A stretch of 64,000 nt of DNA. It comes from Hyphomicrobiales bacterium (GTDB lineage Bacteria; Pseudomonadota; Alphaproteobacteria; Rhizobiales; Beijerinckiaceae). The stretch's first letter is position 1. Each line of letters begins with the position of its first letter. Shown here one piece after another: positions 1 to 64,000 of this stretch. The DNA lies in the NCBI GenBank assembly GCA_019247795.1, contig JAFBAK010000245.1:34724-98723 (forward strand), in the 5' to 3' direction. The notes under the pieces were generated by a model. It did no database searches, was not told where the DNA came from, and saw nothing but the letters and a program-made list of their open reading frames with translations. Made by a program: the position numbers and the translations under genes.

Positions 1-109
1 AACATTTCGGCGCGAGGAAATCGCCTCGTCAGGCCGTCAAGATTTCGCGCGCACTGCGAACGACTGCTGCTCTCGGATGTTGCGACCACGTTCCTCGCTC
101 GACGTTGCA

Positions 110-137
110 AATAAGGCGCGGCGCCGCGCTGGTTATT
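110..137 (-). terminator. Candidate terminator after fhcC
   Basis: A perfect 14-bp GC palindrome (GCGCGGCGCCGCGC, 116-129) is flanked by AATAA and TTATT, so the leftward transcript would form a GC stem followed by TTATTT. It lies about 80 bases past the fhcC stop. The T tract is short and interrupted, so this is a candidate only. The rest of bases 1-219 shows no gene that I can support. Confidence 0.35.
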
Positions 138-219
138 GTCGTCCATCATTGCGAGTGACAGGTCGAAGAAAAGCCATTTCGCGCTCCTGTTAAAATTTCG
201 CTCCCACTGGCGGCTGAGG

Positions 220-1026
220 TCAGGCGAGCCAAATTTCACCCTTGCCGGAGACGGACATGTCGCCGGCGAGCCGACGCAACGGTCGCCTGAGCTTTCGGGC
301 AAAGCCGAGACCGAGGCGCTCGAGCTCGGACGCGAGAAGCGACGCCGCCACCAATCGGTGCGAGCCGCAGTCGGCAAACATCGGTGGAGCGAGGCAATCG
401 CCGTCGATGAGGACGATCGTCCCCCGGCGCATGAGCGGCCCGGGCGCTCCCGTTAACCTGCCGCGAAGCACCAGAGTGCCGGCGATCATGCGGCTTCCGG
501 CCTCTTTACCGCTTTTCCCTTCGACAACGAGAAGACCGCGGCGCAGCCTATGGCCGGCGCGGGGTCCGACATCGCCGCGCACGATTACGACGCCGCCCGA
601 CATGCCGGCCATCTCGCCGGGAAGCGGTCCTCCAAGATTGTCGCCGGCGTCACCGTCGATCTCGAGAAACCCGCCGGCGAGCCGCGAGGCCGCGCAAGGG
701 CCAACATCGCCACGAATGTGCAGGCGGCCTCCTCGCATCAGCCTTCCGGCCTGGGCGCCCACCGGCCCATCCAGGATGATCTCGCCCGAGGCCATTCCCG
801 CGCCGACGAAGTCGAAGCGCTCCGACGCGCCTTCGAAGCGAAGCGACATGGGATCCCCCATGCGCAACCTGAAGATATCTCCCACCTCGAGCGGGTCTTG
901 CGAGAGATCCAGCGGAAGGCGAGCGATCGCCTTCTCGGAACGGCCTTGCAGATTTTCCGGAACGAGGCCCGAGAGATCGATCCGCCGATCCGGATCCTTT
1001 TTGAGCGTGAGGATGAGCGGCCTCAC
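220..1026 (-). CDS. fhcC: Formyltransferase/hydrolase complex subunit C
   Basis: Subunit of the cytoplasmic Fhc complex, which moves the formyl group from H4MPT to (methylo)furan and releases formate. It is homologous to subunit C of archaeal formylmethanofuran dehydrogenase. About 268 aa; the middle carries the family's repeated Gly-rich beta-helix pattern (GDVG, GDAG and GDVG turns). The ORF track starts 59 codons too early inside fhcD. I place the start at the GTG at 1026, which gives a 4-base GTGA overlap with the fhcD stop and begins RPLILTLKK. Last gene of the fhcB-A-D-C operon. Family assignment is firm; the start is inferred from the overlap. Confidence 0.95.
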   Translation of the reverse strand: MRPLILTLKKDPDRRIDLSGLVPENLQGRSEKAIARLPLDLSQDPLEVGDIFRLRMGDPMSLRFEGASERFDFVGAGMASGEIILDGPVGAQAGRLMRGGRLHIRGDVGPCAASRLAGGFLEIDGDAGDNLGGPLPGEMAGMSGGVVIVRGDVGPRAGHRLRRGLLVVEGKSGKEAGSRMIAGTLVLRGRLTGAPGPLMRRGTIVLIDGDCLAPPMFADCGSHRLVAASLLASELERLGLGFARKLRRPLRRLAGDMSVSGKGEIWLA

Positions 1027-1931
1027 GGCAGCAGCTCTCGCAGGTGAAAGTGATGGCGGCCGAGCTTGCCGCCATAATTGCCCGCGGAGACGCGGAGCGC
1101 GCCTTTTTCGGGCCCGAGACGGATGATGGCGGCAAGGCCCGCGCGCATCGCCCCGCCCACGGCTTCCGCGCTCAATCCATCGATGACGATCTCGAGCACA
1201 CACCCGATCTCGGCACCGAGCTTCGACTTCGCCGCGCCTTTGAGGGTCGGGCAGTAGGCATCGTTCGTGGAAGCGACGAGCGTCTTGTATTTCGATCCTA
1301 CCTTCGAACCTGAGCGCACGATGCCGCCCGGGAAAGGCATAATGACATCATGCGCCGCATCGATGCGGCGCGCTGCCGCCTCGGCCGCCTTGAGAACGTT
1401 GCGCGGATGAGCGCCCATGATGATCAGGTTGCCTCCGCCGACTGCGGCCTTTGTCATCCCGATGACCGCCTCGCAAACAAACTCTCCGTCCATGACGGGG
1501 ATGCGCCAATAATGGCGTCCGCCGAACTTCTTGGAAATCTGCCAGCCATCGCCGAAGTAGCGCAGTGCGGCCCCGAGCTTGAGCTTTTCCTCGCTCTCGA
1601 TCGCGCCGTAGCAGGCACTTCCGACGCTGGTGAGCACGCACTGCCCGACCCGCGTCAGCACCTGCTTTTGCAGCTCGCTCGTCGAGACGGCGAAGAGGAG
1701 GACACGCACGCCCGGCCTCCCATCCGGCGTTTCGGTGCCTGCGAGCTCGCGGTCGATGCCACCCTCGACACCGCATCCGATAACCGATGTCGCAAATCCG
1801 GTCATGGCTGTCGCGGCCTGGCGGGCCCATTCGGCGCTGTCCGCCGTGATGATCAGCGCCGTCGCGCGCATGTCGAATGCTTCGGCGAAGCTGTTCTCGA
1901 CCATGATGCCCTTGACGCTCATGTCGCGCAT
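1023..1931 (-). CDS. fhcD: Formylmethanofuran:H4MPT formyltransferase, Fhc subunit D
   Basis: Catalyses reversible formyl transfer between formyl-H4MPT and the furan cofactor, the first half of the Fhc reaction. The full-length (302 aa) Ftr fold is recognisable, with conserved stretches such as GCGVEGG near residue 52 and KFGGRHYWRIP near 135. GAGG seven bases before the ATG at 1931 favours this start. An internal ATG at 1922 would instead give an ATGA overlap with the fhcA stop. It overlaps fhcA upstream and fhcC downstream, so translation is probably coupled. Confidence 0.96.
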   Translation of the reverse strand: MRDMSVKGIMVENSFAEAFDMRATALIITADSAEWARQAATAMTGFATSVIGCGVEGGIDRELAGTETPDGRPGVRVLLFAVSTSELQKQVLTRVGQCVLTSVGSACYGAIESEEKLKLGAALRYFGDGWQISKKFGGRHYWRIPVMDGEFVCEAVIGMTKAAVGGGNLIIMGAHPRNVLKAAEAAARRIDAAHDVIMPFPGGIVRSGSKVGSKYKTLVASTNDAYCPTLKGAAKSKLGAEIGCVLEIVIDGLSAEAVGGAMRAGLAAIIRLGPEKGALRVSAGNYGGKLGRHHFHLRELLP

Positions 1932-3550
1932 GGCACGTCCTCGAACGCCCCGAGAAAGCCTGGTGCCTCAGGCGGCACCACGAAAAGACCTCGGGACATG
2001 CCATAGAGGCTCTCGTAATAGTCATCGAGCCTTCGGTCGACGGCGCGATCATAAGAAGGCGTGACGCTGAGCGTCTTGCCCGGCAACTCGCGCACGATGT
2101 CACCGTCACGCACAACCATCTCGCCGTTCTTCAAAACGAGATGAGCCGCGCGGAACATCGCCGCCCGGTCCTTCAGGTCGTGATAAACGGCGACGTCGGC
2201 GAGCGCCCCTTCCCCGAGATGCCCGCGATCCGAGAGGCCGAGCAATTTCGCGGGCGCTGAACGCGTCATCGTCGCGATCTCGAAGAGGGAGTACTCGCGC
2301 GCTATCGATGGCAATGTGGTCACCGCGAGCGTCGATTTGGGCAAGGCGTCGAGCCATGCAGCACGCAGGTTGCGATCCATGAGCAAGGCAAAAAGCTCGG
2401 GATAGCATGTGAATGGCGCACCGTTCGGATGATCGGTCGTGAAGAAAACGCGGCGAGGATCCTCGATCAAAAGAAAAAGCTCGAGCCCTGCCGCCCACTG
2501 CACGGCATTCGTGAAGCTCGACTTGCGATAGGCGATCGGCACGATGCCGCCGCCATTGGAATCTCCATCGATGATGATGCTCTTTCTCGGATGAGCAAAC
2601 CCCGTCGCGGCGAACTGGCGCAGGACGTCCGAGGAAACCGTCACCGTTTGTCCGAACATGACTTGCCCGACATCGATGCTGAGATGGGTCGCCTTGTTGA
2701 CGGCTTCCGCGAGACGGGCTGCGGCGGAGGAAAAGCCGCGCTTTCCTTCGGTTCCGTAGCTGTAGAATTGCAGATGGGCGAGGTGGATCGGTAAGCCGTC
2801 GAATGCTGCAATCGTTTCGAGAGCCGTCTCGACATTGCCGGCGAGCCCGAGGTTGTTGCAATGAACGTGAAGCGGATGGGGAACCCCGAGCGCGTGCACC
2901 GCCTGTTGAAGCGCGCTCACGATGGCGCGTGAGCTCACCCCGTAGGTGGGGACGACATCGTCAAGACCGAAGCTTCGCACATTGTGCTTGAACGCCATGG
3001 CGGCCCCGGCATTGATGACTTTGACGCCGAGCGCACGCGAGGAAGCGAGCATCGAACCGACATAGTCGCGGATGGCGCCCTCACCTTCCTTTTCGCGCAT
3101 CAGCGAGAGCAGGAAATCGTCATTTCCGAGCACGGCCAGAATGGCCTTGTCGATGATCGGCGTGTCGGCAAGCTCTAGATGCGCGTGCAATGCCGTATGC
3201 GGAGCGATCGCGGGCTCGACGACGGTCGTGAAGCCCATCGTCGCATAGAGCCTTCCCGTTTCGATCGTGGACCAGCCGAGCTCGGTGAGCGGCGTCCGTG
3301 TTGGGCGCACGAGATGAGCCCGATGATATTCGGGCAGCAGCAGGCGCGCTGTGTTCACATTGGCGCCTGCGATGTGCGAGTGGATATCGATGGCGCCGGG
3401 CATGACGATCTTTCCGGCGACATCGAAGTTTTCGTCCGCTCGGCCTCCGGGCGGCGGCGCGACGACGCGCGCGCCCTCGATCCACAGATCGACGATCTCG
3501 TCCCTGCCATGAGCCGGATCGATGACGCGCCCACCCGCGAGCCTGATCAT
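1919..3550 (-). CDS. fhcA: Formylmethanofuran hydrolase, Fhc subunit A
   Basis: Amidohydrolase-fold subunit that hydrolyses the N-formyl group of the furan cofactor to formate. Start moved from the ORF-track ATG (3877) to the ATG at 3550, which overlaps the fhcB stop as ATGA and has GGGGAAGG upstream, leaving 543 aa. The metal-binding HSH motif (H57, H59) follows PGAIDI, as in FwdA/FmdA. HLAHLQFYSYG and the TTDHPNGAPF motif are also present. In bacteria this subunit is hydrolytic and has no molybdenum or tungsten dehydrogenase partner. Confidence 0.96.
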   Translation of the reverse strand: MIRLAGGRVIDPAHGRDEIVDLWIEGARVVAPPPGGRADENFDVAGKIVMPGAIDIHSHIAGANVNTARLLLPEYHRAHLVRPTRTPLTELGWSTIETGRLYATMGFTTVVEPAIAPHTALHAHLELADTPIIDKAILAVLGNDDFLLSLMREKEGEGAIRDYVGSMLASSRALGVKVINAGAAMAFKHNVRSFGLDDVVPTYGVSSRAIVSALQQAVHALGVPHPLHVHCNNLGLAGNVETALETIAAFDGLPIHLAHLQFYSYGTEGKRGFSSAAARLAEAVNKATHLSIDVGQVMFGQTVTVSSDVLRQFAATGFAHPRKSIIIDGDSNGGGIVPIAYRKSSFTNAVQWAAGLELFLLIEDPRRVFFTTDHPNGAPFTCYPELFALLMDRNLRAAWLDALPKSTLAVTTLPSIAREYSLFEIATMTRSAPAKLLGLSDRGHLGEGALADVAVYHDLKDRAAMFRAAHLVLKNGEMVVRDGDIVRELPGKTLSVTPSYDRAVDRRLDDYYESLYGMSRGLFVVPPEAPGFLGAFEDVPCAT

Positions 3551-4686
3551 CGAAGCGCCTTCCCCGGCTCGATCAGGGCGGCGCAGAACCTGTCGACCAC
3601 CGCGGCCACGGAGGGGATCGTCTCGCGCGCCGTCGCTCTCCGGAACGCCAAATGTCCGCTCGCCGACGAATAGTCCACCGTGTCGTGATCCACACCGGGC
3701 GTCCCGACCGCAATCTGAACCAGCGCATGCGGCCTTCTTGCTCCATCGCTTCGAGAAGTCAGCGCGATCATTGGCACCTCGTCGGCCCAGTCCGGCCAAT
3801 GGTCGCGATACGCGGATACCCACAGCGCCAGATCGGCCTCGCCGCTGCGCGCCAGACGCGCCGCGTCGAAGCGCCAAGGGTCGTGCTCGGGTTGGCCCTG
3901 CGAAAAATCAATGTTCGAAGGAAAGCCGGTGAGCCAGGTCAGGGCCATGGCAACCCCCGCCGCATTGTCGGCAGCGCAGACCGGCACGCAGGAAAATCGC
4001 GTGTGCCCGTTGAGATCGCGGACGAGTCCGGTGAGCGCTTCGATCGCAAGAACTTCCTGAGGAGGCGAGCACCAGATCGCAACGCCGAATTGCGCCTCGC
4101 GCAGCTTCTCGACCACCGCCTGGAGTCGCGACGCCGAAATGGATGCCTTGCCGACGGGCCGCCCCGCAAGACGCGCGCGCAGCGCGGCGAGAAGCGTGGC
4201 GATCTGCGAGGCCGGCACCTGAAGCGATGTGATCTCGAGCCGAGAAGAGCGGGCCTTTCCCTTCAGGGGTCGACCGACCCAGATGACACGGCGCGGCGCC
4301 CCGCGCGCTGCGAGCTTCGGGGCCGTTTCAAACACCCGATCGAGGAGTTCCGTTCCGGTCCCGTCGAGCGCAGAGCCGAGGACCAAGAGCGTATCGGCGC
4401 GGGCGACGGCTTCGCCTGGAGTCGTGAAGAAAGAGCCCATATCGCGCGCCACCGCAAGCTCGAGGCCCGTGGCGGTGCTCGACAGATGGTCGATGGAAGC
4501 CCCCACACGCCTCGCAAGGCGAACGAGGCTTCGGGTGCCGTCCATATCGCAGCCAAGCCCCGCGAAAAGCGGATGCCTGCTTTCGCGCAGCCGAGCAAGG
4601 GCCGCTTCGACAGCCGCGTCGAGCGAACAGGCGACGCCCTCGATCCAAGCCTTTGCGTGCCGGCCTTCCCCACGCCGCCCAGGCAT
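3547..4686 (-). CDS. fhcB: Fhc subunit B (formylmethanofuran dehydrogenase B homologue)
   Basis: Subunit B of the formyltransferase/hydrolase complex, related to archaeal FwdB/FmdB. It is about 379 aa, shorter than the archaeal enzyme. I see no [4Fe-4S] cysteine cluster motif at the N-terminus and no molybdopterin site with a catalytic Cys/Sec, which fits the known loss of redox activity in the bacterial complex. Recognisable stretches are LFAGLGCDMDG near residue 40 and VAIWCSPPQE near 207. First gene of the fhcBADC operon, 62 bases downstream of the carbinolamine dehydratase gene. Confidence 0.93.
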   Translation of the reverse strand: MPGRRGEGRHAKAWIEGVACSLDAAVEAALARLRESRHPLFAGLGCDMDGTRSLVRLARRVGASIDHLSSTATGLELAVARDMGSFFTTPGEAVARADTLLVLGSALDGTGTELLDRVFETAPKLAARGAPRRVIWVGRPLKGKARSSRLEITSLQVPASQIATLLAALRARLAGRPVGKASISASRLQAVVEKLREAQFGVAIWCSPPQEVLAIEALTGLVRDLNGHTRFSCVPVCAADNAAGVAMALTWLTGFPSNIDFSQGQPEHDPWRFDAARLARSGEADLALWVSAYRDHWPDWADEVPMIALTSRSDGARRPHALVQIAVGTPGVDHDTVDYSSASGHLAFRRATARETIPSVAAVVDRFCAALIEPGKALR

Positions 4687-4748
4687 CGCCCTTCATCCCT
4701 CGGTTCAGCAACACGCCACAATGGGCGAACCCGCGACTCGTCGGCTGC

Positions 4749-5132
4749 TCATCGCTCGTATTTGATGTAACCGAATCGTTGGTCGCCCTGCGGCGTGCCT
4801 TCGAGCGCCCCTCCTTCCTTGCCGGGCTGCCACGCCACAACCTCCTCGATTTTTCGGGCGAGCTCAAAATCCTTGTCGGTCACACCCTTGGCGGTGTGCG
4901 TCTTCAACCGCACTTCGACCCAAGCATAAGAGGCGGTGATATCGGGGTGATGCCACGCGGCTTCGGCCAGATGTCCGATGGTGTTGATCACCATCAGCGT
5001 CCCTTTCCAACCGTGAGTCTTGTAGGTGCGCCGAATCCAGCCTCCTTCGAGGCGCCAATGCGGCAATTCACGCTGCAGCCTTTGCGAGACCTCCTCGTCG
5101 GCGTGCACGATTTCCTGCTTTGCGGCTGTCAT
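4749..5132 (-). CDS. Pterin-4a-carbinolamine dehydratase family protein
   Basis: 127-aa member of the 4a-hydroxytetrahydrobiopterin dehydratase (PCD/DCoH) family. The signature is seen in the WHHPD stretch preceded by NTIGHLAEAA and followed by the Val-rich strand and a TDKDFELARKIEE helix. Start chosen at the ATG at 5132, directly behind GGAGGAG; the ORF-track start lies in the divergent promoter region. PCD-like genes sit in many bacterial H4MPT clusters, where a role in pterin turnover or assembly is assumed. Position upstream of fhcB suggests co-transcription with the Fhc operon. Confidence 0.9.
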   Translation of the reverse strand: MTAAKQEIVHADEEVSQRLQRELPHWRLEGGWIRRTYKTHGWKGTLMVINTIGHLAEAAWHHPDITASYAWVEVRLKTHTAKGVTDKDFELARKIEEVVAWQPGKEGGALEGTPQGDQRFGYIKYER

Positions 5133-5240
5133 GCTCGCTCCTCCGTGCATCACGGACATGGCTTTCATATCGGCGAGGGAAGTCTATCTTATTTGCTCGT
5201 CAACACAACGGCTCGCCGGTCCGGCGCAACGGAGCCTTGC

Positions 5241-6248
5241 ATGGTCGAGGGCAGGAAAGTGGTCATCAGTGCGGCGGCACGCCTGCATCTCGGTTTTTTG
5301 GATTTGAATGGCGGCCTTGGGCGGCGCTTTGGAAGCATCGGGGTGGCGATCGACGGTCCCATCACGAGGTTGAGCCTTCGCCATGCGAGACAGCCGCGGG
5401 CGCATGGCCCCGACAGCGAACGCGCAAGCGTGCACCTTGCCGTTTTGGCGCGTCGCTTCGGGACGACAAACTTCTATGCGCTCCACATTCACGAGGCAAT
5501 ACCGGCGCATACCGGCCTCGGCTCGGGTACCACGCTCGCACTTGCGGTCGCAGAGGCGTTCCGACGCCTCGAGGGCCTTCGCAACGATTGGCGCGAGGAC
5601 ATACGCACGCTCGCACGCGGTCAAAGGTCCGGCATCGGCATCGCGGTCTTTCGCAACGGAGGCTTCGTGGTCGATGGCGGTCGTGGCCCTGAGACTGTCG
5701 AGCCGCCAATCACCACGCGGTTGCCGTTTCCGAGGAACTGGCGCATCCTTTTGCTACAGGATGCGTCGACGCACGGCATCCACGGCGATCAAGAGCGAGC
5801 GGCTTTTTCGGCGCTCGCGGCATTTGATGAGGCGGAGGCGGACCGAATCTGCCGCCTGGTTCTGATGCAGCTCCTTCCCGCGTTGGCCGAAGAACGAATT
5901 GTTCCGTTCGGAGAAGCTGTCCGCTCCATCCAGGAACGTCTCGGCGACTATTTCGCGCCTGTGCAAAGGGGAAGGCGCTTCGCAAGCCCAACCGTGTCGG
6001 CGGCTCTCGACATCTTGCGGCGAGAAGGCGCGCACGGCGTTGGCCAGAGCTCTTGGGGGCCAACCGGTTTTGCCTTCTCGGAAAATCTCGCGATGGCGGA
6101 ACGGCTGGAAGAGGTCTTGCGTCGCGAGGGTTTTGCAAGGAGTCTCGACATTTCTATTCGCCGAGGCGTCAATCGCGGGGCGCGAATCGATGCTCGCGAG
6201 GAGGATGATTCGGTTATGCAAGAGAGCGAGCTCACCCGAATCAACTGA
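5241..6248 (+). CDS. mptG: Beta-ribofuranosylaminobenzene 5'-phosphate synthase
   Basis: Makes beta-RFA-P from p-hydroxybenzoate or p-aminobenzoate and PRPP, the committed step of H4MPT side-chain synthesis. It belongs to the GHMP-kinase superfamily: after the HLGFLDLNG N-terminal motif there is a glycine-rich loop, PAHTGLGSGTTLALA, near residue 88. Start taken at the ATG at 5241 with GGAG six bases upstream (335 aa). The 196 extra codons in the ORF track are antisense to pcd and fhcB. It is divergent from pcd and heads the rightward C1 operon, 24 bases before mtdB. Confidence 0.95.
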   Translation: MVEGRKVVISAAARLHLGFLDLNGGLGRRFGSIGVAIDGPITRLSLRHARQPRAHGPDSERASVHLAVLARRFGTTNFYALHIHEAIPAHTGLGSGTTLALAVAEAFRRLEGLRNDWREDIRTLARGQRSGIGIAVFRNGGFVVDGGRGPETVEPPITTRLPFPRNWRILLLQDASTHGIHGDQERAAFSALAAFDEAEADRICRLVLMQLLPALAEERIVPFGEAVRSIQERLGDYFAPVQRGRRFASPTVSAALDILRREGAHGVGQSSWGPTGFAFSENLAMAERLEEVLRREGFARSLDISIRRGVNRGARIDAREEDDSVMQESELTRIN

Positions 6249-6272
6249 GCGGGATCCGGCAGAGGAAACGCA

Positions 6273-7169
6273 ATGGGCGACAAGAACATCCTTCACATGC
6301 TGACGCCCCTCAAGCACGTCAGCCCATTCGACACGAACATGGCGCTCGACGCGGGCTACGATGCCGTCATCCCTTATTCGGGGGTCGAGCGCGGCGAGAT
6401 CGCTTCGCTCGTGCAGGATGCGATTTTCTCACGTCCCCCAAAACTCGGCGCAAGGACCGGCTTCTTTTTCGGCGGCAAGGATGCCTTTCTTGCCCTCGAC
6501 ATGCTGGATGCCGCCAAGAAGGCGATGGTGCCGCCCTTCGGCGCCTCGCTCTTTGCCGATCCGGCAGGCTCCTTCACGACCGCCGCCGCCATGGTGACCT
6601 GTGTCGAGAGCACTCTTCGCCACAAGCTTTCGCGAACGCTCGACCGGCTCGCGGTCGCCGTGTTCGGCGCCACCGGCGTCGTGGGCTTTTCCTCGGCCGT
6701 GATCGCGGCGAGGCAGGGTGCGAAGGTGACCCTCGTCGGCTATGACGGGGTCGAGCGTGTCTGCAAGGCGGCAGAAGAGGCCAAGCGCCGCTTCGACGTT
6801 GCGCTCGATTTCGCCGACGGCAGCAGCCATGACAAGATCGGCAGAATTCTTTCGTCCACGCAGGTCGTGCTCTGCGCCGGGCGAGCCGGCGTCCGCATCC
6901 TCGATCGCGAGCAGCTTCAGGCCGCGCCGGACCTCTTGATCGCGGCGGACGTCAACGCGGTCCCGCCTTCCGGGGTCGAGGGGCTGAAGGTCGATGCCAA
7001 GGGGGAGCCGGTCGGGGAAAGCCGAGCGCTCGGCGTTGGGGCGCTGACCATCGGCCAGCTGAAATCGAAGACGGAGCTCGGACTTTTTCGACAGATGATC
7101 GCGGCGGAAAAGCCCGTCGCCCTTGATTTTCGCCACGCCTTCGAACTCGCCCGTGAGCTCGCGAAATAG
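6273..7169 (+). CDS. mtdB: NAD(P)-dependent methylene-H4MPT dehydrogenase
   Basis: Oxidises methylene-H4MPT to methenyl-H4MPT with NAD(P)+ in the cytoplasmic formaldehyde oxidation route. Full-length (298 aa): N-terminal catalytic domain followed by a Rossmann domain with FGATGVVGFSSAV near residue 130 as nucleotide-binding loop. The C-terminal RALGVGALTIGQLK stretch is typical of MtdA/MtdB. MtdB rather than MtdA is favoured by the position between mptG and mch; sequence alone separates the two less firmly. GAGGAAAC precedes the ATG. Confidence 0.95.
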   Translation: MGDKNILHMLTPLKHVSPFDTNMALDAGYDAVIPYSGVERGEIASLVQDAIFSRPPKLGARTGFFFGGKDAFLALDMLDAAKKAMVPPFGASLFADPAGSFTTAAAMVTCVESTLRHKLSRTLDRLAVAVFGATGVVGFSSAVIAARQGAKVTLVGYDGVERVCKAAEEAKRRFDVALDFADGSSHDKIGRILSSTQVVLCAGRAGVRILDREQLQAAPDLLIAADVNAVPPSGVEGLKVDAKGEPVGESRALGVGALTIGQLKSKTELGLFRQMIAAEKPVALDFRHAFELARELAK

Positions 7170-8286
7170 GGCGCCTCACGTGCTCATCGCCGCGTTGTCG
7201 GGTCGGGCGCTCGCGGTGTCGGCGCGCTGGGCCGGCTACGCTCCGCTCGTCGCCGATCTCTTCGGGGATGCCGATATGCGCGATGCTGCGAATCGTTCCG
7301 ACGTGGTACCGCGCGATCTCGCGTCAGGCCTCGAGGAAGCGACGCTGATCGCTTCGCTGACGCGTCTTGCATCCGGCCGTCGGTGCGAGGGCCTGGTCTA
7401 TGGCTCGGGTTTCGAGGATCGGCCGGCGAGCCTCGCGCGTATCGCGAGCCTATGGCCGGTTCTTGGAAATAGCGCAGACGTTGTTTCCCGTGTGAAGGAC
7501 CCTTTTCTTTTCGCGCGACTTTGCGACGAGCTCGACGTGCTGCATCCGCCCGTACGCCCGAAACGTCCTCCCGATCCGAGGAATTGGATTTGCAAACGCA
7601 TCGGCGGCGCGGGGGGCGCACATGTGCACCCTGCGTCCCGAAAATGCGAAATTTCGGCTCGCACCTATTTCCAGCGGAAGGTCACCGGACGAGCGATCTC
7701 GCTTTTGTTCCTTGCGAACGGGAAGGAGGCGCTTCCTCTCGGCTTCAGCGCGCAGTGGAGCTACCCGACGCGAGAGGCGCCGGCTCGTTACGGAGGCGCC
7801 GTCCGCCCCTCGGGTATACCGCTCAGCCTCGAGCGCAAACTCGTGCTTGATACGCAAAGACTTGCACGTCGCCTCGAATTGCGGGGCCTGAACAGCGCCG
7901 ATTTCCTCATCGACCGTGACAGGGCCTGGATCATCGAGATCAATCCGCGGCCGGGAGCGACGCTCGATCTTTTCGATTCGCGGTCGGCCCCGCTCTTTGC
8001 GTTGCATATCGATGCCTGCCGGGGGTTCCTTCCCGAACACTCGCCGCGGTGGCGCGGGGCCGCGTCGGCAGCGACCGTGTATGCGACGCACACGATCCGG
8101 GCAATGCCGCGGCTGCGATGGCCCGAATGGTGTGCCGACCGGCAAAACGCCGGCACCCGTGTGGAAGGAGGCGCTCCGATCTGCACTGTCCGTGCGAGAG
8201 CATCTTCGGCCCGTCGCGCGCGCTCCTTGGCCGAAAAGCGCGTTCTTGCTGTTCTTTCGATGGTGGAGGGGAGCGAAATTGAGTGA
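7153..8286 (+). CDS. ATP-grasp protein of the H4MPT cluster (Orf17-like)
   Basis: ATP-grasp ligase-like protein found next to mch in methylotroph C1 clusters. The biochemical step is unproven; a peptide- or glutamate-type ligation in cofactor synthesis is the usual guess. Motifs seen: CKRIGGAGGAHVHPA (ATP-binding loop, about residue 145) and the metal-binding IIEINPRPGATLDLFD near residue 265. No good Shine-Dalgarno decides the start. The GTG at 7153 overlaps the mtdB end by 17 bases; the GTG at 7180 is an equally plausible start. Its end overlaps the mch TTG start. Confidence 0.85.
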   Translation: MSSRNRAPHVLIAALSGRALAVSARWAGYAPLVADLFGDADMRDAANRSDVVPRDLASGLEEATLIASLTRLASGRRCEGLVYGSGFEDRPASLARIASLWPVLGNSADVVSRVKDPFLFARLCDELDVLHPPVRPKRPPDPRNWICKRIGGAGGAHVHPASRKCEISARTYFQRKVTGRAISLLFLANGKEALPLGFSAQWSYPTREAPARYGGAVRPSGIPLSLERKLVLDTQRLARRLELRGLNSADFLIDRDRAWIIEINPRPGATLDLFDSRSAPLFALHIDACRGFLPEHSPRWRGAASAATVYATHTIRAMPRLRWPEWCADRQNAGTRVEGGAPICTVRARASSARRARSLAEKRVLAVLSMVEGSEIE

Positions 8287-9250
8287 GCAGATCCCGGTGA
8301 GCGTGAACCTGCGCGCGAGGGAGCTCGTTGCGCGGCTCATCGACGACGCCGCGCATTTGGGGCTCGTCGTCAGCAAGGGCGCGTTGGGGGAGACCTTGAT
8401 CGATGCCGGCAGCAACGCGCCCGGTGGCATCGAGGCCGGTTTGCGCATTGCGCGTATCTGTCTCGGCGACCTTGCGGAGGTGAGCCTCCTTCCTTCGCAG
8501 TCGGTCGCGCGCTGGCCTTGGACCATCACGGTGCGCTCCTCGATGCCCGTGATCGCCTGTCTCGCCAGCCAATATGCGGGTTGGCGTCTTGCGCATGGTG
8601 AAGGCAGGAACGCCTTCTTTGCGCTCGGCTCGGGCCCGGCCCGCGCCGTTGCGCGCGTCGAGAAACTTTTCGAAGATCTCGCCTATGCGGATCGCGCCGA
8701 CTACAGCGTGATGGTGCTGGAGAGCGGTAAAGCTCCGCCCTCCGCCGTCGTGAAAGAGGTTGCGGATGCCTGCGGCATCGATCCTGAGCGGCTGAGCTTC
8801 ATCTTCATGCCGACGCAGAGCCGAGCGGGCGGTGTCCAGGTGGTGGCGCGCGTCCTCGAGGTCGCTCTGCACAAGGCCCATGAGCTCGGTTTTCCGCTCG
8901 AACACATCGTCGACGGAATGGGCGCCGCCCCTCTACCGCCCCCGCATCCCGATTTCGTGAAGGCGATGGGAAGGACCAACGACGCCATCATCTACGCGGG
9001 CGCGGTGCATCTGTTCGTGCGTGGGTCGGCGGATGCGGCAAGATCGCTCGCCGAGCGCATGCCGAGCCGCGCCTCGCGCGATTACGGCCATCCCTTTGCT
9101 GAAATTTTCAAGCGCGTCGGCGGAGATTTCTACGCGATCGATCCCATGCTCTTCAGCCCGGCATCGGTTATCGTCACCGCGCTCGAGACGGGAGAGAGCT
9201 TCCATGCGGGCGCGATCGACCCTGCCCTCCTCGATGCCTCGTTCAACTGA
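8279..9250 (+). CDS. mch: Methenyl-H4MPT cyclohydrolase
   Basis: Hydrolyses methenyl-H4MPT to N5-formyl-H4MPT, linking MtdB to the Fhc complex. 323 aa, full-length. Conserved stretches include DAGSNAPGGIEAG (about residue 41) and ALGSGPARA (about 117). The protein begins at a TTG at 8279 with a strong GGAGGGG Shine-Dalgarno seven bases upstream. The ORF-track start (7916) lies inside the ATP-grasp gene, which ends eight bases into mch. Family identity is clear. Confidence 0.96.
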   Translation: MSEQIPVSVNLRARELVARLIDDAAHLGLVVSKGALGETLIDAGSNAPGGIEAGLRIARICLGDLAEVSLLPSQSVARWPWTITVRSSMPVIACLASQYAGWRLAHGEGRNAFFALGSGPARAVARVEKLFEDLAYADRADYSVMVLESGKAPPSAVVKEVADACGIDPERLSFIFMPTQSRAGGVQVVARVLEVALHKAHELGFPLEHIVDGMGAAPLPPPHPDFVKAMGRTNDAIIYAGAVHLFVRGSADAARSLAERMPSRASRDYGHPFAEIFKRVGGDFYAIDPMLFSPASVIVTALETGESFHAGAIDPALLDASFN

Positions 9251-10196
9251 GACGTCCGCTCCTCTGCCGCTGCGCCATCGCCCCCAAGGCGATCTTGCGA
9301 TCGCAGTCGTTGGCCATCGCCGCGACGGCCACGCACGCTCGCTGATCAAGAGACTCGAGAAACTCGGAGCACGCGCGAGCTTCGTCGAGCTTTCAGCCTC
9401 AATATTCTCGACCTTGCATCCAAGCGGCCTCGCTCTCCCCGGATTCGGCGCACAGCTTCCGGATGGAGTCATCGTGCGAGCCATCGCGGCCGGTAGCTTC
9501 GAGGCCGTGACGCGCAGACTCGGCGTTCTTCACGCGCTCCGGGAGCAAGGTGTGCTCGTGTGGAACGACGCCCGCGCCATCGAGCGTTGCGTCGACAAGT
9601 CGATGACCACGTTCCTCCTTGCCCGAGATGGCCTGCCTACGCCCGAGACCTGGGCGGTCGAAAGCCGCGCGGAAGCGCTACGCGTCGTGCGACGCGAGAC
9701 GCTGCGCCGCCCGCTCGTCCTCAAGCCGCTCTTCGGCTCGCAAGGGCGCGGCCTCAAGCTGGTCCGCTCCGTCCGGGACCTTCCCGAGGAAGCTTCGGTC
9801 GCGAATGTCTATTACCTGCAACACTTCGTCGGGGGGGCCGGGCCCGAGCATAGTGATTTTCGCGTTCTGGTCTCGCACGGCAAAATCGTCGCCGCCATGC
9901 GGCGGCGCGCGATGCATTGGATCACGAATGTGAAACAAGGCGGGCGACCCGAAGCCGCGGAGATCGGCGAATCACTCGCTGAGCTGGCCATACGCTCGGC
10001 GGCCGCCGTGGGAGCCGATTTCGCAGGTGTCGATATCCTCGTTGGGAGCGAGGGCGAGCCCTACGTGCTCGAGGTCAATTCGATGCCGGCGTGGCGGGGG
10101 CTGCAAAGCGTGGCCGGCAATGACATCGCCGCCATGGTGGCAAAGGACTTCCTTCTCGCCCTGCGCGAGCGCATACGCGCTCGCCGCTCTGCCTGA
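9234..10196 (+). CDS. RimK-type ATP-grasp protein of the H4MPT cluster (Orf5-like)
   Basis: ATP-grasp ligase of the RimK/MptN family, 320 aa. Visible are the ATP-binding lysine loop KPLFGSQGRGLKLV (about residue 165) and the metal site VLEVNSMPAWRGLQ near 280. Archaeal relatives add glutamate to tetrahydromethanopterin or F420, so a ligase step on H4MPT or methylofuran is a reasonable inference. Start set at the ATG at 9234, overlapping mch by 17 bases. The start lacks a clear ribosome site and may depend on coupling. Ends in a TGATG overlap with the next gene. Confidence 0.88.
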   Translation: MPRSTETSAPLPLRHRPQGDLAIAVVGHRRDGHARSLIKRLEKLGARASFVELSASIFSTLHPSGLALPGFGAQLPDGVIVRAIAAGSFEAVTRRLGVLHALREQGVLVWNDARAIERCVDKSMTTFLLARDGLPTPETWAVESRAEALRVVRRETLRRPLVLKPLFGSQGRGLKLVRSVRDLPEEASVANVYYLQHFVGGAGPEHSDFRVLVSHGKIVAAMRRRAMHWITNVKQGGRPEAAEIGESLAELAIRSAAAVGADFAGVDILVGSEGEPYVLEVNSMPAWRGLQSVAGNDIAAMVAKDFLLALRERIRARRSA

Positions 10197-11065
10197 TGGA
10201 CCTCGAAGCGGCCATTTGCGCGGCGTTCGAGGGGGCTTGCCGCGACGAACTTGAAGTCCCAAAACCCGGCAACGTGCATGTGCTCGCTGAAGGTCACGCC
10301 ATGACGGTCGAGGATTTCAGGCTCGCCGCGCAAAAAGCCGCGCCCTTCATGGCGACCCAAGGCGCTCGCGTCGGTGAGCGGATCTTGGGAGCGGTGGAAG
10401 CAAGCCTCGAAGCGACGGGCCAAAACATCAATCTTGGTATCATCCTTCTCTGTGCGCCGATTGCCGCCGCGGCGGAAAAAGGCGAGAGCGATCTACGCGG
10501 GTCGATCACGAGCACGCTCGAGGAGCTTGATCTTGAAGATGCCCGATTGGCATTCGCGGCGATCGTGCGCTCCCGGCCCGGCGGCCTCGGCGAAGCTGCA
10601 CAACACGACGTTCGAGCGCCCCCGACGGTCTCCTTGCGCCAGGCGATGGCCGAAGCCGCCTCTCGCGATCGCATCGCGCGCCAATATGTGAGCGGGTTTG
10701 CGGACATTTTTGACCTCGGTTTGCCTGTCCGGCAGCGGGCGCTGGCGCGTGACGCCGAACCCAGGCTTGCGACGCTCGCCGTCTATCTCGCCTTTCTCTC
10801 GGCCTTTCCCGATACGCACATACTGCGCAAGCAGGGGGCGCCGCAGGCCGGACGGGTGGTGCAACAGGCGAAAGGCTTTTTTGAAAGGGTGGCGGCGGGA
10901 GCGCGTCTCGAAGCCCTTGAGGCCGAGCTCATGGCCTGGGATCGCGATCTCAAGCGCGCCGGCCTCAATCCCGGCACCAGCGCCGACCTCACCGTCGCGA
11001 CGCTCTTTTCGGCGAGATTACAATCCATCTTGCGGCGGACAGGGAAGAGTGGTTCACTTCAATAG
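10196..11065 (+). CDS. CitG/MdcB-like (triphosphoribosyl-dephospho-CoA synthase family) protein, Orf7-like
   Basis: 289-aa member of the CitG family, whose named members make the phosphoribosyl-dephospho-CoA prosthetic-group precursor. [10 protein letters not shown] near the N-terminus, [16 protein letters not shown] around residue 79 and the C-terminal [13 protein letters not shown] are conserved family features. No citrate or malonate decarboxylase genes are nearby. As in other methylotrophs it probably acts on a pterin or ribosyl intermediate of dephospho-H4MPT. The ATG overlaps the previous stop by one base. Confidence 0.88.
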
Positions 11066-11100
11066 CGGAAGGGATATTTCCGTCGCTATCTGGCCAACCG

Positions 11101-11120
11101 ATCCGGCAGCCCAGCCGGAT
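11101..11120. repeat. Inverted repeat upstream of fae
   Basis: ATCCGGC and GCCGGAT form a perfect 7-bp stem with a 6-base loop in the 140-base gap between the CitG-like gene and fae. No T tract follows on either strand, so it could be a weak terminator, a processing site or an operator. fae is usually strongly expressed and probably has its own promoter in this gap, but I cannot place one. Confidence 0.4.
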
Positions 11121-11205
11121 GCTGTCAACAAGGATAGTTCATCAGGCCGGACGCTTGCTCGAGCGGACGGTCGCTGCGGTTTGTGTTCTCCAGGGAGGGA
11201 CATTC

Positions 11206-11718
11206 ATGGCCAAGATCAACAAGATGTGCGTCGGCGAATCGCTTGTCGGTGAGGGAAATGAGGTCGCCCACATCGATCTCATCATCGGTCCCCGCGGCAG
11301 CGCGGTGGAGACGGCGTTTGCGACCGCTCTCACCAACAACAAGGACGGGTTCACGACCCTGCTTGCGGTCGTCGCGCCGAACCTGCTTTGCAAGCCGCCG
11401 ACGGTCCTCTTCAACAAGGTCACGATCAAAGGGGCGAAGCAGGCGGTTCAGATGTTCGGACCGGCCCAGCACGCGGTCGCAAAGGCGGTTGCCGATAGCG
11501 TCGCCGAGGGCGTTATCCCGGAAGGCGAAGCGGATGATCTCTTCATCTGCGTCGGCGTCTTCATCCATTGGGAAGCCGCAGACGACAAAAAGATCCAAGA
11601 TTACAACTATCGCGCTACGAAAGAGGCGCTGGCCCGCGCCGTGAATGGCGAGCCCAAGCCCTCGCAAGTCGTGGCGCAACGCAACTCCGCCAAGCATCCC
11701 TTCGCGGCCGCTTCCTGA
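11206..11718 (+). CDS. fae: Formaldehyde-activating enzyme
   Basis: Condenses formaldehyde with H4MPT to methylene-H4MPT, the entry of methanol-derived formaldehyde into the island's pathway. 170 aa, full-length, with the conserved [17 protein letters not shown]-terminus (catalytic His within AHIDL) and the [12 protein letters not shown] core. Start moved from the ORF track to the ATG at 11206, which follows GGGAGGGA. Only one fae copy is in the window. The next gene is convergent, so fae ends this rightward unit. Confidence 0.98.
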
Positions 11719-11804
11719 GCCTTCGCGAGACTCCGAGAGCACTTCGAATCCGTGCTCTTCGGCGCCCGCTCGATAAAGCGGCTTTTCTCGACACGGCGTA
11801 ACGT

Positions 11805-11834
11805 GAGGCCTATCGGCTCAATCTGATAGGCCTC
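11805..11834. terminator. Hairpin between convergent fae and hisA-like genes
   Basis: GAGGCCTATC and GATAGGCCTC form a perfect 10-bp stem with a 10-base loop, midway in the 153-base convergent gap. It lacks a T run, but its strength and place suggest a bidirectional transcription end. Confidence 0.6.
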
Positions 11835-11871
11835 GCGGCCGCGCTTGCACGAGCCTCAACAGGGATCGCGA

Positions 11872-12570
11872 TTAGGCGAATTGAGCGATCTCGTGTCCAG
11901 CCAATCGTCCGTCATGCAGCGCCGTGGCGACGAGCGCGCCTTTCACGCCCATTTCCGCCAGCCGCGCCAGATCCTCGCGTCCGCGCACGCCGCCGGCCGC
12001 ATAGATCCCGTGGCGACGCGCCAGGCCGCGAAGCTCACCCAAACGTTCGAAGTCGGGGCCGGCCGCGCCTCCGATACGGGCCAAGGACATGGCGATCACG
12101 CGATCGGGCCAATAGGTCGGATCGAGAAGCTCGGTCGGACCTTGGAACGCGCCACCTCGAAAATCGAGGGAGAGGACGAGACGCGGATTGTCCTTGAAGC
12201 CTCGCGCGACGGCGCCTGTCGCCTGCGATTCACTGCCGAGCACAAGCGTCCCGCGATCCTCGTCGAGCCACGCATGGATCGCGTCGTCTGTCGCAACCCC
12301 GTTGTCGGTCCAGATGTCGAGATGCGCGAAGCGCTCGCGCAGTTTCTCCACGACGCGGGTATTGTCGCCGGTTCCTTCGATGGCATCGAGATCGGCAACA
12401 TAGATCGTCTTGAAAGGGTAGAGCGTCATGAGGCCACGGACGACATCTTCAGGGTTTGCGCTGCCGCTCAAAGGCGTCTCGATCGGGCGGTATAGTTCCC
12501 GACGTCCCATCACGGCGCGCACGACAAGGCGGCATCGAAGATCGATGACGGGGATGATCTCGAGACCCAT
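11872..12570 (-). CDS. HisA/HisF-like TIM-barrel protein of the C1 island
   Basis: 232-aa (beta/alpha)8 protein related to HisA. The first strand IIPVIDLR carries the family's catalytic Asp position, and a second Asp lies in LVLSLDFRGG near residue 135. The C-terminal phosphate-loop pattern YAAGGVRGREDL is present. No other his genes are near. Such HisA-like genes are regular members of methylotroph H4MPT clusters, and involvement in pterin or furan cofactor synthesis is inferred from that, not shown. It is divergent from mfnF, with a 70-base shared upstream gap. Confidence 0.82.
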   Translation of the reverse strand: MGLEIIPVIDLRCRLVVRAVMGRRELYRPIETPLSGSANPEDVVRGLMTLYPFKTIYVADLDAIEGTGDNTRVVEKLRERFAHLDIWTDNGVATDDAIHAWLDEDRGTLVLGSESQATGAVARGFKDNPRLVLSLDFRGGAFQGPTELLDPTYWPDRVIAMSLARIGGAAGPDFERLGELRGLARRHGIYAAGGVRGREDLARLAEMGVKGALVATALHDGRLAGHEIAQFA

Positions 12571-12640
12571 GCGGCGAACCTTCGTGCTCGGAATCGGCTA
12601 AAGGCCCTGATACCAGGGTCACGCCGCGCGGAGAATGCAG

Positions 12641-13723
12641 ATGAGCACGATCATCGGCTGGGATATCGGGGGAGCGCACCTCAAGGGGGTGCGCGTCGAG
12701 AAGGGCGTCATCACCCGCGCGGTGCAGTTGCCTTCCCCGCTCTGGCAAGGTGTCGATGCGCTTCTCACAGCCTTCTCGAAAGCCAATCGAGCCCTCGGTT
12801 CGGCACCGCGCCATGCCGCGACCATGACCGGCGAGCTTGCCGACGTTTTCACATCGCGGAGCGAAGGGGTGAGAACGCTGGCGAGCGTGGCCGCCGCAAA
12901 CCTCGATGCGGGCGAGCTCGTGATCTACGCGGGGCCATCCGGCTTTATCCCAGCCGACCACGTGTCGGAGCACATCGATGAGATCGCGTCCGCGAATTGG
13001 CACGCCACGGCGAGCCTTGTCGCACGAAGGATCGGCAATGCGCTCTTCGTCGATATGGGCTCGACCACCACCGACCTGATCGCGCTGACGCACGGAGAAA
13101 TCGCCGCTCGCGGATATACGGATGCCGAGCGCCTCGAGACGGGCGAGCTCGTCTATACCGGCATGGTGCGGAGCTTTCTGATGTCGATCGCGGCGCGTGT
13201 GCCCTTTCGCGGAAACTCGGTATCGCTGATGAACGAATATTTCGCGAATATGGGGGATGTGTATCGCATCCTCGGCGAATTACCCGCCGGCGCCGATCAG
13301 CTGGCGACTGCCGATGGTCGGGAGAAATCGATCGAGGCTTCGCAAGCGCGTCTTGCGAGAATGCTTGGCCTCGATGCCCATGACGCGCCCACGGACGCCT
13401 GGATCGGCGTCGCCAGAGCCTTTCGCGAGGCACAGCTCAGGACGCTTCACGATGCGGCAATGCTCGTCCTCTCGCGTCACTTTCTCCCACAGGATGCGCC
13501 TGTCATCGGTGCAGGCATCGGGTTGAGGATCGCGAGCGCCCTCGCGGCAAGGCTTCAGCGTCCCTTTCTCCCGTTCTCGCGCCTTCTCGTCGCTTCGTCG
13601 GGGCGAGTACGAAGGCTCGCCTCTGATTGCGCTCCGGCCACGTCCGTTGCCCTGCTCCGCGACTCGAACCCCTTGGCATCAGATCGAGCTCGAGCCCGCC
13701 GAAAACATTCCGCCGGATATTGA
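12641..13723 (+). CDS. mfnF: MfnF-like, H4MPT-linked C1-pathway protein (hydantoinase/acetate-kinase fold)
   Basis: 360-aa ASKHA-fold protein. In archaea, MfnF couples the aminomethylfuran diphosphate to the tyramine-glutamate part of methanofuran; bacterial copies should do the matching step for methylofuran. Seen: GWDIGGAHLKGV (phosphate-1 loop) at the N-terminus and VDMGSTTTDLI (phosphate-2) near residue 140. The ATG at 12641 has GGAG seven bases upstream, whereas the track's ATG at 12635 is too close to it. It runs opposite to the other furan genes downstream. Confidence 0.87.
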   Translation: MSTIIGWDIGGAHLKGVRVEKGVITRAVQLPSPLWQGVDALLTAFSKANRALGSAPRHAATMTGELADVFTSRSEGVRTLASVAAANLDAGELVIYAGPSGFIPADHVSEHIDEIASANWHATASLVARRIGNALFVDMGSTTTDLIALTHGEIAARGYTDAERLETGELVYTGMVRSFLMSIAARVPFRGNSVSLMNEYFANMGDVYRILGELPAGADQLATADGREKSIEASQARLARMLGLDAHDAPTDAWIGVARAFREAQLRTLHDAAMLVLSRHFLPQDAPVIGAGIGLRIASALAARLQRPFLPFSRLLVASSGRVRRLASDCAPATSVALLRDSNPLASDRARARRKHSAGY

Positions 13724-13751
13724 TCGATCTCAAATCGGCGAGGCGGCGCGT

Positions 13752-14315
13752 TCATTTTCCCGAATATCTCGCTTTGATCTCGTCCATGAGCCAGGACCAA
13801 GCTTGCGCTTCCTCCGGCCCTTCGGTCTTTTCGACCGCGATCGATAAATAGGCGATCTCCTGTTCGACCTTCTCGCGCGGCAACATATGAAGCCGACTTA
13901 CCAGGATGCATGCTTCGATCACCGCGGCCTTGGCTCGATTGAAGCCGCCGAAGGGTGCATGCGTCTCCTCGTGGATGCTCCGGCAGGCGAAGCGCGGGCG
14001 CGTTGCGTCCTCGGTGACCTCCTCGACAGCAAGCTCCGCATGGGCCAGGGCGCCGGCAAGGCGCGGCACGGCAATGCGCGAAGCATCGACGAGCGGCCAA
14101 TCTCGCCGGCCCGTCAGGCACCCGGCGAAAAGACGCACGTCGTCCGTGAAGTTTGCGACCGCGAAAGGGATTTCGAGGAGGTTATCGAGTGTCGTCGAAG
14201 GACGAAAGGGTGCGATTACCCAACGTTCGCCTGAGGCGATAAGCCCGAACGGCGCCACATGGGCTTTGCCGGCGCGATTCACGGTGGTCACGATGGCCTC
14301 ACGAATCATCGGCAC
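13752..14315 (-). CDS. DUF447 family protein
   Basis: 187-aa protein of the archaeal/methylotroph DUF447 family, which has a split-barrel, flavin-reductase-like fold. MIREAIVTTVNRAGKAHVAPFGL at the start and TTLDNLLEIPFAVANFTDDV in the first third are the recognisable parts. Function unknown; its steady presence with H4MPT genes suggests a cofactor biosynthesis or redox role. Last gene of the leftward mfnB-led operon, overlapping the DHPS-like gene by 17 bases and convergent with mfnF. Confidence 0.8.
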   Translation of the reverse strand: MPMIREAIVTTVNRAGKAHVAPFGLIASGERWVIAPFRPSTTLDNLLEIPFAVANFTDDVRLFAGCLTGRRDWPLVDASRIAVPRLAGALAHAELAVEEVTEDATRPRFACRSIHEETHAPFGGFNRAKAAVIEACILVSRLHMLPREKVEQEIAYLSIAVEKTEGPEEAQAWSWLMDEIKARYSGK

Positions 14316-15732
14316 GGCGAGGCCTTCCGTTTGTTTTGCCGGACTCTGCGCGAAGCGTAGGGCCCGCCTCCCGCGGGCGGCTCAAATCCTCGTCGGGACG
14401 ATCCGCGCCGCAGCCCCAGTCGAGCGCGGAATCCTGCGCGTAGCGTTTGCCGAGCTTCGCCGCGATTTCGGCCTTCATCAATTCGGTGCCGAGGTAAAAA
14501 GCATGCGGGCCGTCGGTCGTGACGCTGAGCTTGGGGAAGAGCGACATCGCGTCCTTCCCCACATGGTGGCCGTCACGGTTATAAACATGGATGCCGTCGG
14601 CCGCTGTCTCGATGCGGAAATTGTCGTCGCGAACGCTGCTCGCGAGAGCCTCGATGTCCTCGGGCGTGCTGGCGAAGGGCTTGAGATCATGCAGCTGGAC
14701 GAGACCCGCCCCATAGCCTTTGGGCAACGCGCCCTCGGTTTTCGCGGCATGCATGAGCCGCGCTGCGGCCGAATGTTCCGCGACACTGCGGCGCGTGTGT
14801 GGACTCACCTGCACGACGAGAACGTTGCGGATCGCAAGCTCGGAACAAAACCCCATCAACATGGCCGTGATCCCGGACGTGTCGGCCTCGGTCAGCTCGG
14901 TAAGATTGCCGGTGCCCATCATGATCTCGGCCCGCGGCAGGAGCCGGCGCAACTCTGCATAGCGCAGAAGGGAGGGAACAAAGCCGAAATGAATGGGATC
15001 GAGGATCGGATCGAGAATGACGCTGAGCTTTTGTCGTTCGGCTTTTCGCGCCGCGCGCAGGAGGTCGTCGAGATCGCCGTGGCGCGAGGCGATCACGACG
15101 GGTGTCGCTCGCGTGCCGGCGACCACATCGAGCGTTTCCGCCGTCAGGCTCAGGACGAAATCCGCTCCGGCTTCCACGCCCCGACGCAATTCCTCCGTGT
15201 TTGCCGAATCGACGCTCGTGAGAAATCCTTGCGCCTTGAGTGCCTGGATCGCCTCCTGCAAATGCGCGAAGGGCGTGTCGGGCAAACAGCCAAGATCGAT
15301 CACATCGGCTCCCGCTGCGCGCATCTTGGTTGCCCGCGCCGAGATTTCGTCGACTTCGAGGAGCGGCGCGTCGACGATCTCGGCAAAAATGCGAACGGAT
15401 TTCTCGGAGAGGAGAGGTGCTCTTCGCTTTCGGCCCAGCCACTCGGGGATGTCGCGCACCTCGTCGGGGCCGCGCTCGAATGGTCGGCCGAATTCGTTTG
15501 CCAGCCGGTCGAGATCGGCGCGGCAGCGGCCAGGCACCACGACGCGGCTCACTCTGCTGACGAGATCGCGATCCAGCCGGCGTAGAATGATTGCCTCCGT
15601 CATCAAGGCTGCCACCTTCACGCCCACATCGGCGATCGCCCATTCGAACGGCGGCGGCGTCAGCTCCGCGAGCACCTTCTCGAGGCGCGAGCGCGCCAAT
15701 CGTCCAGTCAGGAAGAGGACGTGCTCAGCCAT
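14299..15732 (-). CDS. Dihydropteroate-synthase-like protein (H4MPT cluster type)
   Basis: 477-aa protein with a TIM-barrel dihydropteroate-synthase-like domain in the middle: GADVIDLGCLPDTPF near residue 140 and VILDPILDPIHFGF near 240 resemble the DHPS pterin site. The N-terminal 100 residues and C-terminal 180 have no bacterial FolP counterpart. It is the natural candidate to join the methylated-pterin precursor to beta-RFA-P made by MptG; this is inference. The last 40 residues are Arg/Asp-rich and probably disordered. It overlaps both neighbours. Confidence 0.82.
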   Translation of the reverse strand: MAEHVLFLTGRLARSRLEKVLAELTPPPFEWAIADVGVKVAALMTEAIILRRLDRDLVSRVSRVVVPGRCRADLDRLANEFGRPFERGPDEVRDIPEWLGRKRRAPLLSEKSVRIFAEIVDAPLLEVDEISARATKMRAAGADVIDLGCLPDTPFAHLQEAIQALKAQGFLTSVDSANTEELRRGVEAGADFVLSLTAETLDVVAGTRATPVVIASRHGDLDDLLRAARKAERQKLSVILDPILDPIHFGFVPSLLRYAELRRLLPRAEIMMGTGNLTELTEADTSGITAMLMGFCSELAIRNVLVVQVSPHTRRSVAEHSAAARLMHAAKTEGALPKGYGAGLVQLHDLKPFASTPEDIEALASSVRDDNFRIETAADGIHVYNRDGHHVGKDAMSLFPKLSVTTDGPHAFYLGTELMKAEIAAKLGKRYAQDSALDWGCGADRPDEDLSRPREAGPTLRAESGKTNGRPRRADDS

Positions 15733-16285
15733 TCTCGCCGAGCTCGCGGCGTCGTTGGCACACGGCCCTCTCCAGGGCCTCGAGCGACTCGACGACGGTT
15801 GTCGCCTCGAAGCTCTTCATTCGCTCGGTATTCTCGAGATCGATGCGACGCGGATAGACCTTGACAGTGCCGGCAGGCGCTCGCGTCTCGAGTTCGGGGG
15901 CGGTGTCGCAGGCGAAGACGATCGTCGGAACGCGGCATTTGCCGGCTTGCGCGAAGACATTGGTCGCGAGATTATCCGATATGCCATAGACGCATTTTGC
16001 CACGGTGTTCGATGTCGCGGGTGCGAGAACCAATGTGTGGTAGTCCCCGTGGTAGAAGCGGCCGACCGGCGCGGCGCTTGCCGTCGTGTCGCGGAAGATG
16101 CGCGCCGTTGCCGGGAAATCGAACTGTTGCTTATACATCCGCACGACCTCGGCCGCCGCCCGACTCACAAAAAGGTCGACCGCAGGCAGCAAGCGGATGA
16201 GCGACAAGGATTCCGTGAAGAAATGCCCTGATCCGGTAAGCGCCCATCCCCATTTCGGGGTCCCGTTTTCTCCGGCTCTTGCCAT
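15725..16285 (-). CDS. Flavoprotein, DmrB-like (dihydromethanopterin reductase candidate)
   Basis: 186-aa flavoprotein of the FMN-binding Dfp/UbiX-type superfamily. The N-terminal WALTGSGHFFTES is the flavin loop, with the TLVLAPATSNTVAKCVYGISDNLATN core near residue 95. Archaeal DmrB of this family reduces dihydromethanopterin. No DHFR-like DmrA is in the window, so this is the best candidate for that step. Start at the ATG at 16285 (AGGA upstream) rather than the track start; the ATG at 16324 is an alternative that would overlap mfnE. Confidence 0.8.
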   Translation of the reverse strand: MARAGENGTPKWGWALTGSGHFFTESLSLIRLLPAVDLFVSRAAAEVVRMYKQQFDFPATARIFRDTTASAAPVGRFYHGDYHTLVLAPATSNTVAKCVYGISDNLATNVFAQAGKCRVPTIVFACDTAPELETRAPAGTVKVYPRRIDLENTERMKSFEATTVVESLEALERAVCQRRRELGENG

Positions 16286-16313
16286 CCTGGCTGGTCCTGA
16301 AATCCCGGCGCGC

Positions 16314-17045
16314 TCAAACGGCATCATCGCCGGGCAAGGCCCGGCCGTCCACAGCTTGGATCGGCTCCGCCCCGCCATCAACTTCGATGCGGGAGCCGAT
16401 CGGCGCGCCCTCGCGCAAGGCCACGGCAAGACCTTGCGCGTCATGCGGTCCCAGCAAAAAGCCGCTGATGTTTTTCGCCGCCGCGAGAGATCTCGCAAAC
16501 GCTTTGTCGACCACGCCTTCCCGCTCCAGATGCACTGCATTTACCGATCGATCCGCACTCAGGGCTTCGACCAGCACCTGCTTGATCAAAAAAAGCCGGC
16601 GCGCGCGAAGCTCCTTTGCGAGCCATACGGCGAGGCTGTCGGAGGTCACGTCCCATGAAGGAGGGATCGCGACAGCTTCTCGCGATGAAGAAGAAGCGGC
16701 GCGCCGGCGCGCTTGCCGCACCATCTCGCTCGGTGCCCAGACCGGTATCCTGCCGGCCTCCAGCGCGCGCCTTATGCGGGCATTGCTGCCGGCGACCAGG
16801 AAGTTGCGGCTGAGCGCCGCGACCGCGATCGCATATTGTTCCATGGCAAGGAGCGCCATAGCGTCGGCCGCACGATCATCAAAGCCCATCCGCGGCTGCG
16901 CCAGGCGCACCACATCCGCGAAGGGCCCCCCACCCACCACAAGGACGGTGTTGCCGGCTCCGGACTCGATCGCCGAGAGCCAGGTCGGCAACAAATCGGC
17001 GAAGGCGAGACTTCCGCCAAGCTTGACGACCGACAATTCGCGCAC
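16314..17045 (-). CDS. mfnE: Amino-acid-kinase-fold protein, MfnE-like
   Basis: About 243 aa, aspartokinase-superfamily fold. VVKLGGSL at the N-terminus and VLVVGGGPFADVVR near residue 30 are the phosphate-binding loops. In archaea MfnE phosphorylates the aminomethylfuran phosphate made by MfnB/MfnC, and its place directly behind mfnB fits. The GTG at 17045 begins one base after the mfnB stop; the 41 preceding codons in the ORF track lie inside mfnB. Assignment is by fold plus context. Confidence 0.82.
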   Translation of the reverse strand: MRELSVVKLGGSLAFADLLPTWLSAIESGAGNTVLVVGGGPFADVVRLAQPRMGFDDRAADAMALLAMEQYAIAVAALSRNFLVAGSNARIRRALEAGRIPVWAPSEMVRQARRRAASSSSREAVAIPPSWDVTSDSLAVWLAKELRARRLFLIKQVLVEALSADRSVNAVHLEREGVVDKAFARSLAAAKNISGFLLGPHDAQGLAVALREGAPIGSRIEVDGGAEPIQAVDGRALPGDDAV

Positions 17046-17046
17046 G

Positions 17047-18225
17047 CTAGCCGCTGGATTCGCTCGAAGCCGCAGGCGCGGGATGACGCAAAATCGCCGC
17101 TTCAGCCGTTTTCTCGCGCGTGATCTCGACGCCGACCGCCGCCGGCCCGATATCGAGCTTCTCGACACGCACCACGACCTTCGCGACGCGCGGCTGACCT
17201 AGCACTGCGCCGGCGACACGTTCCGCCAGCACCTCCGCCAATTCCACATGGCCTTCGGCGACGATGCGGCGAATTGCGTCGGTGATGACGTCATAGGACA
17301 ATACGTCGCGCAAATCGGTCGGCGCATGGGTGCCGCGTTGAACAAACGCCTCCACATTGAAACGCACACGCTGCGTCGCCTGGTGCTCGGACCGGTAGGC
17401 GCCGATATGGACGGGCACGACGAAATCCCGAACGAAAATACGATCGGTGCGAGAGGCGCCGTCTGTCGGCTCGACCGCATAGCCGCGCCCAACGAGAAGC
17501 CGATAATCGACGCGGTCCTCTTCGCCGTCCTTTGGCCTTCGATCGCGCGCATCCGAGGGAATGAGATCGCGCAAAAGCGAAATCGCTCTCGGATCGAGCT
17601 TGGCTGTCCGTTCGCCCTTGGCGCAAAGCGCGCCGCGAAATCCGAGAATGTCCGGCTGCAAGGGTAGGAGCCGTGGCACGTCGGGAGGCTCGAGCGACCC
17701 GGCAAGCCCGGCCATGAGCCCGTTTCTCCGGCACCGTTCGACGAGGGCCGACAGCCAGACAGGATCTCGCCGACTGAGAAGGCGGCCTCCACCCTTCCTG
17801 GCGGTGTCGATCATCGCTCCGTGGAACCCCGCAACGGCAAGTTGGTCCACAATAGAAACATCGACCGTTTCATCTGCGAAGACGACGCCGATCAATTTGA
17901 ACTTGTTCCCCGGCCCGGAGAGAGCCTCGATGCAGGAGGCGCGCCTTTGGTCATCGAAGAGGCCGATTTTCACATAGTCGACCCCCGTCGAGGCGATATC
18001 GTCGACTGCCCGAATGAGGGTTTGCGGATCCATCGGCAGATCGCCCGTGACGGCGCTCGTCCGCCGGCGCCCCGCGACATGTGCCACGGCGCGCCTCAGA
18101 GTCTGTGGCTCGAGCGCGCCGAGCGCACCCTTTGCCGGGTCCTTGAAGTCGATGATGTCGGTGCCCCCGGCGATCGCGGTATCCGCCTCCGCCTCGTTCG
18201 TCACGCTGGCCAGGAACAGGGTCAT
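17047..18225 (-). CDS. MfnB-FolB fusion: (5-formylfuran-3-yl)methyl phosphate synthase + dihydroneopterin aldolase
   Basis: 392 aa with two domains. Residues 1 to about 240 match MfnB, which builds the furan ring from glyceraldehyde-3-phosphate: GGTDIIDFKDPAKGALGA carries the Schiff-base lysine (K28), and DTARKGG near residue 138 the second Asp/Lys pair. Residues about 262-375 match FolB: DRIFVRDF start, a Glu in RSEHQ, a Tyr in DVLSYDVI, the LAEVLAERVA helix and the lysine in VRVEKLDIGP. Both active sites look intact. One polypeptide would thus serve methylofuran and pterin synthesis. First gene of the leftward operon. Confidence 0.88.
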   Translation of the reverse strand: MTLFLASVTNEAEADTAIAGGTDIIDFKDPAKGALGALEPQTLRRAVAHVAGRRRTSAVTGDLPMDPQTLIRAVDDIASTGVDYVKIGLFDDQRRASCIEALSGPGNKFKLIGVVFADETVDVSIVDQLAVAGFHGAMIDTARKGGGRLLSRRDPVWLSALVERCRRNGLMAGLAGSLEPPDVPRLLPLQPDILGFRGALCAKGERTAKLDPRAISLLRDLIPSDARDRRPKDGEEDRVDYRLLVGRGYAVEPTDGASRTDRIFVRDFVVPVHIGAYRSEHQATQRVRFNVEAFVQRGTHAPTDLRDVLSYDVITDAIRRIVAEGHVELAEVLAERVAGAVLGQPRVAKVVVRVEKLDIGPAAVGVEITREKTAEAAILRHPAPAASSESSG

Positions 18226-18405
18226 CGCCGTGCTTCACCATCCATGATTCGGAAAGCGAAAAGCCGTTTTCCGATAGAGATCACGCTTTGCCAACAAGTC
18301 TAGCGCATGCTGGCCCTTCTGCTAAGTCTGGCTTCAGCCAAGCCGCGGGCGCATGCTCGATGTCAGAGCGCGACCGCAAGCTCCACGTCTTGCCCGTCTT
18401 TGCCA

Positions 18406-18434
18406 TTCAACTCCAACTTCGAAGTCTATATAAT
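18406..18434 (+). promoter_or_regulatory. Sigma-70-like promoter for the SoxYZ-like gene
   Basis: TTCAAC, 17 bases, then a perfect TATAAT at 18429-18434, about 58 bases before the chosen start. The -35 box matches only three of six positions. The 267-base gap 18226-18492 otherwise holds only a small inverted repeat near 18250 in the mfnB leader. Confidence 0.55.
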
Positions 18435-18492
18435 GAGGTCGACACCCCGTCGCCTCTGTGATGGCCTCGGTGCATTTGGAATGGAGCTGTGG

Positions 18493-19326
18493 ATGCGTGC
18501 GGGACCGATCATTCTTTTGCGCCTCGCGGCCATTGCGCTTGCGCTCGGCCTTGGTTTTCCTTCGGCCTTCGCCGAAGGTGAGCCCGATCCCTGGCCCGAC
18601 CTTGCCAAGGAAATTTTTCACGGGGCCCCTCTCAAGGATGGCTCGGCGTTTTTGGCTCTCGATGCGCCGATTCGCGCCGAGGATGCCGCGATCGTTCCGG
18701 TCACGATGACGGTCAACCTGCCGGCGAACGACGGGCGCAGGGTCAAGGCGCTGACATTTGTGATCGATCACAACCCCGCGCCTCTCGTCGGAGTGTTCAA
18801 GCCCGGCGTCGCCATCACCTTGACCAGTCTTTCGACGCGGGTGCGCGTCGACAGCTATACGAACCTGCACCTTGTCGCGGAGATGAGCGATGGCGGCTTC
18901 TACGTGATAGAACGGTTCATCAAGGCGTCGGGAGGCTGTTCGGCACCCATGCTCAAGGACGCGCAAGAAGCCAAGGCAACCATGGGCCAGATGAAATTCC
19001 GACAGTTCGCGGAACATCCGTCGGCAGGCGTGGCTGCGTCGGACGAGCACGATGTGCAGGTCATGCTGCGCCATCCCAACAACTCGGGCATGCAGATGGA
19101 TCAGCTTTCGCGGCTCTATATCCCGCCGCTCTTCGTCGAAGATCTCAAGCTATGGCAGGGAGATGACCTGATTCTCGCGGTCGAGGGCGGTATCTCGATC
19201 TCGGAGGACCCGAATTTCCGGCTCACCTATCGGAGCGCGAGTACCGCCGATTTCCGCGTCGAGGTCACGGACAGCGACAAGCATGTTTACAAAGGCACGT
19301 TCCCGAACAAGGGATCCCAAACCTGA
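18493..19326 (+). CDS. Quinoprotein-dehydrogenase-associated SoxYZ-like carrier protein
   Basis: Exported protein combining SoxY-like and SoxZ-like domains, the type found beside PQQ dehydrogenases and called part of a quinoprotein relay. 277 aa with a signal peptide ending near PSAFA (about residue 26). The SoxY part carries a lone cysteine in KASGGCSAP, where SoxY-type carriers hold their swinging Cys. The C-terminal SoxZ part has VMLRHPNNSGMQMD. The ATG at 18493 has GGAG six bases upstream; the extra N-terminal codons in the track contain the promoter. Substrate or partner is unknown. Confidence 0.88.
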   Translation: MRAGPIILLRLAAIALALGLGFPSAFAEGEPDPWPDLAKEIFHGAPLKDGSAFLALDAPIRAEDAAIVPVTMTVNLPANDGRRVKALTFVIDHNPAPLVGVFKPGVAITLTSLSTRVRVDSYTNLHLVAEMSDGGFYVIERFIKASGGCSAPMLKDAQEAKATMGQMKFRQFAEHPSAGVAASDEHDVQVMLRHPNNSGMQMDQLSRLYIPPLFVEDLKLWQGDDLILAVEGGISISEDPNFRLTYRSASTADFRVEVTDSDKHVYKGTFPNKGSQT

Positions 19327-19374
19327 GGGTGGGAACCGGCAGGCCCGCTTTGGACAAAGACTGGAACCTGTTTT

Positions 19375-19740
19375 CTAAAAGCACCTGATTTCCGCCTCCG
19401 CCTGGGCGCGGCGCAAATCATCGACCACCTTTTTCGAAAATTCGGTCGCCCGAAACATGTTGCCGAGATTGCCGGGCGTCTGGATCATGCTCATCACCGT
19501 TTCGGCATCGACATATCGCTCATAGGGGACGAGCGAGGCAATCACATCGATCGAGCAGGAGCATCGTTCGAGCGCTTGATGTGTTTCCCCGTTCGCCTTC
19601 ATGCATGCGAATACGTAATCGGCACGGGCCGAGGTAGGATAATCGTTGATCTCCGCTGCAAATGCGGGGGGCGACGAATAGGTTATCCAAAGACCGAGCA
19701 TCGCGCCCGCAAGCAGAGCCTTCCAGCGTGAAATTGACAT
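19375..19740 (-). CDS. Small exported Cys-containing protein
   Basis: 121 aa. MSISRWKALLAGAML begins a signal peptide with a likely cleavage after AFA (about residue 28). The mature part has CMKANGE, a CSC pair and a C-terminal Cys, and looks helical. I do not recognise a named family. It lies between the SoxYZ-like gene and pqqA, convergent to the former, so a role in quinoprotein maturation is possible but unproven. Upstream in-frame ATGs at 19752 and 19815 exist; none has a strong ribosome site. Confidence 0.72.
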   Translation of the reverse strand: MSISRWKALLAGAMLGLWITYSSPPAFAAEINDYPTSARADYVFACMKANGETHQALERCSCSIDVIASLVPYERYVDAETVMSMIQTPGNLGNMFRATEFSKKVVDDLRRAQAEAEIRCF

Positions 19741-19953
19741 GCTCGACATCATGGCTGATTTGCAGAACGATCCTAACTCCGGGGCAGGTCCCATGAAATT
19801 CGGGTAACAAGCCACCCGAGGACACGCCCCTGGCTCGATTTAAGACCAGTAAACGAAGATTTCCAAGGGTCGCGAGCCGGTGGGTGGCTGCCGCGGTCGC
19901 GCCTGGCACAAGAGAAAGTGATCTTCCGCGCAACGAAATATCGATTGACGAGA

Positions 19954-19982
19954 TTGAAAAGGATCGGGTGCGGGGGTATGTC
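19954..19982 (+). promoter_or_regulatory. Candidate pqqA promoter
   Basis: TTGAAA, 17 bases, TATGTC, ending 37 bases before the pqqA start codon. The -35 matches five of six consensus bases and the -10 three. It is the best sigma-70-like site that I see in the 279-base gap before pqqA. Confidence 0.45.
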
Positions 19983-20019
19983 TAACGTCGCAAGAACTTT
20001 CTTGTTGAAGGAGGAAGCG

Positions 20020-20097
20020 ATGGCCTGGTCGACACCTTGCGTGACTGAAGTCTGCGTCGGCATGGAAGTCACGAGCTACGAGTCGGCGGAAATCTGA
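20020..20097 (+). CDS. pqqA: PQQ precursor peptide PqqA
   Basis: 25-aa ribosomal precursor of pyrroloquinoline quinone; PqqE crosslinks its Glu and Tyr, giving the PQQ skeleton. MAWSTPCVTEVCVGMEVTSY starts the peptide, and Glu16 and Tyr20 form the required E-x3-Y motif. It is too short for the ORF track. A strong GAAGGAGGAAGCG ribosome site precedes the ATG. pqqB follows 13 bases later, so this heads pqqABCDE. Confidence 0.97.
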   Translation: MAWSTPCVTEVCVGMEVTSYESAEI

Positions 20098-20110
20098 AGA
20101 AGCCGGATTC

Positions 20111-21040
20111 GTGCCGCTCGATGAGCGGCTTGCGACGAAGCTTAAAATCGTCGTTCTCGGCTCTGCGGCGGGGGGCGGTTATCCCCAATGGAACTGCCGC
20201 TGTCCGGTATGTGACTTAGCGTGGCGGCGTGACCGTCGAGTTTCGGCGCGCACGCAATCGAGCCTCGCGGTCACTGCCGACGGACACCATTGGTTTCTTT
20301 TAAACGCTTCGCCGGATTTAAGGCAGCAGATCCAGAGCACGCCTGCGCTTTGGCCCGGCGAGTCTGGTCGCCATTCACCTCTCCGCGGCATCTTCCTCAC
20401 GAACGGGGATGTCGATCACCTCGCCGGGTTGTTGGCGCTTAGAGAGCGGCAGGCTTTTACTGTATTCGGCACGGCAGCAACGCTTAAGCTCATCGAAGGC
20501 AATTCGATCTTTCGCGTGCTCGACCCGTCTCTCGTGAGCATGCGGCCGCTGCAGGACGGCGTCGAAATCGACCCTGGATTCGACCTGAAGGTGACCCCCT
20601 TCTTCGTGCCCGGCAAGGTGCCCCTTCATGAGGAGAGCGGTGCAGTCGACATTGGCGGTATCGGAGAAACCACCCTTGGGCTCGAAATCCGTTCTTCCAC
20701 AGCGAGATTGGTCTATATTCCCGGTTGTGCGAAGATGAGCGAAGGCATCTTGCGCAGGGTCAGCGGCGCCGATCTTCTCCTCTTCGACGGCACGACCTAT
20801 ACGGACGACGAGATGGTTCGTCTCGGGCTTTCCAACAAGACGGCCTGGCGCATGGGGCATATGGCGATCACCGGCAAAGAAGGCTCGCTTCGCGCATTCG
20901 GCGAGGCTGGAATCGGGCGCAAGGTCTACACGCATATCAACAACACCAATCCCATCCTGATCGAGGCATCGCCGGAGCGGCGTGCCGTCGAAATGGCGGG
21001 TTGGGAAGTGGCCTATGACGGCATGGAGATCGTGCTGTGA
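20111..21040 (+). CDS. pqqB: PQQ biosynthesis protein PqqB
   Basis: Metallo-beta-lactamase-fold protein of PQQ synthesis, thought to hydroxylate the tyrosine of the processed precursor. 309 aa, GTG start. KIVVLGSAAGGGYPQWNCRCPVC is the typical N-terminus, with the Cys cluster characteristic of PqqB. The metal site appears as the variant TNGDVDHLAGLL near residue 97, and the C-terminal YTHINNTNPIL is conserved. It overlaps pqqC by GTGA, in the usual order. Confidence 0.96.
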   Translation: MPLDERLATKLKIVVLGSAAGGGYPQWNCRCPVCDLAWRRDRRVSARTQSSLAVTADGHHWFLLNASPDLRQQIQSTPALWPGESGRHSPLRGIFLTNGDVDHLAGLLALRERQAFTVFGTAATLKLIEGNSIFRVLDPSLVSMRPLQDGVEIDPGFDLKVTPFFVPGKVPLHEESGAVDIGGIGETTLGLEIRSSTARLVYIPGCAKMSEGILRRVSGADLLLFDGTTYTDDEMVRLGLSNKTAWRMGHMAITGKEGSLRAFGEAGIGRKVYTHINNTNPILIEASPERRAVEMAGWEVAYDGMEIVL

Positions 21041-21774
21041 ACGATGTGATGGCGCCCAACCTTCTGGAAGCGGAGCTGCGCGAGATCGGCGCCACGCGCT
21101 ATCACAACCTGCATCCTTTCCACCGTCGACTGCATGGAGGCAAATGTTCCCTCGCCGAAGTGCGCGCCTGGGCGCTGAACCGCTATTATTATCAGTCGAT
21201 GATCCCGGCAAAGGATGCCACGATCCTGTCGCGCATGAACGACCCGGCCCTGCGTCGCGAATGGCGCCGGCGCGTGATAGACCATGACGGCGAAGCCGAA
21301 GGGGATGGCGGCATCGCGCGCTGGCTGCACCTCACGACCGGCCTTGGGCTCAAGCGCCACTTCGTGATCTCGACTTGCGGCATTCTTCCCGCGACGCGTT
21401 TTGCGGTCGAGGCCTATGTGCATTTCTGCCGCGAACGCACCCTGCTCGAAGCGATCGCCTCGTCCCTCACCGAGCTTTTCTCGCCCCAGATCATCGGCGA
21501 GCGTGTCGAAGGCATGCTGAAGCATTACGACTTCGTGACCGCGGACACCCTCGCTTATTTCACAAAGCGTCCGCCGCAGGCGCAGCGGGATTCCGATTTC
21601 GCGCTCGACTATGTCCGCAAACATGCCCGCACCCCGGCCGAGCAGCAGAGTGTGCTAGACGCCCTCAAGTTCAAATGCGACGTGCTCTGGGTTCAGCTCG
21701 ACGCGCTCTGGCATGCCTATGTCGAAGATCACCTGCCGCCTGGCGCGTGGCGTCCGGACGAGGCGCTTGCATGA
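21037..21774 (+). CDS. pqqC: Pyrroloquinoline-quinone synthase PqqC
   Basis: Cofactor-free oxidase for the last ring-closing eight-electron oxidation to PQQ. 245 aa, all-helical TenA-like fold. Conserved stretches: YHNLHPFHRRLHGG near residue 22, WALNRYYYQSMIP near 45 and the IDHDGEAEGDGGIARWL segment near 81. GTG start overlapping pqqB; ATGA overlap with pqqD. Many family residues are intact and the length is normal. Confidence 0.97.
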   Translation: MNDVMAPNLLEAELREIGATRYHNLHPFHRRLHGGKCSLAEVRAWALNRYYYQSMIPAKDATILSRMNDPALRREWRRRVIDHDGEAEGDGGIARWLHLTTGLGLKRHFVISTCGILPATRFAVEAYVHFCRERTLLEAIASSLTELFSPQIIGERVEGMLKHYDFVTADTLAYFTKRPPQAQRDSDFALDYVRKHARTPAEQQSVLDALKFKCDVLWVQLDALWHAYVEDHLPPGAWRPDEALA

Positions 21775-22064
21775 CGGAAGGGGATGCCAGCTCCCTCTCC
21801 GGCGCCTCACGTCCGCGCCTGCCGCGCGGCGTGCGCCTCAAGCACGACGATATTCGCAACGAATGGCTGCTGCTGGCGCCGGAGAGAGTATTGAAAACGA
21901 ACGCCATCGCGGTTGAGATTCTCAAGCGATGCACCGGCGAGAAGAGCCTTGACGCTATCGTTGATGATCTCGCGAGCACCTTCACGGCCGAGCGCTCGCG
22001 GGTCGATAACGACGTGCGCGCGCTCTTGACGGAACTCGCGACGAAAAGGCTCGTCGATCTATGA
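21771..22064 (+). CDS. pqqD: PqqA-binding chaperone PqqD
   Basis: 97-aa RRE-fold peptide chaperone that presents PqqA to PqqE. PRLPRGVRLKHDDIRNEWLLLAPERV near residue 15 and the LKRCTGEKSLDAIVDDLA helix are standard. The ORF track lists only a longer ORF in this frame; the real start is the ATG at 21771, overlapping the pqqC stop as ATGA. It overlaps pqqE in the same way, so the two are probably made in step. Confidence 0.96.
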   Translation: MTEGDASSLSGASRPRLPRGVRLKHDDIRNEWLLLAPERVLKTNAIAVEILKRCTGEKSLDAIVDDLASTFTAERSRVDNDVRALLTELATKRLVDL

Positions 22065-23203
22065 ACGCTGCCGATCCTTCACGCCCCGTCGGGCTGCTCG
22101 CGGAGCTCACGCATCGCTGCCCATTGGGGTGCCCGTATTGCTCCAATCCGCTGGAGCTCGACCCCCGTCAGCACGAGCTCGACACGGCGAGCTGGAAGCG
22201 CGTCTTTTCGGAAGCGGCGGCTGTCGGAATCCTGCAGCTGCATCTTTCGGGTGGAGAGCCAGCATCGAGGCGCGACCTCGTGGAACTCGTCGCGCATGGC
22301 GCCAAGCTTGGGCTTTACAGCAACCTCATCACCTCAGGCATCGGCCTAACGCAAATGTTGGTGAGCAAACTCGCCGAGGCAGGCCTCGATCACGTGCAGC
22401 TGTCGATCCAGGACTCGGAGCCTCGGTCGGCCGACCATATCGCCGGCTACAAGGGCGCTTTCGCCCGCAAGCTCGAGGCGGCCTCCTTCGTGACCGAGGC
22501 CGGCCTGCCGTTGACCGTCAACGCGGTGATCCATCGCGCCAATGTGCGCCGCGCCGGTGCCATGGTCGAGCTTGCGGTGCGTCTCGGGGCCCGACGCGTT
22601 GAGATCGCGCATACCCAATATTACGGCTGGGGTGCCAAGAATCGCGGTCTCTTGATGCCGTCCCGCGAGGAGGCGGAAGCGGCGATCGGTGAAGTCGAGG
22701 CGCTCAAGACAAGCCTCTCCGGCACGATCGTCATCGACCATGTCGCTCCCGATTATCATGCGCGCTACCCCAAGCCCTGCATGTCGGGATGGGCACGGCG
22801 CACCTTGAATGTCACCCCTTCGGGCAAGGTGCTGCCTTGTCACGCCGCCGAGCTTATTCCCGGACTCGAATTCTGGAACGTCGCAGATCATTCCCTCGAC
22901 GAAATCTGGAATCATTCGCCTGCCTTCAATGCGTTCCGGGGCGATGATTGGATGCGAGAGCCTTGCCGTTCCTGCTCGCGCAAGACCATTGATTTTGGCG
23001 GCTGTCGCTGCCAAGCCTTCATGTTGACGGGAGAGGCTCGCAATGCGGACCCTGTCTGCCACCTCTCGCCTCACCATCATGTCGTCGAGACGATCCTTGC
23101 CGAGGCACGCGACGACACCCATCCGCCGCAGCCCTACGCGTACCGAAGATTGCGCCCTTCGACAGCCGTCAGACGGGAACGCTTGGACATCTCTGCGGAC
23201 TGA
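22061..23203 (+). CDS. pqqE: Radical SAM PqqA crosslinking enzyme PqqE
   Basis: Forms the C-C bond between Glu and Tyr of PqqA using S-adenosylmethionine. 380 aa. The radical-SAM cluster is CPLGCPYC (C20, C24, C27). The C-terminal SPASM-type cysteines appear in PCRSCSRKTIDFGGCRCQ near residue 308 and in CHAAE near 267. Full-length, and last of pqqABCDE. No pqqF/pqqG protease genes are in the window, so the protease must be encoded elsewhere. Confidence 0.97.
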   Translation: MNAADPSRPVGLLAELTHRCPLGCPYCSNPLELDPRQHELDTASWKRVFSEAAAVGILQLHLSGGEPASRRDLVELVAHGAKLGLYSNLITSGIGLTQMLVSKLAEAGLDHVQLSIQDSEPRSADHIAGYKGAFARKLEAASFVTEAGLPLTVNAVIHRANVRRAGAMVELAVRLGARRVEIAHTQYYGWGAKNRGLLMPSREEAEAAIGEVEALKTSLSGTIVIDHVAPDYHARYPKPCMSGWARRTLNVTPSGKVLPCHAAELIPGLEFWNVADHSLDEIWNHSPAFNAFRGDDWMREPCRSCSRKTIDFGGCRCQAFMLTGEARNADPVCHLSPHHHVVETILAEARDDTHPPQPYAYRRLRPSTAVRRERLDISAD

Positions 23204-23275
23204 TCCATAGTTCGCAGGAAGAACCCAGAATCGGGCGGGCTTGCGACCCTTTCCACGCCAAGGAGCAGTATCACC

Positions 23276-23674
23276 ATGAGACAAGCGTTTCTGTGCGCCA
23301 TTCTGGGTGCGAGCGCCGGCCTTTCTTTTGCGACGGGCGCCCTGGCGCAAGACGCCGCCGCAGGTGAGAAGGTGTTCGCGATCTGCCGCGCTTGTCACCA
23401 AATCGGCGAAGGCGCGAAGAATGCTGTCGGGCCGGTCCTCAATGGCGTGATCGGCCGAAAGGCAGGCACTTATCCGGGCTATTCGTATTCGGACGCCAAC
23501 AAGAATTCCGGCATCACCTGGGACGAGGCGACCTTCACTACCTACATCATGGATCCACGCGCCAAGGTGCCTGGTACGAAGATGATCTTCGTCGGCATCA
23601 AGGACGAGCAGAAGATCAAGGACCTGATTGCCTTCTTGAAGCAGTATGACGCGGACGGCAAAAAAGTGCAGTGA
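23276..23674 (+). CDS. Exported class I cytochrome c
   Basis: 132 aa; signal peptide ends near ALAQ (about residue 25). Haem site CRACH near residue 38, and a methionine ligand in PGTKMIFVG near 100, as in mitochondrial-type c-550 proteins. It sits between pqqE and the ABC ATPase gene. It may accept electrons from the XoxF/XoxG system and pass them to an oxidase, but it is not XoxG, which lies near xoxF. AAGGAG precedes the ATG. Confidence 0.92.
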   Translation: MRQAFLCAILGASAGLSFATGALAQDAAAGEKVFAICRACHQIGEGAKNAVGPVLNGVIGRKAGTYPGYSYSDANKNSGITWDEATFTTYIMDPRAKVPGTKMIFVGIKDEQKIKDLIAFLKQYDADGKKVQ

Positions 23675-23808
23675 AAGCTGCAGTGACGTTCCAGCGTTCC
23701 CGTCACCACGAAGCCTCGATGATCCCAGAGAGCTCGCTTCACCGGTTCGAGGCTTCGCTGCGGCGCTTCCGCTTCACGACGGCGCAACCATAGGCGGCGA
23801 GAGGCGTC

Positions 23809-24579
23809 GTGCCTGACATGTCTTGCGCGCCCGCCCTCTTGATCGAGCATGTGACGCACGCTTATGGCGAACGCGTCGCGCTCGATGATGTGAGCTTCAC
23901 GGTCGCTCGCGGGAGTTGCACGGCGCTTCTCGGGCTTAATGGCGCCGGCAAGACCACTCTGTTCTCCCTCGTGACGAGGCTGTTCGCCGCACGACGCGGG
24001 CGGATAAGCGTGTTCGGGTTCGACATCGATCGCGATCCCGGCGAAGCGCTGCGGCGGCTCGGCGTCGTTTTCCAGGCGCGCACCCTCGATCTCGATCTGA
24101 GCGTCGCGCAAAATCTTCGCTACCACGCAGCCTTGCATGGTCTTGGCGGACGCGAAGCCAAGGCGCGCGGCGCAGAGATGCTGGCGCGCATGGAGCTTTC
24201 CGGACGCGCCGGGGAGAAGGCGCGCCATCTCTCCGGCGGACAGATGCGTCGCGTCGAGATCGCGCGAGCCTTGCTGCATGCTCCCCGCCTTCTCGTCCTC
24301 GATGAGCCGACGGTCGGTCTCGACATCAACTCGCGGGCCGGCATCTTGCGGCATCTCCGCGCCCTCGTGGCGCAAACGGGTCTAACCGTGCTGTGGGCGA
24401 CCCACCTGCTCGATGAAGTCGAGCCCACGGATGAGGTCGTCGTCCTGCACAAAGGCCGCATTCTCGCCACCGGCTCGGCGCAGGTCGTGATCGCGGCGCA
24501 AGGCAAGAAGGACATCGGCGGGGCGTTCTCGGCGCTAATCGCCGAGCCTGCGACCGCGGACGCGGAGTCACCGCAATGA
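23809..24579 (+). CDS. PQQ-associated ABC transporter ATPase (PedA1/LutE-like)
   Basis: 256-aa ABC ATPase of the subgroup that accompanies PQQ alcohol dehydrogenases. Walker A GLNGAGKTT near residue 43, signature LSGGQMRR near 140 and Walker B LLVLDEP near 160 are all intact. Relatives (PedA1 in Pseudomonas, LutE in Methylobacterium) are needed for lanthanide-dependent growth, so a role in lanthanide supply is inferred. The GTG at 23809 has GAGAGG in front. It overlaps the permease gene by ATGA. Confidence 0.88.
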   Translation: MPDMSCAPALLIEHVTHAYGERVALDDVSFTVARGSCTALLGLNGAGKTTLFSLVTRLFAARRGRISVFGFDIDRDPGEALRRLGVVFQARTLDLDLSVAQNLRYHAALHGLGGREAKARGAEMLARMELSGRAGEKARHLSGGQMRRVEIARALLHAPRLLVLDEPTVGLDINSRAGILRHLRALVAQTGLTVLWATHLLDEVEPTDEVVVLHKGRILATGSAQVVIAAQGKKDIGGAFSALIAEPATADAESPQ

Positions 24580-25436
24580 CGACACCTGTCGCCACAAGCG
24601 AGCTGCATCGCCTCGAGGAGCCGCGGCGCGGCTTCTCGCTTGGCCAATATCTGACCTGCCTCATGGGCGTGGTCTGGCGCGAAGGTCTGCGTTTTCTGCA
24701 TCAGCGTGAGCGCTTCATCTCGGCCCTCGTCCGCCCACTCGTCTGGCTCCTCATTTTCGCGGCCGGATTTCGCAGCGTGCTCGGCGTTTCGATCATCCCC
24801 CCTTACGACACCTATGTCCTCTATGAGGAGTACATCACGCCCGGCCTCGTGGCGATGATCCAGCTTTTCAACGGCATGCAATCCTCCTTGTCGATGGTTT
24901 ACGACCGGGAGATGGGCAACATGCGCATCCTGCTCGTGAGCCCTCTGCCGCGCTGGTTCATCCTCGTCTCGAAGCTCATGGCGGGCACCGCCGTGTCGGT
25001 CATTCAGGTCTACGCCTATCTCCTCATCGCGTGGCTTTGGGGCATCGAGCCGCCGAAGCTCGGCTATGTGACGGTGCTCCCGGCGCTCGTAATGAGCGGC
25101 ATGATGCTGGGTGCGCTCGGCATGCTGCTCTCTTCGATGATCAAGCAGCTCGAGAATTTCGCGGGCGTCATGAATTTCGTGATCTTCCCGATGTTCTTCG
25201 CCTCCTCGGCGCTCTACCCGCTTTGGCGCGTCCAGGAGACGAGCCCGATTCTCTACGTGATCTGCCAGCTCAATCCCTTCACCTACGCGGTCGAGCTAAT
25301 CCGCTTCGCGCTTTATTGCCAGGTCGATTGGAAATCGCTCGGGATCGTGTTCGGCTGCACGGCGGTATTTCTCGCGGGTGCTCTCATCGCCTATGATCCG
25401 TCGAAAGGGTTGATCGGACGACGGGGTGCGGCGTAA
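24576..25436 (+). CDS. ABC-2 type permease, PQQ-associated (PedC/LutF-like)
   Basis: 286-aa inner-membrane protein with about six hydrophobic segments, ABC-2 family. SVLGVSIIPPYDTYVLYEEYITPG near residue 68 and the QLNPFTYAVELIRFALY stretch near 232 are typical of the phenylethanol/PQQ subgroup. It pairs with the overlapping ATPase. ABC-2 permeases are normally exporters, so the transport direction in the lanthanide system is not settled. The partner binding protein and propeller are about 5 kb downstream. Confidence 0.87.
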   Translation: MTTPVATSELHRLEEPRRGFSLGQYLTCLMGVVWREGLRFLHQRERFISALVRPLVWLLIFAAGFRSVLGVSIIPPYDTYVLYEEYITPGLVAMIQLFNGMQSSLSMVYDREMGNMRILLVSPLPRWFILVSKLMAGTAVSVIQVYAYLLIAWLWGIEPPKLGYVTVLPALVMSGMMLGALGMLLSSMIKQLENFAGVMNFVIFPMFFASSALYPLWRVQETSPILYVICQLNPFTYAVELIRFALYCQVDWKSLGIVFGCTAVFLAGALIAYDPSKGLIGRRGAA

Positions 25437-25463
25437 GCGCTGCTTGGTTTTATCGGACAGAAC

Positions 25464-26453
25464 ATGCGACCCTTGCGCCTTCCCTTGTCTCGCCGCCTTT
25501 TCCTCGCAGCCATCGCGCTCGTCGCGGCGAAACCGGCGCGTGCCGAAAACATTATTCGGCTCGCAGCCCAGAAGACCGGTACCTTTGCGTGGGAACTCGA
25601 GATCATCGCCAATCACGGTCTCGACAAGTCGGCGGAAATCGCGATCGAGACGACGGAATTCGCCAGCCCTCAAGCAGCCGAGCTGGCGCTCCTCGGCGGC
25701 CAAGTCGACATCATCGTTTCCGACTGGCTCTACGTCTCGCGTGCCCGCTCGCTCGGCGAGCGTCTCGCCTTCTACCCTTATTCCTCGGCGATCGGCGCCA
25801 TCATGACGCCGCCCTCCTCCACGATCACGAGCTTGCGCGACCTCAAGGGCAGGACCCTTGCGGTCGCGGGAAGCGCTCTCGACAAGAGCTGGCTCATTGT
25901 CCAAGGCGCCGCGCTCCACGACGGGCTCGATCTCAAATCCGACGCGACGATCGTCTACGGCGCACCGTCGCTTCTCGCGGCCAAGGCACGACAAGGCGAA
26001 TTCGCCGCGAGCCTCAACTTTTGGAATTTCTGTGCCGAGCTCGAGGCCGAGGGTTTCCATCGTTTGGCCGGTGTGGAGGAATTGGCCGAAACGCTCGGCG
26101 CAACCGGGCCCCTCACAAATCTCGGATACGTGTTCAGCGAGGCATGGGCTCGCCGCAACGGAGCCGTTCTCGCGCGCTTTCTCGACATTTCGCGCAAGGC
26201 AAAAAACATTTTAGCCGAAAATCCTGAGGAATGGGAAAGGCTGAGGCCACGCTTGAACCTGCGTGATGCCGGCGCGCTCACGGTGCTTCGCCAACGTTAC
26301 GGGCAAGGCATTCCGCGCCGGTCCGTGGAAGCGGAGGAAGCCGACGCCCGCACGCTTTACGCCGTGCTCGCACGGCTCGGTGGCGCCGAGCTCGTCGGCA
26401 AGGCGAACGAGCTCGAGCCGGGCACCTTTTACAAGATCAACACGGGCGGGTAG
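25464..26453 (+). CDS. NitT/TauT-type ABC substrate-binding protein
   Basis: 329-aa periplasmic binding protein with a signal peptide cleaved near ARA (about residue 27). It has the two-lobe NMT1/SsuA-like fold: IIRLAAQKTGTFAWELEI, then LALLGGQVDIIVSDWLY near residue 73 and DLKGRTLAVAGSALDKSW near 128. The ligand is unknown. It is followed by its permease and ATPase genes. Similar systems take up sulfonates, nitrate or thiamine precursors. Location inside the pqq/xox block suggests a methylotrophy-linked ligand. Confidence 0.88.
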   Translation: MRPLRLPLSRRLFLAAIALVAAKPARAENIIRLAAQKTGTFAWELEIIANHGLDKSAEIAIETTEFASPQAAELALLGGQVDIIVSDWLYVSRARSLGERLAFYPYSSAIGAIMTPPSSTITSLRDLKGRTLAVAGSALDKSWLIVQGAALHDGLDLKSDATIVYGAPSLLAAKARQGEFAASLNFWNFCAELEAEGFHRLAGVEELAETLGATGPLTNLGYVFSEAWARRNGAVLARFLDISRKAKNILAENPEEWERLRPRLNLRDAGALTVLRQRYGQGIPRRSVEAEEADARTLYAVLARLGGAELVGKANELEPGTFYKINTGG

Positions 26454-26526
26454 CTCGCACGATGGATTATCCACCCGCCTGCTCGCACCCCCTTCGCCGC
26501 AGGACGACAAAGGAGCTTTCGGCAGC

Positions 26527-27267
26527 GTGATCTGGCGCATCGCATCGCTTGCCGGATTCCTGCTCGCCTGGCAATTGGGCTCGAGCCTTGCAGGGGCCGC
26601 CATTCTGCCGTCCCCGGCGGCCGTGCTCATGGCGCTGTTGGAGGAGGCCCGCTCAGGCGCGCTCGCCCTCAATCTTCTGGCGACTCTCGCAAGAGTCGCG
26701 GCGGCCTTCACGGTTGCGATCCTCTTCGGTTCCGCGATCGGTTATGCGATGGGTCGTTCCGCGACTTTCGACCGGGTCGCCGATCCCTGGCTGATCTTGC
26801 TGCTCAACCTTCCAGCGCTCGTCATCATCCTTCTCGCCTATGTGTGGTTCGGCCTCACCGAGGCCGCCGCCGTGGGCGCCGTGGCCATCAATAAACTGCC
26901 GAACACCGTCGCCACCTTGCGCGAGGGCGCGCGCGCGCTCGATCCGGCGCTCGACGAAATGGGGCAGGCTTTCACTTTCGACCCATTGACGCGGGCTCGC
27001 CATATCGTCGTGCCGCAGCTTGCCCCCTATCTTGCGGCCGCAACCCGGACTGGCTTGTCGCTTGTCTGGAAGATCGTACTCGTCGTCGAGCTGATCGGCC
27101 GGCCGAACGGCGTCGGTTTTGCCATCGGCACCGCGTTCCAACTATTCGACGTTGCCCGCATTCTCGCCTACGGTCTTTGCTTCGTGGCGGTGATGTTGGC
27201 GATCGAAACATGCCTGGTGCAGCCCCTTGAGCGACATGCATCGCGTTGGCGAATCCGCAAAGCTTGA
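26527..27267 (+). CDS. NitT/TauT-type ABC permease
   Basis: 246-aa BPD_transp_1 permease with about six membrane segments. The family EAA-type loop is seen as ALDEMGQAFTFDPLTRARHIVVPQLAPYL near residue 140. Start set at the GTG at 26527, with AAAGGAG eleven bases upstream. The extra 88 codons in the track lie across the end of the binding-protein gene. It partly overlaps the ATPase gene. Confidence 0.87.
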   Translation: MIWRIASLAGFLLAWQLGSSLAGAAILPSPAAVLMALLEEARSGALALNLLATLARVAAAFTVAILFGSAIGYAMGRSATFDRVADPWLILLLNLPALVIILLAYVWFGLTEAAAVGAVAINKLPNTVATLREGARALDPALDEMGQAFTFDPLTRARHIVVPQLAPYLAAATRTGLSLVWKIVLVVELIGRPNGVGFAIGTAFQLFDVARILAYGLCFVAVMLAIETCLVQPLERHASRWRIRKA

Positions 27268-27964
27268 AGTCTTCATCCGGAGGAAAGCGGTGCGGAGCGC
27301 GGCGGGCGAGCGCAAGGAAATTCTCGCCGACATCCGCTTTGCACTCGCGCCCGGAGAGGTCACCGCGCTTGTCGGACCTTCCGGCTCGGGCAAGACGACG
27401 CTCCTCAAGATCATCGCGGGGCTCGATCACGATTTCGAGGGCGAAGTGACCATCCCGGCCGAGCGCCTCGGCTTCGTCTTCCAGGAACCTCGCCTCCTTC
27501 CCTGGCGCACCGTCGAGGAGAATGTCAGGATTGCCGCGCCGCAGGCGAGCAATTCGGACTTGGAGCCGCTCTTCAACGCGCTCGGCCTTGGCCAGCACCG
27601 CCGGCATTTTCCGGGCGAATTGTCGCTCGGTCTTGCACGTCGGGCCGCTGTCGCGCGCGCTTTCGCCGTCCGCCCTGATTTGCTGCTGCTCGACGAACCG
27701 TTCGTCTCGCTCGACGAGACGCTGGCTCGACAGCTTCAGGAGGAACTCATCGCACTGGTCGAGAGAAGCTGCGTGACGAGCTTGCTTGTGACTCACGATA
27801 TCCTGGAGGCTGCGCGGCTCGTCGAACGCGTGATCGTCCTTGATGGACGGCCGGCACGAATGGTCGCCGATTTGGCGATCGAAAAGCCGCGCGCCCAGCG
27901 CTCGGCGACGTTCGTGAGCTCGATCGCCGACCGCATCCGCTCAACTCGGCTCACGACATCGTGA
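27236..27964 (+). CDS. NitT/TauT-type ABC ATPase with altered signature motif
   Basis: 242-aa ATPase of the upstream transporter. Walker A GPSGSGKTT near residue 48 and Walker B LLLLDEPF near 148 are standard, but the ABC signature reads LSLGLARR instead of LSGGQ(R/Q)R. The switch His is present in LLVTHDI. A TTG at 27227 is an alternative start; I chose the ATG at 27236. It is convergent with the next gene, 23 bases away. Confidence 0.87.
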   Translation: MHRVGESAKLEVFIRRKAVRSAAGERKEILADIRFALAPGEVTALVGPSGSGKTTLLKIIAGLDHDFEGEVTIPAERLGFVFQEPRLLPWRTVEENVRIAAPQASNSDLEPLFNALGLGQHRRHFPGELSLGLARRAAVARAFAVRPDLLLLDEPFVSLDETLARQLQEELIALVERSCVTSLLVTHDILEAARLVERVIVLDGRPARMVADLAIEKPRAQRSATFVSSIADRIRSTRLTTS

Positions 27965-27987
27965 CGTGATCGGATGCTCGCCTTCTC

Positions 27988-28518
27988 TCAATCGCTCGGG
28001 CAGGCGTAAACGGCGCGGACCTTGAGCGCGTAGTGCATCGCCGGATAGCCGTCGAACACGCCATTGATCAGGATCGTCTGCGTTTCTCCCGGCAGAACCG
28101 TGCCCCCGCCCGTGGCAGTCGTCTCGTCGAGATCCATCGTCGGGTAGGAGATCTCGACTTTCCGGATGATCTTGCCCGTCAGAATGTTGTGAACATCCCA
28201 GGTGAACGCGTGGGCATAGACGAGGAAGGAGGCGCTGGCCGACCGCAACGCCCTGAATTCCGCATCGGTGACCGGCTGCGGGTCACAATCCTCGAGCGTT
28301 CGGCCGATGCCGAGGGAAGCGCGTTTTGCGCGGCTTTCCTCCTCGCAATCGTCACGGCACGTCGTCATCTGGAAACGGATCATGTCGTCGGTGATGTCGG
28401 CGCCCTTGACGCGCTGCGCGATGCAGGCGCGAAAGCAGGTCTGCGCGCTTGCGTCTCCGATCCCACTCGACACGGCGAGCACCGCGAGAGCCAGAAACAT
28501 GAAGCGAGCGTGATACAT
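27988..28518 (-). CDS. Exported protein with twin Cys-x3-Cys motif
   Basis: 176 aa; signal peptide cleaved near ASAQ (about residue 26). The mature N-terminus has CFRAC and, 25 residues later, CRDDC: a twin CX3C pattern like helical hairpins held by two disulfides. The rest looks beta-rich (FTWDVHNILTGKIIRK) with a last Cys near the C-terminus. No named family recognised. It is the last of three leftward small genes inside the pqq/xox block, so it may help periplasmic quinoprotein maturation. Confidence 0.75.
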   Translation of the reverse strand: MYHARFMFLALAVLAVSSGIGDASAQTCFRACIAQRVKGADITDDMIRFQMTTCRDDCEEESRAKRASLGIGRTLEDCDPQPVTDAEFRALRSASASFLVYAHAFTWDVHNILTGKIIRKVEISYPTMDLDETTATGGGTVLPGETQTILINGVFDGYPAMHYALKVRAVYACPSD

Positions 28519-28549
28519 CTCGAGTGATCGGCCGAACGGCGCAATCGCG

Positions 28550-28948
28550 CTATTTGCAATCGACGAGGTCGTGATCGTCGATCGAGAACACCTTGCCTTC
28601 TTTCACCTCGACACCACGCGCCGCGCAGGCCTTGCCGCTGGCGTAGACGATTTTTGCATCATACCGGCCCGACGAAATCCCCGTCACATCGAGCCTTTCG
28701 TCGTGATCAACGGACGCGTCCGGATCGTTCTCGCATTGATTCTTGCCGAAGCTCGAACTTCCGGCAGGCGCCAAGCGGAACTCCTTGATCGTGCCGGTCG
28801 TCAAGTTCCAAAAGCGGGTGCGGCTCGCTGCGTCCGCATCCCCCGCCACAAAGCTGAAACAGACAACGCACAGCGCCGCGAAGCCCGCGGCGCGTGAGAA
28901 TAACCGAGAAGTTCGGCAAGGCTGAAAAGACAATGGGGCGGGCGGCAT
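28550..28948 (-). CDS. Exported protein with an acidic DPD metal-binding-like loop
   Basis: 132 aa with a signal peptide ending near DADA (residue 40); GAGGAG precedes the ATG. The mature part begins RFWNLTTGTIKEFRLAPAG, a small beta-fold seen in other exported bacterial proteins of unknown role. Residues 75-84 read DPDASVDHDE, flanked by Cys72, with a second acidic patch DDHDLVD at the end. The loop resembles an EF-hand start with Pro in second position, as in lanmodulin, but position 12 is Leu. Metal binding is only a suggestion. Confidence 0.78.
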   Translation of the reverse strand: MPPAPLSFQPCRTSRLFSRAAGFAALCVVCFSFVAGDADAASRTRFWNLTTGTIKEFRLAPAGSSSFGKNQCENDPDASVDHDERLDVTGISSGRYDAKIVYASGKACAARGVEVKEGKVFSIDDHDLVDCK

Positions 28949-28990
28949 TCGACTACTCCTCGGGTCTCATTCTGACTCGCTGCGGCGTTC

Positions 28991-29203
28991 TCATGTCTTG
29001 CGCTGCTGGTGCCCCGAATACTCGCAGTGCCAACGCATGATCGTCCAATTGGGGTGCTCGACGGCCCATTGCGCCATCGTGGGCTCTGCCTGCATGGCGC
29101 ATTTCTGGAGCGACACACTCGAATCGACGATGATGCGCTGATCCTCGCAAATATTGGCATTGGCCAACGAGCAGACGGTGAGAACGATTTCGAGGAATTC
29201 CAT
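28991..29203 (-). CDS. Small four-cysteine protein
   Basis: 70 aa, start ATG at 29203 behind TAGGAG (the ORF track starts 36 codons earlier). MEFLEIVLTVCSLANANIC at the start, then a Cys near 35, PTMAQWAVEHPNW and a last Cys in RWHCEY. Four cysteines could make two disulfides. It resembles a conserved alphaproteobacterial small protein of unknown function. The N-terminus is hydrophobic but short for a signal peptide. First of three leftward small genes, divergent from the pentapeptide gene. Confidence 0.72.
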   Translation of the reverse strand: MEFLEIVLTVCSLANANICEDQRIIVDSSVSLQKCAMQAEPTMAQWAVEHPNWTIMRWHCEYSGHQQRKT

Positions 29204-29334
29204 TTGCGCTCCTACCCCCGTGGCTGACCACAGGCCAAGGCTAACATCGGTTTCGTGCCGCCTGCAATTCAGCTCGCCCTCACGCTCGACAGTTATGCTC
29301 CTCCAGCGCAAAATGAAGACCGGGAACGTAAAAG

Positions 29335-30141
29335 ATGCATAATCGCCTAAGCTTGGCCTTCTCGGTCATCGTTGTGGTCCTTGCCGCGACCGGGAGTGCG
29401 CGAGCGCAGGATATGTTGCGCTTCGTCGATCTCGACAGCCCCGAGATGAAGAGCGCGGAAATGACGAGCAGCGAGCTCGACGCCTTGCTGCGATCATCGA
29501 CGCCATCGAAGCCGCTCGATCTCTCGAGCAAGCGGCTCTCCGGTCTCGACCTCGAGCGGCGTCCTCTTTCGGGCGTCGTGCTGCGCGCCGCAAAGCTCAA
29601 TCGCACCAAGCTCTCTGGTGCCAAGCTCGACCACGCCGTGCTCGATCAAGCGTGGCTGATCGGAGCCGATCTCAGCGGTGCCGACCTTTCGGGCGCCTCG
29701 TTGTTCGGTGCTCAACTTCAAGGCGCGAAACTCGACGGCGCCGATCTCAGGGGCGCTCGGCTCGCCGCCGACCTCTCGGGCGCAAGCCTCGCGGGCGCCA
29801 AGCTCGCCGGCGTGGACGCGAGCGCCGATATGCGCAATCAGTCGATGGGCCTCATGCGCGGCGTACTGCGATCGGCCAATCTCGAAGGAGCTGATCTGAG
29901 CGGTGCAAATCTCGCCCGCGCGGATCTGAGCTTCGCAGACCTGAAGCGTGCCAACCTTACCGGCTGCAATTTGGCAGGTGCCGATCTGAGCGGCGCCGAT
30001 CTCAGCGGCGCGAAACTCGGGGGTGCCAATCTCGGCGAAGCCGATCTGAGCTCGACGCTCTTGCCCGATGATGCCGCGCTCGAAGGAGCGCGCAACCTCG
30101 CTCAGGCCCGCAATCTCGATCGGGCCCGCCATTCGAGATAA
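29335..30141 (+). CDS. Exported pentapeptide-repeat protein
   Basis: 268 aa; signal peptide cleaved near ARAQ (about residue 25). From about residue 60 to 250 it is built of A(D/N)LxG-type pentapeptides ([13 protein letters not shown] and many like it), interrupted near residue 165 by [16 protein letters not shown]. Such repeats form a right-handed quadrilateral beta-helix, usually a binding scaffold. The function here is unknown. Its place before the PQQ-associated binding protein suggests a periplasmic role in the same system. Confidence 0.85.
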
Positions 30142-30295
30142 TTCGGCGGCAGCTTCCAATCAATGTTTTCGAATGCTCCCGCCGTCGGAAAGAGCGGTCT
30201 CGTAATCACGGATGCCATGAAAAAGGCCAAGATGGCCTTGAGCATCGAACCCACGCGTCGCTGACGGGCTAACGGGATGGCGCGACGTTGATGCA

Positions 30296-31540
30296 ATGAA
30301 TGCGAGCGCTGTTTCAATGATCTCGTCTAGTCGCTTCCTGCCGCGCGTCAGTGGGCTCGCGTTGTTTCTTTTCCTCGTGGTGCCCGCCCCCAGCCTCGTT
30401 CCGGCCCGGGCCGCAGACCCTGCCGAGATCCGCATCGGCTATCTGCACCTCGCCGAATCGAAGCAGCAGCCGATCTCGCTTCTCGACGAGCCCACCGATG
30501 ACGACGGCATCGCCGGCGCCAGAATGGCCGTCGAAGACAACAATGGGACAGGACGCTTCACCAATCAGCATTTCTCGATCGAGGATATGCGCCTGAAGCC
30601 CTCGGACGACGCGGCAGCGGCCGCGAAATCTCTCATCGACAAAGGCATCCTACTGATCGTCGTCGACCTTCCTCCTGGAATGGTGCTCACGGCCGCGGAT
30701 GCGGGCCGCGCTTCCGGTGCAACGCTCTTCGATGCGGGTTCAAGCGATGATTCGCTGCGCGAGGAGGATTGCCGCGCCAATGTCATCCACACCGCGCCGA
30801 CCCGTTCGATGTTGGCCGACGCGCTCGCGCAATATCTTGCATGGAAGCGCTGGCAGCGTTGGCTCCTCGTCACCGGCTCACACCCGCAAGATGCGCTTTA
30901 CGCCGACGCGCTGAAACGTGCCGCCAAGCGCTTCGGCTCGACGATCGTCGAGGAGCGCATTTTCAAGGACACGGGAGGCGCAAGGCGCACCGACACCGGC
31001 ATCGTCCAGACGCAGAGGCAGATGCCCGTCTTCACCCAAAACGCTCCGGCCTATGATGTGCTCGTCGCTGCCGACGAGAGCAATGTTTTCGCCGGATACC
31101 TTCCCTATCGCACCTGGGATGCACGCCCGGTGGCGGGCTCGGCCGGGCTCGTGCCGACGAGCTGGGATCCCGCGCATGACAGCTGGGGCGCCGTGCAAAT
31201 GCAGAACCGTTTCATCAAGCTTGCGCACCGGCGCATGAAAGCAATCGACATGCAGGCCTGGACCGCGGTGCGCATGATCGGCGAAGGCGCGACGCGCACG
31301 CAATCCGCCGACCCGGCAAAAATCGTTGCGTATATCAAGAGCCCCAGCTTCGAGATCGCGGCCTTCAAGGGGCAAAAGCTCACGCTGCGTGATTGGAATC
31401 TGCAATTGCGTCAGCCCATCCTCCTGAGTGACGGGCGCACGGTCGTCTCGGTATCGCCTCAGGAAGGCTATCTGCATCAGACCTCGGAACTTGACACGCT
31501 CGGTTACGATCGCCCGGAGACGAAATGCAAGCTCAATTGA
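30296..31540 (+). CDS. PQQ-associated ABC substrate-binding protein (LutA/Ped-like)
   Basis: 414 aa; signal peptide cleaved near ARA (about residue 40). Type I branched-chain-like binding fold of the subgroup found only beside PQQ dehydrogenases: EIRIGYLHLAESKQQPISLLDEP near residue 43, then GTGRFTNQHFSIEDMRL. Relatives in Methylobacterium and Pseudomonas are required for lanthanide use, so it may bind lanthanide or a carrier. It overlaps the propeller gene by 16 bases. The 154-base gap before it holds only an unsupported 33-codon ORF. Confidence 0.87.
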   Translation: MNASAVSMISSSRFLPRVSGLALFLFLVVPAPSLVPARAADPAEIRIGYLHLAESKQQPISLLDEPTDDDGIAGARMAVEDNNGTGRFTNQHFSIEDMRLKPSDDAAAAAKSLIDKGILLIVVDLPPGMVLTAADAGRASGATLFDAGSSDDSLREEDCRANVIHTAPTRSMLADALAQYLAWKRWQRWLLVTGSHPQDALYADALKRAAKRFGSTIVEERIFKDTGGARRTDTGIVQTQRQMPVFTQNAPAYDVLVAADESNVFAGYLPYRTWDARPVAGSAGLVPTSWDPAHDSWGAVQMQNRFIKLAHRRMKAIDMQAWTAVRMIGEGATRTQSADPAKIVAYIKSPSFEIAAFKGQKLTLRDWNLQLRQPILLSDGRTVVSVSPQEGYLHQTSELDTLGYDRPETKCKLN

Positions 31541-32529
31541 TCCGGCGGGGACGCATTCGCCGATGGCCTCCCCTCTGGCTTTCCTTGGCGCTGACCGTCG
31601 GCGCGACCTCATCGGCCTTCGCCTATACGGCCTACGTCACGAATGAGCGCGACAATACGGTGAGCGTCGTCGATCTCGACAAGATGCAAACCGTGAAGAC
31701 CATTCAGGTCGGTCAGCGTCCACGCGGCATCGTGATCAGCCCTGACGGCAAATTCCTTTACATCTGTGCCGGTGATGACGACATCGTGCAGATCGTCGAT
31801 ACCAAATCGCAACAGGTGGTCGGTGATTTGCCGTCGGGTCCCGATCCCGAGCTCTTGGCACTCAATAAAACGGGCGACCTCCTCTACCTCTCGAACGAAA
31901 ACGACGCCCTCGTAACCATCATCGACGTGAAGGAGCGCAAGGCACTGGCGCAAATCCCGGTCGGCGTCGAGCCCGAAGGCATGGGTGTCAGCCCCGATGG
32001 GAAGATCGTCGTCAACACGTCCGAGACGACGAACATGGCGCATTTCATCGACACGGATAAGCGCGATGTCGTCGCGAACGTGCTCGTCGATGCGCGGCCG
32101 CGCTACGCGGAATGGAAGAGCGACGGCTCCGAGGTCTGGGTCTCGGCGGAGGTCGGCGGCACCGTGAGCGTCATCGATCCCGTGAAGCATGTCGTGACGA
32201 AAAAGATCACCTTCTCGGTGCCGGGGCTGCGTTCGGAGGCGATTCAGCCGGTCGGCATCCGCTTCACCAAGGACGGGAAGCTCGCTTTCGTGGCGCTCGG
32301 CCCCGCCAATCGCGTGGCGGTCGTCAATGCACAGACCCATGAGGTCGAGAAATACCTCCTCGTCGGACAGCGCGTCTGGCAACTCGCCTTCACGCCCGAT
32401 CAGAAATATCTGATCTCGACGAACGGCGTGTCCAACGATATCTCCGTCATCGATGTCGCGGACCTCAAGGTGATCAAAAGCATCCAGGTCGGAAGCTTTC
32501 CCTGGGGCGTCGCGATCTCGCCGGAATAG
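31525..32529 (+). CDS. PQQ-associated YVTN beta-propeller protein
   Basis: 334-aa exported seven-bladed propeller of the type that accompanies the PQQ-linked ABC system; signal peptide ends near SAFA. Blades are marked by repeated YVTNERDNTVSVVD-like and SPDGK motifs from residue 35 to the end. Likely periplasmic binding or scaffold protein for the ABC transporter; relatives lie in lut and ped clusters. It overlaps the binding-protein gene, indicating co-translation, and is followed after 16 bases by an uncharacterised gene. Confidence 0.88.
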   Translation: MQAQLIRRGRIRRWPPLWLSLALTVGATSSAFAYTAYVTNERDNTVSVVDLDKMQTVKTIQVGQRPRGIVISPDGKFLYICAGDDDIVQIVDTKSQQVVGDLPSGPDPELLALNKTGDLLYLSNENDALVTIIDVKERKALAQIPVGVEPEGMGVSPDGKIVVNTSETTNMAHFIDTDKRDVVANVLVDARPRYAEWKSDGSEVWVSAEVGGTVSVIDPVKHVVTKKITFSVPGLRSEAIQPVGIRFTKDGKLAFVALGPANRVAVVNAQTHEVEKYLLVGQRVWQLAFTPDQKYLISTNGVSNDISVIDVADLKVIKSIQVGSFPWGVAISPE

Positions 32530-32545
32530 TGCATGAGAAAGCTGC

Positions 32546-33181
32546 ATGTGGGCACTCCAACTCCGAAAGCCGGCGGCGACCTTCGGGCTCGCCTGGACGA
32601 TTGCCTTTTGCGTGATCGGTGAACCGAGCGAGGCCGCGACGAGGCGCGATCCCGATTGGCCATGCCAGCAGATCAAGGTGCCGACGATTTCGGCTGCAGC
32701 CATATGGTCGGGCCCGCCGCTCGAAGGTCGTCCGTCCTGGAGTGCGGATCAGGAGGTGGCCGACCTTGTCGAGCGGCTTGCGGCACGCCGCACCTCGATC
32801 GAGGACGCGCAGAAGCTGATCGATGAGTTCAGCGACAAGGCGGGCTCGCAGAAGCGCGCGCGTCTTCTCCTCCTTTTTGCGGGCGTCTTCGAAGAACTCA
32901 ACAAGCAAAGAGATGAAGTGATCGGCGGTCTTGCGCGCGTGGCGCATCGGCAAGCGGCGTCCGCCGATCAGATCCGCGACGAAAACCATGATTTTCTCGA
33001 GCTGAGGAGCAAGGCGGACAGCGACCCGAACAAGCTCAAGGAGCTTGGCGACAAGCTCGATTGGGACACCCGCATCTTCGAGGATCGCAACCGATCGATC
33101 ACCTATGCGTGCGAGGTTCCGGTCCTGATCGAGCAGCGCCTCTTTGCCATCGCGAGGATGATCGAGCCGAAGGTGGAGTGA
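32546..33181 (+). CDS. Conserved exported protein of the PQQ/lanthanide block
   Basis: 211 aa with a signal peptide ending near SEA (about residue 30), then DPDWPCQQIKVPTIS. The rest is charged and helical, with a coiled-coil-like stretch near residues 75-150 and a last Cys in TYACEVP; the two Cys may pair. I do not know a named domain. It is the last gene of the unit that starts with the PQQ-associated binding protein, so a role with that ABC system is inferred. Confidence 0.76.
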   Translation: MWALQLRKPAATFGLAWTIAFCVIGEPSEAATRRDPDWPCQQIKVPTISAAAIWSGPPLEGRPSWSADQEVADLVERLAARRTSIEDAQKLIDEFSDKAGSQKRARLLLLFAGVFEELNKQRDEVIGGLARVAHRQAASADQIRDENHDFLELRSKADSDPNKLKELGDKLDWDTRIFEDRNRSITYACEVPVLIEQRLFAIARMIEPKVE

Positions 33182-33202
33182 AGAAGTGAAGAAGTGAAGA
33201 AG
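33179..33202. repeat. Three tandem TGAAGAAG units
   Basis: TGAAGAAG is repeated three times starting at the stop codon of the preceding gene. Just after, AAGTGAGTGAA (33200-33210) can pair with TTCACTCGCTT (33249-33259), with a palindrome AGAGGTACCTCT between. The convergent gap (33182-33249) may thus end transcription from both sides. Confidence 0.55.
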
Positions 33203-33249
33203 TGAGTGAAAGGCGATTGGTAGAGGTACCTCTTCACGTGCTTGCGTCT

Positions 33250-33837
33250 TCACTCGCTTGGTCTTGGCTGAGGGTCGCGTTCTTCGAGAGGATGACCTTC
33301 CGCCTCCCAGCCTGTAGTTCCGTCCGGGTACCAGATCACGCTCGTGTAGCCGAGTGAGAGCGCGCGCTTCGCTGCGTTCCACGATTGCCAGCAATCGGCA
33401 AGGCAGTAGAAGACGAGCGCCGTGGATGTGTCGCCATGCGTGGCTCGACGAAGTCCATCGGCGAAATAAGCCTGCATCGAAGGATGGAGTTCCCCGTAGC
33501 CCGTGTCCGGAAGCCAAACGCTTCCCGGGATGTCCTCGCGCAGCTTGTCGCGCCAAATCACTTGCGCCGGCAAGCCGCGCGGTCGTGGCGCTTGCGGCAG
33601 CACGTCGATGAAAATCGCCGCGCTCTTCGTCCAGAGCGCGAAGACCTGAGGCGTAGTCAAGACGCGCGCGCCATTGAGCGTCGCCGGCACGGGTGATCTG
33701 TAGTCGGAAAGACGGTAGCCCTCGGGCTCGATCGGCGGGTCGGCGGATAAAGCGCGCGATCCGAAGCTCGCAAAAATGATCAGAGCCGAAAGGCCGGTGC
33801 AGGCGCTGGTGCGCAGAGCCTCAGAAAGAAGCGTCAT
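33250..33837 (-). CDS. PQQ-associated rhodanese-like protein with C-x3-CW motif
   Basis: 195-aa exported rhodanese-like protein of the family found with PQQ-dependent oxidation genes; signal peptide ends near ALSA (about residue 32). The signature FYCLADCWQSWNAAKRA lies near residue 143, with two Cys and a Trp where rhodaneses hold a single catalytic Cys. A disulfide or metal-related maturation role in the periplasm is likely but unproven. Its start overlaps the xoxJ stop as ATGA; last gene of the xoxF-G-J unit. Confidence 0.88.
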   Translation of the reverse strand: MTLLSEALRTSACTGLSALIIFASFGSRALSADPPIEPEGYRLSDYRSPVPATLNGARVLTTPQVFALWTKSAAIFIDVLPQAPRPRGLPAQVIWRDKLREDIPGSVWLPDTGYGELHPSMQAYFADGLRRATHGDTSTALVFYCLADCWQSWNAAKRALSLGYTSVIWYPDGTTGWEAEGHPLEERDPQPRPSE

Positions 33838-34745
33838 TCCTTGATCTGGTTGTCCTTCTCATCGAGCAACGGCACGCCGTAGGACAAGAGGAGATGATCG
33901 ATATCTTTCTGGTTGGCGCTGATCAGCGAGTTGAGCTCGCGTTTCCAATCCTGATCGGTGCGTCGCACACCCATGACGATGCGATAAGTCATCGGCGGCC
34001 CGCTTTTCTCCTTTGTGAGGAGAACGAGGGAAATGGGAGATTTCGCCTGCTTGGCGTAGTAGCCGGCAATTGGCCCCCACAATACACCCGCATCGATCAC
34101 GCCGGCATCGAGGTCGTGAACCATTGCCTCGGCCGATGAATCGTAGCGCGTGTCAATGACGAGCGGATACGGCTTGGCGCGAGCCATGAGCCCGGCCGCC
34201 GCCATGTTGTCGGAAGGCGGGGTCCCCGCAACCACGCCGATGCGCTTGTCCTTCAGGCGTGGATCTTCCAGATCCTCTATGCCGTCGAGACCCGTTCCGG
34301 GCTTGAATATCAGCGCATAGGCGGAGCGATAATAGGGGTTGGTCGGCTGGACGAGATCGTCGCCGAGCGGATACCCCATCACCACGTCGCACCGGCGCTG
34401 CATGAGGGTCATGCGCACGAAGCCCGTCGCCTGCGGATACCATTCATAGGCGAGATCCTTGCCGAGCTTGCGGGCGAAAAGCTCCGCGAGCTTGTTCTCG
34501 AAGCCTTCACCCGCCTGAGTCGAGAAGGGCATGTTGCGCGGGTCGGCACAGACGCGAAGCGTCTTCGGGTCGACAAGCTCGAGCGAGGACTGTGATTGCG
34601 GGGGCTGTGCCTGCGAGGATTGAGACGGCAATGGCTGCGGCTGCGGAGGCTGCGCCTCAGTCGTCTGCGCTTCACTGCGCCCGACAGCGCAGGCCAAAAT
34701 CAGGACGAGAAGCTGGAGGCAAGCGCGGCAGCCGGGCAGCATCAT
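33834..34745 (-). CDS. xoxJ: XoxJ, periplasmic binding-protein-like partner of XoxF
   Basis: 303-aa periplasmic type II binding-fold protein of the XoxJ/MxaJ family, thought to help activate or assemble the methanol dehydrogenase. Signal peptide ends near SEAQ, followed by a Pro/Gln/Ser-rich linker of about 30 residues. The domain begins TLRVCADPRNMPFS. RYDSSAEAMVHDLDAGVIDAGVLWGP near residue 190 is typical. The ATG at 34745 overlaps the xoxG stop (ATGA); the ORF-track extension lies inside xoxG. Confidence 0.93.
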   Translation of the reverse strand: MMLPGCRACLQLLVLILACAVGRSEAQTTEAQPPQPQPLPSQSSQAQPPQSQSSLELVDPKTLRVCADPRNMPFSTQAGEGFENKLAELFARKLGKDLAYEWYPQATGFVRMTLMQRRCDVVMGYPLGDDLVQPTNPYYRSAYALIFKPGTGLDGIEDLEDPRLKDKRIGVVAGTPPSDNMAAAGLMARAKPYPLVIDTRYDSSAEAMVHDLDAGVIDAGVLWGPIAGYYAKQAKSPISLVLLTKEKSGPPMTYRIVMGVRRTDQDWKRELNSLISANQKDIDHLLLSYGVPLLDEKDNQIKE

Positions 34746-35308
34746 TTCGCACCCATGCAGCTGTCCTCGGCCTTGGAATAGGCTTGCGTCTTCGCCTCCT
34801 TCTTCTCGGGACGCACGCGATCGAGCGCCCCGTCCGAACGCGCACGCAGATAAACGAAGATGTCGTCGAGGTAGCACATGACGTTCGGGTTATTGCCGAA
34901 AGCGGGCATCACGTTGTTCTGAGACGTGGTCACATTGACGCGGCCTCCCGCTATCGTGCTTGCGAAATCGGCATAGCTCAGCTTTTGCAACGAATCCTTC
35001 AACGCGGGCGCGTAGCTCGAGCCGTCCCCGTTGGGCCCATGACAGACGTGGCAATCGGAGTGATAACGGCGATAGCCCGAGTAAGTGTACCAGTCCCAGG
35101 TGCCGTCCTCCGAGACGTGGAAGGTCGGGTTTCCCTGCGCATCGACATATTTGCCGTTCTCGTCCTTGGAGACGGATTTGGGATCGCCGGAACCATCCGC
35201 AAGGACAGCGCTCGCCAAGGTCGCGAGCGACAAAACTGAAGCGGCAAGACACGCAAAGATCCTGAACGAACGAGGGCATGCGCTATGAGGCACGGTCTGA
35301 TCCTTCAT
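34742..35308 (-). CDS. xoxG: XoxG, c-type cytochrome electron acceptor of XoxF
   Basis: 188-aa exported cytochrome c of the methanol-metabolism type; signal peptide ends near VLA (about residue 37). Haem site CHVCH near residue 86, probable Met ligand in NNVMPAFG near 130, and two further Cys (MCYLDD and CMGAK) that probably form a disulfide, a mark of this family. It takes electrons from the PQQH2 of XoxF. It is 133 bases downstream of xoxF with a terminator between. Confidence 0.94.
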   Translation of the reverse strand: MKDQTVPHSACPRSFRIFACLAASVLSLATLASAVLADGSGDPKSVSKDENGKYVDAQGNPTFHVSEDGTWDWYTYSGYRRYHSDCHVCHGPNGDGSSYAPALKDSLQKLSYADFASTIAGGRVNVTTSQNNVMPAFGNNPNVMCYLDDIFVYLRARSDGALDRVRPEKKEAKTQAYSKAEDSCMGAK

Positions 35309-35379
35309 CGAGCGAGCGACACCACGCCAAAATCGTAAAGGCGCCGATGGTTCCCGAGCCGAGAGAGTGAGAGGCGAAA

Positions 35380-35414
35380 CAAAACCGGCGCGCCACGATG
35401 AGCGGCGCGCCGGT
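35380..35414 (-). terminator. Rho-independent terminator directly after xoxF
   Basis: On the leftward strand ACCGGCGCGCC and GGCGCGCCGGT form a perfect 11-bp stem with a 9-base loop, followed by TTTTGTTTC. It lies 28 bases past the xoxF stop and before xoxG. It should lower xoxGJ transcript relative to xoxF, or force use of an internal promoter in the remaining 70 bases. Confidence 0.8.
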
Positions 35415-35441
35415 CCTTAAGCGAAAGTCGAACGCAGTCCC

Positions 35442-37262
35442 TTATTGCGGGAGCGCGAACACCGTGAGCTGGCCGCCAAGCGCGGTGTATTGCTTGAGGC
35501 CCGCATAGCCGCCAACCGCGCCGAGACCCGCAGTCGGATCGGTAAGTCCGGCGGCGAGCCCGATGCCGGCCCAGCCACCGACGCCCGAGAGAACGGCGAC
35601 GTATTGCTTGTTGCCGTGCTCATAGGTCATCACGTTGCCGATGATGCCTGAGGGGGTCTTGAACTTGTAGAGTTCCTTGCCGGTGTGGGCGTCCACCGCC
35701 TTCAGGTAGCCTTCGAGCGTCCCATAGAAGACGACGCCGCCGGCCGTCGCGAGCGCTCCCGACCAAACCGAGAACTGCTCCTTGTCCGACCAGGCGATCT
35801 TCCCGGTCTTCCCGTCCCAGGCGATAAAGTTGCCCATATTCGTCTGGCCCGGAGGCGGATACATGGAGAGGGTCGCGCCCACGTAAGGCTGGCCCGCCGT
35901 GTAGCTCACCTTGAACGGCTCGTAATCCATGCAGACGTGGTTGGTCGGCACGTAGAACATGCCGGTCTCAGGCGAGTACGCCGCGGGTTGCTCGTCCTTG
36001 GAACCGAGCGCTGCCGGACACACGCCCTTGGTGTTCGCGTCCGGACCATTTTGGTCGGTGGAGTATTTCGATACGACGATCGGCCGCCCATAGGTCTTGG
36101 AGTTCTTGTCCATATCGACCTTGGTGGCCCAGTTCACATCCGGATCGTATTTCTCGGCCACCAGGAGCTCGCCGGTCGTACGGTCGAGCGTGTAGCCGAA
36201 GCCGTTGCGGTCGAAGTGAACGAGCGTCTTGCGGTTCTGTCCGCCGATATTCTGGTCGGCGAGGATCATCTCGTTGACGCCGTCATAGTCCCATTCGTCA
36301 TGGGGCGTCATCTGATAGACCCATTTCGCGACGCCGGTATCAACGTCACGCGCCCAAATGGTCATCGACCATTTGTTGTCGCCGGGCCGCTGCTTCGGAT
36401 TCCAGGTCGAGGGGTTGCCCGACCCGTAGTACATCAGGTTCAGCTGCGGATCATAGGAGAACCATCCCCACGTGTCGCCGCCACCGATCTTCCATTGATC
36501 GCCTTCCCAAGTCTTGAGGCTCGAATCGGCGCCAATCGGTTTACCAAGCTCGGTCGTCTTTTCGGGATCGACCTTGATGTCCGAATCAGGGCCTTCCGAA
36601 TAGGCGCGCCATGCCAGCTTGCCGTCACTGAGGTTATAGGCGCTGACCCAGCCGCGAACACCGAACTCGCCGCCGGACACGCCGATGAACACCTTGTCCT
36701 TGAATACGAAGGGCGCATCCGTGCCCGTCTCGCCCTTGCTCGGGTCGCCATCCTTCACCGACCAGACGACCTTTCCGCTCTTCGCGTCGAGCGCGACGAG
36801 GGTAGTGTCGGCTTGGTGCAGGAAGATCTTGCCATCCGCATAGGCGAGACCGCGATTGACCGTGTCGCAGCACATCACCGGAATGACATTCGGGTCCTGC
36901 TTCGGCTCATAGGACCACAGGATCTTGCCATCGTTGTTGATGTCGAGAGCATAGACCGTGTTGGGGAACGGCGCATGCAGATACATGACATCGCCGATCA
37001 CGAGAGGCGAACCTTCATGCCCGCGCAGCACGCCCGTCGAGAACGTCCACGCGACCTGAAGCTTGCCGACATTCTCCTTGTTGATTTGCTTCAACGAGGA
37101 GTACCGATGATTGGCATAATCGCCCGTCGGCATCACCCAGTCCTTCGGATTCTGGGCCAGTTTCGTCAAATCGTCATCCGCGACGGCGGACGACGTGATC
37201 ATCGCGGGCGTCGCGATGATCGCGCAGGCCCCTAGAAGGCCTGAGAGCCAATAGTTTCGCAT
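35442..37262 (-). CDS. xoxF: Lanthanide-dependent PQQ methanol dehydrogenase XoxF
   Basis: Periplasmic quinoprotein oxidising methanol to formaldehyde. 606 aa after moving the start to the ATG at 37262, which follows GGGAGGAAGC; signal peptide ends near AVA (about residue 28). Eight-bladed propeller. The PQQ disulfide pair is CC131-132, metal ligands appear as Glu199 (GGEFG) and Asn283 (SGNPSTW), and the catalytic Asp325 is followed by Asp327 in WDYDG. That extra Asp is the lanthanide signature; calcium-type MxaF has Ala there. No mxaFI in the window. Confidence 0.97.
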
Positions 37263-37477
37263 GTGCTTCCTCCCGCTTCCGAGGCTCGAGCTTCCTCGCG
37301 CCGCGACGGACAAATCACTTGCCGCCGTCGGCGACAGCCACAGTTGGGAAATTTTTTTCTCCGGCAGCGTGTCACGACCTCAGCGAGGCATAACGGGGCA
37401 AGGCTGTCCGCCTCGCCAAGTCTTCGAGAACGAGAGCTCTCCCTAACACAATCGTCCTTGAAGCCGGAGACAAGGTC

Positions 37478-37506
37478 AGGCTATGCCGGTTCTAAAAGCG
37501 GTGCAA
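37478..37506 (-). promoter_or_regulatory. Candidate xoxF promoter
   Basis: On the leftward strand TTGCAC, 17 bases, TAGCCT, about 215 bases before the xoxF start. The -35 matches four consensus bases and the -10 three. The 373-base divergent gap 37263-37635 between xoxF and the metallo-hydrolase gene has no other feature that I can support, so it probably also carries regulator sites. Confidence 0.35.
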
Positions 37507-37635
37507 CATTTTTGTTTCGGCGAAATCCACATTCATCGCGAAGTTCGGCCAATGGCGCGACAGCCCTGCCATGCATGTATCGCGCGGCAATTCCCAAGTG
37601 ACTCCCAAGTGACGCGCCGCGATCAAATCGCCGTC

Positions 37636-38595
37636 ATGCCCGTCTTGAATCGCTCGATAGGCAGAGTTTTTGCGGGATTGCTCACGATCGGATCAGTGCT
37701 CGGGCTTGCCTCGCTGGCGCTCGGCCAAGGGCGCGATGCGCCTCTCGAGGTGCAACAAGTCGCGCCCGGGATCTATGTTCATCACGCAATCGTGTCCTTG
37801 ATGACGCGCGAGAACGAAGGCGCCATCGCCAATGTAGGCTTCATCATCGGACAAGCTTCCGTCGCGGTCATCGATACGGGCGGCAGCGTCGCGGAAGGTC
37901 GACGTCTGCTGGCCGCCGTGAGGGCCGTCACGGAAAAGCCGATCCGCTACGTCATCAACACACATGATCATCCCGATCACGTGTTCGGCAACGCGGCCTT
38001 TGTCGCCGCCGGAACGGAATTTGTCGGCCACGTGGCGTTGCCCGCGGCGATGGCGGCGCGCATGGAGTTTTATCGCTCGGCCTTTCGCCGGGCGATGGGT
38101 GATGAGCTCATTGACGAAGTGAAATCCGTTCCGCCGACGCTCCTCGTCGAAAAGGAGATGGTGCTCGATCTCGGCGCGCGGCGCCTCGTCTTGCGAGCCT
38201 GGCCGGCCGCGCACACGGACACCGATCTCACCGTGTTCGACGAAGCGACGGCGACGCTTTTCGCAGGCGACCTTCTCTTCGTCGAGCACGTGCCCGTGCT
38301 CGACGGCCGCCTCAAGGGGTGGCTCGGTCTCATGGACGAGCTTGCTGCAATCGCCGCGAAGCGTGCCGTTCCGGGCCATGGGCCTCCATCGGTCGACTGG
38401 CCGGATGCGCTGTCACCGGAGCGGCACTATCTCGAGCGGCTCGCCGAGGACGTCCGCGCCGAGATCGCGAAGGGCACGCCGCTTGCCGCCGCCGCGAAGG
38501 CCGCCGGGAACTCCGAGGCCGAACGATGGAAGCTTTTCGACGAATACAATGCGCGAAACGCCACCGCCGCGTATCAAGAGCTCGAATGGGAGTAG
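37636..38595 (+). CDS. Quinoprotein-relay-type metallo-hydrolase (MBL fold, SoxH-like)
   Basis: 319-aa exported zinc hydrolase of the metallo-beta-lactamase superfamily, from the group that accompanies PQQ dehydrogenases. Signal peptide ends near ALGQ (about residue 32) after start ATG 37636 (track start 51 codons earlier). Metal site [12 protein letters not shown] near residue 115, with further His in AAHTDTDL and PGHGPPS. Likely works with the SoxYZ-like carrier encoded 19 kb upstream; the substrate is unknown. It is divergent from xoxF. Confidence 0.88.
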
Positions 38596-38621
38596 GCGCG
38601 CGGGGCTATTGCGGCTCGCGA

Positions 38622-40943
38622 TCAAAACGTCGCCTTCACCCCCAGTTGCACGCTGAGCGGCGGCCCCAGCGTGAATGACCGCGGATTTGTCAGGTTGAGA
38701 AATGGGACCGCGATGGTGCTCGCGAGAATGCCGAACGTCTTGTAGCGCGTGTCGAAAATATTGCCGGCGAGAGCATAGACCTGCGCGTTCGGGGTCACCT
38801 GATAAGAAGCGTGAAGATTGGCCACGGCATACCCCGGCACCTTGCCGAGAAGGTTGGCTTGATCGCCGCTCAGGAATTGGCCGCTTGCCGCGACTACGTC
38901 ACCACCCACAGTGAGCTTGTCGGTAAGGCGGTAATCCACGCCGATATTGAGCTTGTTGCGCGGCAAGGTCGGGATGCGGTCGCCCGGCCGCACGAAGATG
39001 TCCCCATTGGCATCGGCGAATGGGTTGTTGGGCGAGGCGAGCGTGATGTGGCTCCGGAAAGTCGCATCGAGAAAGCTGTAGCGCGCGTAAGCCGACCATT
39101 TGTCATCGGTGTATTTCAGCGCGAGCTCGACACCTTGCCGCCGCGTGCGTCCGACGTTCTGGAAGAAGCCGAAGCCGGTAATTTCGCTCGGCACGCTCAA
39201 GATGTCGTGATTGTTCGTGGCGCGAAAGAAGCCGGCGCTCCAATCGAAGCGGCCCGGCAATTGCGGCATCGCGAATTTTCCCCGAAGCCCACCTTCGAAG
39301 GTTTGCGAAACGACCTGCCGCAGATGCGGATCGGAAACCAGGAAGTTGTCGATAATGCAGGGGTGGTTCGGATCGGCGCAGCCGAGCTCGAGCGGCGTCG
39401 GGGCGCGGTTCGCTTCCGAATAGCCGCCATAAAGCGTGATATCGGGCGTCAGCTTGTAGGTGGCACCGATTAGCGGATTGAGGTGCGAGTAGTCGTTGTT
39501 GCCGTTCAGTGCGGTGCCGAGGCGATCGACGAGAGAAATGTTCGCGACGTTGTAGCGGGCGCCGGCCGTGACGGTCAGGCGATCCGTGACGTCGAAGGCA
39601 TCGAGGGCGTAGAGGCCGTAATAGGTATTGGTCGCCCTGAGGCTCGCAGGCGCATCATCTCCGGCCGGCTCGTCGATTATCGTGCCGAACCCTGCAACGG
39701 TAAGGTCCGGTTGGATGACGCCGAGCTCGCTCGAGGCAAGGAAGCTCGTGACCGCATGATCGACGCTCGCGCCCACCATCAAGCGGTTGTTGAAGCCGCC
39801 GATGTCGTGAGTGCTCGTCCCCTGCAAAGACGCGCCTTCGCCGAACGACGAGGTGTGCGTGCGGTCGATTTCTCCGGCGACCCCGCCATTCAGCGTGTCG
39901 GGAACGAGGTTGCCGCTGCTGTCGGTGAGGAGCGTCTGCGGATCGCCGAAACACAAAAGCCCGGGATTGGTGGTCGGATCGCAGGACTGAGCTTGGGACG
40001 GGTTGCCGTCATTGTGCTGCATGCGGAAAGATCGGACATAGGCATTGCCCTCGACCTTCAGCGTGTCGGTGACATCGACCTTGCCGTTGAGGTTCGCCAT
40101 CCAGGCATCGTCATGCGTATTCTGGGGGCCGGTAAAAACCGACGCTTTGCGGATCGCGAGGAGCTCGGCGGGGGTCGGGCCGAGATTGCCGAGATGCGAG
40201 GAGCCCTGGCTGATGCTCAGGTGAACCTCGGCCGCTTCCGCCTTGTACCCGAGATCGGAGTAGAAGCGGCGAAGCTGCGAGCGTGAATAGTCCCGCCAGC
40301 CCGCATCGTTGATGCCCTCGCCCGCGACATAAAGAGAGAAATTGCCGACCTGCTTGCCGAATTGGAACGATGCGAGCCGGCGTCCGTAGCTGCCGATCTG
40401 CACATTCGCTTCGCCACCCTGATAGGTGAAGCCATTCTTCATCGTGAGGACGACGGCGCCGCCGAGCGCATTGAGGCCGAAGGCCGGATTGTTCGACACG
40501 ATCTGCGTCTGATCGATGGCGTTCGTCGGGATGAGATCCCAATTCACGATGTCGCCGAAGGCTTCGTTGATTCGAACCCCATTCTGGTACACGGCAAGAC
40601 CTTGGGGCGTGCCGCTCACGGGGGAGGCATCAAAGCCCCGATAGTTCACGTCAGGCTGATACTCATTCCCCGTGACGCTGTTCACCGTCACGCTCGAAAG
40701 CCTTTGGTCGAGCGCTTTGGCGATCGTCGAGCCGTTCGTTTCGGCGATGTCGCCGGCCGAAACGGAGCGCACCGCGGCCGGCACCTTGTCCGACGCGACG
40801 CCCGCGCCCGTCGGCGCCGTTGCCACGACTTCGATCTCGGGCAGCGCGACCGCACCCCCGGACGGAGCGTTCGTCGCGTTTTGCGCATAGCTGATGCAAG
40901 GAAACAGCGTCGTCAGGACGACGCCGGCCAAAAGCCGCCTCAT
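38622..40943 (-). CDS. TonB-dependent outer-membrane receptor (lanthanide receptor candidate)
   Basis: 773 aa: signal peptide ending near SYAQ (about residue 21), plug domain with PEIEVVATAP (TonB box region) and DVNYRGFDASPVSGTPQGLAVYQNGVRINE near residue 98, and a 22-strand barrel ending in Phe (VKATF). GGAG lies seven bases before the ATG. Position beside xoxF and tonB makes it the analogue of LutH, the lanthanide-complex receptor of Methylobacterium. Ligand not provable from sequence; a siderophore or cobalamin receptor is the alternative. Confidence 0.88.
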   Translation of the reverse strand: MRRLLAGVVLTTLFPCISYAQNATNAPSGGAVALPEIEVVATAPTGAGVASDKVPAAVRSVSAGDIAETNGSTIAKALDQRLSSVTVNSVTGNEYQPDVNYRGFDASPVSGTPQGLAVYQNGVRINEAFGDIVNWDLIPTNAIDQTQIVSNNPAFGLNALGGAVVLTMKNGFTYQGGEANVQIGSYGRRLASFQFGKQVGNFSLYVAGEGINDAGWRDYSRSQLRRFYSDLGYKAEAAEVHLSISQGSSHLGNLGPTPAELLAIRKASVFTGPQNTHDDAWMANLNGKVDVTDTLKVEGNAYVRSFRMQHNDGNPSQAQSCDPTTNPGLLCFGDPQTLLTDSSGNLVPDTLNGGVAGEIDRTHTSSFGEGASLQGTSTHDIGGFNNRLMVGASVDHAVTSFLASSELGVIQPDLTVAGFGTIIDEPAGDDAPASLRATNTYYGLYALDAFDVTDRLTVTAGARYNVANISLVDRLGTALNGNNDYSHLNPLIGATYKLTPDITLYGGYSEANRAPTPLELGCADPNHPCIIDNFLVSDPHLRQVVSQTFEGGLRGKFAMPQLPGRFDWSAGFFRATNNHDILSVPSEITGFGFFQNVGRTRRQGVELALKYTDDKWSAYARYSFLDATFRSHITLASPNNPFADANGDIFVRPGDRIPTLPRNKLNIGVDYRLTDKLTVGGDVVAASGQFLSGDQANLLGKVPGYAVANLHASYQVTPNAQVYALAGNIFDTRYKTFGILASTIAVPFLNLTNPRSFTLGPPLSVQLGVKATF

Positions 40944-41256
40944 CGATGTTCTCCAACGCGATCTTCTCCCTCCTTGCCCGGGGAGCCGATCCGATAGTCG
41001 CTACTCCAATGACATTCGAGCTACTGCTCGGGTCCATTCCAGATTTGCCGCGTCAATCCAAGCTCATTCAGACACATGCCGGCGGAACCTATTCGGGGAG
41101 GTAGGCTCCGGCTACGGGAAAAATTCCCGAAATGCGCCCGCATCCGCCGGTGTGAGATTGATTGTTGCCGGGTGATCGCCTCAGCGCTTTGCCTTGCCGG
41201 CGCTTGCGCCTATGTTCGGCGGCATTTCGTTTGCCCGTCGCAAAGAGGTGTTGGCG

Positions 41257-42618
41257 TTGTCCTTGCGACTTCAACTCATCATGCTGACCACGCTCGTCCT
41301 CTTGGTCAGCCTTTTGCTTGGCGGCTTGCTCACCTATGGCTATGCGCGAGGCAAGGTGCGGGCCGAGATGCACGCGGCCATGGCTGTCGGGCAGCGCATG
41401 GCGAGCAGCGCGATCGCCGACGCCGGCCTCACGCCCGATCCGGACAAAGAGCTCCGACAGCTCGTTGCCGATTTCGACGGGGACCGTCACTTGCGCGTCC
41501 TCTGGCTGGACGGGGCCGGTCAGACCGTGATCAGCTCCAAACTCGCGCCTCCTCCCAAGTCGGTCCCGAACTGGCTCTATCGTCTCCTCGCCGGAGGGCC
41601 TGATGTAATTGACCTGCGTATGCCGCCCCCACTGCAAGGCAAGGGAATAATCAAGCTTGCGACCGATCCGCACAACGAGATCGGAGAAGTTTGGGGCGAT
41701 GTCCGCCTCATCCTTGCAATTCTCGGGATTTTCTGCGCCCTCGCCATATCGCTGACCTTCATCGCGATCGGCTATGCGTTCCGGCCCCTGCAGCGGCTAT
41801 CGACCGCGTTTACGAGAGTCGGCGCGGGGGACTACTCCCAGCATGTCACCGAAAACGGGCCGCTGGAATTGTCGCGCCTATGCCGAGGCTTCAACCGCAT
41901 GCTGGATCGCCTGTCCGCCATGGAAGCGCGGAACCTGAAACTTCAGGAGCAATTGGCTGCGGTTCAGGATGAAGAGCGGGCGGATCTCGCGCGCGACCTG
42001 CACGACGAGGTCGGACCCTTTCTCTTCGCGGTGGGTGTGGACGCCACGATGATCAAACGCTTCGCGGAAAACGGCACGCGCGCCGAGATCATGGCCCGCT
42101 CGGACGCGATCCGAGAAGCAACCGAGCACATGCAGAAGCATATCCGGGCGATGCTCGGGCGATTGCGCGCCGGCGTTCTTCTCGATGTCGGGTTGAATCA
42201 AGCCATCGAGAACCTGGTGCTGTTCTGGCGAGCGCGGCGGCCGGAACTGACCTTCGATACTCGTTTGCCGAAAGAAGCCATCCACCATCCGATCGACGAG
42301 GTGATCTATCGCACCATTCAGGAGAGCCTCAGCAATGCCGTACGGCATGGCCGGCCACACTGGGTCGAGATTCGGGTGGAGCACGATGTCGACTTCGTGC
42401 GAGTCACCGTTCAAGACGACGGGGCGGGTTTCGAGCCATCGCGGCAGAAGACCGGCTACGGACTGGCCGGCATGGAGGAAAGGATCAACGCGCTCGGCGG
42501 CAAGGTCGCAATTCGCTCTCGCGAAAAAGGCGGCGTCATCGTCTCTGCGCAGCTTCCCCAGAAAGCCGCGCCCGAGGACGCGGAACCTGAGATCCTGTCC
42601 CCGGCACTCGCCTCATGA
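41257..42618 (+). CDS. Sensor histidine kinase, MoxY-like (HisKA_3)
   Basis: 453 aa. Two membrane segments (about residues 7-31 and 150-175) bound a periplasmic sensor region of about 115 aa, followed by HAMP, the HisKA_3 box LARDLHDEVGPFLFAVG and a HATPase_c domain with NAVRHG and DDGAGF. This layout matches MoxY-type kinases near methanol oxidation genes. Start: the TTG at 41257 behind GAGGTG gives MSLRLQLIML; the ATG at 41212 and TTG at 41194 are alternatives. It overlaps the response regulator gene by ATGA. Confidence 0.87.
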   Translation: MSLRLQLIMLTTLVLLVSLLLGGLLTYGYARGKVRAEMHAAMAVGQRMASSAIADAGLTPDPDKELRQLVADFDGDRHLRVLWLDGAGQTVISSKLAPPPKSVPNWLYRLLAGGPDVIDLRMPPPLQGKGIIKLATDPHNEIGEVWGDVRLILAILGIFCALAISLTFIAIGYAFRPLQRLSTAFTRVGAGDYSQHVTENGPLELSRLCRGFNRMLDRLSAMEARNLKLQEQLAAVQDEERADLARDLHDEVGPFLFAVGVDATMIKRFAENGTRAEIMARSDAIREATEHMQKHIRAMLGRLRAGVLLDVGLNQAIENLVLFWRARRPELTFDTRLPKEAIHHPIDEVIYRTIQESLSNAVRHGRPHWVEIRVEHDVDFVRVTVQDDGAGFEPSRQKTGYGLAGMEERINALGGKVAIRSREKGGVIVSAQLPQKAAPEDAEPEILSPALAS

Positions 42619-43232
42619 AGATCCTTCTCGTCGACGATCATGCGGTCGTGCGCGAAGGGGTCCGCCGCCTCGTTTCGAGCACCATGGACGCCGTCATCTT
42701 CGAGTCCGCCTCCGGGCGGGAGGCGTTGCCCCTTTTCCGGAAAGAACGGCCCGATCTGATCATCCTCGACCTCAACCTCGAAGGGATCAGCGGGCTCGAG
42801 CTCATCAGGCGGTTCCTTCTCGAGAACGATGCGGCATCGATCCTCGTGTTCAGCATGCATACGGAGCCGATCTACGCCGCGCGCGCGTTGAACATGGGCG
42901 CGCGCGGCTACGTCAGCAAAAGTGCGCCAGCCGGTGAATTGCTCACCGCCATTCGGCGCATCTTGGACGGCATGCGGTTCGTCGAACGCGAGATCGAGGC
43001 CGAGCTCGCGACGGCGCAATCCTCTGACGAGGACCCTTTGCAGCGTCTGACCAACCGCGAAGTTGAGATCATGCGATTGCTCGGCGAAGGCAAGAGCCTT
43101 ACCGGCGTGGCGGAAGGACTGGGCATTTCATATAAGACCGCAGCGAACTCGTGCAGCCGGATCAAAGAAAAGCTGATGTGTCGCCGGACCGGGGACCTCA
43201 TCCGCTTGGCGGGCGCCATGAGGCGGCCGTGA
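42615..43232 (+). CDS. LuxR/NarL-type response regulator, MoxX-like
   Basis: 205 aa. Receiver domain with acidic pair DD (7-8), phosphoacceptor Asp52 in IILDLNLEG and the conserved Lys in YVSKSAPAGE; HTH domain from about residue 140 (LTNREVEIMRLLGEG). Partner of the overlapping kinase. Targets are probably the neighbouring receptor, xox or tonB genes, by analogy with MoxYX, but no operator is provable. The recognition helix reads YKTAANSCSRIKEKL. Confidence 0.9.
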   Translation: MKILLVDDHAVVREGVRRLVSSTMDAVIFESASGREALPLFRKERPDLIILDLNLEGISGLELIRRFLLENDAASILVFSMHTEPIYAARALNMGARGYVSKSAPAGELLTAIRRILDGMRFVEREIEAELATAQSSDEDPLQRLTNREVEIMRLLGEGKSLTGVAEGLGISYKTAANSCSRIKEKLMCRRTGDLIRLAGAMRRP

Positions 43233-43247
43233 GCGCGGAGTCTTCGT

Positions 43248-43276
43248 CTTGCCTGAAACAAACTTGCCTGAAACAA
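43248..43276. repeat. Two direct CTTGCCTGAAACAA copies before tonB
   Basis: The 14-base unit occurs at 43248-43261 and 43263-43276, so copies start 15 bases apart. It overlaps possible TTG starts of tonB. It may be a small duplication or a regulator site; 15-base phasing is not typical for NarL-type dimers. Confidence 0.5.
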
Positions 43277-44487
43277 CCCGGCCTTCGATCGCGATCATGA
43301 ACGAGGCTGAACTCAATGCCGCGGAGCGTGAGGCGCAAGACGCCGCACCCGGGCCCTGGGCCGATATGGGTTCCTCGTCGGCGCTGACCGCGACCCCGGC
43401 GCTGTCCTCGGCACACGCGGCGAGCACGCCCGCGTTGACCGACGAGGCACCGGAGCTCGGCGCTGCCGCGCCTTCCGGGTATCCGCGTCCGTTCCCCTCG
43501 CGGCGAAGCGCAGGTGGTGTTTTGGCCGCGGCGGTCTCTCTCGTGTCGCATGGTGTCGTCATCGCAGCCCTTCTTCTTTACGCACCCTGGGACGAGGGAG
43601 GCCTGCAGGACGAAGATGAGATTTCGGTCGAGCTCGTCGACGCCTTGCCGCAACCTGCTCCGTCACCAGAACCGACGACGAGCACGAACGAGGCACAACC
43701 CACACCTCCTGACGTCAGCCCGCCGCAGACCCAGGCCGCCGTCACGCCGCCCGCACAGGATGAGCCACCACCCGAGACCGACGCGAGCCCACCCCCACCG
43801 CAGGCCGCTCCACCTCCGGTCGAGGACGAGGCGCCGCCTCCGCTGCCGTCGTCGCCACCGGTCCAGCCCCTGCCGCCGGCCGTCGTCGAGAGCGAGGCGC
43901 CTCCTCCTCCACCACCGCCGCCGGTCGAGACGCCGCCGCCCGTTCCAGCGACCGCGCCCGTGCGAACGGCGCCACCGGAAGTGGAGCCTGCCCAGCGCGA
44001 ACGCGCGGAGCGCCTCGAACGAGCAAGGCGCGAAGAGGCAGAGCGCATCGCCCGCGAGCGCGCGACGCGTGCCGCCGAGAATGCGAAGCGGCAAGAAGCG
44101 CAACGCCAAGAAGCGCAACGGCAACAGATTGAGCGGGAAGCCGCGCAACGCGAGGCGCAGCGACAGGCAGCAGCCAAGGCCGCCGAAGCGTCTGCCGCAA
44201 ACGCGGCTGCGGCTTCCTCTTATCGCGGCCTAGTGATTGGGCATCTTGCGAGCTTCAAACGCTATCCGCCCGCAGCGCGCGCTCGGGGGGCGCAAGGAAA
44301 CCCGATGGTCTCCTTCTCGATCGACAGCACAGGACGTGTCGTCAGCGTTTCCTTGACGCGCGCGAGCGGCGATCCTGACATCGACGCGGAGATCGTCGCG
44401 ATGGTGCATCGGGCCTCGCCCTTTCCCATTCCTCCACCGGGTGCACCGCACGCCTTCTCGGCGGGAGTGAATTTCAAACTCCAGTGA
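43249..44487 (+). CDS. tonB: TonB energy transducer
   Basis: Inner-membrane protein passing proton-motive energy to TonB-dependent receptors. 412 aa from the TTG at 43249 (GCGGAG in front) or 396 aa from the ATG at 43297. Cytoplasmic N-terminal 85 residues, a membrane segment (AAAVSLVSHGVVIAALLLYA), then a Pro-rich spacer about 110 residues long, an Arg/Glu/Gln helical stretch, and the C-terminal TonB domain with YPPAARARGAQGNPMVSFSID. Long cytoplasmic tail and charged helix are unusual for TonB. Probably serves the receptor upstream. Confidence 0.88.
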   Translation: MPETNLPETTRPSIAIMNEAELNAAEREAQDAAPGPWADMGSSSALTATPALSSAHAASTPALTDEAPELGAAAPSGYPRPFPSRRSAGGVLAAAVSLVSHGVVIAALLLYAPWDEGGLQDEDEISVELVDALPQPAPSPEPTTSTNEAQPTPPDVSPPQTQAAVTPPAQDEPPPETDASPPPPQAAPPPVEDEAPPPLPSSPPVQPLPPAVVESEAPPPPPPPPVETPPPVPATAPVRTAPPEVEPAQRERAERLERARREEAERIARERATRAAENAKRQEAQRQEAQRQQIEREAAQREAQRQAAAKAAEASAANAAAASSYRGLVIGHLASFKRYPPAARARGAQGNPMVSFSIDSTGRVVSVSLTRASGDPDIDAEIVAMVHRASPFPIPPPGAPHAFSAGVNFKLQ

Positions 44488-44508
44488 CACGAAATCTGCG
44501 GGCAGCAG

Positions 44509-44560
44509 TTAAGAGGAAACGGCGACGCGCCGATTTCCTGTTGCTGCGCCTTTCTCTTAA
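44509..44560 (+). promoter_or_regulatory. Long stem-loop abutting the MFS gene ribosome site
   Basis: TTAAGAG (44509) pairs with CTCTTAA (44554), and inside it GGAAACGGCG pairs with CGCCGATTTCC with one bulge. The outer right arm runs straight into the AAGGAG of the MFS gene. It could end tonB transcription or mask the ribosome site. Confidence 0.5.
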
Positions 44561-44568
44561 GGAGAGCC

Positions 44569-46038
44569 ATGGCTTCCGGATCACCCACTTCGCGACGGCC
44601 GCTCGTCGTCGCCTCGCTCATGCTCGCGACCTTCATGGGAGCGATCGAGGCCACCATCGTCGCGACCGCGATGCCCCGCATCGTCGGCGAGCTCGGCGGT
44701 TTTGCGTATTACAGCTGGGTGTTCGCAGCATTCCTTCTGGCGCAGACCACAACCACGGTCATCTACGGCAAGCTTGCCGACATCTTCGGCCGCAAGCCTA
44801 GCTTGATTCTCGGCATCTTGCTTTTCCTTGTCGGCTCGCTTTTGTGCGGCCTCGCGTGGTCGATGACGTCACTCATCGTGTTTCGGCTGTTGCAAGGGCT
44901 TGGTGCAGGGGCCATCCAGCCGATCACCTCGACCGTTGTCGGTGACCTCTACAAGCTTGAGGAGCGTGGCAAGGCGCAGGGATTCATCTCGAGCGTTTGG
45001 GCAAGCTCCGCAATCATCGGTCCTCTCGCCGGCGGCATCATCGTCGACAATCTCTCCTGGGCTTGGATCTTCTGGGTCAACATTCCGATCGGCTTCATCG
45101 CGATCACGGGACTTGCGCTTTTCCTGAAGGAAACCGTGGAGCACAAGACGAGGCGCATCGACTATCTCGGCGCCGTGCTGTTCGCGATCGCCATCGTCTC
45201 GCTGCTCATGCTCCTGACGTTGACGACGCCCAGTCTCCTATCGCTTCTTGGCCTTGCGGTCGCACTCGTCGTGAGCACATTCCTCTTCCTGCGTCACGAA
45301 ACACGCGCAATCGAGCCGATGATCTCGCTCAAGCTCTGGAGCCGGCGCCTCATCGCGACCTGCAACGTCGCGACGCTGCTTGCCGGAATGGCGCTGATCG
45401 GCCTCACCACCGTCCTGCCGCTTTACGTGCAGGGCGTGATCGGCCGTTCTCCGATCGTTGCGGGCTTCACCTTGACCGCACTCGTCGTCGGTTGGCCTCT
45501 GGCAGTAAGCCTTTCGGGCCGATTTTTCCGCCGCTTCGGCATCCGCAACACCTTGCGCGCCGGAGGCCTCGTGTTTCCCATCGGCGCTGCCTTTCTCTTG
45601 CTGCTCACGCCGCAAAGCCCACCTGCCCTTGCCGCTGTCGGCTCCTTCATCATGGGCTTCGGCATGGGACTCTTGAGCATCACCTCGATCGTCCTCATTC
45701 AAGACAGCGTCGAATGGTCGATGCGCGGCAGCGCGACGGCCTCGAACATATTCGCGCGCAGCCTTGGCAACACCCTGGGCGCAACCGTGCTCGGAGCCAT
45801 TCTGAACCTGGGGATCGCGCGCTTTGCCACTGGCTCGCTCGCAGATCGCGTGCACGACGTGCTCGAGCGACCATCAGGCTTGTCGGACGCGGCCGGCGAT
45901 CCGCTCGTGCAGGAGGTCCTCGCTCGCTCGCTGCACCTCACCTATTGGGGTGTGCTGATCCTCGCCCTCCTTGCCTTCGCCATGACTTTCTTCATCCCCA
46001 TCGAGCGACGCTCGCGCGAGCCGGCTACAAGCGGCTGA
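44569..46038 (+). CDS. MFS multidrug efflux transporter (DHA2-like)
   Basis: 489-aa inner-membrane protein with about 14 hydrophobic segments. MLATFMGAIEATIVATAMPRI in segment 1 is the DHA2 motif, and GKLADIFGRKPSLI near residue 68 is MFS motif A. Proton-driven export of drugs or toxic organics is the usual role; the substrate is unknown. TTAAGGAG lies just upstream. It is unrelated to the methylotrophy block before it. Confidence 0.88.
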   Translation: MASGSPTSRRPLVVASLMLATFMGAIEATIVATAMPRIVGELGGFAYYSWVFAAFLLAQTTTTVIYGKLADIFGRKPSLILGILLFLVGSLLCGLAWSMTSLIVFRLLQGLGAGAIQPITSTVVGDLYKLEERGKAQGFISSVWASSAIIGPLAGGIIVDNLSWAWIFWVNIPIGFIAITGLALFLKETVEHKTRRIDYLGAVLFAIAIVSLLMLLTLTTPSLLSLLGLAVALVVSTFLFLRHETRAIEPMISLKLWSRRLIATCNVATLLAGMALIGLTTVLPLYVQGVIGRSPIVAGFTLTALVVGWPLAVSLSGRFFRRFGIRNTLRAGGLVFPIGAAFLLLLTPQSPPALAAVGSFIMGFGMGLLSITSIVLIQDSVEWSMRGSATASNIFARSLGNTLGATVLGAILNLGIARFATGSLADRVHDVLERPSGLSDAAGDPLVQEVLARSLHLTYWGVLILALLAFAMTFFIPIERRSREPATSG

Positions 46039-46099
46039 GCTCGGCGAGTGAGCATACCCATTCAAGAAAGTCTGCGCACAAGGGACGTAGCGTGCGGCG

Positions 46100-46125
46100 G
46101 GAACGCAGTCTTGATACCCCACGTG
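46100..46125 (+). promoter_or_regulatory. EcfG-like promoter candidate 1 before the glycosyltransferase
   Basis: GGAAC, 17 bases, CGTG. The general stress sigma factor EcfG of alphaproteobacteria uses GGAAC-N16/17-CGTT, so this is one mismatch from consensus. It lies about 107 bases before the start codon. Confidence 0.4.
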
Positions 46126-46158
46126 TCGTGGCCAAGGGCTCGACACCAAGCATATTTT

Positions 46159-46184
46159 GGAACTCATTCCCAGTCGAGCGCGTA
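46159..46184 (+). promoter_or_regulatory. EcfG-like promoter candidate 2 before the glycosyltransferase
   Basis: GGAAC, 17 bases, CGTA, again one mismatch from the EcfG consensus, about 48 bases before the start codon. Two near matches in the same gap raise the chance that the glycosyltransferase/debranching pair belongs to the stress regulon. Confidence 0.42.
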
Positions 46185-46231
46185 TGCAACCGGTCTCACC
46201 AAAGCAATCAACCAAAACAAAAAGTGTCCCG

Positions 46232-47350
46232 ATGAAGATCGCGCAAATTGCCCCCCTCATGGAAAGCGTTCCTCCCAAGCTTTACGGCGGTACGGAACGT
46301 GTCGTTTCTTATCTTTGCGAGGAATTCGTCCGACAAGGACATGACGTCACGCTCTTCGCGAGCGGAGATTCCATCACGAAGGCCAAACTCGTGCCTTGTG
46401 GCCACATGGCGATCAGGCTCAATCCGCGTGTGCGGGACTATGTGCCTCATTACATGATCATGCTCGAGGAAGTGCGACGGCGGGCCTCTTCTTTCGACAT
46501 CCTCCATTTTCATATCGATGCTTTCCAATTGCCGCTCTTCAGCCATGTCGCGGAGCGCACCATATCGACCTTGCATGGTCGACAAGACTTGCCTGATCTT
46601 GCACCTCTCTATCGTGCGTTCCCCCACATGAACTTCGTGTCGATCTCGAATGCGCAGCGCGAGCCGATCCCCGATGGGAATTTCGCCGCCACGGTTTATC
46701 ACGGCTTGCCCCCCGATCTTCACGTCCCGAACTACGATCCGCGCGGCGGCTACGTCGCTTTCCTCGGCCGCATTTCGCCCGAGAAAGGCCCGGATCGCGC
46801 GATCGCGATCGCGCGTTCGCTCGGACTGCCGCTCAAGATCGCGGCCAAGATTGACAAGGTGGACGAAGCTTATTTCCGCGAGGTGGTCGCTCCCTTGCTC
46901 AATCAGCCGGGTGTGGAATTCGTCGGCGAGATCGACGAACGCGGCAAGACGCAATTTCTTGGGAATGCGCGCGCTTTGCTCTTCCCCATCGACTGGCCAG
47001 AGCCCTTCGGCCTTGTTATGATCGAGGCGATGGCGTGCGGCACGCCTGTGCTGGGCTTCCGCCACGGCTCGGTCTCCGAGATCATCGATGACCATGTCAC
47101 CGGTCGCATCGTCTCGGGCGTGGAAGAGGCGAGCTGGGCGCTTCGCGACGTGATTGCGCTCGATCGCCGCGGAGTGCGGCGACGGTTCGAGGAACGATTC
47201 TCGGTGACCCGCATGGCTGATGACTATCTGACGGTCTATAACTCGCTTCTCGCGAAGATTCCGAGCTACGCGACCATGAACGAGGGCTCGCAAGGCGCGA
47301 ACGTCATCCCACTGCAACGCAAGAGCGCCAGCGAGCGCCATGCGGGCTGA
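46232..47350 (+). CDS. Family 4 glycosyltransferase
   Basis: 372 aa GT-B fold enzyme. N-terminal MKIAQIAPLMESVPPKLYGGTERVV is the acceptor-domain start; GGYVAFLGRISPEKGPDRAI opens the nucleotide-sugar domain. The E-x7-E donor motif is EPFGLVMIEAMACGTPVLG near residue 255. Start moved to the ATG at 46232. It overlaps the debranching-enzyme gene by 11 bases, so glycan or glycogen-like synthesis is likely. Acceptor unknown. Confidence 0.9.
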   Translation: MKIAQIAPLMESVPPKLYGGTERVVSYLCEEFVRQGHDVTLFASGDSITKAKLVPCGHMAIRLNPRVRDYVPHYMIMLEEVRRRASSFDILHFHIDAFQLPLFSHVAERTISTLHGRQDLPDLAPLYRAFPHMNFVSISNAQREPIPDGNFAATVYHGLPPDLHVPNYDPRGGYVAFLGRISPEKGPDRAIAIARSLGLPLKIAAKIDKVDEAYFREVVAPLLNQPGVEFVGEIDERGKTQFLGNARALLFPIDWPEPFGLVMIEAMACGTPVLGFRHGSVSEIIDDHVTGRIVSGVEEASWALRDVIALDRRGVRRRFEERFSVTRMADDYLTVYNSLLAKIPSYATMNEGSQGANVIPLQRKSASERHAG

Positions 47351-49562
47351 GGCGCCGCGTTCTCAAACCGAAGGCGCCCTTCCCGCCACCGATGCCCTGG
47401 CGGAAGCCCCATTCTATATTCCGTCGACAAGCCCCTCGGCGCGTCCGCGGCGAACACTGAAGCACGCCGACACCTTTGCCGTCTTCGACAGCCATGGCGA
47501 CATGGGCGCCTCGGCAGGGGGACCGGACGGGCTGTTCAACCACGACACGCGCTTCCTCTCGCGTCTCGAGCTTCTTATCGGGGGCACGCAACCCCTGCTT
47601 CTCGGCTCAAGCATACGCGACGACAATGTCACGCTCTCGGTCGATCTCACCAATGCGGATATCTTCGAAGGCGGCCACATCGTGCTTCAGCGCGATACGA
47701 TCCACGTGGTCCGCACGGTTTATCTTTGGCGTGGTGTCGCCTACCAGAGGATCGCCGTCTCGAATCACGGCGACGACAGGGTCTCCTTCAATCTGACGCT
47801 GCTCTTCGGCAATGATTTCGCCGACATCTTCGAGGTTCGCGGCCAGCTTCGCCCCAAGCGCGGCCATGCGCATGACGAGTTGCGTGGGGAGGCCGGCGTA
47901 TCGCTCATCTACCGCGGATTGGACGGCGCGACCCGGCGTTCCGAGCTTACCTTCGAGCCGGCACCCACCCGCCGCTCCACGAGCACGGCAACTTACGAGC
48001 TCAGCCTCGAAGCGGGCGAGTCTTGCTCGTTGTTCTTCACGGTGGAATGCCACGGCGCCCAATCGCCGAATCGGGAGGGCTTCTTCAGGGGATTGAGGGA
48101 AGCCAACCGCGAGCGAAGAAGGGGAGCGGCCACCACCATCGAGACCTCCAACGAGGTTTTGAACGAGGCGCTGCGGCGCTCCATGGCCGATCTGCACATG
48201 CTGACGACCCGCACGGTGGAGGGTCCCTACCCTTATGCCGGCACGCCCTGGTTTTCGACCACGTTCGGACGAGACGGCATTATCACGGCGCTGCAAATGC
48301 TTTGGTTCGATCCATCCGTCGCCAAGGGCGTGTTGCTGCGTCTTGCCGATTACCAGGCGACCACGACCGACGATAGCTCCGATGCGCAACCCGGCAAGAT
48401 CTTGCATGAGATGCGCGGAGGCGAAATGGCTGCGCTGAAGGAGGTCCCCTTCGGCCTTTATTACGGCTCGGTGGATTCGACGCCGCTCTTCGTCATCCTC
48501 GCGGGGCTTTACACGGACAGGACGGGTGATCTCGCCACGTTGCGGCAGCTATGGCCGGCCATCAAGCGCGCCTTGCATTGGATGGACACCGCCGGTGATC
48601 CGGACGGCGACGGTTTCCTCGAATATGGCAAGAAGGGAATTCACAGCCTGAAAACGGGCCTTCAGCATCAAGGCTGGAAGGACTCCTTCGATGCTGTCTT
48701 TCATGCCGATGGGCGGCTGGCGCAAGGACCGATCGCGCTCGCTGAAGTGCAGGGTTACGCCTATGCGGCAAGGCGGGCGGCAGCTTCATGCGCCCATCGT
48801 CTCGGCGAGAGTGACCTCGCCCAGGAGCTCGAGCGCTCGGCGGAAAGGCTCGCCGATCGCTTTGACGCGTGTTTCTGGTCCGAGGATCTCGAGCTCTACG
48901 TGCTCGGCCTCGATGGCGATAAGACACCCCTGCAGGTGCGTGCCTCGAATGCCGGCCAGCTTTTATGGACCGGGATCGCGCGGCCAGAGCGGGCCCGAAA
49001 GGTCGGTGAGGCGATGGTGTCGCCGGCTTTTTTCTCCGGATGGGGCGTGCGTACGGTGGCGAAGGGCGAGGCGCGCTACAATCCGATGTCCTATCATAAC
49101 GGCTCCATTTGGCCGCACGACAATTCCCTCATCGCATGGGGTCTCGCCCGCTATGGTTTGATGGGCCAGGCGCAGCGCGTTTTCGAAGCGAATTTCGCCG
49201 CCGCGAGCTACATGGATTTACGCCGTCTGCCGGAACTCTTCTGCGGATTTCGACGACGGCGAGGCGCGGGGCCGACGCTCTACCCGGTCGCCTGCACACC
49301 TCAAGCCTGGGCAAGCGGCGCGCTGTTTCTCATGATTCAGGCTTCGCTCGGCCTCGAATTCGATCCGGCCGCGAAGGAAATCCGCTTCCGCAATCCGACC
49401 TTGCCCGCCTTCGTCGATCAGATCGTGCTGCGGAGGGCGGGATTCGTGGGCGCTGAGGTCGATGTCGCGCTTCGGCGCATCGCCGGGCACGTCTCCTTGC
49501 GAGTGCTGCGCAATTCGGGTCAAGCCAAGGTGACGATGATCCTTGCCGACCGCCCGGCGTAA
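47340..49562 (+). CDS. Amylo-alpha-1,6-glucosidase-like protein (glycogen debranching type)
   Basis: 740 aa. The N-terminal domain (TLKHADTFAVFDSHGDMG, then GLFNHDTRFLSRLEL) is the bacterial GDE N-terminal family. From about residue 275 the (alpha/alpha)6 barrel follows with PWFSTTFGRDGIITALQML and KDSFDAVFHADG, containing probable acid residues. Cleaves alpha-1,6 links or a related glucan. Shares an operon with the glycosyltransferase, and the convergent gene beyond the terminator encodes another barrel glycosidase. Confidence 0.9.
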   Translation: MRAEAPRSQTEGALPATDALAEAPFYIPSTSPSARPRRTLKHADTFAVFDSHGDMGASAGGPDGLFNHDTRFLSRLELLIGGTQPLLLGSSIRDDNVTLSVDLTNADIFEGGHIVLQRDTIHVVRTVYLWRGVAYQRIAVSNHGDDRVSFNLTLLFGNDFADIFEVRGQLRPKRGHAHDELRGEAGVSLIYRGLDGATRRSELTFEPAPTRRSTSTATYELSLEAGESCSLFFTVECHGAQSPNREGFFRGLREANRERRRGAATTIETSNEVLNEALRRSMADLHMLTTRTVEGPYPYAGTPWFSTTFGRDGIITALQMLWFDPSVAKGVLLRLADYQATTTDDSSDAQPGKILHEMRGGEMAALKEVPFGLYYGSVDSTPLFVILAGLYTDRTGDLATLRQLWPAIKRALHWMDTAGDPDGDGFLEYGKKGIHSLKTGLQHQGWKDSFDAVFHADGRLAQGPIALAEVQGYAYAARRAAASCAHRLGESDLAQELERSAERLADRFDACFWSEDLELYVLGLDGDKTPLQVRASNAGQLLWTGIARPERARKVGEAMVSPAFFSGWGVRTVAKGEARYNPMSYHNGSIWPHDNSLIAWGLARYGLMGQAQRVFEANFAAASYMDLRRLPELFCGFRRRRGAGPTLYPVACTPQAWASGALFLMIQASLGLEFDPAAKEIRFRNPTLPAFVDQIVLRRAGFVGAEVDVALRRIAGHVSLRVLRNSGQAKVTMILADRPA

Positions 49563-49617
49563 TTCGCTTCGGATCCGGTTTTCGATCCCTTTCCGTTACG
49601 GAGCATTTCACGAGCAC

Positions 49618-49662
49618 AAAAAAGGCGCTCCAAGCAGGTCCACCGAGGAGAGCCGGAGCGCC
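49618..49662 (-). terminator. Rho-independent terminator for the GH15 gene
   Basis: On the leftward strand GGCGCTCC and GGAGCGCC form a perfect 8-bp stem with a 23-base loop, followed by six T. It lies about 90 bases past the GH15 stop, in the 191-base convergent gap with the debranching gene. Confidence 0.7.
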
Positions 49663-49753
49663 AGTGCTTTCGCCAATCCGTCTGGAGGGGCTAGGACTGG
49701 CCCATCTCAACCAAGCGCGGGATGAATCGTTCCGGGTGATGACGGCTGAAGCC

Positions 49754-51562
49754 TCAGGCAGGTACATGTTCCTTCGCCGCCGAGGCGCTTTTCTCCGCCA
49801 GCGTCTGCGTTAGACGCAAAGCGGTGTTGACGAGCGCGACGTGGCTGAAAGCCTGCGGGAAATTGCCGAGCATGCAAGCCGCTCGTGGATCATATTCCTC
49901 CGCCAGAAGACCGACATCGTTGCAAAGCCCGATCAGGCGCTCAAAAAGCACTTTGGCCTCGTCGAGCCGTCCGAGAAGCAGAAGATTATCCGCATACCAG
50001 AAGCTGCATGGAAGAAAGGCCCCCTCGCCCGGCGGCAAGCCGTCCTGCGTCTCTTGTGTGCGATAGCGAAGCACCAGACCGTCGGCCATGAGTTGCCGCT
50101 CGATCGCCGCCAACGTACCGCGCACGCGTTCATCCTGCGCCGGCAGAAAGCCGACTACAGGGATGCGCAGCAGACTCGCATCGAGTGTCTTTGACCCATA
50201 GGCTTGCACGAAACTGCCGAGTTCCTTGTCAAAACCTTTGTCGCACACCTGCGCGTGGATCTCATCGCGTATCTTTCGCCATTGATCGAAAGGAGCTTTG
50301 CGATCACGGGCCTCGCCGCGCTTGATGGTGCGGTCGAAGGCGAGCCAGGCCATCACCTTCGAATGCACGAAGTGCTGACGAGGGCCACGCACTTCCCAGA
50401 TTCCCTCGTCCGGCTCTTTCCAAATCTGGGCGAGGTGATCCATCAAGGTGAGCGTGTGTTCCCACCCTCCTTCGATCATCGGAAGATCGCGCAATTTTGC
50501 CTGATACATCGCGTCCGCGACTTCGCCGAAAACATCGAGCTGCAATTGATCGGAGGCCGCATTGCCGATCCGAACCGGACGGGATTTCGCAAAACCCGGC
50601 AGCCATTCGAGCTCGATCTCCGGAATGAGGCGTTCCCCGCCGATCCCATAGAGGATCTGGGTCTGCTCCGGGTTTCCGGCGACGGCGCGCCCTAGCCAGT
50701 TGCGCCAGGCGAGCGCTTCATCGATGTAACCTGCGTCCATGAGCGCGACGAGGCAAAAGGCGGAATCGCGAAGCCAACAAAAGCGGTAATCCCAATTGCG
50801 AACCCCGCCGAGCTTCTCCGGAAGAGAGGTGGTGGGTGCCGCGACGATGCCGCCGGTCGGAAGATGGGTCAGAGCCTTGAGCGTCGCGAGCGAGCGTCGC
50901 ACGATCCGAGACGCCGGACCATCGTAGCGACACTTCTCCGCCCAGCCGGTCCAGAAGCGCTCCGTGTCCCCGAGCGCGATTCTCGGATCGACCGGTGTGG
51001 GATCGATTTCATGGGAACTCCCCCAGGCAAGCGCGAACGCGATGCATTCACCCTCCTTCACCGAAAAATCGGCAACCGTGCGCTGATCCTCGCCATGCGT
51101 TTCGACATCGCTACGCAGGATCAAGGTGTTCGGGCCCGCGACGGCGCGAATGTCGTGCCAGCCGGTCCGTGTGACCCACGGGACTGTGCGCCCGTATTCG
51201 AAACGGATGGCGAGCTCCATGCGCATCTCGACCACCCCGCTCATCCCCTGAACGAGGCGCACCACTTGCGGCGACTTCGTCCCGGTCGGCATGAAATCGA
51301 TGACGCGCGCCGTTCCCTTCGCCGTTTTGTGGTCCGTCTCCAAGATGACGCTGTCGTCACGATAGGCGCGGACAATTTCCACTCGCTGATCGTGAGTTGC
51401 GATCCGCCAATACCCATGCTCTTCCTCGCCCAGCAACTTCGCGAAACAGGCCGGAGAATCGAAGCGTGGCAGGCATAGCCATTCGATTGCGCCATTGCGT
51501 GCCACGAGAGCGGCAGTCCGGCAATCGCCGATCATCGCGTAGTCTTCGATCCGATTGGTCAT
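49754..51562 (-). CDS. Glycoside hydrolase family 15 protein (glucoamylase/trehalase-like)
   Basis: 602 aa. N-terminal beta-sandwich (IEDYAMIGDCRTAALVARNGAIEWLCLPRFDSP), then an (alpha/alpha)6 barrel with GGVRNWDYRFCWLRDSAFCL near residue 255 and a second acidic motif in LLAEEYDPRAACMLGNFPQAFSH near 555. Acts on trehalose or alpha-glucans, cytoplasmic. The ATG at 51562 (AAGGTG in front) is preferred to the track start. Convergent with the debranching enzyme. Confidence 0.9.
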   Translation of the reverse strand: MTNRIEDYAMIGDCRTAALVARNGAIEWLCLPRFDSPACFAKLLGEEEHGYWRIATHDQRVEIVRAYRDDSVILETDHKTAKGTARVIDFMPTGTKSPQVVRLVQGMSGVVEMRMELAIRFEYGRTVPWVTRTGWHDIRAVAGPNTLILRSDVETHGEDQRTVADFSVKEGECIAFALAWGSSHEIDPTPVDPRIALGDTERFWTGWAEKCRYDGPASRIVRRSLATLKALTHLPTGGIVAAPTTSLPEKLGGVRNWDYRFCWLRDSAFCLVALMDAGYIDEALAWRNWLGRAVAGNPEQTQILYGIGGERLIPEIELEWLPGFAKSRPVRIGNAASDQLQLDVFGEVADAMYQAKLRDLPMIEGGWEHTLTLMDHLAQIWKEPDEGIWEVRGPRQHFVHSKVMAWLAFDRTIKRGEARDRKAPFDQWRKIRDEIHAQVCDKGFDKELGSFVQAYGSKTLDASLLRIPVVGFLPAQDERVRGTLAAIERQLMADGLVLRYRTQETQDGLPPGEGAFLPCSFWYADNLLLLGRLDEAKVLFERLIGLCNDVGLLAEEYDPRAACMLGNFPQAFSHVALVNTALRLTQTLAEKSASAAKEHVPA

Positions 51563-51775
51563 CGCTTGCACCTTTGGCTCGTTCTCCAGGCTGGGCCTCG
51601 AAATCAAAATCGAGAGTTGCGAGATCTCTTCCTATCCGGAGCCTTTATCCGACAAGTGCAGCAATCGAGAAAACGGGCGAACTCGTGCTGCTGCGGAACT
51701 CGGTCACAATCCAACGCTGCTTGGTAACATCTTCTTGAAAGTTTTGCAGTTTTCTTCATCTGAGTTTTTCGGACA

Positions 51776-51801
51776 GGAACCCCTCCAGCTGCAGAAGCGT
51801 T
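51776..51801 (+). promoter_or_regulatory. Perfect EcfG-type stress promoter
   Basis: GGAAC, 17 bases, CGTT exactly matches the consensus for the alphaproteobacterial general stress sigma factor, 63 bases before the small exported protein gene. It lies in the 302-base divergent gap (51563-51864) after the GH15 start; nothing else in that gap is clear. Confidence 0.72.
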
Positions 51802-51864
51802 TTTCTTGCGCAAGTCTGGTCGGGCGCGACCCGACGACACTCGGATGAATGAGAGGGACCGGAA

Positions 51865-52173
51865 ATGTGCGGGTTTTGGAACGGACGCCTCCAGATTTTG
51901 GCCGCAATGGTCGCCGCCTCGCTCGCCTGGGCTTTCTGGGGTTTGGGCGCGCGTGCGGAAGACGCGCCTTTGCCGCCGAATACCGTGCCTTGCGACGCAT
52001 TCACCAAGAAGAGCGATGGCACATGGTTCGCGACGCGCCCAGTGACCTTCGACATCGGCAACGCGAAGAACCTCAATCTTGACGGGGGCGCCATCACCCC
52101 GAAGTCGCAAACGCTCGGTGGGGTCGACCTCTACGTGCTGCTGGATGCGAAGTGCGGCAAGACACCCGCCTGA
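51865..52173 (+). CDS. Small exported protein under a stress-type promoter
   Basis: 102 aa; hydrophobic stretch AAMVAASLAWAFWGLG and likely cleavage near ARAE (about residue 32). Mature part about 70 aa with two Cys (VPCDAFTKK and DAKCGK) that may pair, and FDIGNAKNLNLDGGAITPK between. No known family. AGAGGGA precedes the ATG. The EcfG-type promoter upstream suggests a role in envelope stress. Confidence 0.75.
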   Translation: MCGFWNGRLQILAAMVAASLAWAFWGLGARAEDAPLPPNTVPCDAFTKKSDGTWFATRPVTFDIGNAKNLNLDGGAITPKSQTLGGVDLYVLLDAKCGKTPA

Positions 52174-52193
52174 AGAAGCGAAAGACATCCGCG

Positions 52194-52499
52194 TTATTGC
52201 TGCCGCGAACGACGGGGCGCCTCCTTGTGGAATTGCGAGCGAAGTTCCCCTTTTGCGGCTTCGAGCGTCTTCTTCTGTGAAGCCGTAAGATTTTTGCCGG
52301 CGCGGTTGATGTAGAACGTCAGCATCGACATGGCCGATCGATAGGGATCGGCTTTCCTTCGTTTGCTGGCACGCGCCGAGCGCTTCAGTGACGCCGCGAT
52401 CTTCTTCGGATCGCCGGATTTGAACACATCCCTCTCGAGGTCGAGCGCATCACTGTGCGCCGTAACCTCGCCTGACCATTTGCGCTTTTCCTTGGCCAT
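52194..52499 (-). CDS. DUF3175 family protein
   Basis: 101-aa soluble, Lys/Arg-rich protein: KWSGEVTAHSDALDLERDVFKSGDP, then IAASLKRSARASKRRKADPYRSAMSMLTFYINRAGKNL. These are typical of the DUF3175 family, often associated with stress-regulated genes. Start moved from the track to the ATG at 52499, with GGAG eight bases upstream. A GGAAC-N17-CATT site lies 34 bases upstream on this strand (52533-52558). Function unknown. Confidence 0.82.
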   Translation of the reverse strand: MAKEKRKWSGEVTAHSDALDLERDVFKSGDPKKIAASLKRSARASKRRKADPYRSAMSMLTFYINRAGKNLTASQKKTLEAAKGELRSQFHKEAPRRSRQQ

Positions 52500-52641
52500 C
52501 GCACATCTCCGAGCCGCGGACGATGTCTTCCCAATGCAATCGCCTCGTTGCTCGTTCCGCGGAAGGCGATCGCGCGAAGGCAAGCAAGGGAAACTGCTTT
52601 GGTGTGACGGCTCGGGAACGCCTAGCCGGCTTATTCGATTT

Positions 52642-53358
52642 ATGTCTGCAATGCCGCAGACCCTCACCACCGCCGATATTGCACTGCGATTGGTGCTCAC
52701 CGTCGCCGCAAGCTTCCTGATCGGCTTCAACAGAAGCGCGCATGAGCACCCGGCCGGGTTGCGCACCACCTTGCTCGTCTGCGTCGCGGCGTCGGTCGCG
52801 ATGATTCAGACCAACATTCTTCTCATTTCAACGCAGAATCAGGAAGGCCACACGATCACCATGGATCTGATGCGGCTCCCGCTCGGCATCCTGACGGGGG
52901 TCGGCTTCATCGGGGGCGGAGCCATCCTGAGGCGCGACGGTCTCGTCCAAGGCGTGACGACGGCCGCCACCCTATGGCTCGTCACCGTCATCGGCTTGTG
53001 CTTCGGAGGCGGGCAATACGGCCTTGGCATCGCGGCGACCCTCATCGGCTTTGTCACTCTTTGGGCGCTGAAATGGGCCGAGCCTCTCCTCCTGCGTTCG
53101 CGCCATGGAACGCTCGTCGTCGAGACGAGCCCGGAGGGACCGGACGAAGCCGCCATCGAAGCTCTGGTGCAAGCGGCGGGCTTCGCCATCGATGTGCGGG
53201 GAATTTCGAAAGAGGTCGAATTGCGCAAGACCAAATGCAAGCTGCGCCTGCACTATCTCTTGTCGCGTGAGCGCGACAAGCCGCGCGAGCTTCTCGAGGA
53301 ATTATCGCATCTTCCAGGCGTCGCTTGCGTCGAATGGGACGACACGATCCTTCCTTGA
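52642..53358 (+). CDS. MgtC/SapB family membrane protein
   Basis: 238 aa, four to five membrane segments. IGFNRSAHEHPAGLRTTLLVCVAASVAM near residue 25 and LGILTGVGFIGGGAILRRDG near 83 are the family signatures. The soluble C-terminal domain (about 90 aa) is ACT-like and resembles that of MgtC. Relatives affect magnesium homeostasis and acid or virulence stress. The ATG at 52642 is preferred over the track start; ATG 52651 is possible. Confidence 0.86.
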   Translation: MSAMPQTLTTADIALRLVLTVAASFLIGFNRSAHEHPAGLRTTLLVCVAASVAMIQTNILLISTQNQEGHTITMDLMRLPLGILTGVGFIGGGAILRRDGLVQGVTTAATLWLVTVIGLCFGGGQYGLGIAATLIGFVTLWALKWAEPLLLRSRHGTLVVETSPEGPDEAAIEALVQAAGFAIDVRGISKEVELRKTKCKLRLHYLLSRERDKPRELLEELSHLPGVACVEWDDTILP

Positions 53359-53362
53359 GGCT

Positions 53363-54973
53363 TCAGCCCGCGTGGGCGGGCTTCCGGGCCAGATCGACGC
53401 GCCGCAAAAGGAACGCCACGGGAACGAGAAGCGCAGCCAGGGCCGCAAGCGCGGCAAAGACGTCGATATACGAGAGGTATGCTGCCTGGTTCATGAGGGT
53501 CTGGCCGACCCAGGCGATGGCTCGAGATTGCGCGTCGGGGCCTGTCGCGCCATGTGCCGCGAAGTAGTCGCTCGCCTGGTGCAGCGTGTCGCGATAGGCG
53601 ATGGATGATGAAGAGACATGCTCGGCCAATCGAGCCTGATGGAATTGCTCGCGGCGTGCCAGGATAGTTTGGGCCATCGAGACGCCGATGCTGCCGCCAA
53701 GGTTCCGCGCCACGTTGATCAGGGCAGAAGCCTGGCTCGATTTTTCCGGCGGGAGCCCGACATAGGAATAGCTGGTGATCGTCAGGAACAAGATCGGGAT
53801 CGCCATCATCTGAAAGACCCGCGCAAGCGCGAACCAGGCGAAGTTGACGTCCGGTGTGAGCGAGGTGAAATGGTACATCGCGATCGCGATCGTCACCATG
53901 GCACCAGCCATCATATATCGCGGCTGGACGAAGCCGCTGATGCGCCCGGCGATCATCATGGTCACAAGCGCCGCGAAACCGCCCGGCATGAGCGCAAGCC
54001 CGGCGAGCGTCGCCGTGTAACCGAAATTCTCTTGCAGAAGTTGCGGCATGAATTGTGTCGAGCTGAACAGGATCACCCCGACGCTCAGCATCACGAACCA
54101 GGACGTGCCGAATTGCCGGTGCGCGATGAGCCGGATATCGACGATCGGCTCCTTGCGCGTGAGCTCCCAAGGAACGAAGAGGAGGAAAGCGAGGCCCGAA
54201 ACGGCGGCAACGCAGATGATGAAGGTCGAATTGAACCAATCGTCCTCCTGCCCCTTGTCGAGGACGATCTCGAGGCAGCCGAGCCAAAGCGCGACGAGAA
54301 CGAAGCCGATCCAATCGATTTTGAGTCCGCCCCGCAGATGCTCTTGGCGTTCGCGCCGCATGGTTTCGGGCTCGTCGACGAAGAGGTAGACGAGAAACAA
54401 CGAAAGGATTCCCATCGGCACATTGATGAAGAAGATCCAGTGCCATGAGATGTTGTCGGTGATCGCGCCACCGATCGTCGGCCCGAGCGCGGGCGCGACG
54501 ATCACGGTCACGCCGTAGAGCGCAAAAGCCTGAGCGCGCTTCGAGGGTGGAAACGTATCGGCGAGCATCGACTGCTCGTTCGGCGCGAGACCGCCGCCCC
54601 CCGCGCCTTGGAAAACACGGGCGGTGATGAGCGAAGCGAGATTGGGCGCGAGGCCGCAAGCGAGCGAGCTCGCGGTGAAGAGCGCAACGGAGAGCATGTA
54701 AAAGCGCTTGCGGCCGATGACGCCGGCGAGCCAGCCACTCACCGGAAGAATGATGGCGTTGGAGACGAGATAGCTGGTGATGATCCAGGTGCTCTCGTCG
54801 ATGCTCGCCGAGAGCGCGCCCGCGATATGGCGAAGCGCCACATTGGCGATCGACGTGTCGAGCACCTCCATGAACGTCGCAATCGACAGGATGGCCGCGA
54901 TGAGCCAAGGATTTCGCGAGCCGGCGGCGGAACGATCTCGTGTCCAGCCGGCGTCGGGATCATTCTGGCTCAT
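53363..54973 (-). CDS. EmrB/QacA-family MFS efflux pump
   Basis: 536 aa, about 14 membrane segments. SIATFMEVLDTSIANVALRHI is the DHA2 motif in segment 1, and GWLAGVIGRKRFYMLSV the motif A loop near residue 80. It works with the membrane-fusion protein encoded just upstream (ATGA overlap) to pump drugs across both membranes with an outer-membrane channel, which is not encoded here. Confidence 0.92.
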   Translation of the reverse strand: MSQNDPDAGWTRDRSAAGSRNPWLIAAILSIATFMEVLDTSIANVALRHIAGALSASIDESTWIITSYLVSNAIILPVSGWLAGVIGRKRFYMLSVALFTASSLACGLAPNLASLITARVFQGAGGGGLAPNEQSMLADTFPPSKRAQAFALYGVTVIVAPALGPTIGGAITDNISWHWIFFINVPMGILSLFLVYLFVDEPETMRRERQEHLRGGLKIDWIGFVLVALWLGCLEIVLDKGQEDDWFNSTFIICVAAVSGLAFLLFVPWELTRKEPIVDIRLIAHRQFGTSWFVMLSVGVILFSSTQFMPQLLQENFGYTATLAGLALMPGGFAALVTMMIAGRISGFVQPRYMMAGAMVTIAIAMYHFTSLTPDVNFAWFALARVFQMMAIPILFLTITSYSYVGLPPEKSSQASALINVARNLGGSIGVSMAQTILARREQFHQARLAEHVSSSSIAYRDTLHQASDYFAAHGATGPDAQSRAIAWVGQTLMNQAAYLSYIDVFAALAALAALLVPVAFLLRRVDLARKPAHAG

Positions 54974-56205
54974 CTCACCTTGACCGACGGCACCACCGAC
55001 ATGCCAGGGCCGAGCTCTAGTCCCGGCAGCTTGTCGAAAACGATCTTCACCGGGATACGCTGCACGACCTTCACATAGTTGCCGGTGGCGTTCTCCGCCG
55101 GCAGCAGGCTGAAGGCGGTTCCGCTTCCGGCCTGGATGCTGTCCACATGACCCGGAAAGCTATGGCCGTAGGCATCGACCTCGATCCGCGTCTTCTGCCC
55201 GGGGCGCATGAGGGCGAGCTGCGTTTCCTTGTAGTTCGCCGTTACCCAGACCTCGAGCGGCACCAGCATCATCAAGGTCTGGCCGGGAACCGCATAAGCT
55301 CCGGTGGCCGCCGTCAGCCTGGTCACCCGACCGGCGACCGAGGCAGTGAGCGTGGTCCGCGAAAAATTGGCATTCGCCTGTTCGAGCTGCGCCTGAGCTT
55401 GCTTGAGCTGCCCTTCACTGCTTCGCCGTTGCGCGTGCAGCACGTTGACCTGCTTTTCAGCCTCACCATGCGCGGCTTGCGCCGCGTCGAAAGCGGCCTG
55501 TTTTTGCCGCAGATCGCTCGCGGCTTGCTGCGCCTGTTGCACCGTGCCGGCGCCCTTCGTCACGAGGTCCTGGTAGCGCGTATTTTCCTGCTTGGAGAAG
55601 GCGAGCGCGGCTTCCGCTTGCGCGGCTTGCTTCGCAGTCTCCTCAATGCGCGCTTGTTGCTGCTCGATTTGCGCGTCGCTGTTGGCGATCGAAGCTTGCG
55701 CTGTCGCGACCTGGGCGTCCGCCTGGTCCACCGCCGCGCGATAGTCCCGATCATCGATGCGCGCGAGAACCGCGCCCGGCTGGACGAGCTGATTGTCGGT
55801 GACCGGAACCGAGACGAGCGCGCCGGCAACTTGCGAGCTCACTGCAACCGGATGAGCATCGATGAAGGCGTCGTCCGTGGTCTCGTAATGTCGCGCCTGG
55901 AGCCACCAGACCAGAGCTCCAACGAGGCCGGCGATCAGGAGAAGCGCGACGAGGGTTGCCGCGAGTTTGTGCCTGCGGATGAGGCTTTGGAGACCCGCTG
56001 ATTCCTCGCCCTTCTCCTTCTGCGCAGCTTGGTCGCCGGGAGGGCGCCGATTGCGATCCTTATTCTCCACGACCCTCCCGCCTTCGTCCTCATCCTTTCT
56101 CGGGCGATCCATGAAGGCCTTCGCGATGGGCGAAGGAGGGACTCGCGCGTCCTGTCGCTCGGCAAGATTGCCGCTTGCACCCTCCGACGCAGTTTCCGAA
56201 TCCAT
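54970..56205 (-). CDS. EmrA/HlyD-family membrane fusion protein
   Basis: 411 aa. Basic/acidic cytoplasmic N-terminal 75 residues, one membrane segment (LAATLVALLLIAGLVGALVWW), lipoyl half-domains (ISSQ-like AVSSQVAGALVSVPV), a long coiled coil rich in Gln/Ala (about residues 150-250) and the YKETQLALMRPGQ beta-barrel. The acidic N-terminus is longer than in EmrA. Start at the ATG at 56205; the track start is 22 codons earlier. A near-EcfG site (GGAAC-N17-GGTT, 56318-56343) lies upstream on this strand. Confidence 0.9.
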   Translation of the reverse strand: MDSETASEGASGNLAERQDARVPPSPIAKAFMDRPRKDEDEGGRVVENKDRNRRPPGDQAAQKEKGEESAGLQSLIRRHKLAATLVALLLIAGLVGALVWWLQARHYETTDDAFIDAHPVAVSSQVAGALVSVPVTDNQLVQPGAVLARIDDRDYRAAVDQADAQVATAQASIANSDAQIEQQQARIEETAKQAAQAEAALAFSKQENTRYQDLVTKGAGTVQQAQQAASDLRQKQAAFDAAQAAHGEAEKQVNVLHAQRRSSEGQLKQAQAQLEQANANFSRTTLTASVAGRVTRLTAATGAYAVPGQTLMMLVPLEVWVTANYKETQLALMRPGQKTRIEVDAYGHSFPGHVDSIQAGSGTAFSLLPAENATGNYVKVVQRIPVKIVFDKLPGLELGPGMSVVPSVKVR

Positions 56206-56492
56206 CAAAGTTTCGTGCTCCAGCGAGAACTTCGAATATAATTTCGCTCCGCTAAAAAATCCTGAAATCACAACGAGTTAATGTGCCAGCCGGTCTGGCG
56301 GCTTTCCCTTGAAAGCGAACCCGTCCAGCGCATCATTGGTTCCCTGACGCTCACCCGCACCACCTGATGCGCGCGCGAGCCAGCAACATCGTCATGTGCA
56401 AGAACATGAAGCCCGCGCTTTCGCCACATTGGGCGTGCAACCCTTCCTTAATTGTATTTTGCTGATTCGAGGTCAGCGCGGAGCTTCATCTC

Positions 56493-56933
56493 ATGGCTAA
56501 TTTCCAGTCGAATACCGGCAATGACGGCGCGAATACCATCGCCGCACTTGGCCTTCGTTGGGCGGCATTGCGAGGAATGCTGGGTTCTCCTCTCATCAAC
56601 GCCGAAGACCAAAAGCCGCTACGTGACGAATTGCTTCAGGAGCTTCAGTCGATCGGGCAGGCGATGTCGGAGATCTCGGCGCGAAACGGAGTCGAGCTAT
56701 GTGCCAAAATCGACGTCGTCAGCGAAGAGCTGAAGAAAATCTCAGGCGATGACGAGGATCCGGCCCAAAATCTCCTCGCGAGCATTCGCAAGGACGTTTT
56801 GGCATTGACTCCTCGCGCCGTCGCGGAGAGATCGAGCGTTCAGTTGGTTCGCGGCATGTCGCCTCATCGCAGCGGGGATTCGCCCGCGATGTCGGAGGCG
56901 GCCCGAGGAGGCGAGGCGGCGAAGGGTTCCTGA
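56493..56933 (+). CDS. Uncharacterised small soluble protein
   Basis: 146 aa, no signal peptide or membrane segment. Helical core (KPLRDELLQELQSIGQAMSEIS, then LCAKIDVVSEELKKISGD) and a Ser/Gly-rich tail, so a coiled-coil-like protein with disordered end. No family recognised. GCGGAG lies 11 bases before the ATG. The 287-base gap to the divergent emrA-like gene has only the near-EcfG site. Confidence 0.65.
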   Translation: MANFQSNTGNDGANTIAALGLRWAALRGMLGSPLINAEDQKPLRDELLQELQSIGQAMSEISARNGVELCAKIDVVSEELKKISGDDEDPAQNLLASIRKDVLALTPRAVAERSSVQLVRGMSPHRSGDSPAMSEAARGGEAAKGS

Positions 56934-56994
56934 GCCCGGGGGCGCCACCGCTGCGGCTCGGACCGGAACGCGACATTGAATAGGCGTGAGGCAA

Positions 56995-57405
56995 ATGATG
57001 GTCTTTCGGTGTGATACGAGCCGCGGCGCAACGAGTGCTCTTGTCGTCGTGCTATTTCTGGCGTTGACGGCTTGCGTCGCGCCCCGATCCTTCTCCGGTC
57101 CGGGGCCTGGCCCCGGTCCTGCCGTCGATCTGAAAGCTCGTTCGGAGGCGGCGCAGGCCGCCTGTCGCGCCCAGCCCCTCGTGAGCTATGTGGCGCGCGC
57201 CAAATGCCTGAACGACGCCGCGATGATCGCCGCTCCCCTCAACGAGAATCCGGATCTTTTCCGTCGGGCCTTGAATGCTCGCATCGAGATCGCAACGCGC
57301 GTCGACAAGAAAGAGATCACGCCGGAAGACGGCGCAAATCAATATGCGGATATCGAGGCCCGTCTCGCGGAGGAAGGCAAAGCGCGCCTCGCCAATGGCG
57401 AATAG
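56995..57405 (+). CDS. Small putative lipoprotein
   Basis: 136 aa from the ATG at 56995 (GAGG just upstream); the track uses the GTG at 56986. Lipobox LTAC follows a hydrophobic stretch (about residue 27), then a Gly/Pro-rich linker (SGPGPGPGPA) and a helical domain with two Cys (QAACRAQP, AKCLNDAA). Probably anchored in the outer or inner membrane. Similar small lipoproteins occur in Rhizobiales; function unknown. Confidence 0.75.
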   Translation: MMVFRCDTSRGATSALVVVLFLALTACVAPRSFSGPGPGPGPAVDLKARSEAAQAACRAQPLVSYVARAKCLNDAAMIAAPLNENPDLFRRALNARIEIATRVDKKEITPEDGANQYADIEARLAEEGKARLANGE

Positions 57406-57413
57406 GCGCAAGT

Positions 57414-58232
57414 TCAGGGCTTCGCGCGGGACACCTCCTCCGGCTCCTCGTCCAATCGAACGATGATGCCCTCGAGCTCCCGCTTCGGCGCTTGGTAGCG
57501 GTTCATGACCTGCGGATCGTGGCCCGGAATGATGTGCGCCGGCGAGGAGGCGAGCTCGCGCAAGCGACGGTAGCCTTCGAGCACGTCGCCGACATGAAAG
57601 ACGATCGGGAACACCCGCCCCTCTTCCATGTTCGCGTAGTAATGGCTCGCATCCGACGCGAGCACCATCCATCCGCGTCGCGTCCACACACGCACGACTT
57701 GAAGGCCGGCAGAATGCCCCCCGATCGGATGCAGGGTGAGGCCCGGCGCGAGCTCCGCCGGCGCATCGTGGAAGAGGACGCGTCCGCGATAGACCTCACG
57801 CACGAGGCCGACCACGTTCTCGACATCGAAGGCGCCGTTCATCGCAGGGTGGCACATGTGACGTCCGGTGGCATAAGCCATCTCCTGGTCCTGAAGGTGG
57901 AAGGTCGCGCGCGGGAAGCGGTTGAAGTTCCCGATATGGTCGTAGTGCATATGGGTGATGATCACGTCCTTGATCTCGCCGGCATCGAGCCCAAGATGCT
58001 TCAGGCTCTCGGCCGGGCAACGGAGGAATTTTCGACCTCTGCGGGCGGCCGTCTCGGCATCGAAGCCGGTATCGACGATGAAGCTCTGCCGCTTGCCGAG
58101 GACGACCCAGACGAAATAGTCCATCCCGATCGGCCCGGCATGCGGATCGCCGCCGATGAAGACCTCGTCTCCCCGGCGATCCACCGACGCATAGCGAATG
58201 GCGTAGATCTCGAAGGGCTCGAGCGGGCTCAC
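57414..58232 (-). CDS. MBL-fold hydrolase, AHL-lactonase-like
   Basis: 272-aa cytoplasmic metallo-beta-lactamase-fold protein related to N-acyl homoserine lactonases. Metal motif THMHYDHIGN near residue 93, with GGHSAGLQ, SDASHYYANM and PGHDP supplying further ligands. It is last in a four-gene leftward operon with FMO, CMD-like and dehydrogenase genes (ATGA overlap upstream). In that setting a lactone or ester of a catabolic route is as likely a substrate as a quorum signal. Confidence 0.86.
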   Translation of the reverse strand: MSPLEPFEIYAIRYASVDRRGDEVFIGGDPHAGPIGMDYFVWVVLGKRQSFIVDTGFDAETAARRGRKFLRCPAESLKHLGLDAGEIKDVIITHMHYDHIGNFNRFPRATFHLQDQEMAYATGRHMCHPAMNGAFDVENVVGLVREVYRGRVLFHDAPAELAPGLTLHPIGGHSAGLQVVRVWTRRGWMVLASDASHYYANMEEGRVFPIVFHVGDVLEGYRRLRELASSPAHIIPGHDPQVMNRYQAPKRELEGIIVRLDEEPEEVSRAKP

Positions 58233-59176
58233 GCCTCGCTCCCAAGCGCCTTGTGGACAAGCTCGCGATGTGCCGAGCCGTCACCGTCATCCTCCTCGAG
58301 CACCTTGATGACGGCGGTATGGTCCTGCGCGCCTCCTAGCTTGCCTTCCGCCTCGCTCCACAGCTGCGCGCACAGCCGCGTCATGGGCGAAGGCTGACCC
58401 GTCACGGCGGCAAGATCGGCGGCCACGCGCAAATCCTTCGCCATCAGACCCAGCGAGAATCCGGACGCGAAGCTTCGTGAAAGGATGTGCTGCTTGAACT
58501 TGTTTTCCGTGCTGTTGTTGCGCCCCGTCGAGGCGTTGAGGATGTCGACGATTCGCTCGGGCGCAAGGCCGAAACGCTGCCCGACGAGAAGGGCCTCCGA
58601 CGCAATCCAGAGGCCACCGGCGGAAACGAGGTTGTTCAGCGCCTTCATGGCATGACCGGTGCCGAGAGCTCCCGTGAGGAAGACATGTTTCGCCATCGTC
58701 TCGAGAATGGGCCGCACCCGGGCGGTCGCGGCGTCATCGCCTCCGACCATGGTCGACAGCGAGCCATCACGCGCGCGCGGCACGCCGCCCGACACGGGAG
58801 CATCCACGAGATCGATGTTCTTGGCGCGGAGCGTCGCACCGAGCTCACGCGTCCCAACGGGATCGGACGAGCTCATGTCGAGGACGATGCTTCCGGGCGA
58901 CAAACCTTCCGCAAGCCCGTTCCGCCCGAGCAGGACTTCGCGCACCACCTTTCCATCGGGAAGCATGGTGATGACGGCCTCGACGGCGCCGGCGAGTGCG
59001 GCGAGCGATGGCGCAGTCCTTCCGCCATGCACGGCCGCGAAATCCGTCGCGAGCGACGCGTCCTTGTCGGCCACGTGAAGCTCGTAACCGGCCGCTGCCA
59101 ATCTCGCGACCATGGGACGACCCATGTTGCCGAGACCGACGAAGCCGATTTTCGCCGGCGAGACGAGAGCGGTCAC
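58229..59176 (-). CDS. 3-hydroxyisobutyrate dehydrogenase-family NAD(P) oxidoreductase
   Basis: 315 aa beta-hydroxyacid dehydrogenase. Nucleotide loop IGFVGLGNMGRPMV at the N-terminus; DAPVSGGVPRARDGSL near residue 122 is the substrate-binding signature, and the catalytic Lys lies in GTGHAMKALNNLVSAG near 175. The GTG at 59176 overlaps the upstream stop (GTGA); the track start is in the CMD gene. Substrate is a small 2- or 3-hydroxyacid, unknown. Confidence 0.87.
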   Translation of the reverse strand: MTALVSPAKIGFVGLGNMGRPMVARLAAAGYELHVADKDASLATDFAAVHGGRTAPSLAALAGAVEAVITMLPDGKVVREVLLGRNGLAEGLSPGSIVLDMSSSDPVGTRELGATLRAKNIDLVDAPVSGGVPRARDGSLSTMVGGDDAATARVRPILETMAKHVFLTGALGTGHAMKALNNLVSAGGLWIASEALLVGQRFGLAPERIVDILNASTGRNNSTENKFKQHILSRSFASGFSLGLMAKDLRVAADLAAVTGQPSPMTRLCAQLWSEAEGKLGGAQDHTAVIKVLEEDDGDGSAHRELVHKALGSEA

Positions 59177-59559
59177 GTCTTCACCGGTTCGAGCTGCGCA
59201 AACACCTCGCGCGCGCTGCGGAAGCTGTCGACGGCTGCCGGCACGCCGCAATAGATCGCCGTCTGCAAAAGCACCTCGGAGATCTCCGCCTTGCTCAGCC
59301 CGTTGTTGAGCGCGCCCTTGATGTGCAGCTTCAGCTCATGCGGACGGTTGAGCGCGGTGAGCATGGCGAGATTGATGATGCTGCGTGTCTTGCGGTCGAG
59401 GCCTGGCCGATCCCACACGGCGCCCCAGCAATATTCCGTCACCAGCTCCTGCAAGGGGCGCGAGAAATCATCCGCCGCCGCGATGGCGTTGTCGACATAT
59501 TCGGCTCCCAGCACCTCGCGGCGGTTCTTGAGGCCTTTGTCAAAGGTTTGACTTCGCAA
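59173..59559 (-). CDS. Carboxymuconolactone decarboxylase-family protein
   Basis: 128-aa all-helical protein close to PcaC: ITEYC-like LVTEYCWGAVWDRPGLDRKTRSI near residue 37 and EISEVLLQTAIYCGVPAAVDSF near 92. True 4-carboxymuconolactone decarboxylase is one option, but no other protocatechuate genes are present. The TTG at 59559, behind GAGGAG, is chosen; the ORF track continues far into the FMO gene. Second gene of the operon. Confidence 0.84.
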   Translation of the reverse strand: MRSQTFDKGLKNRREVLGAEYVDNAIAAADDFSRPLQELVTEYCWGAVWDRPGLDRKTRSIINLAMLTALNRPHELKLHIKGALNNGLSKAEISEVLLQTAIYCGVPAAVDSFRSAREVFAQLEPVKT

Positions 59560-59585
59560 GACGTTCTCCTCTTCGTGAACAAAAC

Positions 59586-60992
59586 TCAGACCATGGGCGC
59601 GAGCCGGGCCCGTACCCACAGGCGCGCCCGCGCGAGCGGGCTTTCTTTGTGGCGGACCACGGCGCGCGCTCGTGCGGCTCGCAACGAAGCCCGCAATTCG
59701 CGAAAATAACGCAGGGGCTCTTCCTCGATCGTGTGACGCGGCGTGCCGGGGTAATAGCGCTTCACCCATTCCGCCTTGCGCCGGATGGCCGCTTCCATCT
59801 CCGGCTTCGTCGGCAACAGCGCCGCACCCGTCTCGACCGCGACGATCCACGGCGCTTGGCGCTCATAGGCCTGATTCGCGGCCCCGTTCAGGTTGAGCAA
59901 ACCCATGAAATAGAGGCCCGGCCAATCGGGATGCACCATGCGATTGTAGAGGTGAACCACATTGTCCCGCATCGACAGGATATCGGGGGAGAGAAAGGGA
60001 AAATCGATGAGATACCCGGTCGCCGCGATCAGGGTGTCGAACTCCTCGCGAGAGCCGTCGCTGAAGGTGATCACCTTCCCCTCGATGTGTTGGATGTCGT
60101 GCTTCACCTCGACGCGGCGGTAGGCGATGTGCTGCACGATGGTGGCGTTGCTGAGCGCATGAGAGCGGCCTTTGAGCGGCTTGAATCCCAGACGCTCCAT
60201 GGACCCATGGAGCATGCGAATGAGCCCTCGCGTCACCCAGCGCCCCATCCACTCGGGGATCAGAGGGTGGGCCAAGAGCATCGTGACGTCCGTGAACGGT
60301 ATGCCGAAGAAGAGCTTCGGCGCGATGCGCACGCCCGCACGCGCCACGATCACCGTTCTTGGCGTGACTGTCGCTAGATCGCTCGCGATATCGCAAGCGC
60401 TGTTCCCGACGCCGACGATGCAGACGCGCTTGCCGACGAAAGGCTCAGGCTCCTTGTAGTCATGCGAGTGCAGATAATGGCCGGCGAAGTTTGCGAGCCG
60501 CGCCACGTGAAGCGGTTTGCTCAGATGTCCGCTGCAGACTACGACCGCATCGAAAATGCCACCGTTGCCGTTGTCGGTGTCCACCTGCCATCGATGACGA
60601 TCCGAAACCCTTCCCTCGGCTGGGCGCACGCTCGTGACCCTGGACTTGAAGCGGATCAGCGGACGAAGCCCGAAATTCTCGACGAAGCTCGTGAAATAGG
60701 CGTGCATGTCGCGATGGCTGGGAAAAGGCTGCATCGCCTCGGAAAATTTGAAGTCTCTAAAATTCGTGAGCTTCTTCGCCGTATTGATGTGGAGCGTCTT
60801 GTAGGCGGAGGACAGGCCATTGTCATTGTTGAAGCACCACAGCCCGCCGACTTGCGTGCCGATCTCATAGACCGTCACCTCGAAGCCGGCTTCCTTGAAA
60901 TAACGGGCCGCGCACAGGCCTGAAGCTCCCGCCCCGATGATCGCCACGCGTCTCGATGGGCTTCGCACCGCGTCGCTTCTCAACTCATCCAT
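59586..60992 (-). CDS. Flavin-containing monooxygenase
   Basis: 468-aa FAD/NADPH monooxygenase. FAD loop VAIIGAGASGLCAARYF at residue 18, FMO fingerprint FAGHYLHSHDY near 168 (ending in Tyr rather than the Baeyer-Villiger Trp) and the NADPH loop VCIVGVGNSACDIASDL near 187. Hydroxylates N, S or activated carbon. First gene of the four-gene operon; the next gene starts 26 bases on. Substrate unknown. Confidence 0.9.
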   Translation of the reverse strand: MDELRSDAVRSPSRRVAIIGAGASGLCAARYFKEAGFEVTVYEIGTQVGGLWCFNNDNGLSSAYKTLHINTAKKLTNFRDFKFSEAMQPFPSHRDMHAYFTSFVENFGLRPLIRFKSRVTSVRPAEGRVSDRHRWQVDTDNGNGGIFDAVVVCSGHLSKPLHVARLANFAGHYLHSHDYKEPEPFVGKRVCIVGVGNSACDIASDLATVTPRTVIVARAGVRIAPKLFFGIPFTDVTMLLAHPLIPEWMGRWVTRGLIRMLHGSMERLGFKPLKGRSHALSNATIVQHIAYRRVEVKHDIQHIEGKVITFSDGSREEFDTLIAATGYLIDFPFLSPDILSMRDNVVHLYNRMVHPDWPGLYFMGLLNLNGAANQAYERQAPWIVAVETGAALLPTKPEMEAAIRRKAEWVKRYYPGTPRHTIEEEPLRYFRELRASLRAARARAVVRHKESPLARARLWVRARLAPMV

Positions 60993-61208
60993 GTTCGCTC
61001 AAGACCAAGGCTGCAAAGAAGCTTAGGATGAGGGAGGGCTGCTTCGCAAATCGTCCGCTTCCTCGTACCCATGCGCTGGTTTGGAACCCGGCAGGGATTG
61101 TCTTGCCGCTCACTCGAATTATTCTGCGCACCGAACCGATGATCAATGCCGCTCATCTCGGTCGCGGGAGGCGGGGTCGGGCAGCGAGAGCTGAGACGAG
61201 GAGAGGAA

Positions 61209-61655
61209 ATGAGACGTTTGGCTGCGATGGCACTGTGTCTGATCCTGTGCGGATGCGGCACGAAAGACGACAAGGTGGTGGGACTCGACGTTCGCCAACT
61301 CTCACCGGCGGAGCAAGAGGCCTTGCGCCGCTCCTTGTCGCAATCGCTCAAGGAGCCCGACGCGGCGCAGTTCAAATGGATGCCGGTGCTCGTCGGCCCG
61401 AGTGGGAAAGCAACCAATTATTGCGGCCTCATCAACGGCAGGACCAACACGGGCGCTTTCTCGGGCTTTCGAAAATTCGCCGCCGTCATCGCGCAGAACT
61501 CGAGTGGCGCTTTCGATCACGGCGTGATCCAACATGTCGAAGGGGCGCCGGCCATGTTCGAGTCGTCGTCCGGCATTGGGGACCAATCATCTGCGGGAAC
61601 GACGACGGAACTCTGCAAATCCTGGGGATATGTGGAATTCAATCAAGCGAAGTGA
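61209..61655 (+). CDS. Putative lipoprotein
   Basis: 148 aa from the ATG at 61209 (GAGAGGAAAT in front; the track start is upstream). Lipobox LCGC near residue 16. Mature region: LSPAEQEALRRSLSQSLKEPDAAQFKWMPVLVG, then NYCGLINGRTNTGAFSGFRKF and a last Cys in ELCKSWGY. The NYCGLING...GFRKF pattern occurs in small bacterial secreted proteins of unknown role. Not linked to neighbours. Confidence 0.78.
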   Translation: MRRLAAMALCLILCGCGTKDDKVVGLDVRQLSPAEQEALRRSLSQSLKEPDAAQFKWMPVLVGPSGKATNYCGLINGRTNTGAFSGFRKFAAVIAQNSSGAFDHGVIQHVEGAPAMFESSSGIGDQSSAGTTTELCKSWGYVEFNQAK

Positions 61656-61700
61656 GGGAAAGCGAAGGGCGGCTTTTTGGGACGGCGTCTCGTGATTGTT

Positions 61701-61731
61701 GCCGCACGCAGGTTCGCCTCGTTCGTGCGGC
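61701..61731. repeat. Hairpins in the gap before the methyltransferase gene
   Basis: GCCGCACG/CGTGCGGC forms an 8-bp stem with a 15-base loop here, and CCTGGCG/CGCCAGG (61768-61785) a 7-bp stem with a 4-base loop further on. No T tract follows either. They may end the lipoprotein transcript; I cannot match the gap to a known riboswitch. Confidence 0.4.
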
Positions 61732-61922
61732 GTGAAGCCTCCGCAAAGGGTGTTGAAGCACGCGCGCCCTGGCGCACCCGCCAGGCTGCACGATTCGCTC
61801 GCTGACGTTCTTGCTCGACTTCCAATACCTCGATTATTCTTGCCGCTGTTCGCGACGGCAAAGGTTCACTGCGTTTGACGCGGACGATCACATGGGCGGG
61901 AACGATCTCGAAAGGACAGGAC

Positions 61923-63149
61923 ATGGCGAGGAAGAGGGCGAGCGGGAGGACGAAAGCCAAGACGGGTTCGGGTTCGAGGTTGAGGTCGAAGTCCAAGACT
62001 TCCGCCAAGACGACCGCGGTGAAGGGGCGCCCCACGGCAGCCCGTAGCGCCAAGGCGCGCACGACCAGGGCGTCTGTAAAAAAGCCGCCGTCGTCGAGAG
62101 GCGCCGCGAAAGCGCGCAAGGGACTTCTCGAGCGCCTTTCTGAAGGGCCGGTGATCTGCGCCGAGGGTTATCTTTTCGAGTTCGAACGGCGCGGCTATCT
62201 GCAGGCCGGCGCCTTCGTGCCCGAAGTGGTGCTCGAGCATCCCGAGCTTGTCGAAAGCCTGCATCGCGATTTCGTGCATGCCGGCTCGGATGTGGTCGAA
62301 GCCTTCACCTATTATGCACATCGCGAGAAGCTGAGGATCGTCGGGCGCGAGAAGGATCTCGAACGCATCAATCGTCAGGCGCTGCGCATCGCCAAGAAGG
62401 TCGCGAAAGAGACGGGTGCGCTTCTCGCCGGCAATATCTGCAACACCAACATCTACGATCCGGGCGATCCGCAATCGCACAAGGCCGCTCAGCGCATGTT
62501 CGACGAGCAGATCGGCTGGGCTGTCGAGAACGGCGTCGATTTCATCATCGGTGAGACTTTCAGCTACACGGCCGAGGCGGAACTCGCCGCGAAATCCATC
62601 AAGAAGAGCGGGCTGCCTGCGGTCGTCACGCTCGCGGTTCACAAGGAGCCGGTCTCGCGCGAAAACCTCCCGCTCGGCGAAGCGGCGAAGCGCCTCGAGG
62701 CAGCGGGCGCCGATGTTGTCGGCTTCAATTGCATCCGCGGTCCCTGGACGATGCTGCCGCTGCTCGCCGACGTGCGCGCGGCCGTCAAATGCCACGTGGC
62801 CGCGCTTCCCGTGCCTTACCGCACGACGCAAGAGGAGCCGACATTTCAGTCGCTCAACGACGCGCACTGGCACGATTTTCCGGAGGGGCGACCTTTCCCG
62901 ACCTCCCTCGATCCCTTCGTCTGCAATCGTCACGAGATCGGCGAGTTTGCCAAGAAGGCCTACGCGATCGGCGTGCACTATCTCGGTGTCTGTTGTGGAG
63001 CGGGACCGCACCATATTCGCGCCATGGCCGAGGCGCTCGGCCGGCAGCCTCCGGCCAGCCGCTACTCGCCCGACATGACGAAGCACGCCTTCTTCGGCAG
63101 CAACAAGCGCCTGAAGGCTCACAATATCGCCTACGCCGGCCGGCTTTGA
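61923..63149 (+). CDS. Homocysteine S-methyltransferase-family protein with basic N-terminal tail
   Basis: 408 aa. Residues 1 to about 70 are almost only Lys, Arg, Ala, Ser and Thr (SKSKTSAKTTAVKGR and similar), like a histone H1 tail. From about residue 75 comes a TIM-barrel homocysteine methyltransferase domain: VICAEGYLFEFERRGYLQAG, zinc-ligand Cys in VVGFNCIRGP and the CC pair in YLGVCCGAGPHHIRAMAEAL. Methyl donor unknown (betaine or S-methylmethionine types are options). ATG 61923 behind AGGACAGGAC. Confidence 0.86.
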   Translation: MARKRASGRTKAKTGSGSRLRSKSKTSAKTTAVKGRPTAARSAKARTTRASVKKPPSSRGAAKARKGLLERLSEGPVICAEGYLFEFERRGYLQAGAFVPEVVLEHPELVESLHRDFVHAGSDVVEAFTYYAHREKLRIVGREKDLERINRQALRIAKKVAKETGALLAGNICNTNIYDPGDPQSHKAAQRMFDEQIGWAVENGVDFIIGETFSYTAEAELAAKSIKKSGLPAVVTLAVHKEPVSRENLPLGEAAKRLEAAGADVVGFNCIRGPWTMLPLLADVRAAVKCHVAALPVPYRTTQEEPTFQSLNDAHWHDFPEGRPFPTSLDPFVCNRHEIGEFAKKAYAIGVHYLGVCCGAGPHHIRAMAEALGRQPPASRYSPDMTKHAFFGSNKRLKAHNIAYAGRL

Positions 63150-63206
63150 TCAAGGCAAGCTCGGCGCGGTCGAGCCGCCGCGCCAGCGAGCCTCAGGCGT
63201 TCTGCC

Positions 63207-63914
63207 TCAGCCGAGATAGGCCCGCTGCACCTTCTCGTCGTCGAGGAGATCCTTGCCGCGCCCGGTGAGCACGATACGCCCGCTCTCCATGACATAGGCG
63301 TAGTCCGCGATGCTGAGCGCCAGCAAGGCATTCTGCTCGACGAGCAGGATGGTGACGCCCTGCCCGTTGATGGTGCGGATCGTTTCGAAGACATTCTCCA
63401 CCATTACCGGAGAAAGTCCCATGCTGGGCTCATCCATCAGCAGCACGCGGGGCCGCCCCATCAAGGCGCGCGCCGTCGCCACCATTTGCTGCTCCCCGCC
63501 TGAAAGTGTGCCTGCGACCTGTTTGTGGCGTTCGCGCAGCCTCGGAAAGAGGCTGAACATCCGCTCCTTGTCCTCGGCGACGGCTTGGCGGTCGCGGCGG
63601 CGGAATGCTCCCATCGCCAGATTTTCCTCGACGGTGAGGCGCGCGAAGATGCGCCGACCTTCCGGCACCTGCATCAAGCCGAGCGCGGCGATCTCGTGCG
63701 GCGCGACGCCGCCGAGGCTTTCCCCGTCGAGCCTGATCTCGCCGCCTCTCGGATGCAAGATGCCGCTGATCGCTCGCAGGGTGGTCGTCTTGCCGGCGCC
63801 GTTCGCCCCGACGAGGGTGACGATCTGCTTGGTGTCGACGGTGAATGATACGCCCTTCAGGGCTTCGATGTTGTCGTAAAAGACATGAATGGCATCGACT
63901 TCGAGAAGCGCCAT
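63207..63914 (-). CDS. livF: Branched-chain amino acid ABC transporter ATPase LivF-like
   Basis: 235-aa ATPase. Walker A GANGAGKTT near residue 36, signature LSGGEQQM near 137 and Walker B VLLMDEPSMGLSP near 156 are intact. PEGRRIFARLTVEENLAMGAF is typical of LivF. Substrate may be branched-chain amino acids, amides or urea-like compounds. Its 57-base convergent gap to the methyltransferase gene has no clear feature; the rest of the operon lies beyond the window. Confidence 0.9.
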   Translation of the reverse strand: MALLEVDAIHVFYDNIEALKGVSFTVDTKQIVTLVGANGAGKTTTLRAISGILHPRGGEIRLDGESLGGVAPHEIAALGLMQVPEGRRIFARLTVEENLAMGAFRRRDRQAVAEDKERMFSLFPRLRERHKQVAGTLSGGEQQMVATARALMGRPRVLLMDEPSMGLSPVMVENVFETIRTINGQGVTILLVEQNALLALSIADYAYVMESGRIVLTGRGKDLLDDEKVQRAYLG

Positions 63915-63919
63915 GCTGG

Positions 63920-64000
63920 CTATCCTTCGGCCGGGGCGTCGAGCTGCCGGATGTGGTCGCTCGCATGGCGCAGGACGTCCGCCGGAACTCCCTTCGCACT
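63920..64000 (-). CDS. 3' end of the next upstream gene (partial, probably livG)
   Basis: Reading leftward from the window edge, 26 codons end in TAG five bases before livF: GVPADVLRHASDHIRQLDAP is the readable part. LivG normally precedes livF, but these residues are not diagnostic and may be a C-terminal extension. Confidence 0.45.
   Translation of the reverse strand, partial: SAKGVPADVLRHASDHIRQLDAPAEG

Follow-up and report, generated by a model that had tools for sequence, protein, structure and literature searches.

A homocysteine S-methyltransferase of the BHMT type was found to carry a translated, strongly basic N-terminal tail of 66 residues in the window, a stretch of 64,000 nucleotides from a genome of Hyphomicrobiales (Beijerinckiaceae). 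The tail is evolutionarily young and was grown stepwise in one well-supported clade, and neutral simulation indicates that its positive charge has been retained beyond the expectation from substitution while its sequence varied freely. Its role as a non-specific polyanion tether is proposed tentatively. The features were assigned as follows.

61923–63149, forward strand: BHMT-like open reading frame of 408 amino acids, with ATG at 61923
61907–61925, forward strand: conserved translation-initiation block CTCGAAAGGACAGGACATG, with SD-like AAGGA at 61912–61916 and the ATG at 61923
61923–62120, forward strand: polycationic N-terminal tail, 66 residues, net +23, predicted disordered (pLDDT)
62121–63149, forward strand: predicted homocysteine S-methyltransferase (BHMT-like) (beta/alpha)8 barrel, from GLLERL to the stop codon (PF02574)
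62730–62732, forward strand: Cys270, equivalent to zinc ligand Cys217 of human BHMT, invariant in 64 relatives
62991–62996, forward strand: Cys357-Cys358, equivalent to zinc ligands Cys299 and Cys300 of human BHMT, invariant in 64 relatives

The sequence-only reading had placed the gene at 61923–63149, with about 70 Lys/Arg/Ala/Ser/Thr residues ahead of a methyltransferase barrel, and its coordinates, start and tail were all correct. AAGGA and the ATG are separated by a spacer of 6 nt. The 19-nt CTCGAAAGGACAGGACATG is identical across the window's genome (G000), G002 and G003, all of one genus, and the DNA further 5' has diverged among the same three genomes, with indels. For the tail, omega was 0.40, 0.50 and 0.37 in pairs of congeners (bootstrap 95% limits 0.21–0.74, 0.25–0.92 and 0.16–0.72), and for the barrel it was 0.06–0.07 in the same comparisons; length differences between the tails of congeners are in-frame indels. 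With a conserved SD and ATG, omega below 1 and indels in frame, the tail is translated, and the start, which the earlier reading had left to be checked, precedes it. A start downstream of the tail, by which the ‘tail’ would be an untranslated leader, was rejected on these same observations as very improbable: a codon-usage caller did choose an internal GTG in the window, owing to the atypical codon usage of the tail, but no SD was found ahead of the internal TTG/GTG codons. An antisense frame at 61643–62119 (reverse strand) had no Pfam match and was not supported; long open antisense stretches occur in each of the three congeners, but in differing frames, so their openness is uninformative. 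Misassembly or contamination was rejected for the genus, since synteny with L047 and L002 puts the gene on one and the same side of livF in each.

The complete methyltransferase barrel that had been read after the tail was borne out by PF02574 (S-methyl_trans; 147 bits vs a cut-off of 22) and by a confident AlphaFold2 model built with 64 homologues (barrel pLDDT mostly >90 from residue 71; mean pLDDT 88.2). The best solved relative by sequence was human BHMT 1lt7 (phmmer, E 1e-60) and the best by fold was human BHMT 4m3p (Foldseek, E 1.7e-29, 34% identity), with MetH and MmuM far behind. In human BHMT, we take Cys217, Cys299 and Cys300 to be the zinc ligands, Asp26 and Glu159 the acidic residues of the homocysteine site, and Trp44 and Tyr77 the aromatics of the betaine site. 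Like the cysteines, Glu211 (human Glu159) is invariant in 64 relatives; Glu81 occupies the Asp26 position (a conservative change; Glu in 63/64 relatives), Phe98 the Trp44 position (aromatic kept; Phe or Tyr among the 64 relatives), and Tyr131 is the equivalent of Tyr77 (Tyr in 55/64). The barrel fold and the equivalents of Cys217/299/300, Glu159 and Tyr77 are shared with mammalian BHMT (1lt7, 1lt8, 4m3p, 8d45), whereas Asp26 and Trp44 are replaced by Glu and Phe. The window protein ends 14 residues past the point aligned with residue 334 of 406 in human BHMT and lacks the C-terminal arm (~60 extra C-terminal residues) of the latter, which in turn has a short GGKKAKK ahead of GILERL vs the 66-residue tail. 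No NCBIfam equivalog reached its cut-off for the window protein. NF005718 (betaine–homocysteine S-methyltransferase) matched at 93 bits, which places the protein in the same superfamily as Sinorhizobium Bmt and the MtgE-type homocysteine methyltransferases but far under the 338-bit cut-off. By its residues and fold, the window enzyme is a predicted zinc-dependent homocysteine S-methyltransferase whose nearest counterparts are human BHMT and the predicted Bhmt of SAR11.

The suggested link of methyl supply to chromatin was not borne out by the gene's neighbours (an FMO, a dehydrogenase, a CMD protein, a metallo-hydrolase and a Liv-type ABC transporter) or by anything else found, and no DNA- or RNA-related genes lie beside the ORF in the window. 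The Liv-type transporter is convergent and downstream of the gene, an arrangement syntenic in L047 and L002; in G001 the tail is present and the neighbours are different. A run at 57414–60992 (reverse strand), syntenic in L047, encodes an FMO-like monooxygenase, a CMD-family protein, a hydroxyisobutyrate-dehydrogenase-like enzyme and a metallo-beta-lactamase fold hydrolase, by sequence a putative small catabolic set. No betaine genes were found among the window copy's own neighbours. Among its relatives, 12 loci have an N-methyl amine/sarcosine-type oxidase immediately upstream and 9 have DMGDH-like proteins nearby; other neighbours are betaine ABC parts of the ProW/OsmF kind and regulators resembling GbdR (one of these near L032). 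The Rokubacteria orthologues (L033–L045) are followed downstream by a peptide-type ABC transporter and by FAD proteins resembling sarcosine oxidase. This context supports a family role in glycine-betaine demethylation and makes glycine betaine the most likely methyl donor of the window enzyme. For betaine count the oxidase, transporter and regulator neighbours of relatives and the invariant equivalents of the zinc Cys and Glu159; against it count the change of Trp44 to Phe, the missing human C-terminal arm and window neighbours that are not betaine genes. Full MetH and separate MetH-like modules were found elsewhere in the window's genome (G000:C136:2678-6244, C274:4299-5120, C358:38537-39328); one module matches the cobalamin-domain portion of the model and another is a homocysteine-domain-like protein. 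The genus has MetH plus many GCV_T-domain proteins. Several homocysteine-methylation routes may coexist in the window's genome, and because a full MetH is present the BHMT-like enzyme need not be the sole route to methionine.

Residues 1–66 are rich in Lys, Arg, Ala, Ser and Thr, contain no Asp or Glu (a net positive charge for roughly every three residues), and end at the family-constant GLLERL. In the AlphaFold2 model, pLDDT was <50 at residues 1–4 and 6–46 (mean 64 at 51–60), residues 1–60 had no secondary structure, and no amphipathic helix was predicted. Profile searches with Pfam and NCBIfam found no recognised nucleic-acid motif in the tail; a Zeta_toxin match in Pfam (16 bits, under cut-off) was discarded as noise. 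The tail had been described as histone-H1-like, which holds for its composition (disorder, strong positive charge, much Ala, few hydrophobic or acidic residues) but not for its detail, with Lys and Arg about equal in number, few prolines (3 in 64 residues) and no KPAA/AKP-type repeats in the tail sequence. Net charge per residue was 0.30–0.34 as observed vs 0.16–0.22 under neutral simulation with an equal number of substitutions (P <0.0005 to 0.018 in six non-independent directions), the P values being indicative, since the simulation assumed a substitution model and covered three genomes only. Fewer hydrophobic residues were present than in the simulation (P at most 0.022), and depletion of acidic residues alone was not significant in 4/6 directions. 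Charge that is kept in a sequence free to change is as expected if bulk positive charge matters.

Core matches (112) were compared, and a maximum-likelihood tree that left out the tail was built for 92 of them. Most relatives have 0–12 near-neutral residues ahead of GLLERL, and the wider family is without a long basic tail. Within the window's clade (support 100/99), tail length and charge increase together, as follows.

L032: N-terminal tail of 19 residues, net +2
L031: 31 residues, net +11
L004 (G001), same genus: 28–30 residues, net +11
L047/G003, same genus: 59 residues, net +19
L002 (G002), same genus: 60 residues, net +22
Window (G000): 66 residues, net +23

Tail length ranges over 57–66 residues among the three long-tailed congeners. 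Close relatives, which the sequence-only reading had proposed to inspect for the tail, have it: a basic tail is present in 4/4 genomes of the genus, at its shortest in G001. On the tree, one change is required for tails of at least 28 residues and three for basic tails (net at least +4). Basic tails outside the window's clade were found in Rokubacteria (15–25 residues, +4 to +8; Lys/Thr/Ser-rich in L033–L045), where gene starts are mostly without an SD match and hence less certain, and in one L068 paralogue (15 residues, +6); these shorter tails are separate in origin. A degenerate in-frame repeat in the window's tail (two 25-nt copies, 36 nt apart, 76% identity) suggests that growth may have proceeded by local duplication. 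Among 397 genomes of the window's family, the gene was found only in the four genomes of the genus and in the distant G092 (63% identity), a distribution that suggests gain by transfer.

Among 573 genes called over 684 kb of the window's genome (an approximate count from a home-made gene caller), no other SD-supported Lys-rich N-terminal tail of such size was seen, and a genome-wide habit of basic tails was rejected on that count (1/573). The remaining basic candidates, for the most part rich in Arg and lacking a good SD, resemble spurious 5' extensions of genes. The window's genome has no further copy of the tail, and an origin of the tail by fusion or duplication from another gene was rejected for that reason.

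The favoured reading, a tentative one, is that the tail is a non-specific polyanion tether, its composition being what points to polyanion binding and to an effect on localisation. The barrel would transfer a methyl group to homocysteine on zinc as a cytosolic enzyme, with betaine as the likely donor, while the disordered tail would bind a polyanion inside the cell, be it RNA or ribosomes, DNA, or polyphosphate, and so shift the location or effective concentration of the enzyme with no part in catalysis. The tail is placed outside the conserved mechanism because most relatives are without it. Constraint on composition and not on sequence fits a multivalent electrostatic tether and, less strongly, a solubility-keeping or tolerated extension. 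The tether is favoured by the evidence for start and translation, charge retention, AlphaFold2 disorder, the joint rise of length and charge, and basic tails arising elsewhere; weak constraint, the small number of genomes, the lack of a nucleic-acid motif in Pfam and NCBIfam and the lack of DNA- or RNA-related neighbours in the window count against it. A Lys/Arg tail can also attach to membranes or acidic proteins, or have no specific effect. Lys-rich low-complexity regions of prokaryotes are enriched in DNA-binding proteins (PMC6821194), and the Lys-rich disordered tail of AlgP is required for polyphosphate-granule spacing (PMC9239181). In AlgP, PhaF and Streptomyces TopA, too, a positively charged, Lys-rich low-complexity extension adjoins a different domain (PMC9239181, PMC6821194), but their tails are C-terminal, made of KPAA-type or lysine repeats and attached to DNA- or granule-binding proteins, whereas the window tail is N-terminal, mixed in Lys and Arg, free of such repeats and attached to a metabolic enzyme.

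Nearly as likely, and ranked just below the tether, is that the tail has no dedicated partner: short duplications coding for Lys, Ala and Ser would have lengthened a tolerated disordered N-terminus, with selection only removing hydrophobic or aggregating variants and keeping the protein soluble. The weak constraint (omega 0.37–0.50), the free change of length between congeners (57–66 residues), the degenerate duplication, the absence of the tail from most of the family, and the exclusion of hydrophobic residues as strongly as charge is retained all agree with this, but net charge exceeded the neutral expectation in 6/6 comparisons, tails that are basic and not merely soluble arose about three times, and such tails are uncommon in the window's genome. 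Docking on an acidic protein or the anionic inner membrane, perhaps beside a transporter or a dimethylglycine-consuming oxidase, is unlikely; a positive disordered segment and the syntenic, convergent Liv-type transporter are compatible with it, but the tail has no predicted amphipathic helix and G001 keeps the tail among other neighbours. Tuning of expression by the Lys/Arg-rich first codons or the initiation block, with the peptide incidental, is improbable, since charge exceeds the neutral expectation over the tail as a whole and ~60 residues are not needed for such tuning, even though the 19-nt block and first codons are the best conserved part. A speculative and rather unlikely reading is that the polycationic tail places the synthesis of methionine, and hence of S-adenosylmethionine, on a nucleic-acid or polyphosphate scaffold, recently acquired here and separately begun in relatives.

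SAR11-type Bhmt has already been described (PMC3160333, PMC12478193); the SAR11 enzyme is reported to keep the betaine-binding residues, and its function was stated as predicted, without experimental validation (PMC12478193). SAR11 (Pelagibacter) loci recovered here share 52–55% core identity and the zinc cysteines with the window enzyme, but their start leaves 1–5 residues before the core, the long tail being specific to the window's clade. No paper joining SAR11-type Bhmt or BHMT with an H1-like or lysine-rich extension was found in the open-licence literature; both parts are known, as SAR11-type Bhmt and as bacterial H1-like tails, and their combination on one enzyme appears to be new. The natural length series of this enzyme (0–12, 19, ~30 and ~60–66 residues, with and without a basic tail) lets the role of a bacterial H1-like tail on a metabolic enzyme be studied with ordinary proteins.

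Use of a single Bhmt enzyme has been proposed to be limited to SAR11 (PMC12478193). On the tree, SAR11-type Bhmt homologues were common in Rokubacteria, Chloroflexota/Thermomicrobiota, Actinomycetota and many Pseudomonadota (L031–L110), and they often adjoin dimethylglycine/sarcosine-type oxidases; these look like further candidates for such use. The family is thus broad in bacteria beyond SAR11, soil and groundwater lineages included. A separate homologue, ~30% identical, lies elsewhere in the window's genome (G000:C358). Divergent Bhmt paralogues were also found in tandem, head to tail, in L113, L128, L120, L063 and L068, including small 1.4-Mb genomes, and the members of such a pair may differ in methyl donor or assemble as a heteromer.
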